The notes beneath the pieces were generated by a model. That model had not been told where the DNA came from and made no database searches. It saw nothing but the letters and a program-made list of their open reading frames with translations. The position numbers and the translations under genes are program-made. Below are positions 1 to 64,000 of a stretch of 64,000 nucleotides of DNA, one piece after another; positions within the stretch are counted from its first letter, which is position 1, and each line of letters opens with the position of its first letter. This DNA is from Kribbella sp. VKM Ac-2568 (GTDB taxonomy: Bacteria; Actinomycetota; Actinomycetes; Propionibacteriales; Kribbellaceae): assembly GCF_004345365.1 (NCBI RefSeq), contig NZ_SLVF01000011.1:186001-250000 (forward strand), read 5' to 3'.

Positions 1-1345
1 CCAGGTAGGCCTGCAGGTCCTTGTCGAGCTTGGCCGCGACCGGAGCGAACGGCTGGTTCTTGATGATCGAGCTGAACGCGGCGTCGGTGTGCTTCAGGTC
101 GGGCTTGGCCGCGAGCGCGTCGGTGACCGCCCGGCCGCCGGTGCTGGCCAGGGCCGGGTTCGGCGCGCGCCGCATGGTCTCCTCGGCCACCTTCAGGATC
201 GCGGCCTGGTCCGGGTTCTTCTCCGCCTCGGCCTTCCAGGCGCCCTCGAGGGCGGTGAGCGTGCCGAACTTCTTGTAGTAGGCGCTGTGGAACGACTCCG
301 AGGAGAGGAAGTCCATCACCTTCCAGCTCTCGGCCTTGTGCTCCGACTTGGACGACATCGACCACAGCGGGCTGAAGGACTTGGTCAGCGGCAGGTAGGC
401 GCCGCGCCCCGCGTCCGGCACGGGCAGGCCGGTGATGCCCATCTTGATCTCGGGCGCCAGCTTGCGGACCTCGGCGACGTGCCACGGCGGCGTCGGGTAC
501 ATCGCGAGCCGGCCGGCCGCGAACTCCTTGAACGCACGGCTGCCGTCCCAGCTCTCCCAGCCCGGCATCATCACCTTCGCCGCCTGCATCCGCCGGTTCA
601 GCTCGACGGCCTCGACCAGGCCCGGGCTGGAGGTGGCCGGCTTGCCGGTCCGGTAGTCGATGCCGGCCGCAGGCACGGAGTACGGGACGGCGGTGTCGGC
701 GAGCATCTCGACGCCGACGGCCTTGGCCGCGGTCGGCGCGTAGCCGAAGTACTTGCCCTTGCCGTCGGCGGTGACCTTGGTGGCCGTCCGCTCGAGCTCG
801 GACCAGGTCTTCGGCGGCGCCGAGAAGCCGGACTTCTTCAGCAGGTCCTCGTTGTAGAGGAAGACCCGCAGCGTCGACCACGGACCCCAGACCAGCGGCA
901 GGCTCATCAGCTTGCCGTCGCGGTGCAGGCCGGAGGTGGCCGGGTCCATGCTGCCCTCCGGGAACCGCTTCAGGAACTCCGGCGTGACGAACTCGTCCAG
1001 CGGCGCGACCCAGCCGCGGGCGGCCATCCGGTCCATCCCGTCGTCCTGGGCGCGGAAGATGTCAGGGGCGTTGTTCTGCTGGAACATCAGCTCGACCGCG
1101 TTCAACTGCTGGTCCGAGGGGTTCTCCAGCACCTTGACCGCGATGCCCGGGTTGGCCTTCTCGAACTCGTCGAACTGCTGGCGGTAGAACTGGCTGGCGC
1201 CGGGCGGGTCGGGGACCAGCGCGACGGTGACGGTGACCTTGTCGGTGGCGTTGCCCGAGTCCGGGCTGCCTCCGACGAGGTTGCACCCCGACAGGGCGAG
1301 CGCCACCGCGCAGGTGAGCACGGTGAGAGCAGGGCGGATCTTCAT
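1..1345 (-). CDS. Extracellular solute-binding lipoprotein of a sugar ABC importer (3' end outside window)
   Basis: Substrate-capture lipoprotein of a CUT1-type carbohydrate importer, anchored outside the membrane. The reading frame starts at the ATG at 1345-1343 and stays open to the window edge, about 448 codons. The N terminus is a lipoprotein signal with lipobox LSGC (basic MKIR, hydrophobic core, then CNLVGG). Downstream text is typical of family 1 binding proteins (DIFRAQDDGMDRMAARGW, LPLVWGPWSTLRVFLYNEDLL). The ATG overlaps the stop of the IclR gene as ATGA, so translation is coupled to the regulator. Permease genes, if present, lie beyond the left edge. The substrate is unknown; the neighbouring acid-sugar enzymes suggest an oligosaccharide or uronate (inference). 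Confidence 0.88.
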   Translation of the reverse strand, partial: MKIRPALTVLTCAVALALSGCNLVGGSPDSGNATDKVTVTVALVPDPPGASQFYRQQFDEFEKANPGIAVKVLENPSDQQLNAVELMFQQNNAPDIFRAQDDGMDRMAARGWVAPLDEFVTPEFLKRFPEGSMDPATSGLHRDGKLMSLPLVWGPWSTLRVFLYNEDLLKKSGFSAPPKTWSELERTATKVTADGKGKYFGYAPTAAKAVGVEMLADTAVPYSVPAAGIDYRTGKPATSSPGLVEAVELNRRMQAAKVMMPGWESWDGSRAFKEFAAGRLAMYPTPPWHVAEVRKLAPEIKMGITGLPVPDAGRGAYLPLTKSFSPLWSMSSKSEHKAESWKVMDFLSSESFHSAYYKKFGTLTALEGAWKAEAEKNPDQAAILKVAEETMRRAPNPALASTGGRAVTDALAAKPDLKHTDAAFSSIIKNQPFAPVAAKLDKDLQAYL

Positions 1346-2160
1346 GATCGGCTCCGGAGGTCGTGGCGCGGGGGCGCCGGGATCTGGCGGTCGGTCGGGC
1401 CGTGGTGGCCCAACTGTGAGTTGATGGCGTCCGCGGTCTCGACGACGAGGCGGGACAGTTCGTGCTCCCGGCCGGGAAGGTCGACGACACTCGACGGCCC
1501 GGACAGGGACAGCGCGGCGACGACCCGGCCGGTCCGGTCGCGCAGGGGTGCGGCCAGGCAGGACCGGCCGAGGGACAGTTCCTCGGTCTCGGTCGAGTAG
1601 CCCTGCCAGGCGACCTGCTCGATCGCGGCGGTCAGCACGTCGTGGTCGGTGATGGTGCGCGGGGTGTATCTCTCCAACTCCCCCAGCAGGTCGCGCCGGC
1701 CCTCGACTCCGAGCAGCAGGCTCTTGCCGAGTGCGGTGGCGTGCAGGGGGTTGCGGCGGCCGGTCAGCGCGAACGACCGCGGTGCGAGGTGTCCTTCGAA
1801 GTTGCACAGGTAGAAGGCGTGATCTCCACGCCGTACTGCGACGTTGGCGCCGAGCCCGGTGGACGCCGCCAGGGACTGGGCGCGTTGCCGGGCCGCGTGG
1901 TGCACGGGATGTCCGTTCAGCGCGGCGCCGGCGAGGGTGATCAGGTCGGCGCCCAGACGGTACTGCCCGTCCGCGTCGCGCTCGACGAAACCCGCCTGCT
2001 CAAGGGTGCTCAGCAGGCGGGAGGCGGTGGACTGCCGCAGGCCTGCCAGCTTGGCGACCTCCGTGACGCGCAGGGCGCCCGGACCGGTGAACACCCGCAG
2101 GACGGCCGCGGCGCGCTCCACGCTCTGGTTCGTCCCTGCCTCGGCACTCACAGCCTGCAT
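1342..2160 (-). CDS. IclR-family transcriptional regulator
   Basis: About 272 residues. An N-terminal winged helix (QSVERAAAVLRVF, then LAGLRQSTASRLLSTLEQAG as recognition region) is followed by the IclR effector domain (NPLHATALGKSLL, GYSTETEELSLGRSCLAAPL, GRVVAALSLSGP). I start at the ATG at 2160 because AGGAGAGG lies just upstream; a longer frame from 2193 would read through a likely operator. It is divergent from the lyase-dehydratase-SDR operon and overlaps the binding-protein gene by four bases, so it probably controls both. A second, paralogous IclR gene closes the locus near 5.6-6.4 kb. Confidence 0.9.
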   Translation of the reverse strand: MQAVSAEAGTNQSVERAAAVLRVFTGPGALRVTEVAKLAGLRQSTASRLLSTLEQAGFVERDADGQYRLGADLITLAGAALNGHPVHHAARQRAQSLAASTGLGANVAVRRGDHAFYLCNFEGHLAPRSFALTGRRNPLHATALGKSLLLGVEGRRDLLGELERYTPRTITDHDVLTAAIEQVAWQGYSTETEELSLGRSCLAAPLRDRTGRVVAALSLSGPSSVVDLPGREHELSRLVVETADAINSQLGHHGPTDRQIPAPPRHDLRSRS

Positions 2161-2272
2161 TCCTCTCCTCGAATGATGGACGTCGTCATCCACTATGTGG
2201 CAGCCTTACGCACATGATGGATCTCGTCAAGCACCCATCGGATGCCGAATGCTGAACATCGAGGAGCTTCCT
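2161..2272. promoter_or_regulatory. Divergent promoter/operator region of the acid-sugar locus
   Basis: Spacer between the IclR gene and the lyase operon. It holds two inverted repeats: GATG-N8-CATC at 2175-2190 and ATGTG-N11-CACAT at 2195-2215. Either could be an IclR operator. A GAGGAG Shine-Dalgarno at 2261-2266 serves the GTG start at 2273. No clear -35/-10 pair is visible. Confidence 0.45.
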
Positions 2273-3193
2273 GTGGTCCCCACCGTGCAAGGCCTGGTTC
2301 CGATCCTGGCCACGCCCTTCCATCCCGACGGCAGTCTGGATCTGCCGAGCCTGCGCCGGCTGACCGGGTTCCAGCTGGCCAGCGGGGTGGACGGTGTCGC
2401 CGTGCTCGGCATGGCCAGCGAGGCCTTCGCTCTGACCGCGACCGAGCGCCGGCTCGTCACGAACGCGGTCGCCGAAATGGTGGCCGGACAGGTCCCGCTG
2501 GTGGTCGGCGTCGCCGCTACCTCGACGGTGACGGCGGTGGAACAGGCCCGGGAGGCAGCCGCTGGAGGAGCCGACGCGGTGATGGTGCTGCCGCCGTTCA
2601 TGGTGCCGCCGAGTCCTGCCCAGCTGCCGTCGTTCTACGCCGCAGTCGCCGCGGTCGGACCCGAGGTGATGGTGCAGGACGCCCCCGGCGCGACCGGGGT
2701 GACCATGTCGCCGCAGCAGATCGCAGAGCTCGCCACCATCGACCGAGTCACCTCGGTGAAGGTCGAGGCGCCACCGACGGCTCCGAAGGTCGCCGCTGTG
2801 GTGGACCGCATCGACGAGCCCGGCTTCGTCGTGCTCGGTGGGCAGAACGCCCAGTTCCTGCTCGACGAGCTCGCGGCCGGGGCGGTCGGCACGATGCCCG
2901 CCTGCGAGATCCCCGACCTGCTGGCGCCGGTGTTCACCGACTGGCGAGCCGGCCGGTACGACGATGCCCGGGCGAGGTTCGACCTGCTGCTGCCGCTGCT
3001 GGTGTACGGGCTGCAGTCCGGGATCGCCTGGGCCGTGCACAAAGAAGTGCTGGTCCGCCGCGGCCTGATCGACCACGCGGCCGTGCGCGTACCGGCCCGT
3101 GAGCTGGACTCCCGAGCCCGGGCCGGACTGGCTGCGATACTCGACCGGCTGGACCTTCCTGCCGGCACTACTCCGCTGACCGGGATCCGCTGA
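2273..3193 (+). CDS. DHDPS/NAL-family aldolase or dehydratase with altered active site
   Basis: Class I aldolase-fold lyase, 306 residues. I use GTG 2273 because GAGGAG sits six bases upstream, and the protein then begins MVPTVQGLVPILATPF as the family does. The Schiff-base lysine is present (K163 in TSVKVEAPP). Two other catalytic signatures are changed: the usual GGTTGE loop reads LGMASE (46-50), and the usual YDVP tyrosine is a glutamine (Q135 in MVQDAPGATG). The enzyme is therefore probably not dihydrodipicolinate synthase; a real DapA lies at 42.7 kb. Its stop overlaps the next start as TGATG, tying it to the dehydratase. The exact reaction is unknown. Confidence 0.85.
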   Translation: MVPTVQGLVPILATPFHPDGSLDLPSLRRLTGFQLASGVDGVAVLGMASEAFALTATERRLVTNAVAEMVAGQVPLVVGVAATSTVTAVEQAREAAAGGADAVMVLPPFMVPPSPAQLPSFYAAVAAVGPEVMVQDAPGATGVTMSPQQIAELATIDRVTSVKVEAPPTAPKVAAVVDRIDEPGFVVLGGQNAQFLLDELAAGAVGTMPACEIPDLLAPVFTDWRAGRYDDARARFDLLLPLLVYGLQSGIAWAVHKEVLVRRGLIDHAAVRVPARELDSRARAGLAAILDRLDLPAGTTPLTGIR

Positions 3194-4314
3194 TGCCAAC
3201 GATCACTGACGTAGAGGTTTTCCCGCTGGTCCTCGAAGGGCCGGAGCGGACATATACGACGAAGCCGCCCTGGCCGAGCATCTACGCCTCCGGGCGGGAG
3301 ACTCTGCTGGTCAAGCTGACCGCGGACGACGGCTCGGTCGGCTGGGGTGAAGCCCTGGCACCGGTGGCGCCGGAGGTCCCCGGCAAGATCATCGAGCTGC
3401 TACTGAAGCCCGCGCTGCTGGGAGCCGACCCGACCCGGGTCCGGCCGCTGGTCACCGCACTGCGTGCGCTGATGCGCGAGCGAGGTCATCTTGGCGGACA
3501 CCAAGGTGACGCCGTCGCCGCGATCGACGTGGCGCTGTGGGACCTGGCCGGCCGGATCGCGGGGGTGCCGGTGCACCAGTTGCTCGGCGGAGCCCAGCGG
3601 GACGTCGTACCGACGTACGTGTCCGGGTTGCCCGGCAAGAAGGACAGCGAGCGGGTCGCCATCGCCCGGGAGTGGGTGGACAAGGGCGTCCGGCAGGTCA
3701 AGCTCGGCCTGGGGCATGGAGTACGGGCCGACCTGGCGACGGTCGAGGCCCTTCGCGACGTGCACGACGATCTGCTGGTTGCCGTCGACATCCATGGCGT
3801 GTACGACGTCGCCCAGGCGGTTCGGCTCGGCCGGGGCCTCGACAGCATGGGCGGCTGGTTCCTGGAAGCGCCGGTGGGCTTCGAAGACGTCGCGGGTCAT
3901 GCGGAAGTGGCTCGGCGGATCGACACCCCGGTGGCGATCGGGGAGAGCCTGCGGCATCGGCAGGAGTTCAAGCCGTGGCTGCTGGAAGGGGCCGCCTCGA
4001 TCCTGCAGCCGGACGCCGGCCGGACCGGGATCACCGAACTGGTGGATCTCGCGGCCGTGGCCGAGACCTGGTTCACCCCGTTGGCGCCGCACCACTCGGC
4101 CGGGCTCGGGATCATCATGGCCGCGAGCATCCACGCGTCGGCGGCGGTCGGGAACCTGCTCGCCTACGAGTTCCACCCGATGCTGTTCGGCCCGGTCAAC
4201 GAGGTCCTGGTGACGCCGTTGGAGCCGGGCATGCCCGGCTTCGCCGTACCGACCGGGCCGGGGCTCGGGGTCGAGGTCAACGAGGATGCCGTGCGCGCGG
4301 CGTGCATCCGGTGA
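3193..4314 (+). CDS. Enolase-superfamily (mandelate racemase/muconate lactonizing type) dehydratase or racemase
   Basis: 373 residues with the capping domain followed by the modified TIM barrel. Metal ligands visible are D199 (AVDIHG), E225 (FLEAP) and E251 (IGES). The His-Asp dyad is D274 (QPDAGRTG) with H300/H301 (APHHSAGLG). The KxK motif on barrel strand two reads K170-L-G172, so the second lysine is lost; acid-sugar dehydratases often vary here. It probably abstracts the alpha proton of a sugar acid carboxylate with Mg2+ and dehydrates it, feeding the preceding lyase. It overlaps both neighbours (TGATG upstream, GTGA downstream). Confidence 0.85.
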   Translation: MPTITDVEVFPLVLEGPERTYTTKPPWPSIYASGRETLLVKLTADDGSVGWGEALAPVAPEVPGKIIELLLKPALLGADPTRVRPLVTALRALMRERGHLGGHQGDAVAAIDVALWDLAGRIAGVPVHQLLGGAQRDVVPTYVSGLPGKKDSERVAIAREWVDKGVRQVKLGLGHGVRADLATVEALRDVHDDLLVAVDIHGVYDVAQAVRLGRGLDSMGGWFLEAPVGFEDVAGHAEVARRIDTPVAIGESLRHRQEFKPWLLEGAASILQPDAGRTGITELVDLAAVAETWFTPLAPHHSAGLGIIMAASIHASAAVGNLLAYEFHPMLFGPVNEVLVTPLEPGMPGFAVPTGPGLGVEVNEDAVRAACIR

Positions 4315-5042
4315 CGCGGCGCGCCCTGGTGATCGGGGCCACCACGCCCATCGGTCAGGCGATCGTGGCCGCGCTGGCCGCGGACGGCTGCCGGGTCGCC
4401 GGGGCGTCGCTGGAGGACGACAAGGTCGACGGGCTGGACCTGCGGCTGACCGCCGACTGCTCCGACCCCGACGGAGCGGCCGAGGTGGTCTCGCACGTGG
4501 TGGCCGACTTCGGCGGGCTCGACGTACTCGTGACCGCGGCCGGCCGGATGCCGCTCGAACCCGCTCATCGGACCACGGACGCGCAGTGGTTCGACGCCCT
4601 GTCCAACACGCTCGACACCTTCTTCTTCCCGGTCCGCTCGGCCCTGCCACACCTCTTCGAGAGCGACGCGGCCGCCGTGGTCGCGGTGTCCTCGGTGAAC
4701 ACCCTGGTCGCCGCTCCCTGGGCCGCCGCCTACACCGCGGCCAAGGGCGGGATCGACGCGCTCGTCCGGCAACTCGCGGTCGAGTACGGCGGCCGCGGGG
4801 TCCGGGTGAACGCAGTAGCGCCGGGCATGGTCGGTGGCACGAAACTCCCGGACGCGGCCGCGGGTTACCCGATCGGCCGGACGATCCTTGCGCGGGAGGT
4901 TGCCGACGCTGTTGCGTTCCTGGCTGGTCCGAAGGCTTCCGGGATCACCGGCGTGGTGCTGCCGGTGGACGGCGGCCTGTCGGTCATGTCGCCGGCCGCA
5001 ACCGGTCGCGCTGATCTCCAAGCCAGGCTGCGCGATGCCTGA
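4311..5042 (+). CDS. Short-chain dehydrogenase/reductase
   Basis: 243 residues, GTG start overlapping the preceding TGA. Classical SDR features: nucleotide loop GATTPIG near residues 9-15, TAAG at 75-78 in place of NNAG, catalytic S128 (VSSVN), Y141 and K145 (YTAAK), then VRVNAVAPG and a terminal LPVDGG. It is an NAD(P)-dependent oxidoreductase, presumably oxidising or reducing the sugar acid handled by the neighbouring dehydratase and lyase. The last codons overlap the following membrane-protein gene. Confidence 0.88.
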   Translation: MTRRALVIGATTPIGQAIVAALAADGCRVAGASLEDDKVDGLDLRLTADCSDPDGAAEVVSHVVADFGGLDVLVTAAGRMPLEPAHRTTDAQWFDALSNTLDTFFFPVRSALPHLFESDAAAVVAVSSVNTLVAAPWAAAYTAAKGGIDALVRQLAVEYGGRGVRVNAVAPGMVGGTKLPDAAAGYPIGRTILAREVADAVAFLAGPKASGITGVVLPVDGGLSVMSPAATGRADLQARLRDA

Positions 5043-5679
5043 AGTGGACCTGACCGGCCGGCTCGCGCCTGTTTACCGACTCCTCGACTGGCCTCTGCGC
5101 TTGGCGGTGATCACGCTGCTCTGGCTTCTCGGTGTTGCCGCGGGCTTGGTCGTCGCCGGGTTGGCACCGGCGACGCTCGCTGCTCATCGGTTGACGGTGG
5201 CCTATCTGGACGAGTCCGAGGTCAGGCCGTGGCCCAGCTTCTGGTCGGCCTGGCGGAAGTGGCTGGGTCGTGGGCAACTGGTCCTCGGCCTGCCACTGGC
5301 CACCGTGTGGGTGCTGGCGTTCTACCTCGCCGCCGCCAGGCAGACCGTCTGGGCTGTTCCCTTGTCGGTGGTGTTCCTGGGCTACCTGGTCACGCTGTGG
5401 ATCTTGCCGGCTGCTGTGGTGGCAGCCGGCGATCGCCCGGTGAAGGAGCTCTGGCTGGTGACGTTGCACCTCAGCTGGCGGCGCCCGGCTCTACCTCTCG
5501 CCGCGACCGTAGTACTGGTCGCGCTTGCTGTTGGTTCTTGGTACGTCGTACCCGTGGTTCTGGTGTTCGGCCCGGCCGCTGCGGCGCTGGCCGCGGTACT
5601 GGTGGTGCGGCGGGTCAGCTCACCGCGGCCGACGCGTGGTACCCCAGGCCCGACGAGATCTGGTCCGCCTGCTCGATGA
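5035..5679 (+). CDS. DUF624 (YesL-like) integral membrane protein
   Basis: 214 residues with four or five hydrophobic segments, including LAVITLLWLLGVAAGLVVAG, LVLGLPLATVWVLAFYLA, VPLSVVFLGYLVTLWILP and LPLAATVVLVALAVGSWYVV. The layout and the P-x-F-W-x-A-W-R-K-W cytoplasmic motif fit DUF624, a family commonly found with carbohydrate uptake genes. The start at 5035 overlaps the SDR stop by eight bases. The last about 20 codons, a Pro/Arg/Gly-rich tail, run convergently into the 3' end of the second IclR gene. Role probably accessory to sugar transport (inference). Confidence 0.75.
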   Translation: MPEVDLTGRLAPVYRLLDWPLRLAVITLLWLLGVAAGLVVAGLAPATLAAHRLTVAYLDESEVRPWPSFWSAWRKWLGRGQLVLGLPLATVWVLAFYLAAARQTVWAVPLSVVFLGYLVTLWILPAAVVAAGDRPVKELWLVTLHLSWRRPALPLAATVVLVALAVGSWYVVPVVLVFGPAAAALAAVLVVRRVSSPRPTRGTPGPTRSGPPAR

Positions 5680-6415
5680 CCTGCCTGGCCAGGGCCTCTT
5701 CGCGAGTAGCCAGGTCCATCGCGGTCAGCGGCCCGGACACCGACAGCGCGGCGACGATCGCACCCGTCCGGTCCCGGATCGGCGCGGCCAGGCAGGCCCG
5801 GCCGAACGCGAGCTCCTCGAGCTCCAGCGAGTAGCCCCGCTCGCGGATCTGGGCGAGCATCCGCTCCAGCTCGTCGGGGTCCGTGACGGTGTGCGGGGTG
5901 TAGCGCGCGAGGTTGTCGCCGAGCAGTTCCTGCCACTCCGACCGCGGCAGCTCGCTGATCAGCGCCTTGCCGATCGCGGTGGCGTGCAGCGGTCCGGTCC
6001 GACCGACCAGCGTGGACGACCGCCCGGCCGCGCGGCCCTCGAAGTGGCACAGGTAGAACATCTCGGCGCCGCGGCGCTCGGCCACGTTGGCGCCGAGGTT
6101 CAGATCCGCTGCGAGGTTCTGCGCGACCTGGCGGGACTGCTGGTGGACGGGCATCTCGTTCAGCCCGATGCCCGCCAGGGTGATCACCCGCGGGCCGATC
6201 CCGTACAGGCCGCTGCGCTGGTCGTAGGCGAGGAAGCCCAGCGCCACCAGCGCCCCGACCAGCCGGGAGACGGTGGACTGCCCCAGCCCGGTCGCCTCCA
6301 CCAGTTCGGAGACACGCCGCTGCGGATGGGCCTCGGTGAACTCGGACAGCAGCGACAGCGCCCGCTCGACACTCTGCGTCCCGGGCCCGGCCTCACGGCC
6401 GATCGCACGCGCCAC
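5615..6415 (-). CDS. IclR-family transcriptional regulator (second copy)
   Basis: 266 residues from GTG 6415, chosen because GGAGAGG lies seven bases upstream; longer in-frame starts lack a ribosome site and would cross a palindrome. Winged-helix part TQSVERALSLLSEF with GLGQSTVSRLVGALVALG, then the effector domain (GPLHATAIGKALI, GYSLELEELAFGRACLAAPI, IVAALSVSGP). It is clearly paralogous to the regulator at 1.3-2.2 kb, so the catabolic genes are bracketed by two related regulators. Its 3' end overlaps the DUF624 gene by 65 bases on opposite strands. Confidence 0.9.
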   Translation of the reverse strand: MARAIGREAGPGTQSVERALSLLSEFTEAHPQRRVSELVEATGLGQSTVSRLVGALVALGFLAYDQRSGLYGIGPRVITLAGIGLNEMPVHQQSRQVAQNLAADLNLGANVAERRGAEMFYLCHFEGRAAGRSSTLVGRTGPLHATAIGKALISELPRSEWQELLGDNLARYTPHTVTDPDELERMLAQIRERGYSLELEELAFGRACLAAPIRDRTGAIVAALSVSGPLTAMDLATREEALARQVIEQADQISSGLGYHASAAVS

Positions 6416-6433
6416 GACTTCACCTCTCCCTGA

Positions 6434-6448
6434 ATATGGTTTCCGTAT
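6434..6448. promoter_or_regulatory. Candidate IclR operator
   Basis: Imperfect palindrome ATATGG-TTT-CCGTAT about 20 bases upstream of the second IclR start. Arms match at five of six positions and resemble the GGAAAC/TTTCC style of IclR sites. Probably autoregulatory. Confidence 0.45.
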
Positions 6449-6552
6449 CCGCATCGTAGATGGCGAAGGCCTCGCATTCCACCGAACCACGCCTGCGAGG
6501 GCGTGGTTGTTCGGCAACCGCAAGGCTGCGGTCGGGTGATCGAGGGGTGGTC

Positions 6553-8841
6553 GTGCGGTCAGGCTGGCAGACTGTGGCGGTGGTGGCCCTGCGCGAACGG
6601 TGGAACGAGCTGATCCCGGGCTCGGCGACGTTGGCGGACGATCTGGTCGCCAGGTACGTCGGGCGGAACCGTCGCGCCTACCGCGACCAGTACCTCGACA
6701 CCGTGCTCAGCACGCTCGAGTCGCTCATCCAGCTCAGCACCGACCCGACCTCGGTCCGGCTGGCCGCGTGGTTCCACCGGGCGGTACACGAGCCTGGCGG
6801 CGGCCCGGCCGAAGACGCCGAATCGTCCGCACGGCTGGTCGAACAGACCTTGCCCTCCTACGGGATCGACCCGATCCGTATCGCCGAGGTGGCCCGGCTC
6901 GTCCGGTTGACCGGTGAGCTCGCGGCTCCCCCGCCCGACTCCTACGCGCCACCCCGGCGCGACGCGAACGGCGACGTCCTGCTCGACGCCGTCAACTCCA
7001 CCCTAGCCACGGCCCCGGCGCGGTACGCGGCCCACACGTCCGAAGTACGGCGGGACGCGGGCGACCGGACCACCGCGGTGGAACGCCGGTACGACGAAGT
7101 ACGCCAACTGCTCGAGGGGCATCTCTACAGGACGCAACTGGCCCGGCAGCGGCTCGGCCCGGCTGCTCGGGCCAACCTGGAGACGGAGCTCGCCGGACTC
7201 GACAGCGAACTCCCAGCACCTTGGCGCGGGTGGCAGCAGGCGGCACTGGCGGCCACTGCGACCTTCAGCGCGATCGCGGCCGCCGTCGTCTCTATAGCGG
7301 CAGCAGGTGCGTCGTGGCAGATTCCGACGGTCGAGCCTGAGTCCGGTTGGCCGACAGTCCTCCTGGCGGTGTTCGCGTTCTTCAGCGCGCCGGTGCTGTT
7401 CCGCTGTGCCCGTAGCGACACCCAGCGAGCCAGGCTGATCTCCGGGGCCGTGGTCGCCGTCGCAGTGACTGGGCTCCTCGTCGCCTGGGCGCAGGTGCCC
7501 GTGACAAACCCCGCGCTGGGCGTCGGGCTGCGGGTGCCACTGGTGATCTCTGCGCTCATCCTGCTTCTAGTGGCCGGCACCTCGGCTCTGGTGGCGTCGC
7601 TGCTGCGCACGAGGGTCGCCCGGTTCATGCCGTCGAGGAACCTCGGCCAGCAGTTGGCCTGGCTCGCCGTACCGGGAGTGATCGCGCTGATCCTCCTGCT
7701 GATCGTGCAGCCGCTGGCGCGGAGCTATGTGCTCGGCTCCAACGAGCGAGTGGAAGGCTCTCACCGCCCGGCCGGTAGTTCACCCAGCTCGGTGCTGGAC
7801 GGCAATGTGGCCTGGGTCAGCCGTGCCTTGACCGGTGCCGGCGCCGAGGAGGCGATCGGGACGAAGTACGGCATCGCCATCCCGCGGCAGACCGGTGTGG
7901 TGGAGATGCTCGACGCGGCGACCGGCGAGCTCCGCTGGCGCTACAGCAGGTCCGACTCGGACGAGAAGCCGAACATCGTCGCCACCGCCAACGGCCGGTT
8001 CATCGTGGCCGAGTTCGCCGACATCGGCTATCTGCTGCTCGACGCGGACACCGGCGAGCGCAAGGCGGCCTGGCCGGGCGGGACCCGCGACCACACCATC
8101 CAGCAGGCCGATCCGCTGCTGACCGGCGAGGAGGTTGCCCGGGGCTCCGACAAGCTGCGCGGCGTCGACCCGGACGGCAACGACCGGTGGACGTTCGAAC
8201 CCGGTCGCTGCACCGACATCGGCGCAGTGGCCACCGCGGACACCGTGGTCGCCTTCCTCGGGCACAGCTGCGGTGACGAGCCGGACGAGATGACCGGGCT
8301 GGACCTGAAGACCGGCAAGAAGCTGTGGACCAAGGCGCCCAGCGACATGTACCGGCGGCCCGTTGTCGTGGGCGGGCTGGTCGTCGTGGCCGAGCCCGGC
8401 GGCGACTCCGACGTACCGGCCGCACTGCTGGCGATCGAGCCGCGCACGGGCGACACGAAATGGCGCTGGCCGGTACCGCGGAACTGGGCCTGCCGCACGT
8501 TGCTCAACGCGGCGGGGAAGCTCCTGGTCGTGGTGGACTGCCCCGGTCCGGATACGCGGGAGAACCGTCAGACGATCGTCACGGCGATCGACTCCGACAC
8601 GGGTCAGACCGTCTGGCAGACGACGGCGGCGGTCAGCCCTCGCACCCGGGTCGCCGTCACCGCCGACGCCCGGGTGGTCTCGCTGGCCCGTGGTTCGGAC
8701 GGCTGCTGGGCGAACGTGATCGGCGCGACCGGCTTCCGCCAGGTCCGGCTCCCCACCGGCATCTCCTGCAGCCGCGACGCCGTCGCCGTCGGCAACCTCG
8801 TCCTCACCTCCGGCAACACCAGCGTCGTAGCCCTCCGCTGA
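6553..8841 (+). CDS. Membrane protein: degenerate HD domain, five membrane helices, extracellular PQQ-like propeller
   Basis: About 762 residues. GTG 6553 is preceded by GAGGGG five bases upstream; GTG 6583 is where the paralogue at 9.9 kb aligns to its ATG. The first roughly 200 residues align without gaps to that paralogue's HD-phosphohydrolase domain, but ligands are lost: HD is HR in WFHRAVHE, the HYHDQRH stretch is AYRDQYL-like, and the later His and Asp are gone. Five hydrophobic segments follow (for example ALILLLVAGTSALVASLL). The C-terminal half has repeats such as DAATGELRWRY, DLKTGKKLW and DSDTGQTVW, typical of PQQ-like propeller blades. Five helices would put HD inside and propeller outside. 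Function unknown. Confidence 0.8.
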   Translation: MRSGWQTVAVVALRERWNELIPGSATLADDLVARYVGRNRRAYRDQYLDTVLSTLESLIQLSTDPTSVRLAAWFHRAVHEPGGGPAEDAESSARLVEQTLPSYGIDPIRIAEVARLVRLTGELAAPPPDSYAPPRRDANGDVLLDAVNSTLATAPARYAAHTSEVRRDAGDRTTAVERRYDEVRQLLEGHLYRTQLARQRLGPAARANLETELAGLDSELPAPWRGWQQAALAATATFSAIAAAVVSIAAAGASWQIPTVEPESGWPTVLLAVFAFFSAPVLFRCARSDTQRARLISGAVVAVAVTGLLVAWAQVPVTNPALGVGLRVPLVISALILLLVAGTSALVASLLRTRVARFMPSRNLGQQLAWLAVPGVIALILLLIVQPLARSYVLGSNERVEGSHRPAGSSPSSVLDGNVAWVSRALTGAGAEEAIGTKYGIAIPRQTGVVEMLDAATGELRWRYSRSDSDEKPNIVATANGRFIVAEFADIGYLLLDADTGERKAAWPGGTRDHTIQQADPLLTGEEVARGSDKLRGVDPDGNDRWTFEPGRCTDIGAVATADTVVAFLGHSCGDEPDEMTGLDLKTGKKLWTKAPSDMYRRPVVVGGLVVVAEPGGDSDVPAALLAIEPRTGDTKWRWPVPRNWACRTLLNAAGKLLVVVDCPGPDTRENRQTIVTAIDSDTGQTVWQTTAAVSPRTRVAVTADARVVSLARGSDGCWANVIGATGFRQVRLPTGISCSRDAVAVGNLVLTSGNTSVVALR

Positions 8842-8859
8842 ACCTCGGCGGGTTGAGCC

Positions 8860-9744
8860 TCAGCGGGCCGCTTGGAGTTGGGACTCGGCGGAGGCCAGGA
8901 GTTCGACGATCCGGGTGCCGAAGGCGACATCGACCGGGTGGGACTCGCCGGACTCGGCGGCCTCGACCAGTTCCCGCGCCGCCAGCTGCAACGAGTCGAC
9001 CGCGGGGGTCACCCACGGCGGCAGCAGCGCAGTGCCGGTCTCTCCCCAGATGCCGGTCTCGAAGTTGGTCCCGGCCGGCGGCGCGGACAGCGACAGGCTC
9101 ACCGTGCTGGTCGCACCCGACTCATGGGTGATCACCAGGTGCACCAGGTCCCCCTCGCCACCCACCGCGCGGAGTTCCGCGATCGGCCCCAGCATCGCGC
9201 TCAGGTTGGACAGCGCGTGCGGACCGATGTCCCAGAGCGCACCGCGCTGCTCCCGACGCCACACGGACTCCCTGAACGGGTTGTCCGGAGCATCGAGCGA
9301 GGCGAGCATCCGGGACCAGCCGCCCTTCCACCCACCCTGCGCCTGCACCTTCTCGAAGAAGGTCCGGCTCTCCGGCGCGTACCGGGCGGTGAAGAAGACC
9401 ACCGAGGCGATCCCCTCGTCGGCCGCCTCGTCCGCCAGCGCCCGAGCGTCGTCGTACGAGTCGGCGACGGGCTTGTCCAGCAGCAGATGCTTGCCCACGG
9501 CAGCGGCCTCGAGCGCCATCGACGCCTGGACCTTCGGCGGGACCGCGAACGTGACCGCATCGACCGCCTCGAGTAACTCTGCGTAGTCACTGAACCCCGT
9601 CACGCCAAGGTCTGTAGCCAATGCCTCCGTCCGGCCCGGATCCCGTCCCCAGACACCGACGAGCTCGACGCCGGCCGCGGCCCGCAGACCGGGTCCGTGG
9701 GTGTCCCGGGCCCAAGGACCGGTGCCAACCAGACCGAAGCGCAT
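8860..9744 (-). CDS. Gfo/Idh/MocA-family NAD(P)-dependent oxidoreductase
   Basis: 294 residues. The start at 9744 is set by GGAG six bases upstream; an ATG four codons earlier lacks one. The N-terminal Rossmann fold begins MRFGLVGTGPWA, the nicotinamide-site motif reads LLLDKPVA (family EKP), and the C-terminal domain has the catalytic-type His in DIGPHAL. It likely oxidises or reduces a sugar or inositol derivative. It lies between the two HD-propeller paralogues on the opposite strand, only 18 bases from the end of the first, so it may have been inserted during or after the duplication (inference). Confidence 0.88.
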   Translation of the reverse strand: MRFGLVGTGPWARDTHGPGLRAAAGVELVGVWGRDPGRTEALATDLGVTGFSDYAELLEAVDAVTFAVPPKVQASMALEAAAVGKHLLLDKPVADSYDDARALADEAADEGIASVVFFTARYAPESRTFFEKVQAQGGWKGGWSRMLASLDAPDNPFRESVWRREQRGALWDIGPHALSNLSAMLGPIAELRAVGGEGDLVHLVITHESGATSTVSLSLSAPPAGTNFETGIWGETGTALLPPWVTPAVDSLQLAARELVEAAESGESHPVDVAFGTRIVELLASAESQLQAAR

Positions 9745-9878
9745 CGCGTTCTCCATTCTGCTGCGGCCCCACCCACCGCACCGGTCAGGTGACGAGCCGA
9801 TATCGCTTTGGCCACGACCCTAGCCGGGAGCCCCGGATCGGTCGGTCCGGGCCGGTTCCGGGTGCGAGACTCACGATC

Positions 9879-12260
9879 ATGGATCTGCGCGACCAGTGGA
9901 ATCGCCTGCTGCCGGACGCGCAGCCGCTGGGCGATGATCTGCTGGCCCGTTACGCAGAGCAACATCGCCACTATCACGACCAGCGGCACCTGACCGAGAT
10001 GCTCGAGACCATCGACGAGCTCGCGGATCTGGCCGACGACGCCGACACGGTCCGGCTGGCCGCCTGGTTCCACGACGCGATCTACGACCCTCGGGCCGAC
10101 CCCGGCGAGAACGAGGAGGTCTCGGCCCAGCTGGCCGAGGTCGAGCTGTCCGCCTACGGGGTCGCGGCCGCCCAGGTCACGGAGATCGGCCGGCTGATCC
10201 GGCTGACCGCCAAGCACGACTGCGAGCCGGACGACGCGAACGGCGCGGTGCTGTGCGACGCCGACCTGCGCATCCTCAGCCTGTCCGCCGACCGGTACGA
10301 CGAGTACGCCACCGGCATCCGTGAGGAGTACGGGCACATCGGCGACCGGGACTTCGCCCGCGGCCGGATGACCTTCCTGCAGAGCCTGGCTGACACCACC
10401 CTGTACGCGACCAGCCGGGCGCAGGAGCAGTGGGAGCAGGCGGCCCGCGAAAACCTCCGGCGGGAGCTGAAGCACTGGGGCCCTAACGCGGCCCGGCCGA
10501 TCGCCGGGCTCGTCCCGATGATCTACCTAGGTGCCGCGCTCGGTGTGGTGGTCGCGGCCTCGGTACTGCTCGGCCGTGGTCTCGGCGCCGCGCCACGCTG
10601 GCCGGCCACCGCCGACGAGGTCAACGGCTTCCCGGTGTGGGCTCCGATCGCCGGTACGGCGGTGGCTGCCGCGCTGACCTGTGCTTGGTTCCGACGGGCC
10701 CAGCCCCGGCTGGTGACCATCCCTGCTCTGGTGTTCGCCGCAGTCGGCGCGATCGCGATCGGGCTCTGCTGGTGGCGCTGGCCCGCGGCTCAACCGGGTG
10801 CCGCGATGAGCGAGCGCTGGCCGTACCTCATGCTCGCCTCTGTCGCGATCTTGCTCGCCGGAGCGCTCCTCGCACTCGCCCGGCGCCTGCGGCTCGCCCC
10901 GCCGTACGCGCTGGCTCCGCCACGCGCGCTGAGTCTCGGCGTCACCTTGGTCTGCGGCTCACTGCTCGCCTGGATCGTGGTCTCCGCCGGCGAGCCCTTC
11001 GTCCAGGCCCGGCTCGAGACCGCCAACACGGTCAGCACCACCGCCACCATGCCGCCCGGCGTACTGCCGGTGCAGCTCGACGGAGAGCTCGCCTGGAGCC
11101 GGGAGGTCCCGGCGACCGGTGCGATCGCCGGTACCGCGGGCGGCGTGGCCGAGCTCCGGTCCGACGGCGTGGTGATGTCCGACGCGACCACCGGGCAGAT
11201 CCGTTGGCGCTACTCCCGGGCCGACGTCGACGACGCCGCCTCCAGTGGCTCACGCGGTCTCCTGGTCTCCGCCGATGGACGCACCCTCGCCGCGCACCTC
11301 CCGTACGACGGCAACCACGCGCCGAGCGGGATCGACCTCCCGACGTACGCCGTACTCGACGCCGAGAGCGGGAGGGTGCTCACCGAGGTCCACACCGACG
11401 GCACGGCTCTCGCGGTGGACGCGAACCAACTGCTCGTCGCTGAGGGCCGGTACGTCGTGGCGCACGGCGTGAGCAATCCGACCCACTGGCGGACCCAGCT
11501 GAAGTGCACCGTCACGCAGGGCGTGCTCCTGGCCGACCAGGCCGTCGTGGTGGACGCCTGCGGCGGCAACAGCGCCGTAGTACGCGGCCTGGATCTCACC
11601 GACGGCGATCAGCGCTGGGAGGTCGACCTGGGCATCCGGTTCGAGCTCAGCGCCGAGCTGGACCCCGCCAGCTGGATCGGCGAGCTCGTGGCCGTCCCGG
11701 AAACCCGTGAGGTCTCCGGGCTGGTGTGGACCGGAGCTGCCGGCGGGACCCTGCACCAGTGGTCAGTCGACGTCGGCGAAGGCCGCGTCCTCTGGACCAC
11801 CCCAGTCCCCGGTACTCCGAGGCCGCGGCTGGGCCGGTCGTCCTGCGACGCGCAGCTCGCGGCGACGCATGCCTCCCTGGTCCTGGTGACCTGCCGGACG
11901 CGCACCGAGCCCGGCGAGCCCCAGACGTACGACGTGTCGGCAGTGAGCCCGGCCGACGGCACCCCGCAGTGGCACCACCTGCTGCAGGTACCGCCGAAGC
12001 TTCAGCAGCCCACGTTCCCCCGTGACGGGTTCGGCCTGCTCCCGGACGGCCGCGTGGTCACCCTGATGCCGCAGCCCGACGGCAGCTGCTCACCGGTCAT
12101 GGTCGGCACCACCGGCGTTCAGCCCCGGCCAATCGTCGCCGGGCCGACGGCAACCTCCGTAGCGGACACCAAAAAGGTCACCTGCGACAAGCCGGCCGTC
12201 ACCGTAGCCAGCGGCCGCCCCATCTTCAGCGACGGCACCCGCCTCTTCGCCCTCAACTGA
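9879..12260 (+). CDS. Membrane HD-phosphohydrolase fused to extracellular PQQ-like propeller
   Basis: 793 residues from ATG 9879. N-terminal domain of about 200 residues carries an apparently intact HD site: H33/H37 (HYHDQRH), H65-D66 (WFHDAIYD), H113 (TAKHD) and D127/D129 (CDADLRIL). The segment matches the small stand-alone HD hydrolases of predicted metal-dependent type. Five hydrophobic helices follow (about residues 205-380), then a beta-propeller with blade motifs (DATTGQIRWRYSR, LDAESGRVLTEV, LTDGDQRWEVDL, SPADGTPQWHH). The predicted topology puts the hydrolase in the cytoplasm and the propeller outside, a receptor-enzyme layout. The paralogue at 6.5 kb keeps this layout but not the catalytic residues. 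Substrate unknown; nucleotide hydrolysis is a guess from the fold. Confidence 0.82.
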   Translation: MDLRDQWNRLLPDAQPLGDDLLARYAEQHRHYHDQRHLTEMLETIDELADLADDADTVRLAAWFHDAIYDPRADPGENEEVSAQLAEVELSAYGVAAAQVTEIGRLIRLTAKHDCEPDDANGAVLCDADLRILSLSADRYDEYATGIREEYGHIGDRDFARGRMTFLQSLADTTLYATSRAQEQWEQAARENLRRELKHWGPNAARPIAGLVPMIYLGAALGVVVAASVLLGRGLGAAPRWPATADEVNGFPVWAPIAGTAVAAALTCAWFRRAQPRLVTIPALVFAAVGAIAIGLCWWRWPAAQPGAAMSERWPYLMLASVAILLAGALLALARRLRLAPPYALAPPRALSLGVTLVCGSLLAWIVVSAGEPFVQARLETANTVSTTATMPPGVLPVQLDGELAWSREVPATGAIAGTAGGVAELRSDGVVMSDATTGQIRWRYSRADVDDAASSGSRGLLVSADGRTLAAHLPYDGNHAPSGIDLPTYAVLDAESGRVLTEVHTDGTALAVDANQLLVAEGRYVVAHGVSNPTHWRTQLKCTVTQGVLLADQAVVVDACGGNSAVVRGLDLTDGDQRWEVDLGIRFELSAELDPASWIGELVAVPETREVSGLVWTGAAGGTLHQWSVDVGEGRVLWTTPVPGTPRPRLGRSSCDAQLAATHASLVLVTCRTRTEPGEPQTYDVSAVSPADGTPQWHHLLQVPPKLQQPTFPRDGFGLLPDGRVVTLMPQPDGSCSPVMVGTTGVQPRPIVAGPTATSVADTKKVTCDKPAVTVASGRPIFSDGTRLFALN

Positions 12261-12305
12261 GTAGTTGCTCCGCCGCACCGGGCTGAGTCCAGTTAGGCTC
12301 CGCGG

Positions 12306-12995
12306 ATGGAGCTGACTGCGGACGCGTTGGTGGCGGCGTTGCGGGAGAAGGCGCGGCCCGGCGAGGCGGTACAGAAGCACTACCACGGCGACGGTGACGT
12401 GCTCGGAGTACCGATGAAGGCGACCTTCGACACTTCCAAGGCATTCACCGACCTGCCACTCACCGAGGTGGACCGGCTGCTCGACGAGACGTCGTACGAG
12501 GCTCGGCTGGCGGCTTTCTGCGTGCTCGACTTCCGCGCCCGCCGGGCCAAGCTGCCGGACGACGAACGGCGCGCGGGGTACGAGCTGTACCTCCGCCGGC
12601 ACGACGCGATCGACAGCTGGGACATGGTCGACCGCGCGGCCCCACACGTCGTCGGGCGCTACCTGCTCAAGCGATCCAGGGATCCCCTCTTCGAGCTGGC
12701 CCGAACCACCGACCCGCTGCGCCGCCGTACGGCCATCACAGCACCCCTGTACTTCGCCCGCTTCGGCACGGCCGCCGACCTGACCGACCTGTTCGCGTTG
12801 GCCGAACTGCTCCTCGACGACAGCGATCCGGTGGTGTCGAAACCGGTCGGGATCGCGTTGAAGTACGCCGGGGTGATGGATGAGGCGGCTCTCACCACCT
12901 TCCTCGACCAGCACGCCGGCACCATGCAGCGACCGGCCCTTCGGTACGCCCTCGAGAAGCTCGATCCCGCCACCCGCAAGGCCTATCTCGGCTGA
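12306..12995 (+). CDS. DNA alkylation repair protein (AlkD-like HEAT-repeat glycosylase)
   Basis: 229 residues with the all-helical HEAT-like character of AlkD. The family landmark SWDMVDRAAPHVVG supplies the conserved Trp and Asp of the lesion-contacting cleft, and LRRRTAI supplies the conserved Arg. AlkD-type enzymes excise N3- and N7-alkylated purines without base flipping. A TAGGCT -10-like box ends six bases before the ATG, suggesting a leaderless transcript. The gene lies between the HD-propeller gene and the EF-Tu locus and shows no coupling to either. Confidence 0.85.
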   Translation: MELTADALVAALREKARPGEAVQKHYHGDGDVLGVPMKATFDTSKAFTDLPLTEVDRLLDETSYEARLAAFCVLDFRARRAKLPDDERRAGYELYLRRHDAIDSWDMVDRAAPHVVGRYLLKRSRDPLFELARTTDPLRRRTAITAPLYFARFGTAADLTDLFALAELLLDDSDPVVSKPVGIALKYAGVMDEAALTTFLDQHAGTMQRPALRYALEKLDPATRKAYLG

Positions 12996-13014
12996 CCACC
13001 CGGCGGGAATTCCG

Positions 13015-13051
13015 TTGCCGGTGGCAGCGTTGCCATCTACCGTGACCATCA
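13015..13051 (+). promoter_or_regulatory. Promoter of the EF-Tu leader transcript
   Basis: TTGCCG at 13015-13020, a 17-base spacer, and TACCGT at 13038-13043. The expected transcription start falls at or one base before the ATG at 13051, so the transcript would be leaderless with respect to the leader peptide. Confidence 0.6.
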
Positions 13052-13170
13052 TGTTCCGCGTGGATTCTGTTGCGTACCTGTCAGGCCTCAGCCTGACGGG
13101 CGCTGCCGCGTGGGCGTCAGTCGATTCAGCTTCATACACCGGCGCGCGAAGCCGACCCTCCTCCTGCTGA
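13051..13170 (+). CDS. Putative 39-residue leader peptide upstream of EF-Tu
   Basis: Open frame beginning [15 protein letters not shown] and ending RSRPSSC, stop TGA at 13168-13170. It has no Shine-Dalgarno but starts where the promoter predicts the mRNA 5' end. Its last codons (CCC TCC TCC TGC TGA) form the 5' arm and loop of a 10-bp hairpin whose 3' arm is GGAGGAGGGT. A translating or stalled ribosome would therefore open this hairpin. The peptide resembles nothing I recognise. The geometry is the evidence: leaderless start, stop codon in the loop, and a target gene 140 bases downstream. It could also be chance. Confidence 0.5.
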
Positions 13171-13192
13171 AGCAGGACCCGCGGAGGAGGGT
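13080..13192 (+). promoter_or_regulatory. Structured mRNA leader with two hairpins
   Basis: Hairpin A: GTCAGGC-CTCA-GCCTGAC (13080-13097), seven perfect pairs. Hairpin B: ACCCTCCTCC (13155-13164) with GGAGGAGGGT (13183-13192), ten perfect pairs, an 18-base loop holding the leader stop. B has no U-tract, so it is not an ordinary terminator; its 3' arm is a strong Shine-Dalgarno-like sequence and its 5' arm an anti-Shine-Dalgarno. A further short frame runs from GTG 13191 to TGA 13287-13289, ending RVLAVRIF. Confidence 0.55.
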
Positions 13193-13309
13193 GGCTCGAC
13201 AACCGGCCCCCTTCACCGCAGCCAGCGCTGTGCCAGTGCCAGCTGTGCGGAGGATGGGCCACCGGGTCCTGGCTGTTCGAATCTTCTGACCAGCAAGGGA
13301 AGACACACC

Positions 13310-14497
13310 ATGGCCAAGAGCCAGTTCGTGCGGACCAAGCCGCACCTCAACATCGGCACGATGGGTCACGTCGACCACGGCAAGACCACCCTGACCGCCG
13401 CCATCACCAAGGTGCTCGCCGAGCGCTACCCGACCCTCAACTCGTTCGTCGCCTTCGACGGCATCGACCGGGCGCCGGAGGAGGTCGCGCGGGGGATCAC
13501 CATCAACATCTCGCACGTCGAGTACGAGACCGCCAACCGGCACTACGCGCACGTCGACATGCCCGGGCACGCCGACTACGTGAAGAACATGATCACCGGC
13601 GCCGCCCAGGTGGACGCCGCGATCCTGGTCGTGTCGGCGCAGGACGGCGCCATGCCGCAGACGCGGGAGCACGTGCTGCTCGCGCGCCGGGTGGGCGTGC
13701 CGTACCTGGTGGTCGCGCTGAACAAGGCGGACACCGCCGAGGACCCCGAGCTGCTCGACCTGGTCGAGCTGGAGGTCCGCGAGCTGCTGTCGGAGTACGG
13801 GTTCCCCGGCGACGAGGTGCCGGTGGTCCGGGTCTCCGGGCTGCGGGCGCTCGAGGGCGACCCCGAGTGGATCGGCTCGATCGGCGAGCTGCTCGACGCC
13901 GTCGACTCCTACGTGCCGGACCCGCCGCGTGAGCTGGGCGAGCCGTTCCTGATGCCGATCGAGAACGTGCTCACCATCAGCGGGCGTGGCACCGTCGTCA
14001 CCGGTGCGGTGGAGCGCGGTTCGCTCCGCCTCGGCGACACCGTCGAGGTGGTCGGCCTCGGTCCGACCGTCACCAGTACGGCGATCGGGATGGAGACGTT
14101 CGGCAAGTCGCTGGAGTCCGCGGAGGCGGGTGACAACGCGGCCGTGCTGCTGCGTGGCGTCAAGCGCGACGAGGTCCGTCGCGGCCAGGTGGTGGCGTTG
14201 CCGGGCAGCGTCCAGCCGCACCGGAAGTTCCGGGCGCAGCTGCACGCGCTGTCGACCGCCGAGGGTGGGCGGCACACGCCGTTCGCCGCGGACTACCGGC
14301 CGCAGTTCTACTTCCGGACCACGGACGTGTCGGGTGGCATCGACCTCGGCGAGATCGAGCTGGTGATGCCGGGCGACACGATCGAGCTGGGCGTGGAGCT
14401 GGCCAAGCCGGTCGCGATGGACGTCGGCCTCGGCTTCGCCGTCCGCGAGGGCGGCCACACCGTCGCCGCCGGCACGGTGACCGAACTGCTCGACTGA
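13310..14497 (+). CDS. tuf: Divergent stand-alone elongation factor Tu
   Basis: 395 residues, full-length EF-Tu that delivers aminoacyl-tRNA to the ribosome. GTPase motifs: GHVDHGKT (19-26), RGIT (61-64), DMPGH (83-87; canonical DCPGH), NKAD (138-141). Domains II and III are complete ([40 protein letters not shown]). It differs from ordinary actinobacterial EF-Tu at many positions and stands alone rather than after fusA. R127 replaces the glutamine equivalent to E. coli Q124, a site where Lys confers kirromycin resistance. AAGGGAAG about eight bases upstream is the ribosome site. Probably a second, specialised EF-Tu comparable to Streptomyces tuf3. Confidence 0.93.
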
Positions 14498-14505
14498 AGT
14501 GAACG

Positions 14506-14535
14506 AGGCGCCCCGGGCCGATGCCCGGGGCGCCT
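14506..14535. terminator. Bidirectional terminator hairpin
   Basis: Twelve-pair stem AGGCGCCCCGGG / CCCGGGGCGCCT with loop CCGATG, then TTGTTCT on the plus strand. It separates the convergent EF-Tu and DUF4031 genes. Confidence 0.8.
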
Positions 14536-14549
14536 TGTTCTGCTGAGGT

Positions 14550-14822
14550 TCAGGGCCGGACCTGCCCGCTGCCCTTGCGGTGGCGGAGGCCGGAGACGAT
14601 CAGGCGGCGGACCAGGTGGCGGCTCGAGACCGGTACAGCGCCGGCCGCGATCAGTTCGTCGTACTTGTCGGACGGCACGTCATAGTGGTCCCGGTCGAAG
14701 CCCCGCGCCGGGATGCCGGCCTTGCGGGCGAATTCGTGAAGTTCGTCGAGGGACTCGTCGCTGACCAGGTGCGACCAGACCCTGTTCCAGGCCGGCCAGG
14801 CCGGTGGGTCGATCAGGATCAC
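14550..14822 (-). CDS. DUF4031 domain protein
   Basis: 90 residues from GTG 14822, overlapping the stop of cutC as GTGA. The sequence VILIDPPAWPAWNRVWSHL, then HEFARKAGIPARGFDRDHYDVP matches the short DUF4031 family, usually about 85-90 residues. The function of the family is not established. Strict coupling to cutC suggests joint expression. Confidence 0.8.
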   Translation of the reverse strand: MILIDPPAWPAWNRVWSHLVSDESLDELHEFARKAGIPARGFDRDHYDVPSDKYDELIAAGAVPVSSRHLVRRLIVSGLRHRKGSGQVRP

Positions 14823-15553
14823 CCGGGGCGCTCCTTCTCGTCCTTCTCCTCCTGCCGTTCGTCGTGGGCGTCCAGGAGGTTGCGCCAGGCCCGGACGAAG
14901 CGGGAGTCCACGTAGGCCTTGGTCCACGACCCGTCCTGCCGCACGGACGACCCGACATGGAACCGCCGTACTCCGCTGCCGTACAGCCAGGGCACGTGCT
15001 CCGGCTTGAGCGAGCCGCCGGCCATCATCACCTTGGCGACCTGCGGGTCGTCCTTGGCCAGCTTGCAGAGGTCGTCCAGCCCGTAGCGGACGCCCAGACT
15101 CGAACCAGCGGTGAGAACGCAGTCCAGCCCCGGCAGAGTCCGCAGCGCGCGCCAGGCCTTGCGCTGTTCGAGCACGGCGTCGACCGCCCGGTGGAACGTC
15201 CAGGGCGTGCCCGCGAAGGTGCTCGCCAGCGCAGCGACCGACTCCACGTCCACCTCGTTGTCCGGGGTCAGGAACCCGAAGACGAACCCGTCCGCCCCGG
15301 CCGAGAGGTACGACTGCGCCGTCGCGGTCAGCCGGTTCAGCTCGGCGCCGTCGGTGGTGAAGGAGTTGGTGAGCCGGAGCATCACCCGCAGCGGGAGATC
15401 TGTGACCCGGCGTACCGCGCTGACCGTCGACACCGACGGGCACAGGCCGCCGGCCTCCATCGAGGCGCACAACTCCAGGCGGTCCGCCCCACCCTCCTGA
15501 GCCGCCTCCGCGTCCGCCGGATGCAGCGCGATGACCTCCAGCAACGAACCCAT
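14819..15553 (-). CDS. cutC: CutC-family protein
   Basis: About 244 residues; TIM-barrel protein historically linked to copper homeostasis. Signature regions: LEVIALHPADAEAAQEGGADRLELCASME at the N terminus, LRVMLRLTNSF, GFVFGFLTPDNEVD and WTFHRAVDAV. I use the ATG at 15553 because MGSLLEV fits the family start; ATGs at 15562 and 15565 are alternatives with GAAGG next to them. A true copper role is uncertain for the whole family. The downstream DUF4031 gene overlaps by four bases. It is divergent from a LacI-type gene whose palindrome lies in the shared spacer. Confidence 0.85.
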   Translation of the reverse strand: MGSLLEVIALHPADAEAAQEGGADRLELCASMEAGGLCPSVSTVSAVRRVTDLPLRVMLRLTNSFTTDGAELNRLTATAQSYLSAGADGFVFGFLTPDNEVDVESVAALASTFAGTPWTFHRAVDAVLEQRKAWRALRTLPGLDCVLTAGSSLGVRYGLDDLCKLAKDDPQVAKVMMAGGSLKPEHVPWLYGSGVRRFHVGSSVRQDGSWTKAYVDSRFVRAWRNLLDAHDERQEEKDEKERPG

Positions 15554-15627
15554 GCCCGCCATCATCCTTCATCTGGTTCATCCGGGCCCGGCAAAACTCT
15601 CCGCAAACCCTGTTGCACTCCCCCAGG

Positions 15628-15677
15628 GTCTTCTGTATCGTTTTTCTAGAACGATTTAGAAGAACGATACAGAAGAC
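15628..15677. promoter_or_regulatory. 50-bp palindromic operator region
   Basis: Outer arms GTCTTCTGTATCGTT are perfectly repeated in inverse at the other end, 15 bases each. Inside are three ATCGTT/AACGAT half-sites. It lies 22 bases before the LacI-type gene and about 75 bases from cutC, so autoregulation and control of cutC are both possible. Confidence 0.75.
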
Positions 15678-15699
15678 TGTTCGGAGAGAGGTGTCGAGG

Positions 15700-16740
15700 A
15701 TGTCGCCGGGAGTCACCATCAAGACCGTCGCCCAGGCCGTCGGGGTGTCGCCGTCGACCGTCTCGAACGCCTACAACAAGCCGGACCAGCTGTCCGCCGC
15801 GATGCGCGAGCGGATCCTGGCCAAGGCCAAGGAGCTCGGGTACGCCGGGCCCGACGCCTCGGCCCGGGCGCTGCGCAGCGGCAAGGTCGGCGCGGTCGGC
15901 GTGCTGTTCACCGACAAGCTCGCCTACGCGTTCTCCGACCCGTACGCGGTCGGCTTCCTGGCCGGACTGGCCGAGGTCGCGGAGGAGTTCACCACCAGCC
16001 TGCTGCTGATGCCGCTCAGCTCGACCGACATCCAGGGCGGTACGAACGCGGTCCAGCAGGCCGCGATCGACGCGGCCGCGATCTTCTGCGTCGCCGGCGG
16101 CCACCCGGCCCTCGACACACTGAAGAACCGGGGCATCCCGATGGTGTCGACCGACCGGGGCGACCACCCGGACCTGTCCTGGGTCGCGATCGACGAGGTC
16201 GAGGCGGCCGGGAAGCTCGGCAAGCACCTGGCGCGGCTGGGACACCGCGACGTGGTGGTCCTGCTCGACAACGCCGAGGCGGCCGGCTCCCAGCCGGTCG
16301 AGCTCACCCTCGACGAGGTCGGCTACACCGACTGCGAGCTCCGGATCCGGGGCCTGCACAAGGAGATGCCGGACGCCCGGATCAGGCTGGTCTCGGGTGG
16401 CCACAACGCCTTCGGCTCCGGACTGGCCGCGGCCGAGTGGGTGCTCGACTCGCAGGACCGGCCGACCGCGATCGTCGGGCTGAGCGACGTGCTGGCGCTC
16501 GGCGCGATGGAGGCGATGAAGGCCCGTGGGCTGGTCCCCGGCAAGGACCTGACCGTGGCGGGCTTCGACGACGTCCCGGCCGCCGAGAGCGCCGGGCTCA
16601 CCACCGTCCGCCAGCCGATCCGGGACAAGGGCCGCGCCGTCGGCCGGGTGCTGCTCGACCCGGCCACGACCGAGCGGCAGATCACGATGCCGACCGAGCT
16701 GATCGTTCGCTCCAGCAGCGGTCCGGCACCCCGCAACTGA
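15700..16740 (+). CDS. LacI-family transcriptional regulator
   Basis: 346 residues. The helix-turn-helix reads VTIKTVAQAVGVSPSTVSNAYNKPDQLS, with the hinge at RALRSGK. A periplasmic-binding-protein-like sensor domain follows, with PMVSTDRGD, GLSDVLALGAMEAMKARGL and VAGFDDVPAAE. ATG 15700 is chosen for the HTH start and the GGAGAGAGG upstream. The 50-bp palindrome just before the gene is the obvious operator. Ligand unknown; neighbouring genes give no sugar-transport context. Confidence 0.92.
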   Translation: MSPGVTIKTVAQAVGVSPSTVSNAYNKPDQLSAAMRERILAKAKELGYAGPDASARALRSGKVGAVGVLFTDKLAYAFSDPYAVGFLAGLAEVAEEFTTSLLLMPLSSTDIQGGTNAVQQAAIDAAAIFCVAGGHPALDTLKNRGIPMVSTDRGDHPDLSWVAIDEVEAAGKLGKHLARLGHRDVVVLLDNAEAAGSQPVELTLDEVGYTDCELRIRGLHKEMPDARIRLVSGGHNAFGSGLAAAEWVLDSQDRPTAIVGLSDVLALGAMEAMKARGLVPGKDLTVAGFDDVPAAESAGLTTVRQPIRDKGRAVGRVLLDPATTERQITMPTELIVRSSSGPAPRN

Positions 16741-16818
16741 ACCAGGAACACCCCTAGTCAGCCACGGCCGTCCGGCCGCCGGCTCTGATCACCACGCCCT
16801 TCGGAAGGGAGCACGACC

Positions 16819-17037
16819 ATGACTTACTACATCGCCGGCAACACCGCAGTGGAAAACGCCCGGTCCCTCGCGCAGTCGGCCCTGCCGAACGCGCCGCAGG
16901 AACCGTACGAGGAGCCACGTCCGCCGCGTACCCAGGCCCTCCGCGCCCGCCTCAGCACCGCCCTCCGCGCCACCGCGGAGCGCGAGCTGAAGCTGGCCGA
17001 CCGCTTGGACCCGGCACCCACCTGCAGCGCCGGCTGA
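16819..17037 (+). CDS. Small protein of unknown function
   Basis: 72 residues beginning MTYYIAGNTAVENARSLAQS, with a Pro/Arg-rich middle and a Leu/Ala/Arg helix (RARLSTALRATAERELKLAD). GGAAGGGAG lies about eight bases before the ATG, a strong ribosome site. No family recognised and no signal peptide or membrane segment. It follows the LacI gene by 78 bases and precedes a terminator, so it may be co-transcribed with that regulator. Confidence 0.55.
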   Translation: MTYYIAGNTAVENARSLAQSALPNAPQEPYEEPRPPRTQALRARLSTALRATAERELKLADRLDPAPTCSAG

Positions 17038-17084
17038 CCCCCGGAAGAATCACTATCGAAACCAGACCTCTCCCGAGGCGACAG

Positions 17085-17113
17085 AACCCCGAGCCGGGTG
17101 GCTTGGGGTTTTG
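17085..17113 (+). terminator. Rho-independent terminator
   Basis: AACCCC-G-AGCC / GGCT-T-GGGGTT stem with GGGT loop and a TTTT run, downstream of the small protein gene. Confidence 0.8.
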
Positions 17114-17141
17114 TCGGTTCCGTCTGGCACTCTGAAGGGCG

Positions 17142-17486
17142 ATGAACGAGCCCGGCGTGTTGCTGACGGCCCGCGCGATGGTCCTCCACGACCTGGCCGC
17201 GCGGGGATTCGATGACGCCATCATGGTGTCCTTGCTGGAGGACGCGGTCGCCGGCCGGCAGTGGTGGCTCGACCAGTGGCCCGACGGCGCCGAGCACATC
17301 GCCGGCCTCGTCGCACAGGACGTCCAGGACCGTCTGGTCGACTCCGGCGTCCGCTGGCCGCGCTGCACCGCCTGCGACGACCTCAGCGACCACGAGCTCC
17401 GCATCGAGCCCGAGCTCGGCCCCGACCCCCACTGGGTCTGCGAACGCGCCGGCATCGCCGTCTCTCCCTTAGGCCGCCTCACCTGA
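17142..17486 (+). CDS. Hypothetical protein with Cys pair
   Basis: 114 residues: an acidic helical N-terminal half (ARAMVLHDLAARGFDDAIMVSLLEDAV, RQWWLDQWPDGAEHIAGLVAQDVQDRL) and a C-terminal part with RCTACDD and a later WVCERAG. The CxxC plus third Cys could hold a metal, but a fourth ligand is not clear. AGGG lies just upstream of the ATG. It stands alone after a terminator. No family recognised. Confidence 0.6.
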   Translation: MNEPGVLLTARAMVLHDLAARGFDDAIMVSLLEDAVAGRQWWLDQWPDGAEHIAGLVAQDVQDRLVDSGVRWPRCTACDDLSDHELRIEPELGPDPHWVCERAGIAVSPLGRLT

Positions 17487-17552
17487 CCCAGGGGTGACTC
17501 AAGGGAATACCCCGGCGCGCTACATGTAGACAAGCTACTAGTGTGGCCGTCC

Positions 17553-17945
17553 ATGAAGTCCTTGCTGGTTCTCCGGGTGGTCGCGGTCGGGCACGCCGTC
17601 GCCGTCTGCCTGCAACCCGTGCTCGCGGGTGTCTACCTGAACGGCTCCAGCGGCGCGATGCGGCTGCATGAGCCGATCGGACTCGGCGTCGCCTTCCTCT
17701 GTCTCGGCCAATTGCTGATAGCAACGATCTACTGGCGCTCCGCCGGCCGCGGACTCACGGTCATCGCGACCCTGGCACTCCTCATCGCCGAGGGATTGCA
17801 GATCGGAATGGGCTACAGCCGTCAACTGGCTCTGCACATCCCGCTCGGCATCGCGATCGTCGCGATCGCCTGCGCCTTCGCCGTCTGGACGTGCCGCCCG
17901 AGCGCGACGGTCCGGCGTACAGAGAAGCAGGCGGTGGCGGCATGA
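17553..17945 (+). CDS. Small four-helix membrane protein A
   Basis: 130 residues with four predicted helices. Conserved with the next gene: His in helix one (GHAVAVCLQPVLAGVYLNG), His before helix two (MRLHEPIG) and His before helix four (LALHIPLGIAIV). Such paired membrane His residues suggest b-type haem or copper binding (inference). A GTG at 17541 is an alternative start. The stop overlaps the next ATG as ATGA. It starts a three-gene set ending in a multicopper oxidase. Confidence 0.7.
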   Translation: MKSLLVLRVVAVGHAVAVCLQPVLAGVYLNGSSGAMRLHEPIGLGVAFLCLGQLLIATIYWRSAGRGLTVIATLALLIAEGLQIGMGYSRQLALHIPLGIAIVAIACAFAVWTCRPSATVRRTEKQAVAA

Positions 17946-18379
17946 CCACCGAACTGGAACAACAAGTCGGGCAGAAGCCGGTACGCCGGCCGCGGGCGTC
18001 GCTGTGGTTCCTCCGGATAGTGCTGGTGCTCCACGCCGGACCGGTGGTCGCGCAGCCCATCCTCGCCGGGTACTTCCTCTCCGGCGAGGTCGATGCGATG
18101 GCATGGCACGGGCCGATCGGGTCGTCGCTGTGGATGATGTCGATGCTGCAGTTCGTGGCCGCGATGCTCTACTGGCGTCCAGGCGGCGGCCGCCTCTGGC
18201 CCGCACTCCTCACGCTCGTGCTCTTCTTCGCCGAGTTCGTCCAACTGACCTTCGGCTATCTGCAGAACTTCGCCGTCCACGTTCCGCTCGGGACGGCCAT
18301 CGTCAGCACGGTCGTCGCGATGGCGATCTGGTCCTTCCGTCCCAGTGCCCGCAGCGGCCGCAAGGAGGTAGCGCGATGA
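17942..18379 (+). CDS. Small four-helix membrane protein B
   Basis: 145 residues, paralogous to the preceding protein but with a basic N-terminal tail (QKPVRRPRASLWFLRI). The shared pattern is VLHAGPVVAQPILAGYFLSG, MAWHGPIGSS and FAVHVPLGTAIV, with three His in the same places. Overlaps both neighbours (ATGA each side), so the pair and the multicopper oxidase are made together. The two may form a heterodimeric membrane partner for the exported oxidase (inference). Confidence 0.72.
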   Translation: MTTELEQQVGQKPVRRPRASLWFLRIVLVLHAGPVVAQPILAGYFLSGEVDAMAWHGPIGSSLWMMSMLQFVAAMLYWRPGGGRLWPALLTLVLFFAEFVQLTFGYLQNFAVHVPLGTAIVSTVVAMAIWSFRPSARSGRKEVAR

Positions 18380-19905
18380 GCATGTCCCGCCGCACGTTCC
18401 TGGCCGTCGCCGGAGGTACCGGACTCGCCGCCACCCTCACCAACTGCGGCCTGGACGCCTCCCCCGGCCAGACGGCCGAACTACTCCGCAGCGAGGCTCG
18501 GCTGCCGGAAGCCTTCACGGTGCCGCTCCCCATCCCCCCAGTGAAGAAGCCGATCCGAACGGCGGCCGGAGTCGACTACTACCGAGTGGTCCAGCAACAG
18601 GCCGATCTGGAGATCCTCCCTGGCCTCAAGACGCCAGTACTCGGGTACGACGGACTCCTGCCCGGCCCCACCTTCGACGTACGCAGCGGGCGAACCACAG
18701 TCATCGAGCAGGTCAATCAACTCGCCGTCCCCACGGTGGTTCACCTGCACGGCGGCCACACCCCGGCCAGCAGTGACGGGTGGCCCCTGGACCTGCTGAT
18801 GCCGAACGGCGAACACCACGAGCACGCCGGCCACCACAACATGCCCGGTGGCGACGTGAAGACCGGCAGCCGGACGTACACGTATCCGAACGCCCAGCGA
18901 GCCGCGACCCTCTGGTACCACGACCACCGGATGGACTACACGGCTCCACAGGTCTACCGCGGCCTCTTCGGGCTCCACCTGATCCGCGACGCGGAAGAGG
19001 ACGCCCTGCAACTGCCTGGCGGTGATCGCGAGATCCCGTTGGTGATCGCGGATCGCGCATTCGCCGCCGACGGGTCCTTCCTCTACCCCGCCCTCAAGGA
19101 CGGCCCGGGCGTCGAACCGGAGTACATGGAGGGCGTCATCGGTGACGTGATCCTGGTGAACGGTGCACCGTGGCCGGTGCTCGAGGTGGACGCCGCGCGG
19201 TACCGCTTCCGCATTCTGAACGCGTCGAACGCCCGCCGCTATGAACTTGCCCTGAGCAACGGACCGGCGACGTTCGTCCAGATCGGCAGCGACGGTGGAC
19301 TGCTCGGCGCCCCGATCGAGCACCAGACGCTCGTGATCGCTCCGGCCGAGCGCTTCGACGTGGTGCTCGACTTCTCGCAGTACCGGCCCGGGACGGAGCT
19401 CACGCTGCTCAACAAGCTCGACGGCGGTCGCGCCGGGCAGGTGATGCGGTTCAAGGTCGCCCGGAAGGTTACCGACGACAGCAACGTGCCGGAGAAGCTG
19501 TCGAGCTACGCGCCGCTGCCCAAACCGGGCGGTCTGGTCCACCGGACGTGGCGATTCCGCCGTGGCGACGCGAACGGCCACAAGGGCTGGACCATCAACG
19601 GCAAACCCTTCGACCCCGAGGTGATGCAGGCCCAGGTGAAGCTCGATCAGTACGAGGTGTGGTCCTTCGCCACCGACGTGCACCACCCGGTGCACGTCCA
19701 CCTCGCGCCCTTCCAGGTACTGCGCCGCGGCGGTTCCAAGCCCGGCCCGTACGACGCGGGCTGGAAGGACACCGTCGACGTCCGCCCTGCCGAGGTCGTC
19801 GACGTGCTGGTCAAATTCTCAAGCCACAAAGGCAAATACCTGATCCACTGCCACAACCTGGAGCACGAGGACATGGCCATGATGGCCGGCTTCGAAACAA
19901 TCTGA
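18376..19905 (+). CDS. Multicopper oxidase (laccase/bilirubin-oxidase type), Tat-exported
   Basis: 509 residues; AAGGAGG precedes the ATG. A twin-arginine signal (SRRTFLAVAGG) is followed by a possible lipobox around LTNC24. Copper ligands are complete: HLHGG (123-127), WYHDH (H182, H184), HPVHVH (H437, H440, H442) and HCHNLEHEDMAM (H491, C492, H493, H497, M502). Three cupredoxin domains are expected. It oxidises phenolic, bilirubin-like or metal substrates with four-electron reduction of O2 outside the membrane. Coupling to two His-bearing membrane proteins suggests a dedicated electron donor. Met as the T1 axial ligand is predicted. Confidence 0.92.
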   Translation: MSMSRRTFLAVAGGTGLAATLTNCGLDASPGQTAELLRSEARLPEAFTVPLPIPPVKKPIRTAAGVDYYRVVQQQADLEILPGLKTPVLGYDGLLPGPTFDVRSGRTTVIEQVNQLAVPTVVHLHGGHTPASSDGWPLDLLMPNGEHHEHAGHHNMPGGDVKTGSRTYTYPNAQRAATLWYHDHRMDYTAPQVYRGLFGLHLIRDAEEDALQLPGGDREIPLVIADRAFAADGSFLYPALKDGPGVEPEYMEGVIGDVILVNGAPWPVLEVDAARYRFRILNASNARRYELALSNGPATFVQIGSDGGLLGAPIEHQTLVIAPAERFDVVLDFSQYRPGTELTLLNKLDGGRAGQVMRFKVARKVTDDSNVPEKLSSYAPLPKPGGLVHRTWRFRRGDANGHKGWTINGKPFDPEVMQAQVKLDQYEVWSFATDVHHPVHVHLAPFQVLRRGGSKPGPYDAGWKDTVDVRPAEVVDVLVKFSSHKGKYLIHCHNLEHEDMAMMAGFETI

Positions 19906-19936
19906 TCACCAGCCCCGGCCCCGCAGTACAGGCGAC

Positions 19937-20428
19937 TCAGTGGTCGCCTTGTTCGGCGGCCTGGGTGGCCTGGGCGCGGAGGGCGGCGCGGTCGATGCCG
20001 GCCAGGTCGAGAGCGCGGGGGACGCGGCCGAGGTTGGCGTCGAGGATGCCCACCAGCATGTTCGAGGCGCCGATCCGGCCGCCTCCGGTCGCGGCCGCGT
20101 TGTCCATCGCGCGTTTGAGCAGCAGCTTGGTGGACTCGCCGATGGCAGGAGTCCGCTCCTCGTCAGGTGTTGCCGTGGGCAACTCCGCGACCGTGACGGC
20201 GATCCCGGCGGTCGCCAGGCTCTGCTCCCACTCCCGATCGAGCGCGGCGCGGATCGCGTCCCTGGTCAGCCCGGCGCCGTGCAGCATCCGCGCGGCCGCA
20301 CTCCCGGGCAGCGCGGCGAGGGCGAGCAGCACGTGCTCGGCCTCGATCATGGACGAGCCGTCCAGCCTCGCCTCGGCGCGAGCACCGCGGACCAGCACCG
20401 ACCGGACGTCCTTGGTCTTCGTCGACAT
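19937..20428 (-). CDS. Clp N-terminal domain protein
   Basis: 163 residues comprising two Clp-N repeats without ATPase modules (ARLDGSSMIEAEHVLLALAALPGSAAARMLHGAGL and IGASNMLVGILDANLGRVPRALDLAGID). The ATG at 20428 has GGAGG five bases upstream and overlaps the stop of the HTH gene as TGATG. Stand-alone Clp-N proteins may deliver substrates to, or modulate, the ClpC/ClpB unfoldase. Paired with a small DNA-binding protein, it may be a regulator with a protease-adaptor partner (inference). Confidence 0.85.
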   Translation of the reverse strand: MSTKTKDVRSVLVRGARAEARLDGSSMIEAEHVLLALAALPGSAAARMLHGAGLTRDAIRAALDREWEQSLATAGIAVTVAELPTATPDEERTPAIGESTKLLLKRAMDNAAATGGGRIGASNMLVGILDANLGRVPRALDLAGIDRAALRAQATQAAEQGDH

Positions 20429-20652
20429 CAACGCCTCCTCAGGGCGACGCCCGCGGCGATCAGCCGCTTGGCGTGTTTCTTGTGCACGGCCTGCCGGGTG
20501 ACTCCCAGCACCTCGGCCACCTCGGACCAGCTCCAGCCGGCCCGCATCGCCTGTTCCACCTGACTGTCCTCGAGCCGGTCCGCCAGCCGCCGCAGCGCGA
20601 CGACCGCGGCCAGCCCCGCGCCGGGATCGGCCGGGTCCGTCAACTTCTCCAT
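20428..20652 (-). CDS. Small helix-turn-helix DNA-binding protein
   Basis: 74 residues, a sigma-region-4-like HTH: VEQAMRAGWSWSEVAEVLGVTRQAVHKKHAKRL. The start ATG lies six bases after a TAGGTT -10 box, so the message is probably leaderless. The promoter is buried in a nested palindrome, the obvious self-operator. Co-translated with the Clp-N protein. Confidence 0.85.
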   Translation of the reverse strand: MEKLTDPADPGAGLAAVVALRRLADRLEDSQVEQAMRAGWSWSEVAEVLGVTRQAVHKKHAKRLIAAGVALRRR

Positions 20653-20698
20653 CTAAGCAACCTAGGTTGACAAAGCTTATTTGTCAACCAGAGTTGCT
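20650..20698 (-). promoter_or_regulatory. Leaderless promoter inside nested palindrome
   Basis: On the minus strand TTGACA (20687-20682), 17-base spacer, TAGGTT (20664-20659), then six bases to the ATG. The same stretch is GTTGACAAA-GCTTA-TTTGTCAAC (20666-20688) enclosed by AGCAAC (20656-20661) and GTTGCT (20693-20698). A repressor bound here would cover both -35 and -10. Confidence 0.75.
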
Positions 20699-20710
20699 AA
20701 AACTCAGCTC

Positions 20711-20773
20711 TTGACCCACTCGGCGGCGTCTGTTTATAGTCAACGCATCAGTTGATCAACGGAACGGTTGATA
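20711..20773 (+). promoter_or_regulatory. Promoter and operator array of the arsR-type operon
   Basis: TTGACC (20711-20716), 18-base spacer, TATAGT (20735-20740). Across and after the expected start lie TCAAC-N6-GTTGA, the perfect palindrome GTTGATCAAC (20751-20760) and a further GTTGAT half-site, a typical ArsR-like operator cluster. Confidence 0.75.
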
Positions 20774-20776
20774 AAG

Positions 20777-21115
20777 ATGTCGGTTGACGAGGCAGCGCTG
20801 GACCGGGCCTTCATGGCGCTCGGCGACCCGGTCCGCCGGGCACTGATCGCCCGGCTGTCCCGGGGCGAGGCGACCGTGAACGAGCTCGCCGAGCCGTTCG
20901 CGATCACCAAGCAGGCCGTATCCCGGCACATCCAGGTGCTCGAGGCCGCCGGCCTGATCACGCGCAGCCGTGACGGCCAGCGCCGTCCCTGTCATCTCAA
21001 CCCGACCGGCCTGGAAGAACTGACGAGCTGGATCGACGAGTACCGGCTCGCCTCCGAGCGCCGGTTCCGCCGGATCGACGCCGTCCTCGAAACCGTGAAG
21101 GAGCAGGAATCATGA
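20777..21115 (+). CDS. ArsR-family (HTH_20 type) transcriptional regulator
   Basis: 112 residues. Winged helix with FMALGDPVRRALIARLSRGEATVNELAEPF and recognition helix ITKQAVSRHIQVLEAAGLI. No Cys metal site is present, fitting the ArsR/SRPBCC regulators rather than metal sensors. ATG 20777 is used; a TTG nine bases earlier is possible. The gene overlaps the following SRPBCC gene (ATGA). Repeated GTTGAT half-sites upstream indicate autorepression. Confidence 0.88.
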   Translation: MSVDEAALDRAFMALGDPVRRALIARLSRGEATVNELAEPFAITKQAVSRHIQVLEAAGLITRSRDGQRRPCHLNPTGLEELTSWIDEYRLASERRFRRIDAVLETVKEQES

Positions 21116-21591
21116 GCACTCACCCGACCACCATCAACGCCCCCGAGGGCACCCCGTTCATCGAGGTCGTCCGCGAGTTCGACGCCACCCCGGCCCAGTT
21201 GTTCAAGGTCGCTACCGACCCGGAGCTGGTGGCCCAGTGGCTCGGCCCGCGCGACCTGGAGATGGACGTGATCGAGTACGACGTCCGCCCGGGCGGCCGG
21301 TACCGCTACATCCACCGGGCGAACGGGCGCGAGGATGCCTTCCGCGGCGTCTTCCACACGGTCGAGCAGGACGCGCGGATCATCCAGACGTTCGAGTGGG
21401 AGGGCGCGCCGGGCGAGGTCTGCCTGGAGTCGGCCCGCTACGAGAAGACCGACACCGGGGTCAGGCTGCACACGCAGTCGGTGTTCCCGTCCGTCGAGTC
21501 CCGCGACGCGGCGGTCCAGGCCGGGATGGAGTACGGCATCCGTGACTCGATGGACCGACTGGCCGAACTGCTCAGCGGTGACAAGTCATGA
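21112..21591 (+). CDS. SRPBCC/AHSA1-domain protein
   Basis: 159 residues of the START-like AHSA1 family: FIEVVREFDATPAQLFKVATDPELVAQWLGPRD, YDVRPGGRYRYIH, VFHTVEQDARIIQTFEWEG. The fold forms a hydrophobic ligand pocket. Adjacent ArsR-AHSA1 pairs are common in actinobacteria, but ligands are rarely known. It overlaps genes on both sides. Confidence 0.87.
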   Translation: MSTHPTTINAPEGTPFIEVVREFDATPAQLFKVATDPELVAQWLGPRDLEMDVIEYDVRPGGRYRYIHRANGREDAFRGVFHTVEQDARIIQTFEWEGAPGEVCLESARYEKTDTGVRLHTQSVFPSVESRDAAVQAGMEYGIRDSMDRLAELLSGDKS

Positions 21592-22205
21592 GCGCCGCGA
21601 GGAGCCCGGTCGTCGTCGACATCACGATGTCGCTGGACGGTTATGTGACCGCTCCGGGGGCGGACCTCGCACACGGACTCGGTGTCGACGGCCTGGTGCT
21701 GCACACCTGGGTGATGGAGGGCAACGACGCGGACCGCGCGGTACTGGAGGAGGCGTACGCCCAGACCGGCGCCGTGATCCAGGGCCGCAGGTTGTTCGAC
21801 TTCATCGACGGCCCGAACGGCTGGAACGAGGAGATGGGCTACGGAGCCAAGCCCCACGGCGAGTCCGTCCCGCCCATCTTCGTGGTCACCCACCAGGCGC
21901 CCGCGAAGACCCGGCTCGGCGATCGGTTCCACTTCGTCACGGACGGCCTGGCGAGCGCGGTACAGCAGGCGCAGGAAGTTGCTGGTGGCAAGGATGTGGT
22001 GGTGATGGGCGGCGGCGCGACCTGCGGGTCCGTCCTCGCCGAGGGCCTCGCCGACACCCTGCGCCTGCACGTCGCACCCATCGTGCTCGGTGGCGGTACC
22101 CCACTGTTCCGGGACGAAGCACCGAGAGTCGGCCTGGAACTGGTGGACGCCATCTCCACTCCGGCCGCGCAACATCTCACCTACAAGGTGGTGAAGGACT
22201 CGTGA
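21588..22205 (+). CDS. RibD C-terminal/dihydrofolate reductase-like protein
   Basis: 205 residues, NADPH-binding reductase fold: VVVDITMSLDGYVTAPG, IQGRRLFDFIDG, PPIFVVTHQ, VVVMGGGATCGSVL and LRLHVAPIVLGGGTPLF. Belongs to the diverse RibD_C family; actual substrate unknown. Overlapping start and stop codons place it third in the ArsR operon, immediately followed by a diverged relative. Confidence 0.87.
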   Translation: MSAARSPVVVDITMSLDGYVTAPGADLAHGLGVDGLVLHTWVMEGNDADRAVLEEAYAQTGAVIQGRRLFDFIDGPNGWNEEMGYGAKPHGESVPPIFVVTHQAPAKTRLGDRFHFVTDGLASAVQQAQEVAGGKDVVVMGGGATCGSVLAEGLADTLRLHVAPIVLGGGTPLFRDEAPRVGLELVDAISTPAAQHLTYKVVKDS

Positions 22206-22786
22206 GCAAGGTCATCGCGTCCGCCGCGGTCTCCCTCGACGGCTTCATCGCCGACACCGAGGACGCCGTCGGTCCGTTGTTCGACTTCTACAACAACGGT
22301 CCGGTCGAGGTGTACGGCACCGACAAGGGCCGGCCCTTCAAGGTCAGCGAGGCGACCGCCGGCTACATCAACTCGGTGTGGCCGACGGTCGGCGCGACCG
22401 TGATCGGACGCCACCTGTTCGACCTGACCAACGGCTGGCACGGTGTCCCCGCGGTCGGCGAGCATGTCTTCGTCGTCACCCACGAACCGCCGGCCGACTG
22501 GCCCTTCCCCGACGCCCCCTTCACCTTCGTGAACGGCGTCGAGGATGCGATCAACCAGGCGAAGGACTTCTCCGGCGACCGGGCGGTCTCCCTCACCGCC
22601 GGCAACCTCACCGGCCAGGCGCTGGCCGCCGGCCTGGTCGACGAGATCGTCCTCAACCTGGTCCCGGTCGTCTTCGGCACCGGCATCCCCTTCTTCGGTA
22701 CCTACGCGGGCGCGCAGGTGCTCCTGGACGACCCCTCCGTCATCCAGGGCACCCGCGTGACCCACCTCCACTACCGAGTCCGGTAG
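22202..22786 (+). CDS. Second RibD C-terminal/dihydrofolate reductase-like protein
   Basis: 194 residues from GTG 22202 (GTGA overlap). Same fold as the preceding gene: SAAVSLDGFIADTEDAVGP, TVIGRHLFDLTNGWHG, HVFVVTHEPP, LNLVPVVFGTGIPFFG. The glycine motif VSLTAGNLTGQAL differs from VVVMGGGAT in the first copy, so cofactor binding may differ. Last gene of the four-gene operon; a CCCCCTAGGGGG palindrome follows. Confidence 0.86.
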   Translation: MSKVIASAAVSLDGFIADTEDAVGPLFDFYNNGPVEVYGTDKGRPFKVSEATAGYINSVWPTVGATVIGRHLFDLTNGWHGVPAVGEHVFVVTHEPPADWPFPDAPFTFVNGVEDAINQAKDFSGDRAVSLTAGNLTGQALAAGLVDEIVLNLVPVVFGTGIPFFGTYAGAQVLLDDPSVIQGTRVTHLHYRVR

Positions 22787-22791
22787 TCCTG

Positions 22792-22803
22792 CCCCCTAGG
22801 GGG
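22792..22803. terminator. Short palindrome between convergent genes
   Basis: Perfect CCCCCTAGGGGG in the 23-base gap between two convergent stop codons. Too short for a classical terminator; may still pause polymerase from both sides. Confidence 0.35.
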
Positions 22804-22809
22804 AGACGA

Positions 22810-23181
22810 TCAGCCGGTCACGACGTGGCGGCGGCGGTAGAACCACATCGCGCCCATGGCGACGGCAGCGCCGCCCAGGGCTGAGGCACCCGCCTGCAGG
22901 ACCTCGACGCCGTTGTCGTCCGACACCCTGGTGACGCTCGCCACCTGTGCCGGTGGGACCTCGTACTTCGGGTCGTAGTTCGGGTAGTTGTACTCGGTGG
23001 TCGTGGGCTCGGGCACCGGGTAGCCGGTTCCCTCGTCCGGCCAGCCGTCGGTGACGGGCTGCGTCAGGTGCGTGGCCCAGGGCTCCGGGTCCTTGTACAT
23101 CGCTGACGCTCCGGTGGTGGTCAGGACGACGCCTGCCATCGCCAGGACGGACAGTGCGGCTGCTGACTGCTTGCGGTTCAT
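22810..23181 (-). CDS. Small secreted, C-terminally membrane-anchored protein
   Basis: 123 residues from ATG 23181 with GGAGGAG just upstream. A signal peptide (MNRKQSAAALSVLAMAGVVL, cleavage likely after GASA) is followed by a Pro/Tyr/acidic segment (PEPTTTEYNYPNYDPKYEVPPAQ), then a C-terminal hydrophobic helix (ASALGGAAVAMGAMWFY) ending RRRH. There is no LPxTG. The layout suits a small cell-surface protein tethered at its C terminus. No family recognised. Confidence 0.7.
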   Translation of the reverse strand: MNRKQSAAALSVLAMAGVVLTTTGASAMYKDPEPWATHLTQPVTDGWPDEGTGYPVPEPTTTEYNYPNYDPKYEVPPAQVASVTRVSDDNGVEVLQAGASALGGAAVAMGAMWFYRRRHVVTG

Positions 23182-23299
23182 GGCTCCTCCAGTGGACCCT
23201 GCGGCGCGGGACCGCCGCTCTGGTTCCACCGTCGGCCACCAGGCCCCCCACCCACATCGGCCGCAACCCCTCAGAAAAGCCTCCGAACCCCCTTAGATC

Positions 23300-23974
23300 T
23301 CAGTACTCCCGGCCGAGAAGGGCAGGGTGGTCGGCGATGACAGTGCAGGAGCCGGGCTCAACCTCGGTAAACCCGGCGTCCTGTACGACGGGGAGGCCGG
23401 TCCGGAGGAGGGCTGACCAATGGGGCGCCGTGGCTGTGCGGACAGCGACGGGGAAGTCCGCGGACTGCCAGGTCTTACGGGCCGCTGCGGGCAGGTCGAG
23501 CCAGGCGAGGTGAGCGGCATGGCCGACCTGGGCCATGGTTTTGCCGGTAGACATCTCGAGCTGCGGGTTCACCCACAGAACCGGGGTGCCAGGCTCGGGT
23601 TCACCCGGCGGCTCGGGGTCTTCGAGATCGGTACCGGTGACCTGGAGCTTGGCGAGATCCTTGGGTACCTCGTCCAGCGGCACAGGCGGAAACACCCGTA
23701 CTACGGCCGTTGTCCCGGTCACGGTGATCCCGGCCAGCGCGGACGCCCTGCGCCACTCGGCACCCCGGGCTCGACGTACGACCTTCCGGATCCGGGCGTC
23801 CTGCCAGTCCCGCATCGCGGCGGCCCATTCCCCGTCCCCGGCCGACCGCTCGTCCGCCAGGATCGCCAATACCGCGCGCGCCGCCGTCTCCAGCGCATCC
23901 GTCTGCCCCGGCCGCACCGCCTTCTCCACCTGCAGCACCAACGTCAGCACGAACTCGCGCTCCTCAGAACTCAC
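23300..23974 (-). CDS. PTH2-like peptidyl-tRNA hydrolase family protein
   Basis: 224 residues from a GTG. The C-terminal half carries the PTH2-type signature: LWVNPQLEMSTGKTMAQVGHAAHLAW, a GK-A-Q-HA pattern, and a closing EVEPGSCTVIADHPAL. The N-terminal about 100 residues are helical and actinobacteria-specific as far as I can tell. The family releases tRNA from stalled peptidyl-tRNA, or is a relative with unknown substrate. Stands alone, opposite to thyA. Confidence 0.75.
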   Translation of the reverse strand: MSSEEREFVLTLVLQVEKAVRPGQTDALETAARAVLAILADERSAGDGEWAAAMRDWQDARIRKVVRRARGAEWRRASALAGITVTGTTAVVRVFPPVPLDEVPKDLAKLQVTGTDLEDPEPPGEPEPGTPVLWVNPQLEMSTGKTMAQVGHAAHLAWLDLPAAARKTWQSADFPVAVRTATAPHWSALLRTGLPVVQDAGFTEVEPGSCTVIADHPALLGREY

Positions 23975-24074
23975 TCCGCGAGTCTGCCAGCCCGGCCCGC
24001 CCGCTCAGCGGACACCTCCGGGTAGCTCGTCGTGCCGCACCCGGGGCCGTTCCGGCGACTGTTAGTTTGGCGGC

Positions 24075-24866
24075 ATGCGGCAGTATCTCGATCTCCTCCA
24101 GCACGTCCTGGACCACGGCGTCGAGAAGGGAGACCGGACCGGGACCGGGACGCTCAGCGTCTTCGGCCACCAGGCCAGGTACGACCTGACCGCCGGGTTC
24201 CCCGCGGTGACCACGAAGAAGCTGCACCTGCGCTCGGTGGTCGGTGAGCTGATCTGGTTCCTCAGCGGCTCCACCAACGTGAAGTGGCTGCACGAGAACA
24301 ACATCTCCATCTGGGACGAGTGGGCCGATGCGGACGGCGAACTCGGCCCGGTCTACGGGTACCAGTGGCGCTCCTGGCCGACCCCGGACGGCCGGCAGAT
24401 CGACCAGATCGCCGCCGTGATCGACTCGATCAAGCAGAACCCGGACTCCCGCCGCCACATCGTCAACGCCTGGAACGTGGCGGACGTGGACGGGATGGCG
24501 CTACCGCCGTGCCACACGATGTTCCAGTTCTATGTCGCCGACGGCCGGCTGTCGTGCCAGCTCTACCAGCGCTCGGCGGACATCTTCCTGGGCGTGCCGT
24601 TCAACATCGCGTCGTACGCGCTGCTCACCCACATGGTGGCCCAGCAGACCGGGCTGGAGGTGGGCGACTTCGTCCACACCCTCGGCGACGCGCACCTCTA
24701 CCTGAACCACCTCGACCAGGCCAGGCTCCAGCTCACCCGCGAGCCCCGGCCGCTGCCCACACTGCAACTGGCGAAGCGCGACTCGATCGACTCCTACGAG
24801 ATCGCCGACGTCGAGCTGGTCGGGTACGACCCGCACCCCGGGATCAAGGCGCCCATCGCGGTATGA
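24075..24866 (+). CDS. thyA: Thymidylate synthase
   Basis: 263 residues, the usual ThyA length. It methylates dUMP to dTMP with methylene-tetrahydrofolate. Landmarks: [19 protein letters not shown], the catalytic Cys in [32 protein letters not shown] and the C-terminal KAPIAV. A TAGTTT box ends six bases before the ATG, implying a leaderless message. The stop overlaps folA as ATGA; the reductase regenerates the folate oxidised here. Confidence 0.97.
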
Positions 24867-25342
24867 CGGTCATCCTCATCGCGGCGGTCGGCAGCAACGG
24901 GGTGATCGGCCGCGACAACGACCTGCCCTGGCGGATCCGCGAGGACCTGCGGCACTTCAAGGAACTCACCCTCGGGCAGACCCTGGTGATGGGCCGGAAG
25001 ACCTACGACTCGATCGGCCGCCCGCTGCCCGGCCGCCGTACGGTCGTCGTCACCCGGCAGCCGGACTGGGCCGTCGACGGCGTCGAGGTGGCGCACAGCC
25101 TGCAGGCCGCCCTCGAATGTGCCGACGGCAAGGACGTCTACGTGGCCGGCGGCGGCGAGATCTACCGCCAGGCCCTCCCGCACGCCGACCGCCTGGAGCT
25201 CACCGAGGTCGACCAGTCCCCCGAAGGTGACGTCACCTTCCCCGTCTTCGACCGGTCGGACTGGCAGGTCACCGCCCGTAACCCCCACGACGGCTTCACC
25301 TTCGTCAGCTACGAGCGTCGGCCAGCTGACCTAATGGGGTAG
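24863..25342 (+). CDS. folA: Dihydrofolate reductase
   Basis: 159 residues, classical Fol[22 protein letters not shown], then the acid in [31 protein letters not shown] and [14 protein letters not shown] for NADPH binding. It reduces dihydrofolate made by ThyA and is the trimethoprim target. Translationally coupled to thyA. A low-GC orphan gene begins 58 bases downstream. Confidence 0.97.
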
Positions 25343-25400
25343 GTTGCTCGGTCAACAGCTCAGATAAGAGTCGCATTCTTCTCACACGATCGAGGAACAG

Positions 25401-26702
25401 ATGGATGCTACGGCCGGCCTCGCCTTTCTTGATCAGACTGACCTTGATCATCTTGTGGCACGGCTTCGCAGGAACGGCCCTCAGTTCGATGCTGACCTCG
25501 CACTTCTCGAGCAGCCCCTCCAAGCCATTCGTGGCCGGATCGCATTCTTGATCAGTGATGATGCAATAGTCTTCATCTCTGGCATAGCACGCGGCTCGGT
25601 GGCCGGCGAGACCCGCCGGAATTTCAACCTTCACGCAATCACTCCGGTCGACCCACCTCTTCCCCTCGAACAGATCCGAGCTGGGTTGCTGACGACTCAA
25701 AGAGAAGCGACACATGCCCCAGGTGGCACGTTGACGATGAAGGCCACCAGACGCGCCATCGACATTCTGCTGATGGAGCGCCCTTCATTGGCTACCGTCA
25801 TCGACGAACTGGTCCCCAACGTCGAGCGGGTCAGTACCGACAGACGACTGGTCTCGCTGGCGCAACAGCGTGATGGCGTCGCCACCTTGCTCGATATCGC
25901 AGGCTTCAGGCCCGATCAGGCCATTGCGACAGACACAAGCTGGCTCGACGACAATAGGCACACGTTCCTTCCGTCAACTACCACGTCGGCCGCATTGGAA
26001 GATCCAATGGTCGAACACGATCGAGGGACCTTCGCCGGCTGGGCTCCAGAAAAATCCGACAAACTGGGTGTCAGTTCATTTACGAACGGCAATGGCAAGA
26101 ACCTGCACATCATGAACGTCAACCGATGGAGCATCGAGACCGCGTTGGGCGTGGATCTCATTTATTACCACGTCCAACGCCGAAGCTTCGCGCTCCTACA
26201 GTACAAGCGAATGACCGCGGAGGGCGGCGAATGGATTTACCGCCCGGACGAGCATTTCGCAAGGCAGCAGAAGCGCATGAGATCAGTTGACCAGGCATGC
26301 GCCGCCGGAGATCATGACGAGTTTAGACTGAACTATGCTCCGAGTTTCTTTAAGCTCTGCAAGCTTGAATCCCTCGACGTCGACAGCCTCTCGATGATTC
26401 CTGGTATGTATCTGACACGGGAGCAGGCCGACAACCATCTTGCTGGCCCCAATGCCCGCGGCCCGCGCAACGGCCTCTACTTCTCGTACGAGAACGTGAA
26501 GTCCTACCTCACTGGTTCCTTGTTCACCGACCTAGTGGCACATGGGCTCATCGGAACGAGTGGCGGATCGAGCAGACTACTCCGGGAAGCAATTGCTGCA
26601 AGTTTGAACCAGCGAGGTACGGCTGTGGTTGGAATACTGGACGACGAGCGTGGCCGTCGGCCGGGCTGGAAGGAAGATGCCGTCGCCATCCATCGCTCCT
26701 GA
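25401..26702 (+). CDS. Orphan protein with candidate PD-(D/E)xK nuclease motif
   Basis: 433 residues, no family recognised. Base composition is visibly lower in GC than the neighbours, with third positions often A or T, suggesting recent transfer. Around residues 247-269 the text reads E247...GVD252LIYY...LLQYK269, an E...D...QxK arrangement like Mrr-type PD-(D/E)xK nucleases, where Gln replaces the usual acid. Earlier it has ISDDAIVFISGIARG and NFNLHAITPVDPP. No signal peptide or membrane segment. It sits alone between folA and the TelA-PknG operon, as a single-gene cargo would. A defence or restriction role is conceivable but unproven. Confidence 0.7.
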   Translation: MDATAGLAFLDQTDLDHLVARLRRNGPQFDADLALLEQPLQAIRGRIAFLISDDAIVFISGIARGSVAGETRRNFNLHAITPVDPPLPLEQIRAGLLTTQREATHAPGGTLTMKATRRAIDILLMERPSLATVIDELVPNVERVSTDRRLVSLAQQRDGVATLLDIAGFRPDQAIATDTSWLDDNRHTFLPSTTTSAALEDPMVEHDRGTFAGWAPEKSDKLGVSSFTNGNGKNLHIMNVNRWSIETALGVDLIYYHVQRRSFALLQYKRMTAEGGEWIYRPDEHFARQQKRMRSVDQACAAGDHDEFRLNYAPSFFKLCKLESLDVDSLSMIPGMYLTREQADNHLAGPNARGPRNGLYFSYENVKSYLTGSLFTDLVAHGLIGTSGGSSRLLREAIAASLNQRGTAVVGILDDERGRRPGWKEDAVAIHRS

Positions 26703-26830
26703 CCTTCTGCGCTGTCCGGGTGGTTGACGATGCAGCCCGGAGTCTCTGCTCCCAGTGAGCACACGGCTGTTCCCAGTGGCGGGTGACAACGAGTGCGCAA
26801 CGGCTCGGTCATGGTGGGCCGGGAACCGCG

Positions 26831-26861
26831 TAGATTGTGTGCGCGTCACGGACTGTGTGAC
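26831..26861 (+). promoter_or_regulatory. Candidate promoter/operator of the TelA-PknG operon
   Basis: TAGATT (26831-26836) fits an actinobacterial -10, without a good -35. Just downstream GTCAC-N7-GTGAC (26845-26861) is an inverted repeat at the expected start of transcription. The telA ATG follows 50 bases later with GGAGGGG as ribosome site. Nothing else is visible in the 26703-26910 gap. Confidence 0.4.
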
Positions 26862-26910
26862 TGGGGACGTGTGCCGCGGGCTCGCGGCAGGCCACCGGAG
26901 GGGAACGACG

Positions 26911-28170
26911 ATGACCGAAGCTGACAACACGCAAGGCGCGGCGGCAGCACCGGCGGCGGCAGCCGCGCAGTCGCCGCTGCAGCCGCCGACGGCGACCGCA
27001 CCCGGCCTGATACTGACCGCGCCCGCACCGACACAGCCCGTCGCCGCGACAGCCGCCCCGAGCCTGGCGCCCGCCGTGGACCCCGCCGCGCTGCCCGGGC
27101 TGGACGCGAAGGTCGACACCTTCCTCACCTCGCTGATGACGGTCGAGCCGCGCTCGCCGGAGTTCGCGGCCAAGGCCACTGACGTCCGGAGCATGGGTGA
27201 CGTCGACATCCGGCATGCAGCGGAGAGCTCGAACCGGCTCCTCCAGCAGCCGGTCAAGGCGCTGCAGAGCGGCGGGCTCTCCGAGGGCTCGACGGTCGGC
27301 AAGACCCTGCTCGAGCTGCGCCGCACGGTCGAGAGCCTGGACCCGAAGGAAGCCACCGGGGCCAAGAAGCTGTTCGGGATGATCCCGTTCGGGGACAAGA
27401 TCGAGGACTACTTCCGCAAGTACCAGAGCGCCCAGACGCACCTCGAGGGCATCCTGCACGCGCTCCGCGACGGCCAGGACCAACTCGGCAAGGACAACGC
27501 CTCGCTGAACCTGGAGAAGCAGCAGCTCTGGGACGCGATGGGCCGGCTGAACCAGTACGTGTACGTCGCCGAGCGGCTGGACGCCCGGCTGGCGGCGACC
27601 ATCGCCGACCTCGAGGTGACCGATCCCGAGAAGGCCCGGGCGCTGCGCGACGACGTCATGTTCTACGTCCGGCAGAAGCACCAGGACCTGCTCACCCAGC
27701 TCGCCGTGTCGATCCAGAACTACCTGGCCATCGACATTGTGATCAAGAACAACATCGAGCTGATCAAGGGCGTCGACCGCGCCTCCACCACGACCGTCTC
27801 CGCCCTCCGTACGGCGGTCATCGTGGCGCAGGCACTCGGCAACCAGAAGCTGGTGCTCGACCAGATCACCGCGCTCAACACCACCACCAGCGGCATGATC
27901 GAGCGCACCTCGCAGATGCTGCGGGACAACTCGGTGGCGATCCAGCAGCAGGCGGCGTCGGCCTCGATCGGGCTGCCCCAGCTGCAGGCGGCGTTCGCGA
28001 ACATCTACGCCACCATGGACGCGATCGACACCTTCAAGGTGGAGGCGCTGGACAACATGGCCGCCACCATCGGCACCCTCGAGTCCGAGGTGACCAAGTC
28101 GCGGAGCTACCTGGACCGGGTCGCCCAGCAGGACCAGCGGGTGGTCCAGGGCACCCTGGACCTCGGCTGA
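26911..28170 (+). CDS. TelA-family toxic-anion resistance protein
   Basis: 419 residues from ATG 26911, with GGAGG upstream. An Ala/Pro-rich disordered tail of about 60 residues precedes the all-helical TelA domain (FLTSLMTVEPRSPEFAAKATDVRSMGD; ATGAKKLFGMIPFGDKIEDYFRKY; YVYVAERLDARLAATIADLEVTDPEKARALRDDV; IDIVIKNNIELIKGVDRAST). TelA proteins accompany tellurite resistance and Ter stress systems; their molecular action is not settled. First gene of the ten-gene signalling operon. Confidence 0.9.
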   Translation: MTEADNTQGAAAAPAAAAAQSPLQPPTATAPGLILTAPAPTQPVAATAAPSLAPAVDPAALPGLDAKVDTFLTSLMTVEPRSPEFAAKATDVRSMGDVDIRHAAESSNRLLQQPVKALQSGGLSEGSTVGKTLLELRRTVESLDPKEATGAKKLFGMIPFGDKIEDYFRKYQSAQTHLEGILHALRDGQDQLGKDNASLNLEKQQLWDAMGRLNQYVYVAERLDARLAATIADLEVTDPEKARALRDDVMFYVRQKHQDLLTQLAVSIQNYLAIDIVIKNNIELIKGVDRASTTTVSALRTAVIVAQALGNQKLVLDQITALNTTTSGMIERTSQMLRDNSVAIQQQAASASIGLPQLQAAFANIYATMDAIDTFKVEALDNMAATIGTLESEVTKSRSYLDRVAQQDQRVVQGTLDLG

Positions 28171-28222
28171 GCGCGGACCTCGGGACGGAACCGGCAGACG
28201 AGCGGGGGGACGGGAAAACTGG

Positions 28223-28828
28223 ATGGCGTTGGGTGATTTCTTCGCGCGGCTGACCGGCCGCAAGACGGAGCCCGAGCCTGCCCCGATCCCCCGCGCGCCG
28301 ACCAACGAGGACCTGCTGCAGGCGCTGGTCCGGGTCGAGCAACTGGTCGCGGACGGAGCGGTGCCGGCCGTGGTCGCGTCGCGCGTCGGCCGGGTGGTCC
28401 GGACCGTCCGGGAGACCATCCCGCGGCTCGGGAACCTCGGCGGCAGCGCCCAGGCGTACTCGGTGATGGCGACGGCGACGGACTACCTGCCGGAGGCGAT
28501 CGGCGGCTACCTGCGACTGCCGAGGCAGTGGGCGGACAGCCGGCCGGTGGACCGCGGCAAGACCTCGCTGATGATCCTGATCGACCAGTTGGACCTGCTG
28601 GGCTCGACGATGGACAAGGTGTTCGACGCGGTCAACCGGGCGGACGCGGCGGCCCTGATCGCACACGGCCGCTTCCTGCAGGAGAAGTTCGGCACCGGCT
28701 CGACCGGCGGCGGCCTCGCCCTCGGTCCGACCCCGTCGACACCAGCACCATCAACGCCACCTTCGACACCACCGCCCGACAGCGGGGCGGGGCCACTGCA
28801 ACCACCACCGGGACGAGGAGGAGCATGA
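28223..28828 (+). CDS. Unknown protein of the TelA-PknG operon
   Basis: 201 residues. The N-terminal FFARLTGRKTEPEPAP linker leads to a helical core (NEDLLQALVRVEQLVADGAVPAVVASRVGRVVRTVRETIPRL; TATDYLPEAIGGYLRLP; SLMILIDQLDLLGSTMDKVFDAVNRAD) and a Pro/Ser-rich tail. The core resembles helical proteins that accompany TelA, but I cannot name a family. The stop overlaps the AAA+ gene as ATGA. Likely an adaptor for TelA or the ATPase (inference). Confidence 0.65.
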   Translation: MALGDFFARLTGRKTEPEPAPIPRAPTNEDLLQALVRVEQLVADGAVPAVVASRVGRVVRTVRETIPRLGNLGGSAQAYSVMATATDYLPEAIGGYLRLPRQWADSRPVDRGKTSLMILIDQLDLLGSTMDKVFDAVNRADAAALIAHGRFLQEKFGTGSTGGGLALGPTPSTPAPSTPPSTPPPDSGAGPLQPPPGRGGA

Positions 28829-30222
28829 GCGGCGCGGGGGGTACTTCGCTGCAGGGCGCACTGTCGGCTCTGCTGGCTGTCGCCGCACGTGCAGAGGTTC
28901 CGGAGGACGTTGCCCGGGCGGAAGCACTCTCACTCGCGGCAGCCCTGGCCGAGTCAGCTCCTGGCGCACCAGCCGACTGGGCCTCGGTGACACCCGGCGC
29001 CGGCACACAAGACTTCTTCAACGCCGCCGTGCGCGGCCGGAGATGGCGGGGCGCGCCGACCGCAGTACTGACTGATCTGGTCGCGCAGGGATCGCCGGAG
29101 AAGATCCCGTACGCCGAGGCGCTGGCTGAGGTGGCATCGGCGGCCTGCAGCCTGGGTGAACCCACCATGCGCGTCATCGGCAACGCCTCGGTCGCAGCAG
29201 CGGCCCAGCTCCAAGCAGCAGGCGCTCGGCCAGTCCAGGCGACACCTACCCCAGCTACACCGGCGCCAGCCACACAGGCCAAGTCGATAGAAGCCAAGGC
29301 AGTAGAAGAGAAGGCTGCGGAGCCCGAGCGAACGGTAGAGGAACTCCTGGCCGAGCTGGACGACCTCACCGGCCTGGAGAAGGTCAAGCGCGAGGTACAC
29401 CGACAGGTCGCAGTACTGCGGGTCGAGAAGCTCCGGACCGAGGCAGGACTCAAGAGCCCGACCATCACCCGCCACCTGGTGTTCGTGGGCAATCCGGGCA
29501 CCGGCAAGACCACAGTGGCCCGGCTCGTCAGTGGCATCTACAAGGCGCTCGGCCTGCTCTCCAAGGGCCAGCTGATCGAGGTGGACCGCTCTGAGCTGGT
29601 CGCCGGCTACCTGGGGCAGACCGCCACCAAGACAGCCGAGGTGGTCGCCTCCGCGGCCGGCGGCGTGCTCTTCATCGACGAGGCCTACAGCCTGACCGCC
29701 GGTGATACCGGCGCCGACCAGTACGGGCGAGAGGCCGTCGACACGTTGGTCAAGGAGATGGAGGACCGGCGTGACGACCTGGTCGTGATCGTCGCCGGGT
29801 ATCCCGAGCCGATGGAGACCTTCATCGCCGCGAACCCAGGACTGGCCAGCAGGTTCCGGACCACCATCGGGTTCGAGGACTACACGGACGACGAGCTGAC
29901 GGACATCCTGACCGGGCTGGCCGAGGGCGCCGACTACGAGCTGACCGAGAAGGCGCTGGACCAGTTCAAGGTGATCCTGGCCTCGACGCCGCGGGACCGC
30001 TCGTTCGGCAACGGCCGCTTCGCCCGGAACATGCTCGAGGCCGCGATCGGCCGGCACGCCTGGCGACTTCGCGACGTGACGGCACCCACCACCGAGCAAC
30101 TGCGTCAGATCGTCCCTGAGGACCTGACCGACGAAGACCTGCACCCGGAGAAACCGTCCGGCACACCTGACAGCGAGGCCGCACCGAGCGAGAGCGAGCC
30201 CGAGCAAGGAGAAACGGCGTGA
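28825..30222 (+). CDS. AAA+ ATPase of the CbbX/SpoVK type
   Basis: 465 residues. The N-terminal about 130 residues are an operon-specific domain, followed by a Pro/Ala linker, then the AAA+ module: LDDLTGLEKVKREVHRQV, Walker A GNPGTGKTT (222-230), Walker B VLFIDEAYSL (281-290), VDTLVKEMEDRRDDLVVIVAGY and an arginine finger in NPGLASRFRTTIGF. Such ATPases remodel protein assemblies. In Ter-like loci they may act on TelA or vWA partners. Overlaps both neighbours (ATGA, GTGA). The acidic C terminus (DSEAAPSESEPEQ) is probably flexible. Confidence 0.9.
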   Translation: MSGAGGTSLQGALSALLAVAARAEVPEDVARAEALSLAAALAESAPGAPADWASVTPGAGTQDFFNAAVRGRRWRGAPTAVLTDLVAQGSPEKIPYAEALAEVASAACSLGEPTMRVIGNASVAAAAQLQAAGARPVQATPTPATPAPATQAKSIEAKAVEEKAAEPERTVEELLAELDDLTGLEKVKREVHRQVAVLRVEKLRTEAGLKSPTITRHLVFVGNPGTGKTTVARLVSGIYKALGLLSKGQLIEVDRSELVAGYLGQTATKTAEVVASAAGGVLFIDEAYSLTAGDTGADQYGREAVDTLVKEMEDRRDDLVVIVAGYPEPMETFIAANPGLASRFRTTIGFEDYTDDELTDILTGLAEGADYELTEKALDQFKVILASTPRDRSFGNGRFARNMLEAAIGRHAWRLRDVTAPTTEQLRQIVPEDLTDEDLHPEKPSGTPDSEAAPSESEPEQGETA

Positions 30223-31547
30223 CCCAGACAACCAGTGCGCCCCCGGCGACCTTGTCGCCGTCGGCTCCACAGGCCGCGCCCACCGGCCCACAGTCCTCGC
30301 CAGCTCCCACCAACTCCCGGCAGGGCGCCGTCCGCGCCTGGTTCGACGGTACGCCGGGCCGCATGCGGGCTCTCCTCATCCTGGCCGCGGTGGTCGCCGT
30401 GCTCTTCGGTGCAGCGGCGGCGCAGGGCTTCCGCCAGTCCGAGGGAGCACTGCAGCGGGCCGAGGAGAACACCGCGCAACTGGTCCGGATCCAGGCGATC
30501 CACACCAACCTGGTCAGCGCCAACGCCAACGCCACCAACGCCTTCCTGGTCGGTGGCCTCGAGCCGCCCGCGCAGCGGCAGCAATTCGTCGACTCGATGT
30601 CGACAGCCGCCAAGCTGATCTCCGAGGCAGCCACCGCGCAGCCCGCGGACCAGGAGGCCCTCGGCGCCCTCAACGCCACTTTGCTCACCTACCAGGGGTT
30701 GATCGAGCAGGCGCGGGCCAACAACCGACAGGGCCTGCCCATCGGTTCGCAGTACCTGAAGGATGCGAGCGCCAGCCTGCAGACCGACTCGCTGCCGCTG
30801 GTGAACGCACTGGTCGAGGCCAACGAGGAGCGCGTCGCCACCGAGTTCAACAACGTCGGCAACGGCAACGTGTGGCTGTACCTGGCCGGGCTGGCCACAC
30901 TGATCGTGCTCGGGCTGACGCTGTACTGGCTGGCCCGCAAGACCCACCGCTATCTGAACGTGCCGATCGCCGCAGCCGCTGTGCTGGTGCTGCTGACCAT
31001 GCTGGTCGGCGGTACGTCGCTGGCGAACGCCTCGGGCGCAGCCAAGGACACCCGGGGCGACGCGTACGCCGACACGCTGGCGCTCTCCCGCGCCCGCATC
31101 GCGGCGTACGACGCGAAGTCGAACGAGAGCCTGACCCTGATCGCCCGCGGCTCCGGCGCCGCCTTCGAGGAAGCCTGGAAGAAGTCCTCCGGCACGGTCG
31201 ACGACCAACTCGCCGTAGCCGCAGGCAGCGCCCCGGACCTGCAGAGCAAGTGGAGCGTCTATAAGAAGGTGCACACCGATATCCGGGAGAGCGATGACGA
31301 CGGTAACTGGGACAAGGCAGTGGGACAGGCCATCGGCACCAGCGACCAGACGTCCAACGTCGCGTTCAACGAATTCGACAAGCAGTCCAGCCAGAACTTG
31401 AGCGGCGCCAGCGACACGACCCGGGCCGAACTGAAGGACGCCCGCGACGGCCTCCCGCCGATCGCCTGGCTCGGCCTGCCGATCGGCATCGCCGCCGCCC
31501 TGCTCATCACCTGGGGCATGTCGCAGCGACTGGAGGAGTACCGATGA
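30219..31547 (+). CDS. glnX: GlnX-like four-helix membrane sensor
   Basis: 442 residues, GTG start overlapping the AAA+ stop. A disordered Pro-rich N-terminal tail precedes four hydrophobic helices near 48-70, 226-246, 256-276 and 417-436. This gives cytoplasmic ends and two large external helical loops of about 150 residues each. Length, topology and the position directly before glnH and near pknG match mycobacterial GlnX (439 residues), which passes the amino-acid signal from GlnH to PknG. The assignment rests on synteny, size and topology more than on sequence motifs. Confidence 0.8.
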   Translation: MTQTTSAPPATLSPSAPQAAPTGPQSSPAPTNSRQGAVRAWFDGTPGRMRALLILAAVVAVLFGAAAAQGFRQSEGALQRAEENTAQLVRIQAIHTNLVSANANATNAFLVGGLEPPAQRQQFVDSMSTAAKLISEAATAQPADQEALGALNATLLTYQGLIEQARANNRQGLPIGSQYLKDASASLQTDSLPLVNALVEANEERVATEFNNVGNGNVWLYLAGLATLIVLGLTLYWLARKTHRYLNVPIAAAAVLVLLTMLVGGTSLANASGAAKDTRGDAYADTLALSRARIAAYDAKSNESLTLIARGSGAAFEEAWKKSSGTVDDQLAVAAGSAPDLQSKWSVYKKVHTDIRESDDDGNWDKAVGQAIGTSDQTSNVAFNEFDKQSSQNLSGASDTTRAELKDARDGLPPIAWLGLPIGIAAALLITWGMSQRLEEYR

Positions 31548-32533
31548 ACAAGAAATCCCTGATCGCCGGCACCCTGGCCCTCCTCTTCGCCGCAACGGCC
31601 TGCGGCTCCAGCGCCTACGACGCGACGCCGCTGCCGGTGAAGGAGACTCCCCCGGCGGCCAAGCCGGCCGCTCCTGCCGTGCAGGACTGCACCAATGCCC
31701 TGCAGTCCTATCTCCCCGACGGTCCGCTGCCGGCACCGAACGCGATGCCCGCCGGCAGCACGATGGCGAAGATCGCGGCGCACGGCCGGCTCGTCGCCGG
31801 GGTATCGGCGGACAGCCTCAACCTCGGCTCGCGCAACCCGCTCACCGGCAAGATCGAGGGCTTCGACATCGACATGATCAACGCCGTCGCGGATGCCATC
31901 TTCGGCACGCCGGCGCCGGGTCAGCCGAGCAAGGTCGAGCTCCGGGTCATCTCCAGCCCGCAACGGCTGCCGGTGCTGAAGGCCGAGCGCAAGCCCGGAG
32001 CGATCGACATCGTTGCGCGGAACATTACGATCAACTGCGCCCGGTGGAAGGAGATCGCGTTCTCCGCCGAGTACTACCGGTCCGGCCAGAAGCTGCTGGT
32101 CCAGAGCGACATGACGACGGTCAAGAGCCTCGACGATCTGAGCGGCCAGAAGGTCTGCGCACCTGCCGGTTCGACCAGCCTGGACAACATGATCAAGGCG
32201 AATCCGAAGGTCGTGCCAGTCACCGCGGACACCGACGGCGGCTGCCTGGTGCTCTTCCAGCAGGGCAAGGTGGTCGGCATCACCGGTGACGACACCGTGC
32301 TCGCCGGCGAAGCCGCACAGGATCCGTACGCGAAGGTGATCCAGGCGCCGCCGTTCAGCCAGGAGCCGTACGGCCTGGGCATGAACAAGGACCAGGTCGA
32401 CTTCGTGAAGTTCGTGAACGGCGTGCTGGCGGAGATGAAGGCGGATGGTCGCTGGCAGATCTCATACAACAAATGGCTCCTTCCCGCACTCGGTAAGGCC
32501 AAGCCCCCTGCGCCTGTTTACGGCAGGAGCTGA
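31544..32533 (+). CDS. glnH: GlnH-like amino-acid binding lipoprotein
   Basis: 329 residues; lipoprotein signal with lipobox ATAC20. Solute-binding family 3 fold: RLVAGVSADSLNLGSRNPLTGKIEGFDIDMINAVADAIFG, the ligand-contacting DIVARNITINCARWKEIAFSAEYY, VKSLDDLSGQKVCAPAGSTS and the second-lobe SQEPYGLGMNKD. No ABC permease or ATPase is adjacent, so it serves as a sensor subunit rather than a transporter component, as GlnH does with GlnX and PknG in mycobacteria, where it senses Asp/Glu. Overlaps glnX (ATGA) and the next gene (TGATG). Confidence 0.9.
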   Translation: MNKKSLIAGTLALLFAATACGSSAYDATPLPVKETPPAAKPAAPAVQDCTNALQSYLPDGPLPAPNAMPAGSTMAKIAAHGRLVAGVSADSLNLGSRNPLTGKIEGFDIDMINAVADAIFGTPAPGQPSKVELRVISSPQRLPVLKAERKPGAIDIVARNITINCARWKEIAFSAEYYRSGQKLLVQSDMTTVKSLDDLSGQKVCAPAGSTSLDNMIKANPKVVPVTADTDGGCLVLFQQGKVVGITGDDTVLAGEAAQDPYAKVIQAPPFSQEPYGLGMNKDQVDFVKFVNGVLAEMKADGRWQISYNKWLLPALGKAKPPAPVYGRS

Positions 32534-33717
32534 TGACAGTAGGTACGCCGACGGCTTCTGCGCCGGCTCCACCGGGGAGGATCGGCAGCAGCATTCCTGC
32601 GAAGGATCTGCTGTCGTTCCTCGATGCGCTGGGGACGTGGCGGGATCGGCGGCGGGCGGAGCTGGACGAGCTCGACCAGGCTGCGCTGCAGTCCGAGGAC
32701 GCCGATGCGCTCAGTGCTGACGTGGTGCTCTCAATGGCGGTGTGGAAGGCGGTTTCGGACCGGTACGAGCTGATCCTGGTGACCTGGGACTCCGGCCGGG
32801 TCGGGCCGACCGAGACCGAGCGGATCTCCACCTTGATCTGGGGCGGTTTGGACACCGGCGGCGCCAGCGGGTCGCTCGCGGTTTCGTTGCCTGAGGCATG
32901 CACCTTGTCGGACGCGCTGGCCTCCACCCTGCGGGCAAAGCTCGCGCTGGAGCCCGGCGACGCCGATCTCGCCGCCCGGCTGCGCCAGCTGCGCGCCCAG
33001 GTGGAGCGGATCAACGACCTGGTCGCCCGCGAGCCGGCCGCGAGCCGCAACGAGGCGATCGCGGCGCATCACGACCTGGACCGCCGGGTCACAGACCTGA
33101 CCGAGCGGGCCAAGCGCGGTGCCGACGTGGGAGGCTTGATCGGTCCCCTGGAGATCGATGCCGCCCGCAACGAACGGGACCTGATCGTCGGCGGTGCCAC
33201 CCGGCGGGAGCGGGCTGCCGACGTCGCCCGGGCGCGCGCGGTCCGGACGGAGCTTGAGGCGCAAGGCCAGGCGGTTCGTGCCCTGGCCGACCGATGCGTC
33301 GCGGAAGTCACCCCGGCGCCACGGCTCGGCGTACCGGATGTCACCGCGCTCGGGCCGGTGCCGAACACGCCTGCCGAGCTGGAGAAGTACCTGACCCGCC
33401 TGGACGCCGTACGGCGTGCGCTGGGGCAGGCCCAGTCGGCGTACCGGGCGGCGCTGGAGCGGCGTGACGAGCTGGCCGGACGGCTGGACGCGTACCAGGT
33501 GAAGGCCGGCAGCGTCGCACGGACCAGTGGAACCACCGAAGACCTGGCAGAGCTCTACCGGCGCGGCCGCGAGGTGCTCGACTCCGAGCCAGTGAACCTG
33601 GTCCGGCTCGGCGCACTCGTGGCGGCGTACCAGACCTATCTGGACACCAGTCTGGCCACCGGGCCGAAGCCCCAGCAGGGGCACGAGTCCGGTCGCGCCA
33701 CAGGAGGGACGACATGA
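32533..33717 (+). CDS. Coiled-coil protein of unknown function in the PknG operon
   Basis: 394 residues, cytoplasmic, rich in Ala, Arg, Glu and Leu heptads: WRDRRRAELDELDQAALQSED, LRQLRAQVERINDLVARE, YLTRLDAVRRALGQAQSAYRAALERRDELAGRLDAYQ. The middle contains GPTETERISTLIWGGLDTGG. No known domain recognised. It is inserted between glnH and pknG, which are adjacent in mycobacteria, and overlaps both, so its product is probably stoichiometric with the kinase. Scaffold or substrate of PknG are reasonable guesses. Confidence 0.7.
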   Translation: MTVGTPTASAPAPPGRIGSSIPAKDLLSFLDALGTWRDRRRAELDELDQAALQSEDADALSADVVLSMAVWKAVSDRYELILVTWDSGRVGPTETERISTLIWGGLDTGGASGSLAVSLPEACTLSDALASTLRAKLALEPGDADLAARLRQLRAQVERINDLVAREPAASRNEAIAAHHDLDRRVTDLTERAKRGADVGGLIGPLEIDAARNERDLIVGGATRRERAADVARARAVRTELEAQGQAVRALADRCVAEVTPAPRLGVPDVTALGPVPNTPAELEKYLTRLDAVRRALGQAQSAYRAALERRDELAGRLDAYQVKAGSVARTSGTTEDLAELYRRGREVLDSEPVNLVRLGALVAAYQTYLDTSLATGPKPQQGHESGRATGGTT

Positions 33718-35981
33718 CGACCATCGCCTGCACCCAGCCGGGCTGCTCCGGCACGATCATGGACGGCTATTGCGACGTCTGCGGCTCCCCCGCGCCCGCT
33801 GGTGCCGTCAGCCCATCCGCTGTCGCCGGTGCTCCCTCTGTGGAGACTCCGGATGCCCCTGACCCGATCAGCACGGCTTCGACGGTCTCCCGCGCCTCCA
33901 ACCGGCTGGCCTCGACACCCCTCGGCTCCGCCCGCGCCCAGGCCGCCGGCTCGAAACTGACCCGACGTCTCGGTACTTCGTCCACCCGGCTGCGCGGGGC
34001 CCGGCTCGGCGCCGGTCTGACCCACGTGCCGCCGATCCCCGCGATCGACGCGAGCAAGGCGATCCTGGCGAACCCGATGGTCCCCGAGGACCGCCGGAAC
34101 TGCCCGAACTGCGGCAACCCGGTCGGCCGGTCCCGCGGCGACCAGCCGGGCCGGACCGAGGGCTTCTGCCCGAAGTGCCGCAGCCCGTTCTCGTTCTCGC
34201 CGAAGCTGAAGGACGGCGATCTGGTCGGCGGTCAGTACCTGGTCAGAGGTTGCCTGGCGCACGGTGGTTTCGGCTGGATCTACCTGGCCCAGGACAAGAA
34301 CGTGTCCAACCGCTGGGTGGTACTGAAGGGCCTGCTGAACTCCGAGGACCCGGACGCCGTCGCGGCCGCGATCGCCGAGCAGCAGTTCCTGGCCCGGGTC
34401 GAGCACCCGCTGATCGTGGAGATCTACAACTTCGTCACCCACGACGGCGCCGGCTACATCGTGATGGAGTACGTCGGCGGCACCTCGCTGAAGACCCTGC
34501 TCAAGCAGCGGATGGCGGCGAACCACAACCAGTACGACGCACTGCCGATCGACCAGGCGATCGCCTACCTACTCGAGATCATGCCCGCGTTCTCCTACCT
34601 GCACGACCTCGGCCTGGTCTACTGCGACTTCAAGCCGGACAACATCATCCAGGTCGGCGACGCGGTGAAGCTGATCGACCTGGGCGGCGTCCGCCGGATC
34701 GACGACTTGGACTCCGCGATCTACGGCACGGTCGGCTTCCAGGCTCCCGAGGTGGCCGAGGTCGGCCCGTCGGTTGCCTCCGACATCTACACCCTCGGCC
34801 GCACCCTGTGCGTGCTGGCGTTCGAGTTCCGCGGCTACCAGTCACGGTACGTCGGGTCGCTGCCGCCGATCTCGGAGGTCCCGCTCTTCCAGCAGTACGA
34901 CTCGGTCTACCGGCTGCTGCTGAAGGCCTGCGCGTCCGACCCGGCCGACCGCTTCGTCTCCGCGGACGAGTTCCGCGTCCAGCTCCTCGGCGTACTGCGT
35001 GAGGTGGTCGCGGAGAAGCAGGGCGTCAAGGCGGCCCAGCACTCCGCGTCGTCCCTGCTGTTCGGCAGCCCGGGTGACCTGGCCGCCGGGCTCGGCGACG
35101 CCGCGGCTCCTTGGCAGCGGTTGCCTTCGCTGGCGACGGACGACAGCGACAAGATGGCCGGCTGGCTGAAGACCGTGAGCGTGCCCGACCCTGCCCAGCG
35201 GCTCGAACTGCTGGTTAACGCGCCGGAGTCCTCCGCTCAGGTGCTGCTGGAGATCGCGCTGGCCTCGCTGGAGTCCGGGCAGTACGACATGGTCGACACG
35301 GCCGTCGCCGACCTGCTCGCCGAGGACCCGTGGGAGTGGCGGGCGGTCTGGATGTCCGGGCTGGTCGCGCTGGCCCGCAACGACGCGTCCACGGCCCAGT
35401 CGGCGTTCAACGCCGTCTACGGCCAGGTGCCGGGCGAACTGGCGCCCAAGCTCGCCCTCGCGGTCTCCTGTGAGATCAGCGGCGAGTACGACGTTGCCGA
35501 GGGCCTGTACCTCACCTGTGCACGTACTGACGCCAACTACATCGCACCGTCCGCGTTTGGGCTGGCGGCGATCCGCTCGAGCCGCGGCGACCTCGACGGC
35601 GCCGTGGCCGCCCTCGACCTGGTACCGCGAACCAGCGGCGCCTACGTGCGGGCTCGCCGCCAAAGAGCCGGACTGCTGGCAGGATCGGGGCGTGGGCTGG
35701 CGGCGCTGGCCGAGGCGATGAGCAATATCGAGGACCTGACCATCGACCCGGTCGACCGCGCCAACCTGTCGGCGAACGTGTTCCAGAACGCCCTCGACGA
35801 GGTGCGGAAGAGCGGGCCCGATCCCGCCCTGCGGATCGCCGGCCGGGAGGCGACCGAGCCGGAACTGCGGAACGGGCTGGAAGAGGCCTACCGTGAGCTG
35901 GCCGGGCAGGCCAACAGCCGGCAGGAACGGATCGCCCTGGTCGACCTGGCCAACGATGTTCGAGGATGGACGCTGCGATGA
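33714..35981 (+). CDS. pknG: PknG-type serine/threonine protein kinase
   Basis: 755 residues, close to mycobacterial PknG (750). Order: a zinc-ribbon-like tip (CSGTIMDGYCDVCG, 11-24), a Ser/Thr-rich linker, the rubredoxin-like redox/zinc module C130xxC133...C152xxC155, the kinase domain (about 173-440), then TPR-like helices (about 490-730). Catalytic residues: Gly loop AHGGFGW (182-188), K205 (VVLKG), D305 (YCDFKPDN), DLG 322-324, and GTVGFQAPE. In mycobacteria and corynebacteria PknG phosphorylates the FHA protein GarA/OdhI to release 2-oxoglutarate dehydrogenase. Here an FHA protein is encoded four genes downstream. No membrane segment. Confidence 0.94.
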   Translation: MTTIACTQPGCSGTIMDGYCDVCGSPAPAGAVSPSAVAGAPSVETPDAPDPISTASTVSRASNRLASTPLGSARAQAAGSKLTRRLGTSSTRLRGARLGAGLTHVPPIPAIDASKAILANPMVPEDRRNCPNCGNPVGRSRGDQPGRTEGFCPKCRSPFSFSPKLKDGDLVGGQYLVRGCLAHGGFGWIYLAQDKNVSNRWVVLKGLLNSEDPDAVAAAIAEQQFLARVEHPLIVEIYNFVTHDGAGYIVMEYVGGTSLKTLLKQRMAANHNQYDALPIDQAIAYLLEIMPAFSYLHDLGLVYCDFKPDNIIQVGDAVKLIDLGGVRRIDDLDSAIYGTVGFQAPEVAEVGPSVASDIYTLGRTLCVLAFEFRGYQSRYVGSLPPISEVPLFQQYDSVYRLLLKACASDPADRFVSADEFRVQLLGVLREVVAEKQGVKAAQHSASSLLFGSPGDLAAGLGDAAAPWQRLPSLATDDSDKMAGWLKTVSVPDPAQRLELLVNAPESSAQVLLEIALASLESGQYDMVDTAVADLLAEDPWEWRAVWMSGLVALARNDASTAQSAFNAVYGQVPGELAPKLALAVSCEISGEYDVAEGLYLTCARTDANYIAPSAFGLAAIRSSRGDLDGAVAALDLVPRTSGAYVRARRQRAGLLAGSGRGLAALAEAMSNIEDLTIDPVDRANLSANVFQNALDEVRKSGPDPALRIAGREATEPELRNGLEEAYRELAGQANSRQERIALVDLANDVRGWTLR

Positions 35982-37027
35982 CGAGTACGACCCAGACGGT
36001 CTGCCCCAGCTGTGGCGGGCCGATCTCCGACGCCGACCGCTTCTGCGAGGCGTGCGGGGCCGAGCTCACCCCGACCAGCCCCACCACGCCGGCGATCGAC
36101 ACCGACACCGAACCGACGATCGAGCTGAACCCCGGTGCCTCCGCGGTTCCGGGTCCCTGCCGCTCCTGCGGTGGGACGATCGGCGCGGACGGGTACTGCG
36201 AGACCTGTGGCACCAAGGCGACCAAGCCCCGGGACCACTTCAGCGAGCAGCCCGCTCCCTGGGTGGCCGGAGTGTGCGATCGCGGGATCCGGCACAGCCG
36301 CAACGAGGACGCCCTGGCGATCGCGGCCGATCCCGAGCCGGGCAGCAGGGCCTTGCTGGTGGTCTGTGACGGGGTCAGCTCGTCACTCGACTCCGACGTG
36401 GCCAGCCTGGCCGCCGCGCGAGCCGCCCGCGACGTACTGGTCGCCGGTCACGCGAAGGGCCTCGGTACAGAGTCCTCACGGAACAGTGCGGTGGTGGCGC
36501 GGATGAAGGCTGCCGCCGATGCCGCGAGCGACGCAGTACTGGAGAACACCAGTCCGGACAGCCCGAACCCGGCCTCGTGCACGTTCGTGGCGACTGTGCT
36601 CGAGGACGGCCTGCTGGTGGCCGGGGTCGTCGGCGACAGCCGCGCGTACTGGTTCCCGGACGAGGCCGAGGCCGTCGCCCTGACGGTGGATGACTCGTGG
36701 GCCGCCGAGTTGATCGCGACCGGCGTACCGCGACACGAGGCCGAGACCGGTCCGCAGGCCCACGCGATCACCCGGTGGCTGGGCAAGGACGCCCCGGACC
36801 ACACTCCCCGCACCACCTCGCTCAACGTCACCGGACCCGGGTGGCTGCTGGTCTGCTCGGACGGCCTGTGGAACTACTGCTCCGAGGCGGCACCACTGGC
36901 CGACCTGGTACGTCAGACCGCAGCGGCCAACGGCGGCGAGCCGCTGGCCACCTCGTCCGCGCTCGTCGACTGGGCGAATGCCCAGGGCGGCCAGGACAAC
37001 ATCACCGTCGCCCTGGCCCGTATCTAG
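35978..37027 (+). CDS. PP2C-family phosphatase with two zinc ribbons
   Basis: 349 residues, ATGA overlap with pknG. Two ribbons lead: CPSCG...CEACG (9-27) and CRSCG...CETCG (61-78). A Thr-rich linker between them (TDTEPTIELNPG) could be a phosphosite. The PP2C domain keeps metal and phosphate ligands: R105/NED (RHSRNEDA), D131-G132 (VVCDGVS), GDSRAYW, CSDGLWNY and GGQDNITV. It should dephosphorylate Ser/Thr sites set by the adjacent kinase. Position and ribbons matching those of PknG and the FHA protein suggest one complex. Confidence 0.92.
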   Translation: MTSTTQTVCPSCGGPISDADRFCEACGAELTPTSPTTPAIDTDTEPTIELNPGASAVPGPCRSCGGTIGADGYCETCGTKATKPRDHFSEQPAPWVAGVCDRGIRHSRNEDALAIAADPEPGSRALLVVCDGVSSSLDSDVASLAAARAARDVLVAGHAKGLGTESSRNSAVVARMKAAADAASDAVLENTSPDSPNPASCTFVATVLEDGLLVAGVVGDSRAYWFPDEAEAVALTVDDSWAAELIATGVPRHEAETGPQAHAITRWLGKDAPDHTPRTTSLNVTGPGWLLVCSDGLWNYCSEAAPLADLVRQTAAANGGEPLATSSALVDWANAQGGQDNITVALARI

Positions 37028-37073
37028 TTCTCACCGTTGCCCAGCCTGATGCTCGACCGAAAGGACGCCTGAG

Positions 37074-38351
37074 ATGGCCGAGTTCTCCGCCTCCGTGTAC
37101 CAGAACGAGTTCCTGCCCGACGGCGGCACCGACGTCCACGCGATCGTCACGGTGTCCTGCAGCGGAGCGGGCGCGGCCGGCCAGACCGGCAGCGGCGACG
37201 CGGGCGAGATCATCATCGTCGACACCTCCGGCTCGATGGGCGCCGACGGCGTCCGGGCCGCCGGCCAGGCCGCGCAGACCGCGCTCGACCAGATCCTCGA
37301 CGGGGTCTGGTTCGCGGTCATCTCCGGCAACGACCGGGCCAAGCTCGCGTTCCCGCCGTCGCCCGAGCCGGTGATGGTGCGGATGGACCAGTTCACCCGG
37401 CAGGCCGCCAAGGACGCGGTCGCGCGCTTCTACGCCGACGGCGGCACCGCGATGGGCACCTGGCTGCGGCTCGCCTCGCGGGTCTTCGCAACCGTGCCGT
37501 CGCTGACCCAGAAGCACGCGATCCTGCTCACCGACGGCGAGAACCAGCACGAGTCGCCCGAGGTGCTGACCGCCACGATCGAGGCCGTCACCGGGCAGTT
37601 CCAGTGCGACTGCCGCGGCGTCGGCGTCGCCTGGCAGGTCGACGAGGTACGCCGGATCGCGACCGCGCTGCTCGGCACGGTCGACATCATCCCGGCGCCG
37701 GACCAGCTCGCGGCCGAGTTCTCCAGCCTGATCCAGAAGGCGATGAGCAAGGGCGTCGCCACCGCGGACATGCGGGTGTGGGCGCCGCAGGGCGCCCAGG
37801 TGCTGTTCGTCCGCCAGGTCGCCCCGACCGTGGACGACCTGACCTCGCGCCGTACCGAGGTGAACGCCCTGACCGGCGCCTACCCGACCGGCTCCTGGGG
37901 TGACGAGTCCCGCGACTATCACGTCGCGATCCGCCTTGCCGCCAAGGGAATCGGGCAGGAGCAGCTCGCGGCCCGGGTCCAGCTCGCGATCGGCGACCAG
38001 GTCGTCGCGCAGGGCCTGGTGAAGGCGCTCTGGTCCGCGGACGAGGCGCTCACCACCCGGATCAGCCCGGAGGTCGCGCACTACACCGGCCAGACCGAGC
38101 TCGCCGACGCGATCCAGGAGGGCCTGGCGGCGAAGGCCGCGGGCGACACCGCCACCGCGACCACCAAGCTCGGCCGCGCCGTCCAGCTCGCCGCCCAGAC
38201 CGGCAACGAGGAGGCCACCACGCGGCTGCGCAAGGTGGTCGACATCGACGACCAGGACACCGGCACCGTGCGGCTCAAGCGCAGCGTCGAGAAGGCCGAC
38301 GAGATGGCGCTCGATACCGCGTCCACCAAGACCACCCGGGTGAAGAAATGA
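37074..38351 (+). CDS. vWA-domain (TerY-like) protein
   Basis: 425 residues, with AAAGGA upstream. The von Willebrand A domain has a complete MIDAS metal site: D50-T-S52-G-S54, T125 (GGTAMG) and D154 (LLTDGENQ). The C-terminal half is beta-rich then helical (LRKVVDIDDQDTGTVRLKRSVEKADEMALDTASTKTTRVKK). vWA proteins with PP2C and kinase partners form the TerY-P triad described for tellurium/stress systems. Overlaps the FHA gene by ATGA. The Thr-rich basic tail could be a kinase target (inference). Confidence 0.9.
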   Translation: MAEFSASVYQNEFLPDGGTDVHAIVTVSCSGAGAAGQTGSGDAGEIIIVDTSGSMGADGVRAAGQAAQTALDQILDGVWFAVISGNDRAKLAFPPSPEPVMVRMDQFTRQAAKDAVARFYADGGTAMGTWLRLASRVFATVPSLTQKHAILLTDGENQHESPEVLTATIEAVTGQFQCDCRGVGVAWQVDEVRRIATALLGTVDIIPAPDQLAAEFSSLIQKAMSKGVATADMRVWAPQGAQVLFVRQVAPTVDDLTSRRTEVNALTGAYPTGSWGDESRDYHVAIRLAAKGIGQEQLAARVQLAIGDQVVAQGLVKALWSADEALTTRISPEVAHYTGQTELADAIQEGLAAKAAGDTATATTKLGRAVQLAAQTGNEEATTRLRKVVDIDDQDTGTVRLKRSVEKADEMALDTASTKTTRVKK

Positions 38352-39064
38352 GCTCAGTGACGTGCCCGAGCGGGCACCCGTCCGTCTCCACCGACTACTG
38401 CGACGTCTGCGGCCTGCCGATCGGGGCGGCCGCGACCCCCGCGGCAGCGTCGGTACCGGCCCCGGCGACGGCAGCTCCGGCGCCCGCACCGGTGACCCAG
38501 GACTGCCCGAACTGCTCGGAGCCCGCCGCGCCGGACGCCTTGTTCTGCGAGAACTGCGGCTACGACTTCACCACCGGCACGATGCCGCGCCCGGCCTCGC
38601 CCCTCGACCTCGGTACGCCGCCCCCGGTGCCGCCCGCGCCCCAGCAGGTCGCGGACTGGGTGGTGGAGCGCTGGGTCGACCCCGACTGGTACGAGGTACA
38701 GCAGAGTGACGACCCGTGCCCGTCGCCGGGCCTTCCGGTGGTCATCCCGGTGACCGCGAAGAGCGTGCTGATCGGGCGTCCCTCCAAGAGCCGTGGCATC
38801 ACCCCGGAGATCGACTGTGGCGAGGACACCGGCGTGAGCCGCCGTCAGGCCCAGCTGACCACCGACGGCCAGCGCTGGTGGGTGGAAGACCTCCAGTCCT
38901 CCAACGGCACCTTCGTCGGCCCCTCCTCCGGCCCCCTCCCCGAAGACCCCATCCCCCCGGGCCAACGCCACGAACTGGACAGCGACGACCGCGTCTACGT
39001 AGGCGCCTGGACCCGCCTCGTAGTCCGCAAGGCAACCCCCGAAGAACAAGCCGGCCAGGCCTGA
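38348..39064 (+). CDS. FHA-domain protein with zinc ribbons
   Basis: 238 residues. Ribbon one is degenerate (CPSGH...CDVCG, 6-21), ribbon two complete (CPNC...CENCG, 53-71), then a Pro-rich linker and an FHA domain (about 135-232). FHA landmarks: SVLIGRPS, DTGVSRRQAQL (the usual SRxH histidine is Gln), SSNGTFVG. FHA domains read phosphothreonine. The likely partner is PknG or its targets, as OdhI/GarA is in relatives, although this protein lacks the short ETTS-type tail I would expect of OdhI. Last gene of the operon. Confidence 0.9.
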   Translation: MSSVTCPSGHPSVSTDYCDVCGLPIGAAATPAAASVPAPATAAPAPAPVTQDCPNCSEPAAPDALFCENCGYDFTTGTMPRPASPLDLGTPPPVPPAPQQVADWVVERWVDPDWYEVQQSDDPCPSPGLPVVIPVTAKSVLIGRPSKSRGITPEIDCGEDTGVSRRQAQLTTDGQRWWVEDLQSSNGTFVGPSSGPLPEDPIPPGQRHELDSDDRVYVGAWTRLVVRKATPEEQAGQA

Positions 39065-39112
39065 TTTCCATTGCGGAAGGAAGCTCACCGCTATTGGTTC
39101 TAGCTTGGAAGC

Positions 39113-40339
39113 ATGACGAACAGCAGCGAGGTTGAGGCCTTCCGGATCGAGATTCCTCAGGGTGAGGTGGACGATCTTCGGGCGCGGTTGCGGAACACGA
39201 GGTGGCCGGCGACGCCGCGGGTGGACGACTGGAGTCGTGGCGTCCCGGTGAGCTACCTCAAGGAACTGGCCGAGTACTGGGCGGACGGGTACGACTGGCG
39301 CGCCCAGGAGGCGGCGCTGAACGAGATCCCGCAGTACATCACCGAGATCAACGGCCAGCGGATCCACTTCTTCCACCAGCGCTCGCCCGAGCCGGACGCG
39401 AAAGCGCTGATCCTGACGCACGGCTGGCCCGGTTCGCCGATCGAGTTCCAGCGGCTGATCGGCCCGCTCAGCGATCCCCGCGCGCACGGCGGCGACCCGG
39501 CCGACGCGTTCCACGTCGTCGTACCGTCGCTTCCCGGGTACGGGTTCTCCACCCCGATGGGCGAAGCGGGGTTCAATCTGTTCGGTGTCGCGATGGCCTG
39601 GGCCGAGTTGATGAAGCGCCTCGGCTACGACCGGTACGCCGCGCACGGGACCGACGCCGGCTCGGGTGTCGTGGGGATGCTGCCGATGGTCGACCCGGAG
39701 CACGTGACGGGTGTGCACCTGGCCGGGCTGGCCGGCGGTACGCCGTTCGGCGATCCGCTCCCACTCGAGGGCCTCTCGGACAGCGACCGGGCGCGCGGCG
39801 AGACGTTCAACCGGATGCTCGACGAAGGATTCGGTTACCTCGTGCTGCAGTCGACCCGCCCGCAGACGCTGGCCTACTCCCTCAACGACTCCCCCGTCGG
39901 GCAGCTCGCCTGGATCGTGGAGAAGTTCGCCGAGTGGACCGACCCGCTGGCCAAGCTCCCCGAGGAAGCCGTCGACCGCGACCAACTGCTCACCAACGTC
40001 AGCCTGTACTGGTTCACCGGCTCGGGCGCCTCGACCGCGCACGCGGTGTACGACGGGATGCAGGCGTGGAAGGCGTTCGTCGCCCAGCAGGAGTCGGCCG
40101 GATCCGAAGGCTGGGGATCCGACGACGGCGACGGCGGGTCCGAGGACTGGGGCGCGGTCGCCGGGCCGCCGACCGGAGTGGCGGTGTTCGGCGCGGAGAC
40201 CGCGATCAAGAGCATCATCGATCCCGAAGGCAAGATCGAGCACTGGAACGAGTACGAGCGCGGCGGGCACTTCGCCGCGATGGAGGTCCCCGAGTTGCTG
40301 ACCGACGACCTCCGGACCTTCTTCCGTCCCTTGCGCTGA
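39113..40339 (+). CDS. Epoxide hydrolase (EHN-type alpha/beta hydrolase)
   Basis: 408 residues. The N-terminal EHN segment (FRIEIPQGEVDDLRARLRNTRWP) packs over an alpha/beta hydrolase with oxyanion HGWPGS, nucleophile Asp in HGTDAGSG (usually GGDWG) and catalytic His in ERGGHFAAMEVP. It likely opens epoxides by a covalent ester. An acidic Gly/Ser/Trp segment (SEGWGSDDGDGGSEDWG) sits in the cap-to-C-terminal stretch and looks like an insertion. TAGCTT ends six bases before the ATG, suggesting leaderless transcription. Confidence 0.9.
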   Translation: MTNSSEVEAFRIEIPQGEVDDLRARLRNTRWPATPRVDDWSRGVPVSYLKELAEYWADGYDWRAQEAALNEIPQYITEINGQRIHFFHQRSPEPDAKALILTHGWPGSPIEFQRLIGPLSDPRAHGGDPADAFHVVVPSLPGYGFSTPMGEAGFNLFGVAMAWAELMKRLGYDRYAAHGTDAGSGVVGMLPMVDPEHVTGVHLAGLAGGTPFGDPLPLEGLSDSDRARGETFNRMLDEGFGYLVLQSTRPQTLAYSLNDSPVGQLAWIVEKFAEWTDPLAKLPEEAVDRDQLLTNVSLYWFTGSGASTAHAVYDGMQAWKAFVAQQESAGSEGWGSDDGDGGSEDWGAVAGPPTGVAVFGAETAIKSIIDPEGKIEHWNEYERGGHFAAMEVPELLTDDLRTFFRPLR

Positions 40340-40786
40340 CTACCTGTCGGCCTCGGTCCAAGCCGGCGCCGGCCGGAAGCAGAGCAGTTCGATCAGGGCG
40401 GTCCCGGCCACGATCGGGATCGCCCAGGTCCATGGATGATCCGGCGCGCTGACCACCAGAATGGCCGTCCACAAGGCGATCCAGCCACCGCCGTAGCCGC
40501 GGAGCACCCCTCGGTACCAGAGACCACCGGGCTCCTCCGCGGCTCGGTGGCCGAGATAGACGAACAGGTACGACGCGATCGAGATCGGCCAGAACATCCA
40601 CAGCCGGGCCCAGTCGTAGGGCACCATCACGAGGGCGGACAGGCAGAGCAACGCGATCGCCCAGTGGTAGCTCTCCCCGACCCAGTTGAGGCGGCGCGCC
40701 TTCAGCGTGTAGACGATCGCGAACGGCCCGAGTACTACGGCGACGGCTCCTGCGGCGACGTGCAGGATCAGCGCGATGTCACGCAT
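40340..40786 (-). CDS. Four-helix membrane protein, DUF2306-like
   Basis: 148 residues. Begins MRDIALILHVAAGAVAVVLGPFAIVYTLKARR, the His and GPF pattern seen in DUF2306 proteins, followed by YHWAIALLCLSALVMVP, WPISIASYLFVYLGHRAAEE and two more hydrophobic stretches. His residues in helices one and three could bind haem or metal (inference). It ends base-to-base with the epoxide hydrolase stop on the opposite strand. The upstream spacer holds the 91-bp repeat element. Confidence 0.65.
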   Translation of the reverse strand: MRDIALILHVAAGAVAVVLGPFAIVYTLKARRLNWVGESYHWAIALLCLSALVMVPYDWARLWMFWPISIASYLFVYLGHRAAEEPGGLWYRGVLRGYGGGWIALWTAILVVSAPDHPWTWAIPIVAGTALIELLCFRPAPAWTEADR

Positions 40787-40862
40787 CGCTGGTTTCCCCC
40801 TCGGCTCCGGTCGAGGCGACCAGAGGTGACTGATATGTCACGGAATCATAGGGGTCACCGCT

Positions 40863-40953
40863 GCCGCCGTCTGCCCCTGGAAGCCTGCTATTTCCAGCAG
40901 CTTTCCCGGCCCCGGGAACAGCAGCTTTCCCGGCCTCGGGGGCAGACGGCGGC
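40863..40953. repeat. 91-bp element with 15-bp terminal inverted repeats
   Basis: GCCGCCGTCTGCCCC at 40863-40877 is perfectly inverted at 40939-40953. Inside, CAGCAGCTTTCCCGGCC occurs twice 24 bases apart (40895 and 40919), and TTCCCGG-CC-CCGGGAA forms a tight hairpin. It lies six bases past the acetyltransferase stop. Either a strong compound terminator or a small MITE/REP-like element. Confidence 0.8.
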
Positions 40954-40958
40954 TAGGC

Positions 40959-41891
40959 TCAGCCGGCCGGGTAGCTGAGCACCAGCCGGACCTCGTGGTT
41001 GCGGTAGCCGAGCCGCTCGAAGCACGCCGCCATCGGCTTGTTCGTCAGGTCGGTGTCAGCCCTGATCCGCTCCGCGCCGGTCTCCACCAGGAGGTGCGTG
41101 ATCTCCGCGAGCAGGTCGTCGCTGTACCCGTTGCCGCGGTGTTCTGCCAGCACGCCGAGGTACCCGACGACCGGGCCGCCGTTGTTCGCCGAGGGCAGCG
41201 CGAACCCCACCAGCTCGCCGGCCGCGTCGTACGCAAGTCGCCACCAGGAGCGGTCACCCGGCATGGACTGGTAGATCTCCAGTTCCTGCCGGGCCGCGCC
41301 GTCGGCTCCGAGCCGGGCGACGTCCCGCGCGGTCGCGGCGTCGAGGCTGCCCTCGATCACCCGGGTGAACGCGTCGACGAACGCCTCGTCGTCGGCCGGC
41401 TCGAACCGCAACCGGCTCGACCTCACCGGCAGCCCGTACTCCGGGAGCCACTCGTAGCGCAGGCGTTCCGTGCGTTCGGACAGCCCGGCCGCGGCAGCAG
41501 CCTTGAGCCGCGGCTCCAGCTCCGCAACGACATCCGGGCGATCACGCCAGCCGTTGGGCAGGAAGATGTGGTACTCCGGCGGCTCCGCGTCGGCCGGGAA
41601 CGCGGTCAGGGTGTGCCGGATCAGCTCGGTCCAGACGGCGACCCGGTCGGCACCGGGTACGCAGTACAGGCCGTCGATGCTGAGGGGGCGGTCGAACTGC
41701 TCCATGCCCCACCAGATGGACAGGCCGACGATCCGGCCGTCCTGCTCGGCGACCCAGGACCAGTCGTAGCGGTACGCGCCCGTCGCGAGGTACTCGTCGA
41801 AGCGTTGTCTGGTGACGGTGTTGAGCGACTGCTCGGCGATCAGGGTGTGGATGGTGTCGAGATCGGACTCGACGGTGGTACGGATCTTCAC
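40959..41891 (-). CDS. Two-domain GNAT acetyltransferase
   Basis: 310 residues from GTG 41891. Both halves look GNAT-derived. The C-terminal one is intact, with the acetyl-CoA loop EHRGNGYSDDLL and NKPMAACFERLGY; the N-terminal one (WVAEQDGRIVGLSIWWG, SIDGLYCVPG) is degenerate. The size and two-domain plan recall MshD mycothiol synthase, but substrate assignment is not possible. The GGAGG ribosome site can pair with CCTCC in a TTCT-loop hairpin, and an 18-codon leader frame precedes it. Confidence 0.85.
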   Translation of the reverse strand: MKIRTTVESDLDTIHTLIAEQSLNTVTRQRFDEYLATGAYRYDWSWVAEQDGRIVGLSIWWGMEQFDRPLSIDGLYCVPGADRVAVWTELIRHTLTAFPADAEPPEYHIFLPNGWRDRPDVVAELEPRLKAAAAAGLSERTERLRYEWLPEYGLPVRSSRLRFEPADDEAFVDAFTRVIEGSLDAATARDVARLGADGAARQELEIYQSMPGDRSWWRLAYDAAGELVGFALPSANNGGPVVGYLGVLAEHRGNGYSDDLLAEITHLLVETGAERIRADTDLTNKPMAACFERLGYRNHEVRLVLSYPAG

Positions 41892-41895
41892 GAAT

Positions 41896-41909
41896 CCTCC
41901 AGAAGGAGG
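41896..41909 (-). promoter_or_regulatory. Hairpin hiding the acetyltransferase ribosome site
   Basis: On the minus strand CCTCC-TTCT-GGAGG. The 3' arm is the Shine-Dalgarno of the GTG at 41891, four bases away, so folding would block initiation. Confidence 0.55.
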
Positions 41910-41922
41910 CGCCGGGCTCCGC

Positions 41923-41979
41923 TCAGTGCGAGCTGGACGAGCGGAACCGGTGCGCCGGACTACACGATGTGCTGTTCAT
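41923..41979 (-). CDS. Putative 18-residue leader peptide
   Basis: MNSTSCSPAHRFRSSSSH, starting six bases after AAGGAG, a near-ideal ribosome site. The stop lies 14 bases before the SD-masking hairpin. Four consecutive Ser codons and one Cys precede the stop. A ribosome paused there could alter folding downstream. Role as attenuator is inference. Confidence 0.5.
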   Translation of the reverse strand: MNSTSCSPAHRFRSSSSH

Positions 41980-42142
41980 CGGTCGCTCCTTCCACTCGGG
42001 CTCGTTCTCGCTGCCGAGGAGATTAGGTCCGCAGTGGGTCATAGTCCACCGATTATTCACAGCTGGGATGTGCCGCCGCCGCACCGACGACCACTACGCC
42101 TCCTTCTGCGAGGTGGACGAGCAGTCCTGAGATGATTCCCCG

Positions 42143-42706
42143 GTGACGGTACCGGTCAGAGGTGAAGGCCTGTCGGGCATCAGGGAACTCGTGCTCGGTC
42201 AGTTCGAGGTGAGCTGGGCGCTGTTCGAGTACCACCTGCAGCGGCTGACCCCTGACGATCTGCTCTGGGAGCCCGCGGCCCTGTCCTGGACGGTCCGGCC
42301 GGACGCCGCGGGCACCTGGCAGGCCGACTGGTCGGACGACGCCCTCGACCCGATCCCGGTACCGACCATCGGCTGGCTCAGCTGGCACGTCGGCTGGTGG
42401 TGGACCACCGCCATCGCCCACGCCCGGGGCGTCGTACCGCCAGAGCGGGCCGCGGTGCGCTGGCCCGGCGACCTGGCCGGAACGCTGCACTGGATGCGCG
42501 TACTGCGCGACGAGTGGACCCACGTCCTGGAGGACGCGGACGACAGCTGGCTGGCCAAGCCGGTCGCATTCCCCTGGCCACCCGAGTCCGGCCGCTCGGT
42601 CGCCGACCTGTTCGCCTGGGTGAACGTCGAGCTCACGAAGAACGCCGCTGAGATAGGCCAACTCCGCCTGATCCGAGCCGCTGACCCCGAGGCCCTGGCC
42701 GGCTAG
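42143..42706 (+). CDS. DinB-family protein
   Basis: 187 residues, four-helix DinB/DUF664-like bundle: QFEVSWALFEYHLQRLTPDDLLWEP, IGWLSWHVGWWWTTAIAH and a C-terminal helix with ELTKNAAEIGQLRLI. Putative metal His are in the central helix (WHVGWWW, IAHAR), while the third, usually HxxxH near the C terminus, is not obvious (EIGQ). GATGAT ends six bases before the GTG. Probably a thiol-dependent transferase-like enzyme or a non-catalytic relative. Confidence 0.8.
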   Translation: MTVPVRGEGLSGIRELVLGQFEVSWALFEYHLQRLTPDDLLWEPAALSWTVRPDAAGTWQADWSDDALDPIPVPTIGWLSWHVGWWWTTAIAHARGVVPPERAAVRWPGDLAGTLHWMRVLRDEWTHVLEDADDSWLAKPVAFPWPPESGRSVADLFAWVNVELTKNAAEIGQLRLIRAADPEALAG

Positions 42707-42727
42707 AACGCCGCCTGGCGGGGTCGG

Positions 42728-43636
42728 TCAGGCGGGGACAGCGATGGTTGCCAGGGCATCCGTCAGCTTCTGGAGGTGAGGCGGCGGCGACTCGAGCAGC
42801 GGAAGGCGCACGGTCGCGTGCGGGATGATCCCGAGCTCGGCCAGAGCGGCCTTGGCCATCACGGCCCCTTGGGAGGTGCGCATGATGGCGTCCACCAAGG
42901 GAATCAGCGAACCTTGGATCGCCCTCGCCGAGTCGAGGTCGCCGCCGCGAACCGCTCGGATGAGCTCGGCGTTGCGGTCGGCAACGACATTGCCTACGAC
43001 GCTGACCACACCGGTGGCGCCGCACGCGAGGTACGGCAGGTTCACTTCATCAATGCCGCAGTAGTAGGCCAGCGACGTACGGGACATCACGGACATCGCT
43101 TCGAACAGGTCGCCCTTGGCGTCCTTGACCGCTCGGATCCGGGGGTGGCCGGCGAGTTCGATCAGCGTGGGCGCCTCCATCGCGATCCCTGTGCGGGCGG
43201 GGACGTCGTACAGCATCACGGGCAGCTCGGTGGCATCGGCCACCGCCACGCAATGGGCCACCACCCCGGCCTGGGTCGGCCTCGAGTAGTACGGGCAGAC
43301 GAGCAGCAGCGCATCCGCCCCGGCAACCTCGGCTTCGCGGGCCCGCTGAATGCTGACGGCCGTGTCGTAGGTGCCGATACCGGCGATCACCCGAGCTCGG
43401 TTCTTCGACTGGATCGCCACGGCACGGACGAGCCGGGCTGCCTCGGCTTCGGTCAGGGTGGGCGATTCACCGGTGGTCCCGCCGACGACGATGCCGTCGC
43501 ACCCTGTGGTCAGCAGGTGGTCGACGAGATTGGCGAGCCCAGGTTCGCTGATCGTGCCGTCCGGATGCATCGGGGTCACCATGGCGACGAGGTTGGAGCC
43601 GAAGAGTTGGTCAGCAGGGTTCTGCAAGTCGGTCAT
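42728..43636 (-). CDS. dapA: 4-hydroxy-tetrahydrodipicolinate synthase
   Basis: 302 residues with all DHDPS signatures: GGTTGESPTLT (Thr pair), LYDVPARTG (Tyr) and AVKDAKGD (Schiff-base Lys). It condenses pyruvate with aspartate semialdehyde in lysine and peptidoglycan biosynthesis. It serves as an internal contrast to the altered homologue at 2.3 kb. Divergent from a LysR-type gene only 74 bases away, which is its likely regulator. This copy is not next to dapB or rnj, so it may be a secondary DapA. Confidence 0.9.
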   Translation of the reverse strand: MTDLQNPADQLFGSNLVAMVTPMHPDGTISEPGLANLVDHLLTTGCDGIVVGGTTGESPTLTEAEAARLVRAVAIQSKNRARVIAGIGTYDTAVSIQRAREAEVAGADALLLVCPYYSRPTQAGVVAHCVAVADATELPVMLYDVPARTGIAMEAPTLIELAGHPRIRAVKDAKGDLFEAMSVMSRTSLAYYCGIDEVNLPYLACGATGVVSVVGNVVADRNAELIRAVRGGDLDSARAIQGSLIPLVDAIMRTSQGAVMAKAALAELGIIPHATVRLPLLESPPPHLQKLTDALATIAVPA

Positions 43637-43710
43637 GGCTGGGATCCTGCCTCGGCCCGATAGGTGTGGTCCAGCGATGCTTTCTTGCTGGTATTGCGTA
43701 GTCTGCCTTC

Positions 43711-44607
43711 ATGATTGAGGTCGGGGCTTTGCGGGCGTTGCGGTCGGTGGCTGCTCTCGGGACGCTGGCGAGGGCGGCCGACGAACTCGGGTTCACGTCC
43801 TCGGCGGTGTCGCAGCAGATCAAGCGGCTGGAACGCCAGGTCGGTGTGCCGGTGCTCGCGCCGGCGGGACGCGGGGTCGTGCTCACTCCGGCCGGGCAGG
43901 CCATCGTCGACTCAGCACCCGAAGTGTTCCAGGCGCTGGAGCGCTGCGCCGAGGCGGCCCAGTCAGTCTCGGAGGGCGCGCCGCGCGGCATCCTCCGCGT
44001 GGTCGCCTTCTCGACCGCTATCCGCGGACTGCTCGCGCCCACTCTTCCGCGACTGTCGACGCGCTGCCCGGACCTCCGCGTGCACATCACCGAGCAGGAC
44101 CCCGATCAAGCCCTCCACAGCGTCGAAGCCGGTACAGCCGACCTGGCCCTCGTCCACGACGCCGACGGTCTGCCGGCCCCGCTGCCACCGTCCCTGACCC
44201 AGCGCCACCTGCACACCGACGTCGGCGACGTCGTCATGAGCCGGACGCATCCGCTCGCGCGACTCGACCGGCCTCTCGCCGGCGCCGACCTGGCCGGCCA
44301 CGCCTGGGTGACCAGTCCGCCCGGCTCGGTGTGCCACCAGTGGTTCCGACGCCTGTTCGCAGACGCGCCCGAAGAACCCGACGTGCGCCACCTGATCGAC
44401 GACTTCGCCACCCAACTGTCCCTGGTCGCCTCAGGCGACGTTCTCGCGCTGATCCCCCGCCTGGCTCGCCCACCCTTGGGAGAAGCACTCGTCTCCCGCC
44501 CACTCCGACGCCAGCCAAAGCGCGAGGTCCACGCCGCCTGGCGCCACAGCGCCAACGCCAGCCCAACAATCCAAGCACTGCTCGCGGAGTGCGAACACCC
44601 GCACTAG
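43711..44607 (+). CDS. LysR-family transcriptional regulator
   Basis: 298 residues. N-terminal winged HTH ALRALRSVAALGTLARAADELGFTSSAVSQQIKRLERQVG; effector-binding domain from about residue 90 (LRVVAFSTAIRGLLAPTLPRL, DLALVHDAD, VASGDVLALIPRLA). Divergent arrangement with dapA suggests control of that gene and of itself. TAGTCT ends six bases before the ATG, compatible with a leaderless mRNA. Confidence 0.92.
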   Translation: MIEVGALRALRSVAALGTLARAADELGFTSSAVSQQIKRLERQVGVPVLAPAGRGVVLTPAGQAIVDSAPEVFQALERCAEAAQSVSEGAPRGILRVVAFSTAIRGLLAPTLPRLSTRCPDLRVHITEQDPDQALHSVEAGTADLALVHDADGLPAPLPPSLTQRHLHTDVGDVVMSRTHPLARLDRPLAGADLAGHAWVTSPPGSVCHQWFRRLFADAPEEPDVRHLIDDFATQLSLVASGDVLALIPRLARPPLGEALVSRPLRRQPKREVHAAWRHSANASPTIQALLAECEHPH

Positions 44608-44634
44608 CCGCAAGCAACCACGCCTGACCGTGTC

Positions 44635-44916
44635 CTACCCGATCGCCGCGTCAAGCCTCGCGACCGCCTTGCCCGCCGTCCGAGCAAAGTCGGCGTCTGT
44701 GAACCCCCTGCCACCTGTCGCCCAGCCCTTCAGCAGATCCCGCAGCGTGAGAGCTGCCGCCAATGATCGTGCAGCGGACAGCGGTACGGCGGGTGCCACC
44801 GCAGCCTGCGACACCGACGGACTCGCGGGATCAGGTTGTTCGTCGCCGATATCGGCCTAGGAGCCGCAGCCGGCCACGGCCAGCACGAGCGCAACGATGA
44901 CGGCCAGCGGACGCAT
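44635..44916 (-). pseudogene. Small lipoprotein interrupted by an in-frame amber stop
   Basis: AAGGAG five bases before the ATG at 44916, then MRPLAVIVALVLAVAGCGS, a textbook lipoprotein signal with lipobox VAGC. TAG follows at 44859-44857. The same frame remains open for a further 73 codons (ADIGDEQPDPASPSVSQAA..., ending KAVARLDAAIG) with sensible composition. Most likely a point-mutated lipoprotein gene of 93 codons; a sequencing error or readthrough are alternatives. The spacer 44917-45074 holds only a short frame ending GQPTMVQIYGECGPK. Confidence 0.6.
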
Positions 44917-45074
44917 GCGATCTCCTTGACGACTAGACGGCGAAGTGCAGCGCACGCCACATCGGTCCACCTGCCTCGAGTGTTACTTCGGTCCGCACTC
45001 GCCGTAGATCTGAACCATGGTGGGCTGCCCAGCCGCCTGCTTGAGGTCAGGCAGGCGGCCCGGGCAGGGTCGGT

Positions 45075-47384
45075 TCAGTTCTGGATGTTGTCTCCGGCCG
45101 GTGCCGTTCGCGACAGGACCGCGGGCAGTTCCCCCGACGCGACCACCGCGAGGCGTCTGGTCGAGCGGGTGATCGCCACGTAGAGATCGGACAGGCCCCG
45201 GGTTGAGTCGCCGACGATCGCGGCGGGGTCGGCGATCAGCACCGAGTCGAACTCCAGTCCCTTGGACTGCGCGACGTCGAGCACAACGGTGGTTGCGTCG
45301 AGCAACGACGGGTTCGTCCCGTACGCGATCCCCAGCACCTTCTCCGCGAGAAGCGCAGTCAGCTCGGCATAGCGGGAGGTCGGCACGATCACGGCGAGCC
45401 TGCCGTCGCCGACCGTCTCGTCCTCGGCCGCAACCGCCTCGACCAGTGCCCCGGCGAACTCCGCCGCCGTCACGCACCAGCTCGACGGCTCGGCGCCGGT
45501 CGCGCGCACTGACGTGGGCGGCGCGAGTTGCGGGTCGATCGCTGCGAGCACGTCGCCGGCGACCGCCATGATCTCCGTCGGCGTCCGGTAGTTGACGGTC
45601 AGCTCCTCGGTACGCCAGCGCTTCGGCGCATATCGGTCAAGTACTTCGGCCCACGAGGCGGTGCCGGCCTCGGAGCCGGTCTGCGCGACGTCGCCCACCA
45701 GCGTCATCGAGCGCCGGGGGCAGCGACGCATCAGCATCCGCCACTCCATCGGGGACAGCTCCTGCGCCTCGTCGACGATCACGTGACCGAACTGCCAGGT
45801 CCGATCGCCGTACGCGCGTTCGACGATCGTCGCCGATGGGTCCCGGACGCGGTTGCGATTGGCGGCCTGAGCGATGAACTGCTGGATCTCCCAGGGCATC
45901 AGCGTCATCCGTTCCGAGGTCTCCTCGATCTCCGTCTGGATCACCTCGCGCATGTACTCCAGGTTGTCCTTGGCAGCGGCCGCCTCCGCCGCCGAGGCCG
46001 CAGTACGGGACTGCACCGAGGACTCGGTTTCTCCGAGCAGCTCGGCCGCCTCGTCGAGCAGCGGAACATCGGACTGAGCCCAGGCGGCATCGCGCGGCCG
46101 GAGGAGGACGGCGCGCTGGCTGTCGGTGAGGTGTGGCGCTGCCGCCGCGAGCCGGTCCGGCGAGGACAGCAACAGGGCGATCAGCGGCTCCGGTGTGAGC
46201 TCCGGCCAGAGCTGGTCGACGACCGAGCGGACCATGTCGTCCTCGCGGACATCCCGGCGCAGGTCGGCGAGGTCCTCGTCACCGAAGAGCCGAGTGCCCA
46301 GCTGGTTCACGATCTGCCGGGTCAACTCCTCGACGATGCCGCGAACGAAGTACTGACGGCCTTTGTTGTGGCGATCGTCCCGGCGCCGTGCCCGGTCAGC
46401 CACCCGGCGCACGGTCGCCGGGGTGAGCCGGACCCGGTGCCCGTCGATCTTGATCTCGACCGTTTCCCGGGGCACGACCTGGAAGTCCCGAACGGCTTTG
46501 GCGATCAGGTCCACCATCGCGAGGTCACCCTTGAGGCGAGCCGCCGCCACCGGCTCCGGTGCAGTACCGGCTACACCGGGGTACAGCTCGCCCACCGTCG
46601 ACAGCATCACGTCGGTCTCGCCGAGCGAAGGCAGCACCTGGTCGATGTAGCGCAGGAAGGTGGCGTTCGGCCCGACGACGAGCACGCCCTTCTCGGACAG
46701 CTGTTCACGGTGGGTGTAGAGGAGGTACGCCGCGCGGTGCAGCGCGACGACGGTCTTGCCGGTGCCGGGACCGCCCTGGACGACGAGCACACCAGGCAGG
46801 CCGGACCGGACGATCTCGTCCTGCTCGGACTGGATGGTCGCGACGATCTCCTTCATCCGGCCGGTGCGGCTCGCAGCGACCGACGCGAGCAGCGCCGCCT
46901 CGCCGGTGAGCGTGGGGCCGCCGGAACCACCGAGCGCGTCGAGATCGAGCAGATCATCGTCGACCCCGACCACTGTGCGACCCTGCAACTGGATGTGCCG
47001 CCGCCGGATCGCACCGAGTGGATTGGCCGCGGTCGCGCGGTAGAACACCTGCGCGGCCGGCGCCCGCCAGTCGACCAGCAGCGGCTCGTACTCGTCATCG
47101 AACAACGCGATACGCCCGATACGGAAATGGGATCCGTCGACACTGTCGACCCGCCCGAAACAAAGCCCGCGCTCAACCGAGGAGAACTGAGCATGCCGAC
47201 GGGAGAACAGCACGGACATCGACTCACGCTCGGTCAGCGCCTGATTGGTCCCGGTGGTTTCCTCACCATGAACCCGCCGCAGATCCGCCGCCGCCCGCTC
47301 CCGCAGTACGTCCAAGCGCTCGTAGAGCTCCGTCACCTGCCCTTGTTCCTCAGCGATCTCGTGCTGCAGTACTGCGTCCGTCAT
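45075..47384 (-). CDS. HelD/HelR-type UvrD-like ATPase
   Basis: 769 residues from ATG 47384, with GGGGGAG close upstream. Superfamily 1 fold: Walker A QGGPGTGKTVVALHRAAYLL (203-222), motif II HVIVDEAQELSPMEWRML, motif IV ELTVNYRTPTEIM and the late VDVAQSKGLEFDSVL and YVAITRSTRRL. The N-terminal coiled arm (EEQGQVTELYERLDVLRERAAADL) is the RNA-polymerase secondary-channel finger of the HelD group. These proteins dislodge stalled polymerase, and HelR variants do so with rifamycin bound. A longer in-frame start at 47465 exists inside a palindrome. Confidence 0.88.
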   Translation of the reverse strand: MTDAVLQHEIAEEQGQVTELYERLDVLRERAAADLRRVHGEETTGTNQALTERESMSVLFSRRHAQFSSVERGLCFGRVDSVDGSHFRIGRIALFDDEYEPLLVDWRAPAAQVFYRATAANPLGAIRRRHIQLQGRTVVGVDDDLLDLDALGGSGGPTLTGEAALLASVAASRTGRMKEIVATIQSEQDEIVRSGLPGVLVVQGGPGTGKTVVALHRAAYLLYTHREQLSEKGVLVVGPNATFLRYIDQVLPSLGETDVMLSTVGELYPGVAGTAPEPVAAARLKGDLAMVDLIAKAVRDFQVVPRETVEIKIDGHRVRLTPATVRRVADRARRRDDRHNKGRQYFVRGIVEELTRQIVNQLGTRLFGDEDLADLRRDVREDDMVRSVVDQLWPELTPEPLIALLLSSPDRLAAAAPHLTDSQRAVLLRPRDAAWAQSDVPLLDEAAELLGETESSVQSRTAASAAEAAAAKDNLEYMREVIQTEIEETSERMTLMPWEIQQFIAQAANRNRVRDPSATIVERAYGDRTWQFGHVIVDEAQELSPMEWRMLMRRCPRRSMTLVGDVAQTGSEAGTASWAEVLDRYAPKRWRTEELTVNYRTPTEIMAVAGDVLAAIDPQLAPPTSVRATGAEPSSWCVTAAEFAGALVEAVAAEDETVGDGRLAVIVPTSRYAELTALLAEKVLGIAYGTNPSLLDATTVVLDVAQSKGLEFDSVLIADPAAIVGDSTRGLSDLYVAITRSTRRLAVVASGELPAVLSRTAPAGDNIQN

Positions 47385-47437
47385 ACGCTCCCCCATTCCA
47401 AAAAGCCAATTGACATGCGCACGCCACCGCGCTAATC

Positions 47438-47484
47438 TGTATGTAGATGCCCCTCTTGGGGGCATTTTTTTATGCCTACATACA
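47438..47484. promoter_or_regulatory. Nested inverted repeat upstream of the HelD-like gene
   Basis: ATGCCCC-TCTTG-GGGGCAT (47447-47465) followed by seven T on the plus strand, a perfect intrinsic terminator shape. Outer arms TGTATGTAG (47438-47446) and CTACATACA (47476-47484) enclose it. It sits in the 5' region of the minus-strand helicase gene and so is an operator, a leader structure or an antisense terminator. From 47485 to 47671 I see no gene. Confidence 0.6.
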
Positions 47485-47671
47485 AATGCAAAACAATACC
47501 TTTCCAACCGCAGTCCTGTAAACCACCGGCTGAATCTGCCCCGGTGTGAGGCTGTAGATCTGCGGCATGAAAGAGCCCGAGTTCAGGCGCACGAGAGAGA
47601 CCGCAGCCGCGACCCTGGGGTGGGTGGGGAGCTGCGACGGAGGAGCGGCGTGGGGGCGTACTGACAACAAG

Positions 47672-47703
47672 AAAGGCGGTCCCGGGGAAAACCCGGGACC
47701 GCC
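47672..47703 (-). terminator. groEL terminator
   Basis: On the minus strand GGCGGTCCCGGG-TTTTC-CCCGGGACCGCC, followed by TTTCTTGTT. Located 24 bases after the groEL stop. Confidence 0.85.
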
Positions 47704-47727
47704 CTTGTCTTGCGGGACTTCAGGGGA

Positions 47728-49386
<1,659 letters not shown>

Positions 49387-49500
49387 TCAGCCGGCCGGAT
49401 GCCCGCGACGGACGGTACTTTCGGTGCGGCGGTCACGTCCCGCCACCCCTCCGGTACCTCATCGAGGCCGTCTATGGTCACACTTCCCGGGCGTGGGTGG

Positions 49501-49527
49501 TTATCACTCTCGCCCGGCGAGTGCTAA
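49501..49527. promoter_or_regulatory. CIRCE element 1 (HrcA operator)
   Basis: TTATCACTC-N9-GAGTGCTAA, one mismatch from the consensus. Upstream of groEL. Confidence 0.9.
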
Positions 49528-49534
49528 CCAAGTA

Positions 49535-49561
49535 TTAGCACTCGACCCAACCGAGTGCAAG
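49535..49561. promoter_or_regulatory. CIRCE element 2 (HrcA operator)
   Basis: TTAGCACTC-N9-GAGTGCAAG, left arm perfect, right arm off at the end. Seven bases from the first element. Together they fill the distal part of the 49354-49674 spacer; the part nearer groEL shows no clear feature. Confidence 0.85.
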
Positions 49562-49674
49562 CCAGCCCCCACTCTGCGAGCACCAGCCGCACCCTGCGGG
49601 GCGGGCGCCTCTCCACCCGGCGGAGCGGGCGGGCCTCCACCCGCTGCCGGGGCATCCGGCGCTACCGTGCTGCG

Positions 49675-50250
49675 GTGACTCTGGATGTGCGGCCGGCCGG
49701 GCCGGAGCAGTGGGACGACGTGGTCGCCGTGATGGGCGAGCGCGGCGACCCGTCCCGCTGCTTCTGCCAATACTTCCGGCTCCGCGGCAAGCAGTGGTCC
49801 GACGCCTCCCCCGCCGCCCACCGCTCGGCCCTCCGATCCCAGGTCTGCTCCGACGTCCCACCCGGCGTCCTAGCCACCGATGACACCGGTACGCCGGTCG
49901 GCTGGTGCGCGGTGGCTCCGCGCTCGGCCTACCCCCGGGTGGTCGCCTCCCCGAACTGGCGCGGCGGCGACCCCGATGCCTGGGTGATCACCTGCTTCGT
50001 AGTACCGGTCGGCCATCGGCGACAGGGAGTAGCCGGAGAACTCCTACTCGGAGCGATCGACTTCGCCAGGGCACGGGGCGCGAAGCAGGTGGAGGCCTGT
50101 GCGGTGGACACCGCCGGGACCGGCAGCAAATCGTCCGCCGACCTGTACCGCGGCCCGCTGTCGGTCTTCCTGGCAGCCGGCTTCAAGGAAGTCAGCCGCA
50201 CTTCCCCACAATGGGTTCTGGTCCGCCGGACGACTAGACCCGCGCGATGA
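49675..50250 (+). CDS. GNAT-family acetyltransferase
   Basis: 191 residues from GTG 49675; TACCGT ends six bases before it, indicating a leaderless start. Acetyl-CoA site: [20 protein letters not shown], then [17 protein letters not shown] and the C-terminal [19 protein letters not shown]-terminal CFCQYF motif with two Cys is typical of a common actinobacterial GNAT group. Substrate unknown. It overlaps the ridA-like gene by 17 bases at their 3' ends. Confidence 0.87.
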
Positions 50251-50662
50251 ATTTGATCTCGAGGAGTTGCTCGGGGAAGGCCAACCGGGTGACACCGACC
50301 AGCGTGCTCGCCACCTGAGGATCCTCCCGTTGGTAGGCCGCCTTGCGCACCGGACCTGCTACCGCGAAGGCCGCGTCGATGTCGAGCACGTAGAGGACTT
50401 CCTCGACCACGTCGTCGAGCGAGGCATCGAAACGGCGCAGCAACTCCGCGGCGTTCAGGTAGGTCTGGCGCATCTGCTCACCCATCGCAGAGAAGTCTGT
50501 CACCGCGCCGTGCTCGTCGACGGGCGCCGGCGCCACCAGGCCGCTGCCCTGATGGGACAACTGCCCGGAGACGTAGATGGTGTCCCCACGCTGGATCGCC
50601 TGCACGTAGCCGTAGGCGTCCTCCCACGGAACCCCGAGGTTCTCCACTCGTGTACTGGTCAC
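50234..50662 (-). CDS. RidA-family (YjgF) protein
   Basis: 142 residues from GTG 50662, with GGGAG four bases upstream. Core features: DAYGYVQAIQRGDTIYVSGQLSHQG, MRQTYLNAAELLRRFDASLDDVVEEVLYVLD and [22 protein letters not shown]. RidA proteins hydrolyse reactive enamine/imine intermediates; the archetypal catalytic Arg near IE-x-x-A appears replaced here (IKFIARV), so this may be a non-RidA subfamily. Divergent from the AraC-like remnant. Confidence 0.85.
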   Translation of the reverse strand: MTSTRVENLGVPWEDAYGYVQAIQRGDTIYVSGQLSHQGSGLVAPAPVDEHGAVTDFSAMGEQMRQTYLNAAELLRRFDASLDDVVEEVLYVLDIDAAFAVAGPVRKAAYQREDPQVASTLVGVTRLAFPEQLLEIKFIARV

Positions 50663-50761
50663 GTTGCTCCCAACGGGAAAGACGAATGTTGAATCAACCG
50701 TAGGAGCCGTGCACCTGCTGTCACCAGGGATGGCGATGCCAAAGTGAGCAAGGATGGTGCC

Positions 50762-51346
50762 ATGCCCGAACTGACGGTCGCGATCCTCGCCGTACCGCGC
50801 GTCATCACGCTCGATCTCAGCATTCCCCTGCACGTCCTGGGCAGGCACAGCGGCTACGAGGTGATCGTCTGCGCCGGGTTGATGGCCACCCATCCACTGT
50901 CCGCAGCGGCGTACGAGGCCGGCAAGCACGTCGTCGCCGGTCCGGCCCGCAGCGGCGACCAACGGCAGTACGTCGATGTCCTGACCCCGCCGCGCTCGGA
51001 TCTGTCCGCCACCAGGGAATGGGCGATGCAGAACATCGGGGAGCCGCTCACCGTGAAGCGGTTGGACGACCATGGCAACCTGCCGCGCAGGACGTTCATC
51101 CGGCACTTCGAGCGCGAGACCGGGATACCGCCGATGCGCTGGGTCGTCCTGCAGCGGATCCTCAGCGCCCGTCGCCTGCTGGAGGAGTCGGACTGGTCGG
51201 TCGAGCGGATCGCCGCCGCCACCGGCTTCGGCACCGCCGCGAACTTCCGCTCGGCCTTCCGCCGCGAGGTCGGCACGACTCCGAGCACCTACCGGGAGTC
51301 GTCCGGCACGAGCCAGGGGATGAGGCGTGACGGCTGGAGAGTATGA
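50762..51346 (+). pseudogene. GlxA-type AraC regulator with truncated sensor domain
   Basis: 194 residues, against about 320 for the family. It begins like the DJ-1/PfpI half of GlxA regulators (MPELTVAILAVPRVITLDLSIPLHVLG...YEVIVCAG), then jumps to ATHPLSAAAYEAGKHVV near the end of that domain. The AraC DNA-binding half is complete (GEPLTVKRLDDHGNLPRRTFIRHFERETGIPP; SVERIAAATGFGTAANFRSAFRREVGTTPSTYR). About 120 residues of the sensor are missing in frame. It could be a degraded gene or a constitutive short regulator. AAGGA lies seven bases before ATG 50762. Confidence 0.65.
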
Positions 51347-52154
51347 GGTCACGGTCGAGCGGGACCTCACATACGCGACCGTCGACGGCGAGGACCTGCG
51401 CCTCGACATCTACCGTCCCGCCCAATCTGGTACGCCGGTCGTCGTCTACACACACGGCGGCGGGTGGAGCATAGGAGACAAGGGCCAGGACGGGGCTAAG
51501 CGACTAGCCCCGCTGGCCGCATGCGGCGTGACCGTGGTGTCTGTGGACTACCGGCTGGCCCCACGCGCGGTCTTCCCCCAGCAACTGCACGACCTCAAAG
51601 GAGCCGTGCGCTGGCTGCGGGCGCATGGGCCGAGCCTCGGGCTCTCGACCGAGCGGATCGGGATGTGGGGTGCTTCGGCGGGCGCCTACCTCGGGTCCTT
51701 GCTGGCCCTCTCCGACGGCGACAGCGACTTTGAGGGTGGAGTCGGCGGCAACCACGACCAGTCCAGCGCAGTACAGGCTGTGGTGCACTGGTTCGGGCAG
51801 GCGGATCTGACAGCGTCGGCGGCGCGCAGTGAACTGGAGGCGCGCCTGCTGCCGTTCCGGTTCGAGGCAGACCTGCTGGGCACGGCCGATCCGGCCCAGC
51901 TGGCAGACCGCGCCCGGGAGCTCAGTCTGCTGACGCGGGTCTCAGCGCAGGCGCCGCCGTTCCTGATCGTCCACGGTGACCGCGACCGGATCGTTCCTCC
52001 CGCGGAGGGTTTCGCCCTGCACGACGCGCTCGCCCGGGCAGGCGCCCAGAGTCGCTTCGAGCTGCTGGCTGGCGCCGGGCATGAGGATGCGGAGTTCGAC
52101 AGCCCGGCGAATCTCGCGACCACGGCCGCCTGGTTGCGCGCGGTACTGCGCTGA
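51327..52154 (+). CDS. Alpha/beta hydrolase (hormone-sensitive-lipase type esterase)
   Basis: 275 residues, GTG start 20 bases inside the preceding frame. Oxyanion motif YTHGGGWSIGDKG, nucleophile elbow GASAG, Asp in VHGDRDRIVPP, His in GAGHEDAEF. The RIGMWGASAGAYLGSLLAL and AVQAVVHWFG segments match carbohydrate- or acyl-esterases of the BD-FAE/HSL group. Cytoplasmic, no signal peptide. Substrate unknown. Overlap with the regulator remnant suggests the two once formed an operon. Confidence 0.88.
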   Translation: MTAGEYEVTVERDLTYATVDGEDLRLDIYRPAQSGTPVVVYTHGGGWSIGDKGQDGAKRLAPLAACGVTVVSVDYRLAPRAVFPQQLHDLKGAVRWLRAHGPSLGLSTERIGMWGASAGAYLGSLLALSDGDSDFEGGVGGNHDQSSAVQAVVHWFGQADLTASAARSELEARLLPFRFEADLLGTADPAQLADRARELSLLTRVSAQAPPFLIVHGDRDRIVPPAEGFALHDALARAGAQSRFELLAGAGHEDAEFDSPANLATTAAWLRAVLR

Positions 52155-52197
52155 TCCGGCGCGACGGCTACGCGCAGTACTGCGTTGAGCCCGACGG

Positions 52198-52539
52198 CTA
52201 GGGCCGCTCGTCCAACTGGGCGATCAAGTACTTCGGGGCGGTGAGGCGCCAGGCCTCGGTGAGGAGTTCGCGGAGTTCGTCTTCGTCGGCGGCGGCAAGG
52301 TCGGCCTCCAGCCAGCCGAAGCGGCCCGCGGACCAGGACGGCGCGTAGACCTCGGGGTCCTCCGCGACCATCGCCTCCTGCTCCTCGCGCAGCGCCTTCA
52401 GCATCACCGAGGTCTCGTCCCCGGACAGGTAGACGAACCCCTTGTTCTTCACCTTGAACGCGGGTTGCCCCGCCCACCCCTCGTGCTCCTCGACCCCGGG
52501 CAGCCCGAGCATCAGCTTCTGCACAGCCGCAGCATCCAT
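52198..52539 (-). CDS. MmcQ/YjbR-family protein
   Basis: 113 residues, typical length. LPGVEEHEGWAGQPAFKVKNKGFVYLSGD and PEVYAPSWSAGRFGWLEADL fit the CyaY-like YjbR fold, whose members bind DNA or are of unknown role. Monocistronic and convergent with the esterase. Confidence 0.85.
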   Translation of the reverse strand: MDAAAVQKLMLGLPGVEEHEGWAGQPAFKVKNKGFVYLSGDETSVMLKALREEQEAMVAEDPEVYAPSWSAGRFGWLEADLAAADEDELRELLTEAWRLTAPKYLIAQLDERP

Positions 52540-52685
52540 GCCCCGACGGTAGGACGCGGCACCGACAAAACCTGACGAAAGTCGTCAGGGGCGCCGACGA
52601 CCGGCGCTGACCGGGGTCAGGGATGGGACCAGGGTCGGGTCGGTACCGATCCTGATGTGAACAGGGCCCTGCGTGCAGCAACCTT

Positions 52686-53012
52686 ATGGACATGACGAAC
52701 TCCACCGCACCCTTCTCGAACCTGTCCGGCAAGACCCTTCGCCGATCGCGCGACCAGCGGATGCTCTCGGGCGTCTCGGGCGGCCTCGCTGAGTACTTCA
52801 GCATCGACGCCACGCTCGTCCGGCTCGCCATCGTCGGCCTGACCCTGATCACCGGCGGTACCGCGCTGATCGGCTACGTGATCGCGTGGATCGTGATGCC
52901 GGAGGCCGACGGCAAGGCCGTCTGGCAGAACGTCCAGCAGAACCACCAGCAGTCCAACCCCGAGTCGGACATCGCCGCCCGGATCTATGACGACAAGCCG
53001 CCGGCGGCCTGA
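52686..53012 (+). CDS. PspC-domain membrane protein
   Basis: 108 residues. The PspC signature LRRSRDQRMLSGVSGGLAEYFSIDATLVRLAIVGLTLITGG is followed by one main membrane hairpin (ALIGYVIAWIVMPEAD) and a Gln/Asn-rich cytoplasmic tail. PspC proteins sense envelope stress or act as membrane anchors. ATG 52692 is an alternative start. A hairpin follows 85 bases downstream. Confidence 0.87.
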   Translation: MDMTNSTAPFSNLSGKTLRRSRDQRMLSGVSGGLAEYFSIDATLVRLAIVGLTLITGGTALIGYVIAWIVMPEADGKAVWQNVQQNHQQSNPESDIAARIYDDKPPAA

Positions 53013-53097
53013 CGGTCCCTGCACGGCAGCAAGCTGACCAGCCTCCTGATAGGCCCGAGGCGCCCTCACCCTGCTGCCGTGCAGTCTGTCCCACCGG

Positions 53098-53125
53098 CCG
53101 TCTCAGGCCGATCCGCCTGAGACGG
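53098..53125. terminator. Intergenic hairpin after pspC-like gene
   Basis: Eleven-pair stem CCGTCTCAGGC / GCCTGAGACGG, loop CGATCC, no T run. Probably the transcription end of the PspC gene. Confidence 0.55.
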
Positions 53126-53128
53126 CAC

Positions 53129-53185
53129 CATCCAAATCCGATCCAGCCAAATCCGAACCATCCAAATCCCAAATCAGCCAAGCCC
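53129..53185. repeat. Degenerate tandem repeat, about 15-bp unit
   Basis: CCAAATCC recurs (CCATCCAAATCCGAT, CCAGCCAAATCCGAA, CCATCCAAATCCC), lower in GC than its surroundings, just before the M48 protease gene. No function evident. Confidence 0.55.
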
Positions 53186-53220
53186 GAGCAACCAGCCCGA
53201 AGCGGTGCCACACTGCTCCG

Positions 53221-54498
53221 GTGCAGACCCAAGAGGGCGTCACTCGCTGCCCCCAGTGCGCCCAGCAGATCCGCCTTGACCGGCGCTACGTCACCTGGTG
53301 CGACAAGTGCGACTGGAACGTCGATCCGTCGTCGGCTGAAGCCGACCAGCCCGCCTGGCGACAACGGCTCGAGCAACGGCTCGCCGACACCCTGTACCGC
53401 GAACTCGAGCGCGGCAGCATCCACCGGCCTGGCTGGGACGCCGCCCGGCTCGGGGCATACCTCCTGTCGGCAGTAGTCCTCCTTCTTCCCCTGGTCGGCC
53501 TTCTCGGCGGTATCGCCCTGCTGACCTTCTACCGCCCGCTCTGGCTCAGCATCCCGCTGTCTGTGATCCCGTTCGGCATGGCGGTTCTCCTCCGTCCCCG
53601 CGCCCACCGGCTGGACCCGGACGCCCACCTCGTCCACCGCGAGCAGGCACCCGCCCTGTTCGCGCTGCTGGACGAGATCGCCGAGGCCATCGGGACGAAG
53701 CCGATCGCAGCCGTGACCATCGACGCGGAGCCGAACATCTGGTTCGCCCCGATCGGCTGGCGCTTCCGCCCGGTGATCGGTATCGGCCTGCCGCTGTGGA
53801 CCGGCCTCGGTCCGCAGGAGCGGGTCGCGATCCTCGCGCACGAACTCGGGCACGGCAAGAACGGCGACACCCGGCACGGCTGGGTCGTCGGCGCGGCCGC
53901 CCAAGTGCTCGACGAGCTCCAGAAGACCTTCAGCGAACGGCCGTACGACCGGTACCGCGAGGACGTCGCGCACGCAGTATGGCTGGACCACGATCCCACC
54001 CCGGCCCTCGTCACCAGGATCCTGAACGCCGTCATCGGTGGCGCGGCGCGCGGCTACGGCTGGCTGCTGGAGAAGGTGAACTTCCGCAGCAACCAGCGGG
54101 CCGAGTACCTCGCGGACCGCAAGGCGGCCGAGATCGCCGGCTCCGACGCGACGGCCTGGGCACTGGAGCGGACGTTGCTCGCCGAATCCTCCTGCCGGGC
54201 ACTCGAGCGCGCCCTGCGTTTCGACAAGGACGTAGAGCCGCTCGAAGCGGTACGCCGGGCTGCCGCCGAGGTGCCTGCCCGCGAGATCGAACGACAGGTC
54301 CGCCTCAGCCGGCTGCGCGACACCCGGATCGACTCGACCCACCCGCCGACGTACCTGCGGACGAAGCTGGTTCGGACCAGGCCCGCCCAGCACGCGCTCG
54401 TAGTACTGGGGACGGACCAGGCTCGGGCCATCGACCAGGAACTGAGGCCGACGGCCGAGGCTGTGCTCAAGGAGTTGCGCCAGGAGTTGCCGCGCTAG
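53221..54498 (+). CDS. M48-family membrane metalloprotease with zinc ribbon
   Basis: 425 residues from GTG 53221. An N-terminal ribbon (CPQC...CDKC) precedes two membrane helices (AYLLSAVVLLLPLVGLLGGIALL and LWLSIPLSVIPFGMAVLL). The protease site HELGHGKNGD and the third ligand Glu in RAEYLADRKA are intact; PNIWFAPIGWRF and HPPTYLR are typical of M48. Membrane-quality-control role like HtpX is likely. It ends in a four-base convergent overlap with the GDPD gene. Confidence 0.9.
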   Translation: MQTQEGVTRCPQCAQQIRLDRRYVTWCDKCDWNVDPSSAEADQPAWRQRLEQRLADTLYRELERGSIHRPGWDAARLGAYLLSAVVLLLPLVGLLGGIALLTFYRPLWLSIPLSVIPFGMAVLLRPRAHRLDPDAHLVHREQAPALFALLDEIAEAIGTKPIAAVTIDAEPNIWFAPIGWRFRPVIGIGLPLWTGLGPQERVAILAHELGHGKNGDTRHGWVVGAAAQVLDELQKTFSERPYDRYREDVAHAVWLDHDPTPALVTRILNAVIGGAARGYGWLLEKVNFRSNQRAEYLADRKAAEIAGSDATAWALERTLLAESSCRALERALRFDKDVEPLEAVRRAAAEVPAREIERQVRLSRLRDTRIDSTHPPTYLRTKLVRTRPAQHALVVLGTDQARAIDQELRPTAEAVLKELRQELPR

Positions 54499-55460
54499 AC
54501 CTTCAGGGTCTTCTTGGCTGCGACGGCCACCGCTACGTCGGGGTGGTCGGCGAAGACGCCGTCGATGCCGGTGGCAGCGAAGCGGTCCAGTTCACCGGCG
54601 AGGTCGAGGCCGGTCGGGAGGAAGCGGCGCTCCGCGCGGAAGGTCCAGGGCTGGACCGACAGGCCGGCACGGTGTGCCTGCTCCACCAGGCGGGTCGGCT
54701 CGCCGAGGCACCCGTTCGCGGTCCGCGGGATGACGAGGTCCTTGTGCGGTGCCAGCACCTGCGCGTATGTCGAGATCTCGCGCAGCCCGGCGGGCTCGAT
54801 CAGGTCGGCGAAGGTCCGGCTGTCCCCGTGCCGGAGGAAGTCGTTGGGCGCGCTCTCGGAGTCCACCAGTTGCACCAGCGGAACCTCCGTCATCACCGAC
54901 AGGCGGCGCAGGCTGGTCGGCTCGAACGACTGGATCATCACCTCGCCCTTGTGCAGGCCGAGGGCGTCCAGGCGTTCCGCGAGCAGTTCCTCCAGCGGCA
55001 GCCCGAGGCGGCGGAAGTACGCCGGGTGCTTGATCTCCGGGATCACCCCGATCGGGCGACCGAGCCGGGCCGACTCCTGCCGGGCCAGCGCGACCACGTC
55101 GTCGAAGGTCGGGACCGCCTCGCGCCCGTCGTACGTCGTGTTGGCCGCGCGGAGGGCGGGCATCCGTTCCCGGGCCCGGAGGGTGCTGAGCTCGGCGTAG
55201 GTGAAGTCCTCGACGAACCATCCGGTGACCGCGGTGCCGTCGACGATCTTGGTGATCCTGCGGTCCGCGAACACCGCGTGCTCCGCGACGTCCGTCGTAC
55301 CGGAGATCTCGTTCTCGTGCCGGGCGACCAGGACGCCGTCGAGCGTGGCGACCAGGTCGGGTTCCAGGTAGTCGGCCCCCAGGGCCGCAGCCAGGCGGTA
55401 CGCCGCCGGCGTGTGTTCCGGGCGGTAGCCACTCGCTCCCCGATGCGCGATCACCAGCAT
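54495..55460 (-). CDS. Glycerophosphodiester phosphodiesterase
   Basis: 321 residues from ATG 55460; a start 18 codons upstream is possible. GlpQ-like TIM barrel: AHRGASGYRPEHTPAAYRLA, EPDLVATLDGVLVARHE (metal Glu/Asp and His), VIPEIKHP and the late GVFADHPDV. It hydrolyses glycerophosphodiesters to glycerol-3-phosphate and alcohol. The length and FADRRITKIVDG insert resemble the larger, often secreted GlpQ class, but no signal peptide is visible. A GAACAC-N5-GTGTTC inverted repeat lies upstream (55525-55541). Confidence 0.9.
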   Translation of the reverse strand: MLVIAHRGASGYRPEHTPAAYRLAAALGADYLEPDLVATLDGVLVARHENEISGTTDVAEHAVFADRRITKIVDGTAVTGWFVEDFTYAELSTLRARERMPALRAANTTYDGREAVPTFDDVVALARQESARLGRPIGVIPEIKHPAYFRRLGLPLEELLAERLDALGLHKGEVMIQSFEPTSLRRLSVMTEVPLVQLVDSESAPNDFLRHGDSRTFADLIEPAGLREISTYAQVLAPHKDLVIPRTANGCLGEPTRLVEQAHRAGLSVQPWTFRAERRFLPTGLDLAGELDRFAATGIDGVFADHPDVAVAVAAKKTLKV

Positions 55461-55644
55461 GGGATCAGCACAGGCGGTGCAGGTGGCGGCCCGGGAACTC
55501 GTTGCCCAACGCAAGATGAAGCCGGAACACCAAGTGTGTTCTCCCGGTCTCGGTCGGCTACGACCTGGGAAGTGACCGTCCGGCGCTCGGGAGACCTTTT
55601 ATTCGAATGCTTTTGTCGGTGGGCACGCATAGCCTCGAAGGGTT

Positions 55645-57366
55645 ATGAGACAACTTCCCGTCGCCGACCCCGGCACACCTGATCACCGCTCGCCGGCCCG
55701 CTACCTGCTGTGGGTGGCCAGCGGTCAGAAGGCCACGCTCCTGGGCGGGATGGCGTTCGGCATCCTCTGGATGGGAGCGCAGGCGTTCGTGCCGGCGATC
55801 CTCGGCAAGGCGATCGACCAGGGCATCGCCGCGGGTAACACCGAGCGGCTGCTGCTGTGGACCACCGCGCTGTTCGCGGTCGGCGTGCTGCAGGCGCTGG
55901 CGGGCATCATGCGGCACCGGTTCGCGGTGGTGAACTGGCTGAGCGGCGCCTACCGCACGGTCCAGGTCGTCACCCGTAAGTCGGCGGACCTCGGCGCCAC
56001 GCTGCCGAAGAACCTGGCCACCGGTGAGGTGGTCAGCGTCGGCGCCAGCGACCTGGCGTACATCGGGAACGTGCTCGAGGTGGTCGCCCGGTTCGCCGGC
56101 GCGATCGTCGCCTTCGTCGTGGTCGCGGTGATCCTGCTCTCCTCGTCGACCCTGCTCGGCCTGGTCGTGCTGATCGGCGTACCCGTGATGCTGTTCTGCC
56201 TCGGCCCGATGCTGCGGCCGCTGCACAGACGGCAGTCCGCGCACCGCGAGGCGGTCGGCGAGCTGAACTCACTCGGCTCCGACATCGTGGCCGGCCTGCG
56301 GGTGCTGCGCGGGATCGGCGGCGAGGACTCGTTCTCCACGCGGTACCGGCGCGAGTCGCAGCTGGTTCGCGGCGCGGGGGTGAAGGTGGCCCGGATCCAG
56401 TCGGTGCTCGACGCCGCCCAGGTGTTCCTGCCCGGCATCTTCATCGTGATCGTGGTCGGTCTCGGCGCGCACTTCGCGCTCCGAGGCGAGCTGAGCGCGG
56501 GCACGTTGGTCGCCTTCTACGGCTACGCCACCTTCCTGGTGATGCCGCTGCGGACCGCGACCGAGGCCGCCGACAAGCTGATGCGCGGCCTTGTCGCAGC
56601 CCGCCGGGTGAACCGGGTGCTGTCGCTGACCTCCGACATCGTCGACCCGGCAACCCCGGTCGGTCTGCCGGATCGTGGCGACCTGGTCGACCCCGTCTCC
56701 GGCATCCGTGCCCGCGACGGCCTGCTGACCGCGATCGTCTCGGCCGAGCCCGACCGCGCCGCCGTGCTGGCCGACCGCCTCGGCCGGTACGACGACACCA
56801 GCGAGGTCCGGTACGGCGGGGTCACGCTGGCGAGCGCGACCCGTGCGGATGTGCGCGGGCGGATCTTCGTCAGTGACACCGGCGCCCAGATGTTCACCGG
56901 GACACTGCGCGAGGAGCTCGACCCGGACGGCCGGCGCAGCGACGAGGAGTTGATGGCCGCGATGCGTACCGCGTCGGCCGAGGACGTGCTCGTCGCGCTG
57001 ACCGACGGACTCGACTCCACGGTCGAGGAGAAGGGCCGCTCGTTCTCCGGCGGACAGCGGCAGCGACTCGTTCTCGTGCGCGCGCTGCTGGCCGACCCGT
57101 CGGTACTGGTGCTGGTGGAGCCGACCTCCGCGGTGGACGCGCACACCGAGGCGCGGATCGCGGACCGGCTCCGGGAGCACCGCGCCGGGCGGAGCACCGT
57201 CGTACTGACGTCGAGCCCGTTGCTGCTCGACCGCGTCGACGAGGTGATCTTCGTGGCCGCCGGCCGAGTGGTTGCCGTTGGCAAGCACCGTGAGCTGCTC
57301 CAGACCGACCAGCTGTACCGCAGGACCGTGACCAGGCAGACCGAGGACGAGGAGGTGCTCGCATGA
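55645..57366 (+). CDS. ABC exporter half-transporter with degenerate ATP site (subunit 1)
   Basis: 573 residues: six-helix membrane domain, then a nucleotide-binding domain. Signature FSGGQRQR (about 467-474) is intact, but Walker A is absent (AIVSAEPDRAAVL where GxxGxGKS/T belongs), Walker B reads VLVLVEPTS with the Asp replaced by Val, and the switch His is missing (VVLTSSPLLL). This half can only lend its signature motif to the partner. The stop overlaps the partner start as ATGA. AAGGG precedes the ATG. Confidence 0.9.
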   Translation: MRQLPVADPGTPDHRSPARYLLWVASGQKATLLGGMAFGILWMGAQAFVPAILGKAIDQGIAAGNTERLLLWTTALFAVGVLQALAGIMRHRFAVVNWLSGAYRTVQVVTRKSADLGATLPKNLATGEVVSVGASDLAYIGNVLEVVARFAGAIVAFVVVAVILLSSSTLLGLVVLIGVPVMLFCLGPMLRPLHRRQSAHREAVGELNSLGSDIVAGLRVLRGIGGEDSFSTRYRRESQLVRGAGVKVARIQSVLDAAQVFLPGIFIVIVVGLGAHFALRGELSAGTLVAFYGYATFLVMPLRTATEAADKLMRGLVAARRVNRVLSLTSDIVDPATPVGLPDRGDLVDPVSGIRARDGLLTAIVSAEPDRAAVLADRLGRYDDTSEVRYGGVTLASATRADVRGRIFVSDTGAQMFTGTLREELDPDGRRSDEELMAAMRTASAEDVLVALTDGLDSTVEEKGRSFSGGQRQRLVLVRALLADPSVLVLVEPTSAVDAHTEARIADRLREHRAGRSTVVLTSSPLLLDRVDEVIFVAAGRVVAVGKHRELLQTDQLYRRTVTRQTEDEEVLA

Positions 57367-59099
57367 GGCAGATCCTGCCCGTGGCGGACTCCGCCGAGGT
57401 GCGCCGTCACGCCCGTCGACTGGCTCGGCGACACCCGCGGGAGCTGCTGGTCACGATGGGCCTGCACTCGCTGGCCGCCGTGTCCGGTCTGGCCGCGCCG
57501 CCGTTGATCGGCAGGCTGGTCGAGGACGTTCAGCAAGGCACCACCGCCGGCGAGGTGAACCAGATCATCCTGGTCATCGCGGTGTTCATCGTCGCGCAGT
57601 CGCTGCTCACCCGGTGGGCGCGGTACCGCTCGTTCGCGCTCGGCGAGCAGGTGCTGGCCGAGCTGCGCGAGGAGTTCGTCGACAACGCCCTCGCGCTGCC
57701 GATCGGCACGGTCGAGCAAGCCGGCACGGGTGACCTGCTGTCGCGCACCTCGCGCGACGTGGACGCGCTGTCGCGGACCGTGCGGTTCGCGGTGCCAGAG
57801 ACGATCGTGGCGTTCGTGACTGTGCTGTTCACGGTCGTAGCGACCCTGCTCGTCGGCGTCTGGGTGCTCGTCCCGCTGCTCGCGATGGTGCCGGTGCTCG
57901 CGCTGAGCACCCGGTGGTACCTGGGCCGCGCCAAGGACGGGTACCTGCGGGAGAACGCGGCGTACGCGCAGATGACGAGCTCGCTTGCCGAGACCGTCGA
58001 AGGCGCCCGCACCGTGGAAGCCCTCCAGCGGTACGACGACCGCGTGCGGCGTACCGACCGGGACATCCGCGGGTCGTACAACGCCGAGCGGTACACGTTG
58101 CACCTGCGCACCGTGTGGTTCCCGGTGGTGGAGGTCGGGTATCTCGTCCCGATCGTCGGCACGCTGCTCTTCGGCGGCTGGCTGCACATCAACGGGCACG
58201 TCTCGCTGGGCGCGGTCACCGCCGCCGTGCTCTACGTGAACCAGTTGATCGATCCGGTGGACCGGCTGATCTCCTGGATGGACGAGCTGCAGGTGGGTTC
58301 GGCTTCACTGGCCCGGCTGCTCGGTATCACCGATGTTCCGGACGACCGGACGCCCTCGGGACGCGCTCCCGACGGCGAGGTGGTCGCCGCACGCGACGTC
58401 CGCTTCTCGTACGTCGACGGGCGGGACGTGCTGCACGGGGTGGAGCTGACCGTCCAGCCGGGCGAGCGGATCGCGATGGTCGGGCCGTCCGGCGCGGGCA
58501 AGTCCACTCTGGGTCGGCTGGTCGCGGGTATCCACCCGCCGCGCACGGGCTCCGTCACGGTGGGCGGCGTCGGGATGACCGAGCTACCGCTGGACGAGCT
58601 CCGCAAGCAGGTCGCGCTGGTCACCCAGGAGCACCACGTCTTCGTCGGCACGTTGCGGGACAACCTGGTGATGGCACGCGCAGACGCCTCCGACACCGAC
58701 CTACTCGAGGCGCTCGAGGCTGTGGATGCTCGTGAGTGGGCCGAGGCCCTGCCCGACGGGCTGGACACCCGCGTCGGCTCGGGGCAGGTCGCGTTGACAC
58801 CGGCGCAGGCGCAGCAGTTGGCGCTCGCCCGGCTGGTGCTGGCCGATCCCCACACGCTGGTGCTCGACGAGGCGACCTCGCTGATCGACCCGCGGGCCGC
58901 TCGGCACATGGAGCGTTCACTGGCAGCGGTGCTCGAGGGTCGTACGGTGATCGCGATCGCCCACCGGCTCTACACCGCGCACGACGCGGACCGGGTCGCC
59001 GTGGTCGAGGACGGCCGCATCAGCGAGCTCGGCAGCCACGACGAACTGGTCGCGCGGCAGGGTTCGTATGCCGCCCTCTGGAACTCCTGGCACGGCTGA
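57363..59099 (+). CDS. ABC exporter half-transporter with intact Walker motifs (subunit 2)
   Basis: 578 residues. Membrane domain followed by a nucleotide-binding domain with Walker A GPSGAGKST (374-382), Q-loop VTQEHHVF, Walker B LVLDEATS (499-506) and switch H534 (IAHRL). Its signature reads LTPAQAQQ (478-485) instead of LSGGQQQR. Paired with subunit 1 it forms one complete composite site (its Walker A/B with subunit 1's SGGQ) and one wholly dead site. Substrate unknown; lipid, peptide or drug export are all possible. A terminator follows. Confidence 0.92.
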   Translation: MRQILPVADSAEVRRHARRLARRHPRELLVTMGLHSLAAVSGLAAPPLIGRLVEDVQQGTTAGEVNQIILVIAVFIVAQSLLTRWARYRSFALGEQVLAELREEFVDNALALPIGTVEQAGTGDLLSRTSRDVDALSRTVRFAVPETIVAFVTVLFTVVATLLVGVWVLVPLLAMVPVLALSTRWYLGRAKDGYLRENAAYAQMTSSLAETVEGARTVEALQRYDDRVRRTDRDIRGSYNAERYTLHLRTVWFPVVEVGYLVPIVGTLLFGGWLHINGHVSLGAVTAAVLYVNQLIDPVDRLISWMDELQVGSASLARLLGITDVPDDRTPSGRAPDGEVVAARDVRFSYVDGRDVLHGVELTVQPGERIAMVGPSGAGKSTLGRLVAGIHPPRTGSVTVGGVGMTELPLDELRKQVALVTQEHHVFVGTLRDNLVMARADASDTDLLEALEAVDAREWAEALPDGLDTRVGSGQVALTPAQAQQLALARLVLADPHTLVLDEATSLIDPRAARHMERSLAAVLEGRTVIAIAHRLYTAHDADRVAVVEDGRISELGSHDELVARQGSYAALWNSWHG

Positions 59100-59164
59100 G
59101 CTCCTGCCACGGTCGGCGGACGCGGCTGAGCAGCCGCGGCTGAGCCCGCATGGTCGGCAAACGC

Positions 59165-59204
59165 GAAGGGCCCTGCTCCTCACCTCTGAGGAGCAGGGTC
59201 CTTC
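59165..59204. terminator. Bidirectional terminator between ABC and erm genes
   Basis: GAAGG-CCCTGCTCCTCA / TGAGGAGCAGGG-CCTTC stem with CCTC loop, about 17 pairs with one mismatch, between convergent genes. Confidence 0.8.
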
Positions 59205-59210
59205 GGCTTC

Positions 59211-59768
59211 CTACGGTTTGGTCCGGCCCCGCTTGCGCAGGAGCAGGACGGCGGAATCGACATGGGGTGGTGGGGTGAAGGCCTTGCGGGGAAGGCGAAT
59301 CCCGATCGACAGGTCGTAGTGCCGGCTCCAGCGGGCAGCCGCGGGAGCATCTTGGTTGGCCCAGCGGTTCACCACTTGACGCTGCAGCACGAGATCGGCC
59401 GACACCAGGCGTGAACCGGGTGCGAGCAGTCTCTTCAGCAGCGCGGTGGAGATCCCGTACGGCGGGCTGGAGACGACCCGGAAGGGCCTGTTCGGCAGCC
59501 GGAGATCACCAGCATCGGCACGAACCACCGTCACCGGCGAATCCGCGAACCGCCGACGCAATCGGTCGGCACGACCAGGGTGGAGCTCTACGGCGACCAC
59601 CTGGGCTCCGGCCCGGACCAGCGGCGCGGTCAGCGCACCGAGGCCGGCACCGACGTCGAGAACGAGCTCACCGGGTCTGACCCCGGCGGCGTCCACGACG
59701 CGTTGGGCCCAACGACTATCGAGCGGATGCCATCCCCAGGCACCCCTCGCCTGCCCGGAGCCGGGCAC
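59211..59768 (-). CDS. erm: Erm(37)-like 23S rRNA adenine N6-methyltransferase
   Basis: 185 residues from GTG 59768, the only in-frame start after an upstream stop. Close in text and length to mycobacterial Erm(37): AWGWHPLDSRWAQRVVDAAGVRPGELVLDVGAG, VAVELHPGR, FRVVSSPPYGIST, SADLVLQR and PPPHVDSAVLLLRKR. SAM site DVGAG (38-42) and E61 are present. Catalytic motif IV is SPPY (101-104) where Erm(37) has NPPY. Like Erm(37) it lacks the C-terminal domain. It would methylate A2058-region adenines, giving macrolide-lincosamide resistance. No Shine-Dalgarno; the start lies inside a leader frame. Confidence 0.9.
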   Translation of the reverse strand: MPGSGQARGAWGWHPLDSRWAQRVVDAAGVRPGELVLDVGAGLGALTAPLVRAGAQVVAVELHPGRADRLRRRFADSPVTVVRADAGDLRLPNRPFRVVSSPPYGISTALLKRLLAPGSRLVSADLVLQRQVVNRWANQDAPAAARWSRHYDLSIGIRLPRKAFTPPPHVDSAVLLLRKRGRTKP

Positions 59769-59799
59769 GGCGAACCATCACGAAGTAGTTGATAGACAT
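59716..59799 (-). CDS. Putative 27-residue Erm leader peptide
   Basis: Begins MSINYFVMVRRARLR and ends LGMASAR, stop 59718-59716. It starts six bases after a -10 box and overlaps the erm start codon in another frame. The RRARLR stretch contains the basic-x-basic pattern at which macrolide-bound ribosomes stall. TGCCCGG-CT-CCGGGCA just inside can form a hairpin covering the erm GTG. A leader controlling erm by stalling is a well-known design. Confidence 0.65.
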   Translation of the reverse strand: MSINYFVMVRRARLRAGEGCLGMASAR

Positions 59800-59835
59800 G
59801 GGTCGACCCTAGAGTGCGGATCGCCTTGCTTTCAA
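59800..59835 (-). promoter_or_regulatory. Promoter of the erm leader
   Basis: Minus strand TTGAAA (59835-59830), 18-base spacer, TAGGGT (59811-59806), six bases to the leader ATG. The transcript should be leaderless. Confidence 0.7.
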
Positions 59836-59880
59836 AGCATTTTCACCGCATTGCCTAACCCCCCGAGCACCTTGGGAGCT

Positions 59881-61029
59881 TCAGAGTGCTTTCGGCGCCG
59901 CACCGAGCGACTCGACAGTCGCGGTCGTCCGCCGCTCAGCCAACTCCAGCCGGGACCTGCGGGCCTCGGAGATCCCGGGCTTCGCGAGCTCACGCCGTAC
60001 GTCGAGAACGCGGACGGGCAGGGTGTCCGTCATCAGCAGTGTCGCGTACTCCGCCTGCTCGGCCTTCCAGCGGTCTCCCGACTTCTGGAAGGTGAAGCGG
60101 ACCAGCAGGCCCTCGGCCTTCAGGCTGTCCGGCTCGCGGTGCGCGGCGACGAGGTTGCCGAGGCCGTAGGCGACCCACTTCCCGTTGAGCTGCTGGAGCG
60201 GCTGTACTACGTGCGCGTGGTGGCCGAGCACGAGGTCGATGTTGCTGTCGGCAAGCAACTGGGCGGCGACCTCCTGCTGCTGGGAATTGACGGACTTGGA
60301 GTACTCGTCGCCCCAGTGGCAGCTGACCACGACGATCTCGGCGCCGTTCTCCCGGGCCTTCTCTGCCATCGCCTTGATCTTGGGTACGTCGAGCTTCCCG
60401 GCCCGCCAGGTCTCGCCATCCGGATAGGGCATGCCGTTGAAGCCGTACGTGTAACTGAGCAGGGCGACCTTCACGCCTTGCACGCTGACGATCGTGGGAG
60501 TCGCCGCCTCTTCGGGAGTGCGCGCGGTACCGGTGTGCTTCAGGCCTGCCTTGTCGAGCATGTCCAGCGTGCGGTCCACGCCGGCCGCGCCCTTGTCGAA
60601 GCTGTGGTTGCTGGCGGTCGAGCACACGTCGTACCCGGTCTGCTTGAGCGCCGGGACGATCTGCGGCGGGCCCTGGAAGAGCGGGTAGCCGGAGTACGGC
60701 GTACCGAGTGGGGTCTCGAGGTGGCAGACGGCGAGGTCGGCCGACTTGACCAGGGGTTTCACGCCTTGGAGGAGCGGGGCGAAGTTCCACTCGCCGTTGG
60801 TGCCGTCGCGTTTGGCCGTCGTCCACAACCGCTCGTGCAGCAGGACATCGCCGGTTGCCACCAAGGTGATCCGGTCGGGTCCGTTCTTGGTCGCAGGTTT
60901 GGTGCCCTTCGACCCGGTCGAGGTCCCGGCCGATGGAGCGGTCTCCGCGGCCTGCGTGTCCGCGATGCAGCCGGTCAGCGCCGTCGTGCCCGCGAGCAGC
61001 ACGATTGCTGCCAGCAACCTTGTCTTCAC
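59881..61029 (-). CDS. CapA-family lipoprotein (metallophosphoesterase-like)
   Basis: 382 residues. Lipoprotein signal with lipobox LTGC21, then a Ser/Thr/Lys linker. The CapA fold follows: ITLVATGDVLLHERL, LAVCHLETPLG, STASNHSFDKGAAGVDRTLDML, VVSCHWGDEYS and LVLGHHAHVVQPLQ, all metal-site motifs of calcineurin-like PgsA/CapA proteins. The family includes poly-gamma-glutamate synthesis proteins, but without capB/capC nearby the role is probably another surface phosphoesterase. Monocistronic. Confidence 0.9.
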   Translation of the reverse strand: MKTRLLAAIVLLAGTTALTGCIADTQAAETAPSAGTSTGSKGTKPATKNGPDRITLVATGDVLLHERLWTTAKRDGTNGEWNFAPLLQGVKPLVKSADLAVCHLETPLGTPYSGYPLFQGPPQIVPALKQTGYDVCSTASNHSFDKGAAGVDRTLDMLDKAGLKHTGTARTPEEAATPTIVSVQGVKVALLSYTYGFNGMPYPDGETWRAGKLDVPKIKAMAEKARENGAEIVVVSCHWGDEYSKSVNSQQQEVAAQLLADSNIDLVLGHHAHVVQPLQQLNGKWVAYGLGNLVAAHREPDSLKAEGLLVRFTFQKSGDRWKAEQAEYATLLMTDTLPVRVLDVRRELAKPGISEARRSRLELAERRTTATVESLGAAPKAL

Positions 61030-61117
61030 GTCGTTCGTCCTTCGTCCCCGGAATTGCCGGTGCCTGCTATCCGGCTTACTGGTGGAGACGTCCTGGAGGA
61101 CGGGAAAGTTGAATCAG

Positions 61118-61396
61118 CTAGGCGATCAGGCCGCCGGCACGTTTGGCTGGTTTGGTGTCCTGGCAGGCCAGGACCAGGTCGTCGAGCGACAGGTCGAGGG
61201 TGGCGGCGACGGCCGCGACGGTGAACAGCGCGGGGGTCGGGATCCGGCCGGTCTCGATCTTGCGGAGGGTGTCGACGGACACCCCGCAGGCGGCGGCGAC
61301 GTCGACCATGCTCCGCTCGCCGCGGGCCTCGCGCAGCAGGGCGCCGAGTTGCCGTCCGCGTTCGCGGTCCCAACTGGAGAGCGGTGGTCGAACCAT
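61118..61396 (-). CDS. XRE-family regulator
   Basis: 92 residues. HTH: LGALLREARGERSMVDVAAACGVSVDTLRKIETGRIPTPALFTVAAVAATLDLSLDDL. TATTAT lies seven bases before the ATG, so the message is leaderless. It is divergent from a methionine aminopeptidase gene, with a 28-bp palindrome filling the spacer between the two start codons, almost certainly its operator. Confidence 0.9.
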   Translation of the reverse strand: MVRPPLSSWDRERGRQLGALLREARGERSMVDVAAACGVSVDTLRKIETGRIPTPALFTVAAVAATLDLSLDDLVLACQDTKPAKRAGGLIA

Positions 61397-61400
61397 GACC

Positions 61401-61428
61401 GTGATAATAGTACCGGTATAACTATCAC
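61401..61428. promoter_or_regulatory. 28-bp palindromic operator shared by xre and map
   Basis: GTGATA at 61401 and TATCAC at 61428 are perfect outer arms; the centre is TACCGGTA. It overlaps both -10 boxes (TATAAC for map, TATTAT for the regulator), so one bound dimer would shut both genes. Confidence 0.75.
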
Positions 61429-62217
61429 GTGAAGTTGAGGACTCAGAAGATGGTGGAACTGAAGACGGCGGCGGAGATCGAGCAGATGCGCGCCGCCGGC
61501 CGGGCGGTCGCCGCCGCGCTCACCGCGGTGAAGAAGGAGGCTGCCGTCGGCGTCTCCCTGCGCGAGCTGGACGAGGTCGCCCGCGACGTACTGCGGTCGG
61601 CCGGGGCGGTCTCGCTCTTCGAGGGGTATCAGCCCGGCTTCGCGACCAGCCCGTTCAGCGGGGTCATCTGCACGTCGGTCAACGACGCGGTGCTGCACGG
61701 ACTGCCGAGCGACGTACGGCTGGCGGACGGCGACCTGCTGAACGTCGACTGCGGCGCCTCGATCGAGGGCTGGTGCGCCGACTCGGCCACGAGCTTCGTC
61801 GTCGGTACGCCGCGGGCCGAGGACCTCGAGTTGATCGCCACCACGGAGAAGGCGCTCGCGGCCGGGATCGCCGCGGCTGTTCCCGGTGCACGGCTGGGTG
61901 ACGTCGGCGCCGCGATCGGAGCTGTCGGGCGTGCCGCCGGCGTCGGCACCAACCTGGACTTCGGTGGGCACGGGATCGGCCGCCGGATGCACGAGGATCC
62001 CCACGTCCCCAACGGCGGTCAGCCCGGCCGCGGTCTCAAGCTCCGTCCCGGCCATGTGATCGCGATCGAGCCGTGGTTCTGGCGGGGCCCCGGCACCGTC
62101 TACGTCATCGACGAGGACGGCTGGACCCTCCGCTCCGCGGACCACACCCGAGGAGCCCACGCCGAACACACCGTCGCCCTCACCGACCACGGCCCAGAAA
62201 TCCTCACCGCCCGCTGA
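61429..62217 (+). CDS. map: Type I methionine aminopeptidase (accessory copy)
   Basis: 262 residues from GTG 61429, six bases after TATAAC; ATG 61450 is an alternative. All five metal ligands are visible: D in LLNVDCGASIEGW, D in CADSATS, H in GGHGIGRRMHEDPHV, E in IAIEPWF and E in HAEHTVAL. It removes initiator Met. Not near the usual secY-adk-map cluster, and under its own XRE repressor, so it is probably a conditional second copy. Confidence 0.92.
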   Translation: MKLRTQKMVELKTAAEIEQMRAAGRAVAAALTAVKKEAAVGVSLRELDEVARDVLRSAGAVSLFEGYQPGFATSPFSGVICTSVNDAVLHGLPSDVRLADGDLLNVDCGASIEGWCADSATSFVVGTPRAEDLELIATTEKALAAGIAAAVPGARLGDVGAAIGAVGRAAGVGTNLDFGGHGIGRRMHEDPHVPNGGQPGRGLKLRPGHVIAIEPWFWRGPGTVYVIDEDGWTLRSADHTRGAHAEHTVALTDHGPEILTAR

Positions 62218-62249
62218 ACCGCATTGCCCCGAGCACCAGCAGACGAGTG

Positions 62250-63455
62250 CTAGAAGAGTGACTGCTGTTCTGGGCCTGGGGTGACGGCTGGGACGGGAGC
62301 TGCTGGGTGGCGGGATGACCTGCCCCCGGCGCGGCGGGGGCGGTCTGGCCGGCGGTTCGGGCCTCGGAAACGGTCGTCGGAAGGGTCTGGTTCACCCCAG
62401 CCGGAGTCTGAGCCTGGGCCAGAGGCTTCGACGACGCCGTTGGTCGAGCGGATGCCGGCGCCCATCGCCGAGGTGGAGCGGGACTCCGAGCTGGAGCGGT
62501 GGCGGGAGGCTCGGCCGAAGCCGTGTTTGTCGAGGAGTGGGCGGACCTTGTCCCCGAAGGCGTTGCGGAAGCTCGGCAGGGCGTTGGTGCCGTGCGAGTA
62601 GAGCTGGTCGTAGCGGCTCACCAGGTCGGGGCGTTCCTGCGCGAGCCAGGACATGAACCACTCCTTCACCCCGGGCCGCAGATGCAGAACCAGCGTGGTG
62701 ACCCCGGTGGCGCCGGCCGCGGCGAGCTCACCGAAGAGGTGGTCGAGCTGCTCCGTCGAGTCCGTCAGCCACGGCAGCACCGGCGCGACCATCACCCCAC
62801 AGGGCAACCCCGCCTCGCGGATCGCGCGGATCAGCTCCAACCGCCCGCGCACGGACGGCACCCCCGGCTCGACCAGCCGCCGGAGCTCCTCGTCCACCAG
62901 CGCCAGCGACACCCCGAGCCCGACCGGGACCTGCTCGGCCGCCGTCACCAGCAGATCCAGGTCACGCCTGAGCAGAGTCCCCTTGGTCAGGATCGACAGC
63001 GGAGTACCGGAGGCGGCCAGTGCCTCGATGATGCCGGGCATCAGCCGGTAGCGTCCCTCGGCCCGCTGGTACGGATCCGTATTGGTGCCCAGGGCAACCT
63101 GTTCACCACGCCATGACGGCCGGGCCAGTTCGCGCCGCAGTACGTCCGCGACGTTCGTCTTCACCACGATCTGCTGGTCGAAGTCGAGCCCCTGGTCCAG
63201 TTCGAGGTACCGGTGGGACGGCCGGGCGAAGCAGTACCGGCAGGCATGGGTGCAGCCGCGGTACGGGTTGATCGTCCAGTTGAACGGCAGCCCCGAGCCC
63301 GGCACCGAGTTCAGCGCGGACCGCGCCAGCACCTCGTGGAACGTGATCCCCTGGAACTCCGGGGTCGTCACACTCCGCACCAGCCCGGCGATCGACCCCA
63401 GGCCCGGCAACGTCCCCGGTGTCTCCGCTTCGATTCGCTGCCCGGCCCATCTCAT
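62250..63455 (-). CDS. Rv2578c-family radical SAM protein
   Basis: 401 residues. Begins MRWAGQRIE as the family does. Radical SAM cluster motif GCTHACRYCFARP, preceded by NWTINPYRG; later VALGTNTDPYQRAEGRYRLMPGIIEAL, SILTKGTLLRRDLDLL and VGLGVSLALVDEELRRLVEPG, reminiscent of spore-photoproduct-lyase-type enzymes. The Arg/Pro/Ser-rich C terminus ends EQQSLF, close to the QLxLF sliding-clamp motif. A near-consensus LexA box lies ten bases upstream of the ATG. DNA-lesion repair is a reasonable hypothesis. Confidence 0.88.
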   Translation of the reverse strand: MRWAGQRIEAETPGTLPGLGSIAGLVRSVTTPEFQGITFHEVLARSALNSVPGSGLPFNWTINPYRGCTHACRYCFARPSHRYLELDQGLDFDQQIVVKTNVADVLRRELARPSWRGEQVALGTNTDPYQRAEGRYRLMPGIIEALAASGTPLSILTKGTLLRRDLDLLVTAAEQVPVGLGVSLALVDEELRRLVEPGVPSVRGRLELIRAIREAGLPCGVMVAPVLPWLTDSTEQLDHLFGELAAAGATGVTTLVLHLRPGVKEWFMSWLAQERPDLVSRYDQLYSHGTNALPSFRNAFGDKVRPLLDKHGFGRASRHRSSSESRSTSAMGAGIRSTNGVVEASGPGSDSGWGEPDPSDDRFRGPNRRPDRPRRAGGRSSRHPAAPVPAVTPGPEQQSLF

Positions 63456-63464
63456 GGACTATAG

Positions 63465-63480
63465 TCGAACACATGTTCGC
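63465..63480. promoter_or_regulatory. Candidate LexA (SOS) box
   Basis: TCGAAC-ACAT-GTTCGC, one mismatch at the last base from the actinobacterial TCGAAC-N4-GTTCGA. It overlaps the likely promoter of the radical SAM gene. Confidence 0.8.
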
Positions 63481-63515
63481 CCGGCTTTCAACTCGCCCAC
63501 CACCGGGCCGTCCGG

Positions 63516-64000
63516 TCAGCGGAAAGCATCCGCGTTGGCCTCGGCCCACTCCCGGTACGTCGTCGCCCGGCGTCCCGTCACGTCCAGCACGGTCGTCTCG
63601 GGCGTCATCCGGAACTCCGACATCATCCGGAAGCCATCCAGCAACCACTCGGCCGACTCCGCCCCCATCACCGGCGTCCAGAGTTCCAGCGCCTGCGCGT
63701 GGGTCAACTCCTCGAACTTCAACTCCCGCCCGATCGCCGCACCGATCGCCGCGACCTCCTCAGGCTGGGTGATCGCCTCGGGCCCGCTCATGGTCAACTT
63801 CCGGCCGGTGTAGCTCTCGTCGAACAGGACGACGCGCGCCACCGCCGCGATGTCCGCCAGGTCGATCGGAGTCTGCACGGCCGCCGGATAAGGCGCCCGG
63901 ACGATCCCCTCGGCCTTGATCGAGTCGGCCCAGTCGAGCGTGTTGTTCATGAACTGCCCCGGCCTGAGATGGACCCACTCGAACCCGGCATCCTCGATCG
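63516..64000 (-). CDS. NmrA/NAD(P)-binding family protein (5' end outside window)
   Basis: C-terminal about 161 residues; the frame is open to the right edge. Text such as GFEWVHLRPGQFMNNTLDWAD, VQTPIDLADIAAVARVVLFDE, GRKLTMSGPEAITQPEEVAAIGAAIGRELKFEELT and the final RATTYREWAEANADAF is typical of NmrA-like atypical SDR proteins (NAD(P)H sensors or quinone reductases). The N-terminal Rossmann motif is not visible here. Confidence 0.85.
   Translation of the reverse strand, partial: IEDAGFEWVHLRPGQFMNNTLDWADSIKAEGIVRAPYPAAVQTPIDLADIAAVARVVLFDESYTGRKLTMSGPEAITQPEEVAAIGAAIGRELKFEELTHAQALELWTPVMGAESAEWLLDGFRMMSEFRMTPETTVLDVTGRRATTYREWAEANADAFR

Follow-up and report, generated by a model that had tools for sequence, protein, structure and literature searches.

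A conserved ten-gene operon in Kribbella joins glnX, glnH and pknG with PP2C, vWA, FHA, AAA+ and telA genes

Described systems and the Kribbella locus

PknG is a well-studied kinase and a drug target in M. tuberculosis, and it is known almost only for its control of GarA/ODH; the function of TelA is poorly understood everywhere. The T6SS threonine-phosphorylation clusters further have a vWA part and an AAA+ protein linked to them, and the Ter survey of Anantharaman et al. from 2012 is said to cover a TerY-PP2C-kinase triad (vWA, PP2C and kinase) and TelA. Published work in Mycobacterium and Corynebacterium describes a GlnH-GlnX-PknG signalling chain (PMC6069109, PMC9769921, PMC8546545), and in the T6SS threonine-phosphorylation pathway a sensor, a kinase, a PP2C and an FHA protein act together to turn on a membrane machine (PMC10482370). 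In Listeria, losing a TelA homologue raises sensitivity to envelope-acting agents (PMC11765107).

The window is the whole stretch of 64,000 nucleotides from the soil actinobacterium Kribbella sp. VKM Ac-2568 that we analyzed. At positions 26911-39064 we found ten genes on the + strand (telA, X, AAA, glnX, glnH, Y, pknG, pp2c, vwa and fha), all of them present, on the same strand and in the place that an earlier note on this DNA had given for ten co-directional genes:

26911..28170, +: telA, first operon gene, 419 aa (PF05816; Pfam 310.6 bits, cut-off 30)
28223..28828, +: X, 201-aa helical protein and telA neighbour with a conserved YLPEA..YLRLPR.WAD motif
28825..30222, +: AAA+ ATPase of the CbbX/SpoVK/EccA type (AAA and AAA_lid_6 domain matches)
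30219..31547, +: glnX, four-TM transducer with two ~150-aa extracytoplasmic domains (NF058618; four hydrophobic helices)
31544..32533, +: glnH, solute-binding lipoprotein (SBP_bac_3; Pfam)
32533..33717, +: Y, 394-aa all-helical, family-specific protein (AlphaFold pLDDT 92, long helical hairpins)
33714..35981, +: pknG, with N-terminal zinc ribbon, rubredoxin, Ser/Thr kinase and TPR (Pfam; M. tuberculosis PknG 2pzi, E 3e-138)
35966..37027, +: PP2C phosphatase (PP2C_2 domain match) with an N-terminal double zinc ribbon
37074..38351, +: vWA protein (vWA and VWA_3_C), 425 aa (MIDAS DTSGS / GGTAM / TDG)
38348..39064, +: fha, FHA protein containing two zinc ribbons and the conserved linker CGYDFTTGTMP (domain and motif matches)

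Read 5' to 3', the gene junctions are +52, -4, -4, -4, -1, -4, -16, +46 and -4 bases, with the AAA start placed at the ATG that overlaps the X stop (ATGA). The genes mostly overlap, as had been noted before, by 1-16 bases. Co-location of the genes means shared regulation and shows no order of signalling.

Like the Mycobacterium and Corynebacterium system, the Kribbella locus encodes an orthologous lipoprotein, a four-TM transducer and a rubredoxin-kinase-TPR PknG in the same order; glnX (30219), glnH (31544) and pknG (33714) are clustered and co-directional, with Y lying between glnH and pknG. It differs by the addition of seven conserved genes (telA, X, AAA, Y, pp2c, vwa and fha), by T162->N and W232->D in GlnH, by the N-terminal zinc ribbons of PknG and by a GarA orthologue that lacks ETTS. 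The T6SS TagQRST-PpkA-PppA-Fha cluster holds the same types of parts in one place (extracytoplasmic sensors, Ser/Thr kinase, PP2C and FHA); however, the kinase family differs, the likeness is one of logic that does not imply homology, and no T6SS structural genes are found among the ten operon genes. With Ter systems the operon shares TelA and an adjacent vWA, PP2C and Ser/Thr kinase (pknG-pp2c-vwa are contiguous), but its vWA protein carries VWA_3_C and its kinase is PknG. We rejected assignment to a Ter stress system because TerD has no match in the whole genome. The "TerY-like" label of the earlier note is not supported: TerD is missing, and the vWA protein (425 aa, with VWA_3_C) is no more than a possible TerY. 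TelA loci of other actinobacteria also have TelA beside an X homologue, and they lack PknG, GlnX, PP2C, vWA or FHA alongside, unlike the ten-gene operon.

Conservation and layering of the gene order

The identical ten-gene order was found in 34 loci, from Kribbella, several Micrococcales families, a Kineosporiaceae MAG and Propionibacteriaceae, and a separate genome sample held 8 more loci that begin telA-X-AAA-glnX-glnH-Y-pknG. Because the order is identical in the 34 loci and the first seven genes recur in the further 8, it lies far beyond chance. The survey of gene order that had been proposed earlier therefore finds conservation over several families, and a restriction to this strain is false.

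The genes are also co-inherited. When we sampled 28 genomes of Propionibacteriales, the order to which the window belongs, TelA and PknG were present in exactly the same 8, and in a genus-level group (g200, 15 sampled) both are found in 6 genomes and neither in the other 9. In trees, the telA-linked PknGs fall in one clade, and the operon TelAs form one well-supported clade except for one truncated, long-branch entry. The conserved order, the TelA-PknG co-occurrence and the single PknG and TelA clades refute the view that unrelated genes lie together here by chance or in this strain only, a reading to which we give practically no credence.

Conservation sets the operon edges. The upstream gene (25401-26702) was rejected as a member, as it is absent from all other surveyed loci, and so was the downstream epoxide hydrolase, which is a neighbour in only a few Kribbella. 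A promoter and terminator scan, which is uninformative for this organism, gave no signal clearly above chance.

The operon appears in layers. In the sampled Mycobacteriales we found glnX-glnH-pknG only; in Streptomyces-like genomes there are seven genes, with Y, pp2c, vwa and fha added and telA-X-AAA absent; and the ten-gene form, which adds telA-X-AAA, is the one in the Kribbella window. Y is found in Streptomyces- and Actinomadura-type operons and is missing in Mycobacteriales.

Gene products of the operon

GlnX passes the NCBIfam GlnX family NF058618 (341.5 bits against a cut-off of 250) but does not reach the threshold set for the narrower equivalog NF041460. The nearest solved structure to GlnH is M. 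tuberculosis GlnH (6h2t/6h1u, E 1.9e-50). When we compared the pocket with the Asp/Glu contacts of the M. tuberculosis protein, R147 was kept and the other two of three contacts, T162 and W232, were lost. Because the residues that bind the amino-acid backbone (R169, S/T164 and D250) are kept in nearly all GlnH proteins, most of these still look like amino-acid sensors. The earlier note had named external amino acids, or another ligand, as the input; since the side-chain pocket is unlike the mycobacterial one and GlnH is lost in some operons (in several lineages GlnX is kept without it), amino acids as that input are uncertain.

PknG has its catalytic motifs and all of its rubredoxin, kinase and TPR domains. 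Its zinc ribbons are present in 78 of 86 sequences from groups with the operon PP2C/FHA and in none of 8 from Mycobacteriales, which are without PP2C/FHA. The window PP2C has the metal-binding motifs RHSRNED, DG, GDSR and SDGLW. A CGYDFTTG-type linker is found in most FHA proteins, and the phosphopeptide-binding residues of FHA are variable in some lineages.

The telA gene at 26911..28170 encodes the only TelA in the genome. The motif of X is strongly conserved, and the X profile matches the telA-adjacent gene in many actinobacterial telA loci that have no PknG beside them, so that X is a recurrent TelA partner and not an orphan. For the AAA+ ATPase, Walker A (GNPGTGKT) and Walker B are present in 53/53 relatives, and telA and AAA are still together in two genomes without PknG. 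Since X pairs with TelA without a nearby PknG and telA-AAA stay together in these two PknG-less genomes, TelA-X-AAA acts like a module. Pfam and NCBIfam give no match for X or for Y, and fold searches with their AlphaFold models (that of X is helical, pLDDT 77) returned no PDB match with E<=0.001 for either protein. XpaC/Halogen_Hydrol (PF10112) was rejected as an identity for X, as X lacks PF10112 in Pfam scans and the genome has no match at E<=1.

A proposed circuit and its alternatives

We propose that the operon encodes a Ser/Thr phosphorylation circuit that is complete in itself and extends GlnX-GlnH-PknG with an FHA phosphoswitch, a PP2C reset and an AAA+/TelA/X output at the envelope, and we give this model an even chance of being right. 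A ligand bound by GlnH, where present, would alter GlnX, which would activate PknG via the PknG TPR domain. PknG would engage the operon FHA protein, aided by the zinc ribbons common to PknG, PP2C and FHA, and would phosphorylate it, the probable target being the conserved TTG threonines that immediately precede the FHA domain; resetting the phospho-switch would fall to the adjacent PP2C. Assisted by the vWA protein and Y in adaptor roles, the phospho-switch would control the CbbX-type AAA+ ATPase, which may remodel the TelA-X pair, a putative membrane- or envelope-associated protective scaffold. Of the model, our data show the operon itself, the identities of its genes, their conservation and their joint inheritance. 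The GlnH-GlnX-PknG signalling in it is transferred by homology from Mycobacterium and Corynebacterium, and the envelope-directed circuit takes the T6SS threonine-phosphorylation pathway as its analogue. We infer that FHA is a PknG substrate, that vWA and Y have adaptor roles and that TelA-X-AAA is the output, directed at the envelope; it is reasonable to suppose that the circuit would act on TelA. In favour of the model we count the exact gene order, the TelA-PknG co-occurrence, the single PknG and TelA clades, the layering by lineage, the zinc ribbons of PknG, the FHA linker, the separately encoded GarA without ETTS and the modular TelA-X-AAA. The lack of a recognisable fold in X and Y, the poorly understood function of TelA, the variable phosphopeptide-binding residues of FHA in some lineages, and the Thr-rich motifs and zinc ribbons of GarA outside Mycobacteriales were counted against it.

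Another reading is a response to envelope damage or antimicrobial peptides. GlnX, alone or together with GlnH, would detect a disturbed envelope, and TelA-X-AAA would mend or shield the membrane; on the output side this partly coincides with the circuit model, while the stimulus is a different one. The Listeria TelA homologue contributes to resistance to nisin and cell-wall antibiotics (PMC11765107), and patchy presence within a genus fits niche-dependent protection. Because GlnH is lost in several lineages that keep GlnX and its pocket is altered, the stimulus need not be Asp/Glu; however, the retained backbone-binding residues speak against this response, and we regard it as a real possibility that falls somewhat short of an even chance.

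The operon could instead be an enlarged metabolic PknG-GarA/ODH circuit, in which PknG phosphorylates GarA, PP2C reverses this and TelA-X-AAA is not the main output but an accessory for membrane or amino-acid homeostasis. PknG-GarA is an established pathway (PMC6069109), the genome has a GarA orthologue (65% identity), and GarA outside Mycobacteriales has Thr-rich motifs and shares a zinc ribbon with the operon PknG, PP2C and FHA. However, the Kribbella GarA lacks the ETTS phosphosite, the operon has an FHA protein of its own, GarA is kept in genomes without any PknG (G361, G508 and G214), and in the sampled Propionibacteriales telA is present exactly where pknG is. The operon FHA was rejected as GarA/OdhI itself, as it scores 21.7 bits against an equivalog cut-off of 200 and the GarA orthologue lies on a different contig from the operon; the GarA/OdhI link that had been drawn earlier for the FHA gene is misleading. 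GarA could still be the main target of PknG, but we consider the enlarged metabolic circuit unlikely.

Patchy distribution, a kinase domain similar to PD-T4-6 and other defence kinases, and a related Streptomyces-type locus that combines a PknG-like kinase, a trypsin-like peptidase and a vWA protein would fit a kinase/vWA-type system for phage defence or conflict. The PADLOC matches, however, cover generic kinase, phosphatase and AAA domains only, no effector nuclease or toxin is seen among the ten genes, and the order of the ten genes holds steady across many genera and is not mobile, which leaves phage defence highly improbable.

In the open literature that we searched we found no description of PknG and TelA as one system, in line with the earlier note, and nothing that combines TelA, vWA, PP2C and TerY; the 7 papers that mention both PknG and TelA are on unrelated subjects, judging by title and abstract. 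What stands of the earlier overall reading is a conserved unit joining GlnX-GlnH-PknG with PP2C, vWA, FHA, AAA+ and TelA, whereas its TerY-like part is not supported and its GarA part is misleading. A widespread ten-gene version with built-in phosphatase, FHA, vWA and TelA/AAA+ implies further PknG substrates and outputs, and the conserved operon suggests a role for PknG beyond central metabolism in these bacteria. More speculatively, and with doubt clearly outweighing confidence, PknG in many non-Mycobacteriales Actinobacteria may serve above all as the kinase of a dedicated phosphoswitch, similar to the T6SS pathway, and this switch would drive a machine of AAA+, TelA and X that remodels the envelope; the mycobacterial three-gene PknG-GarA circuit would be a reduced or redirected form. 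TelA gains a defined partner set, an ATPase and a signalling input that are testable in non-pathogenic soil bacteria, and because the operon is present in 6/15 and absent in 9/15 genomes of one genus-level group, natural comparisons are available.

Operon layout and conservation of gene order

The genome holding the window is 8.9 Mb, with Kribbella as its nearest relatives, and the window carries this operon:

26911-39064, + strand: ten genes, telA-X-AAA-glnX-glnH-Y-pknG-pp2c-vwa-fha

X and Y are helical proteins of 201 and 394 aa. We used starts at 26911 for telA and 28825 for AAA; the mechanical ORF starts of both lay too early. Junctions in gene order are +52, –4, –4, –4, –1, –4, –16, +46 and –4 bases, a spacing expected for a translationally coupled operon. 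Between a folA-like gene and telA (25401-26702) lies the gene of a 433-aa protein with no Pfam match, and its counterpart was absent from every other surveyed locus.

The earlier note had read the ten genes as one circuit and called for a gene-order survey, and we found that the order is conserved beyond this strain. Across 80 loci from a PknG scan of genome contigs and 20 regions from phylum genomes, with profiles of each operon gene iterated over the surveyed loci, the identical ten-gene order is present in 34 loci, window counted; many more are cut by contig ends. The order occurs in Kribbella, Intrasporangiaceae (Ornithinibacter, Lapillicoccus, Intrasporangium, Terrabacter), Luteipulveratus (Dermacoccaceae), Sediminihabitans (Cellulomonadaceae), a Kineosporiaceae MAG and Microlunatus (Propionibacteriaceae). 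The layout is shared by Rathayibacter (Microbacteriaceae), where some vwa or fha matches are weak or missing. Eight further loci, from an independent sample anchored on TelA, read telA-X-AAA-glnX-glnH-Y-pknG. One locus recorded as Streptomyces sp. SID13031 (L004) carries the ten-gene operon as well; it groups within the Kribbella clade, its PknG identity is 89%, and it is probably a misnamed Kribbella.

The composition is layered. Sampled Mycobacteriales-type genomes (f5) have glnX-glnH-pknG, Streptomyces-type genomes (f4) have glnX-glnH-Y-pknG-pp2c-vwa-fha, and in Actinomadura glnX-glnH come after Y-pknG-pp2c-vwa-fha; the clade containing the window has telA-X-AAA in addition. A single clade unites all telA-linked PknGs (100% SH-aLRT, 69 rows). 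Several telA-negative rows within it are short contigs; the absence of telA in L056 and L054 looks genuine.

TelA and its neighbors

Co-occurrence was scored in 297 genomes of the class, 28 of them from the window's order. TelA is present in 8/28 genomes of the order (the window's own, G000, and G333, G348, G397, G416, G426, G482 and G558), and the PknG TPR domain is found in exactly the same eight. Within the genus-level group g200, 6 of 15 genomes have both and 9 have neither. Naive hypergeometric values, which ignore kinship, are 3e-7 in the order and 2e-4 within g200. Elsewhere in the class the two are not tied; in many genomes both occur without being linked.

A single clade (100/100) holds the operon TelAs; it also contains G335 (telA-X) and G139 and G544 (telA-AAA, without PknG); L049, a weak TelA match on a very long branch, was left unplaced. 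The G139 and G544 loci (L110, L111), nested in this clade, have an operon-type AAA directly after telA without X or PknG. They are apparently remnants of a decayed operon, so TelA and AAA stay together where the rest is absent. The X profile matches a gene adjoining telA in many loci that have no neighboring PknG, and X is therefore a general actinobacterial TelA partner. X had no match in Pfam or NCBIfam and is not detectable as XpaC. For the AAA protein, the best models are SpoVK, EccA and CbbX, every one under its equivalog cut-off. Y has long helices in a confident predicted fold (pLDDT 92), and a fold search gave no known counterpart.

The sensor genes

GlnX scores 341.5 bits against the 250 cut-off of the NCBIfam GlnX-family model and does not reach that of a narrower model. 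Its four hydrophobic helices and two extracytoplasmic stretches of ~150 residues resemble the layout of C. glutamicum GlnX (PMC9769921). Among solved structures, the window's GlnH comes nearest to M. tuberculosis GlnH (6h2t/6h1u), and we mapped its pocket from the published contacts of that protein (PMC6069109), whose numbering is used here. The window GlnH keeps the backbone-holding residues (S164 as T, R169, D250) and R147, and has N for T162 and D for W232. At position 232, Mycobacteriales have W, Streptomyces-type genomes Q, most Micrococcales H and Actinomadura Y. In Enemella (L040, L053), glnH is still in the operon and R147, R169 and D250 are replaced in the alignment, which suggests that this GlnH has lost amino-acid binding. 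The operons of Micropruina, Propioniferax, Austwickia and Auraticoccus retain glnX and lack glnH; the best GlnH match elsewhere in these genomes has 31-36% identity, as compared to 48-56% for true orthologues (Rathayibacter, Microlunatus). Because of these pocket changes and glnH losses with GlnX kept, the stimulus has probably shifted between lineages, and the window's operon should not be presumed to sense Asp/Glu.

Phosphorylation genes and the proposed circuit

In the window, as in most relatives, the catalytic motifs of the kinase, the metal-site motifs of PP2C and the MIDAS of the vWA protein are all intact. N-terminal zinc ribbons are common to PknG, PP2C and FHA. Among groups with PP2C/FHA partners in their operons, 78 of 86 PknG sequences have the ribbons; in Mycobacteriales, where those partners are absent, 0/8 have them. 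The FHA linker is CGYDFTTGTMP or near-identical in most relatives; we propose its threonines as a candidate PknG site, on the model of the ETTS motif in GarA.

We favor a complete phosphoswitch that would act on AAA+/TelA/X. GlnH/GlnX would signal to PknG and PknG to the FHA protein, PP2C would reset the switch, and the vWA protein and Y would be adaptors. Of the pathways worked out so far, the nearest analogue is threonine phosphorylation in the T6SS: there a membrane machine is switched by sensor proteins together with a kinase, a PP2C and an FHA protein (PMC10482370). The envelope is proposed as the site of action because TelA affects resistance to nisin and cell-wall antibiotics in Listeria (PMC11765107).

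One main rival is an enlarged circuit controlling GarA, the known PknG substrate. The orthologue of GarA is encoded on another contig (G000:C2:114202-114720; L104/L148) beside a MerR-type regulator, and has a zinc ribbon and no ETTS. In the further GarA loci compared (L149-L172), an N-terminal ribbon with no ETTS is seen in many genomes outside Mycobacteriales, whereas in Mycobacteriales GarA carries ETTS and lacks the ribbon. Among PknG-less genomes, GarA has no ribbon in G214, G139 and G544 and keeps it in G361 and G508. The other main rival, an envelope-damage response in which GlnX would sense a non-amino-acid stimulus, overlaps in its output with the favored phosphoswitch.

A 2018 mBio paper called the PknG operon widely conserved and named three genes. 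In the open-access literature, to which our search was confined, neither the extended operon nor a pairing of PknG with TelA was described, and we provisionally regard the extended operon as new. In three Streptomyces-type genomes (G023, G193, G128; L101, L102, L103), a second kinase resembling PknG begins with a zinc ribbon and adjoins a vWA protein whose zinc ribbons are C-terminal. L101 and L103 also have, next to these, a protein that starts as a trypsin-like peptidase (Trypsin_2 in L101), and these loci look like a separate kinase-vWA-protease system.
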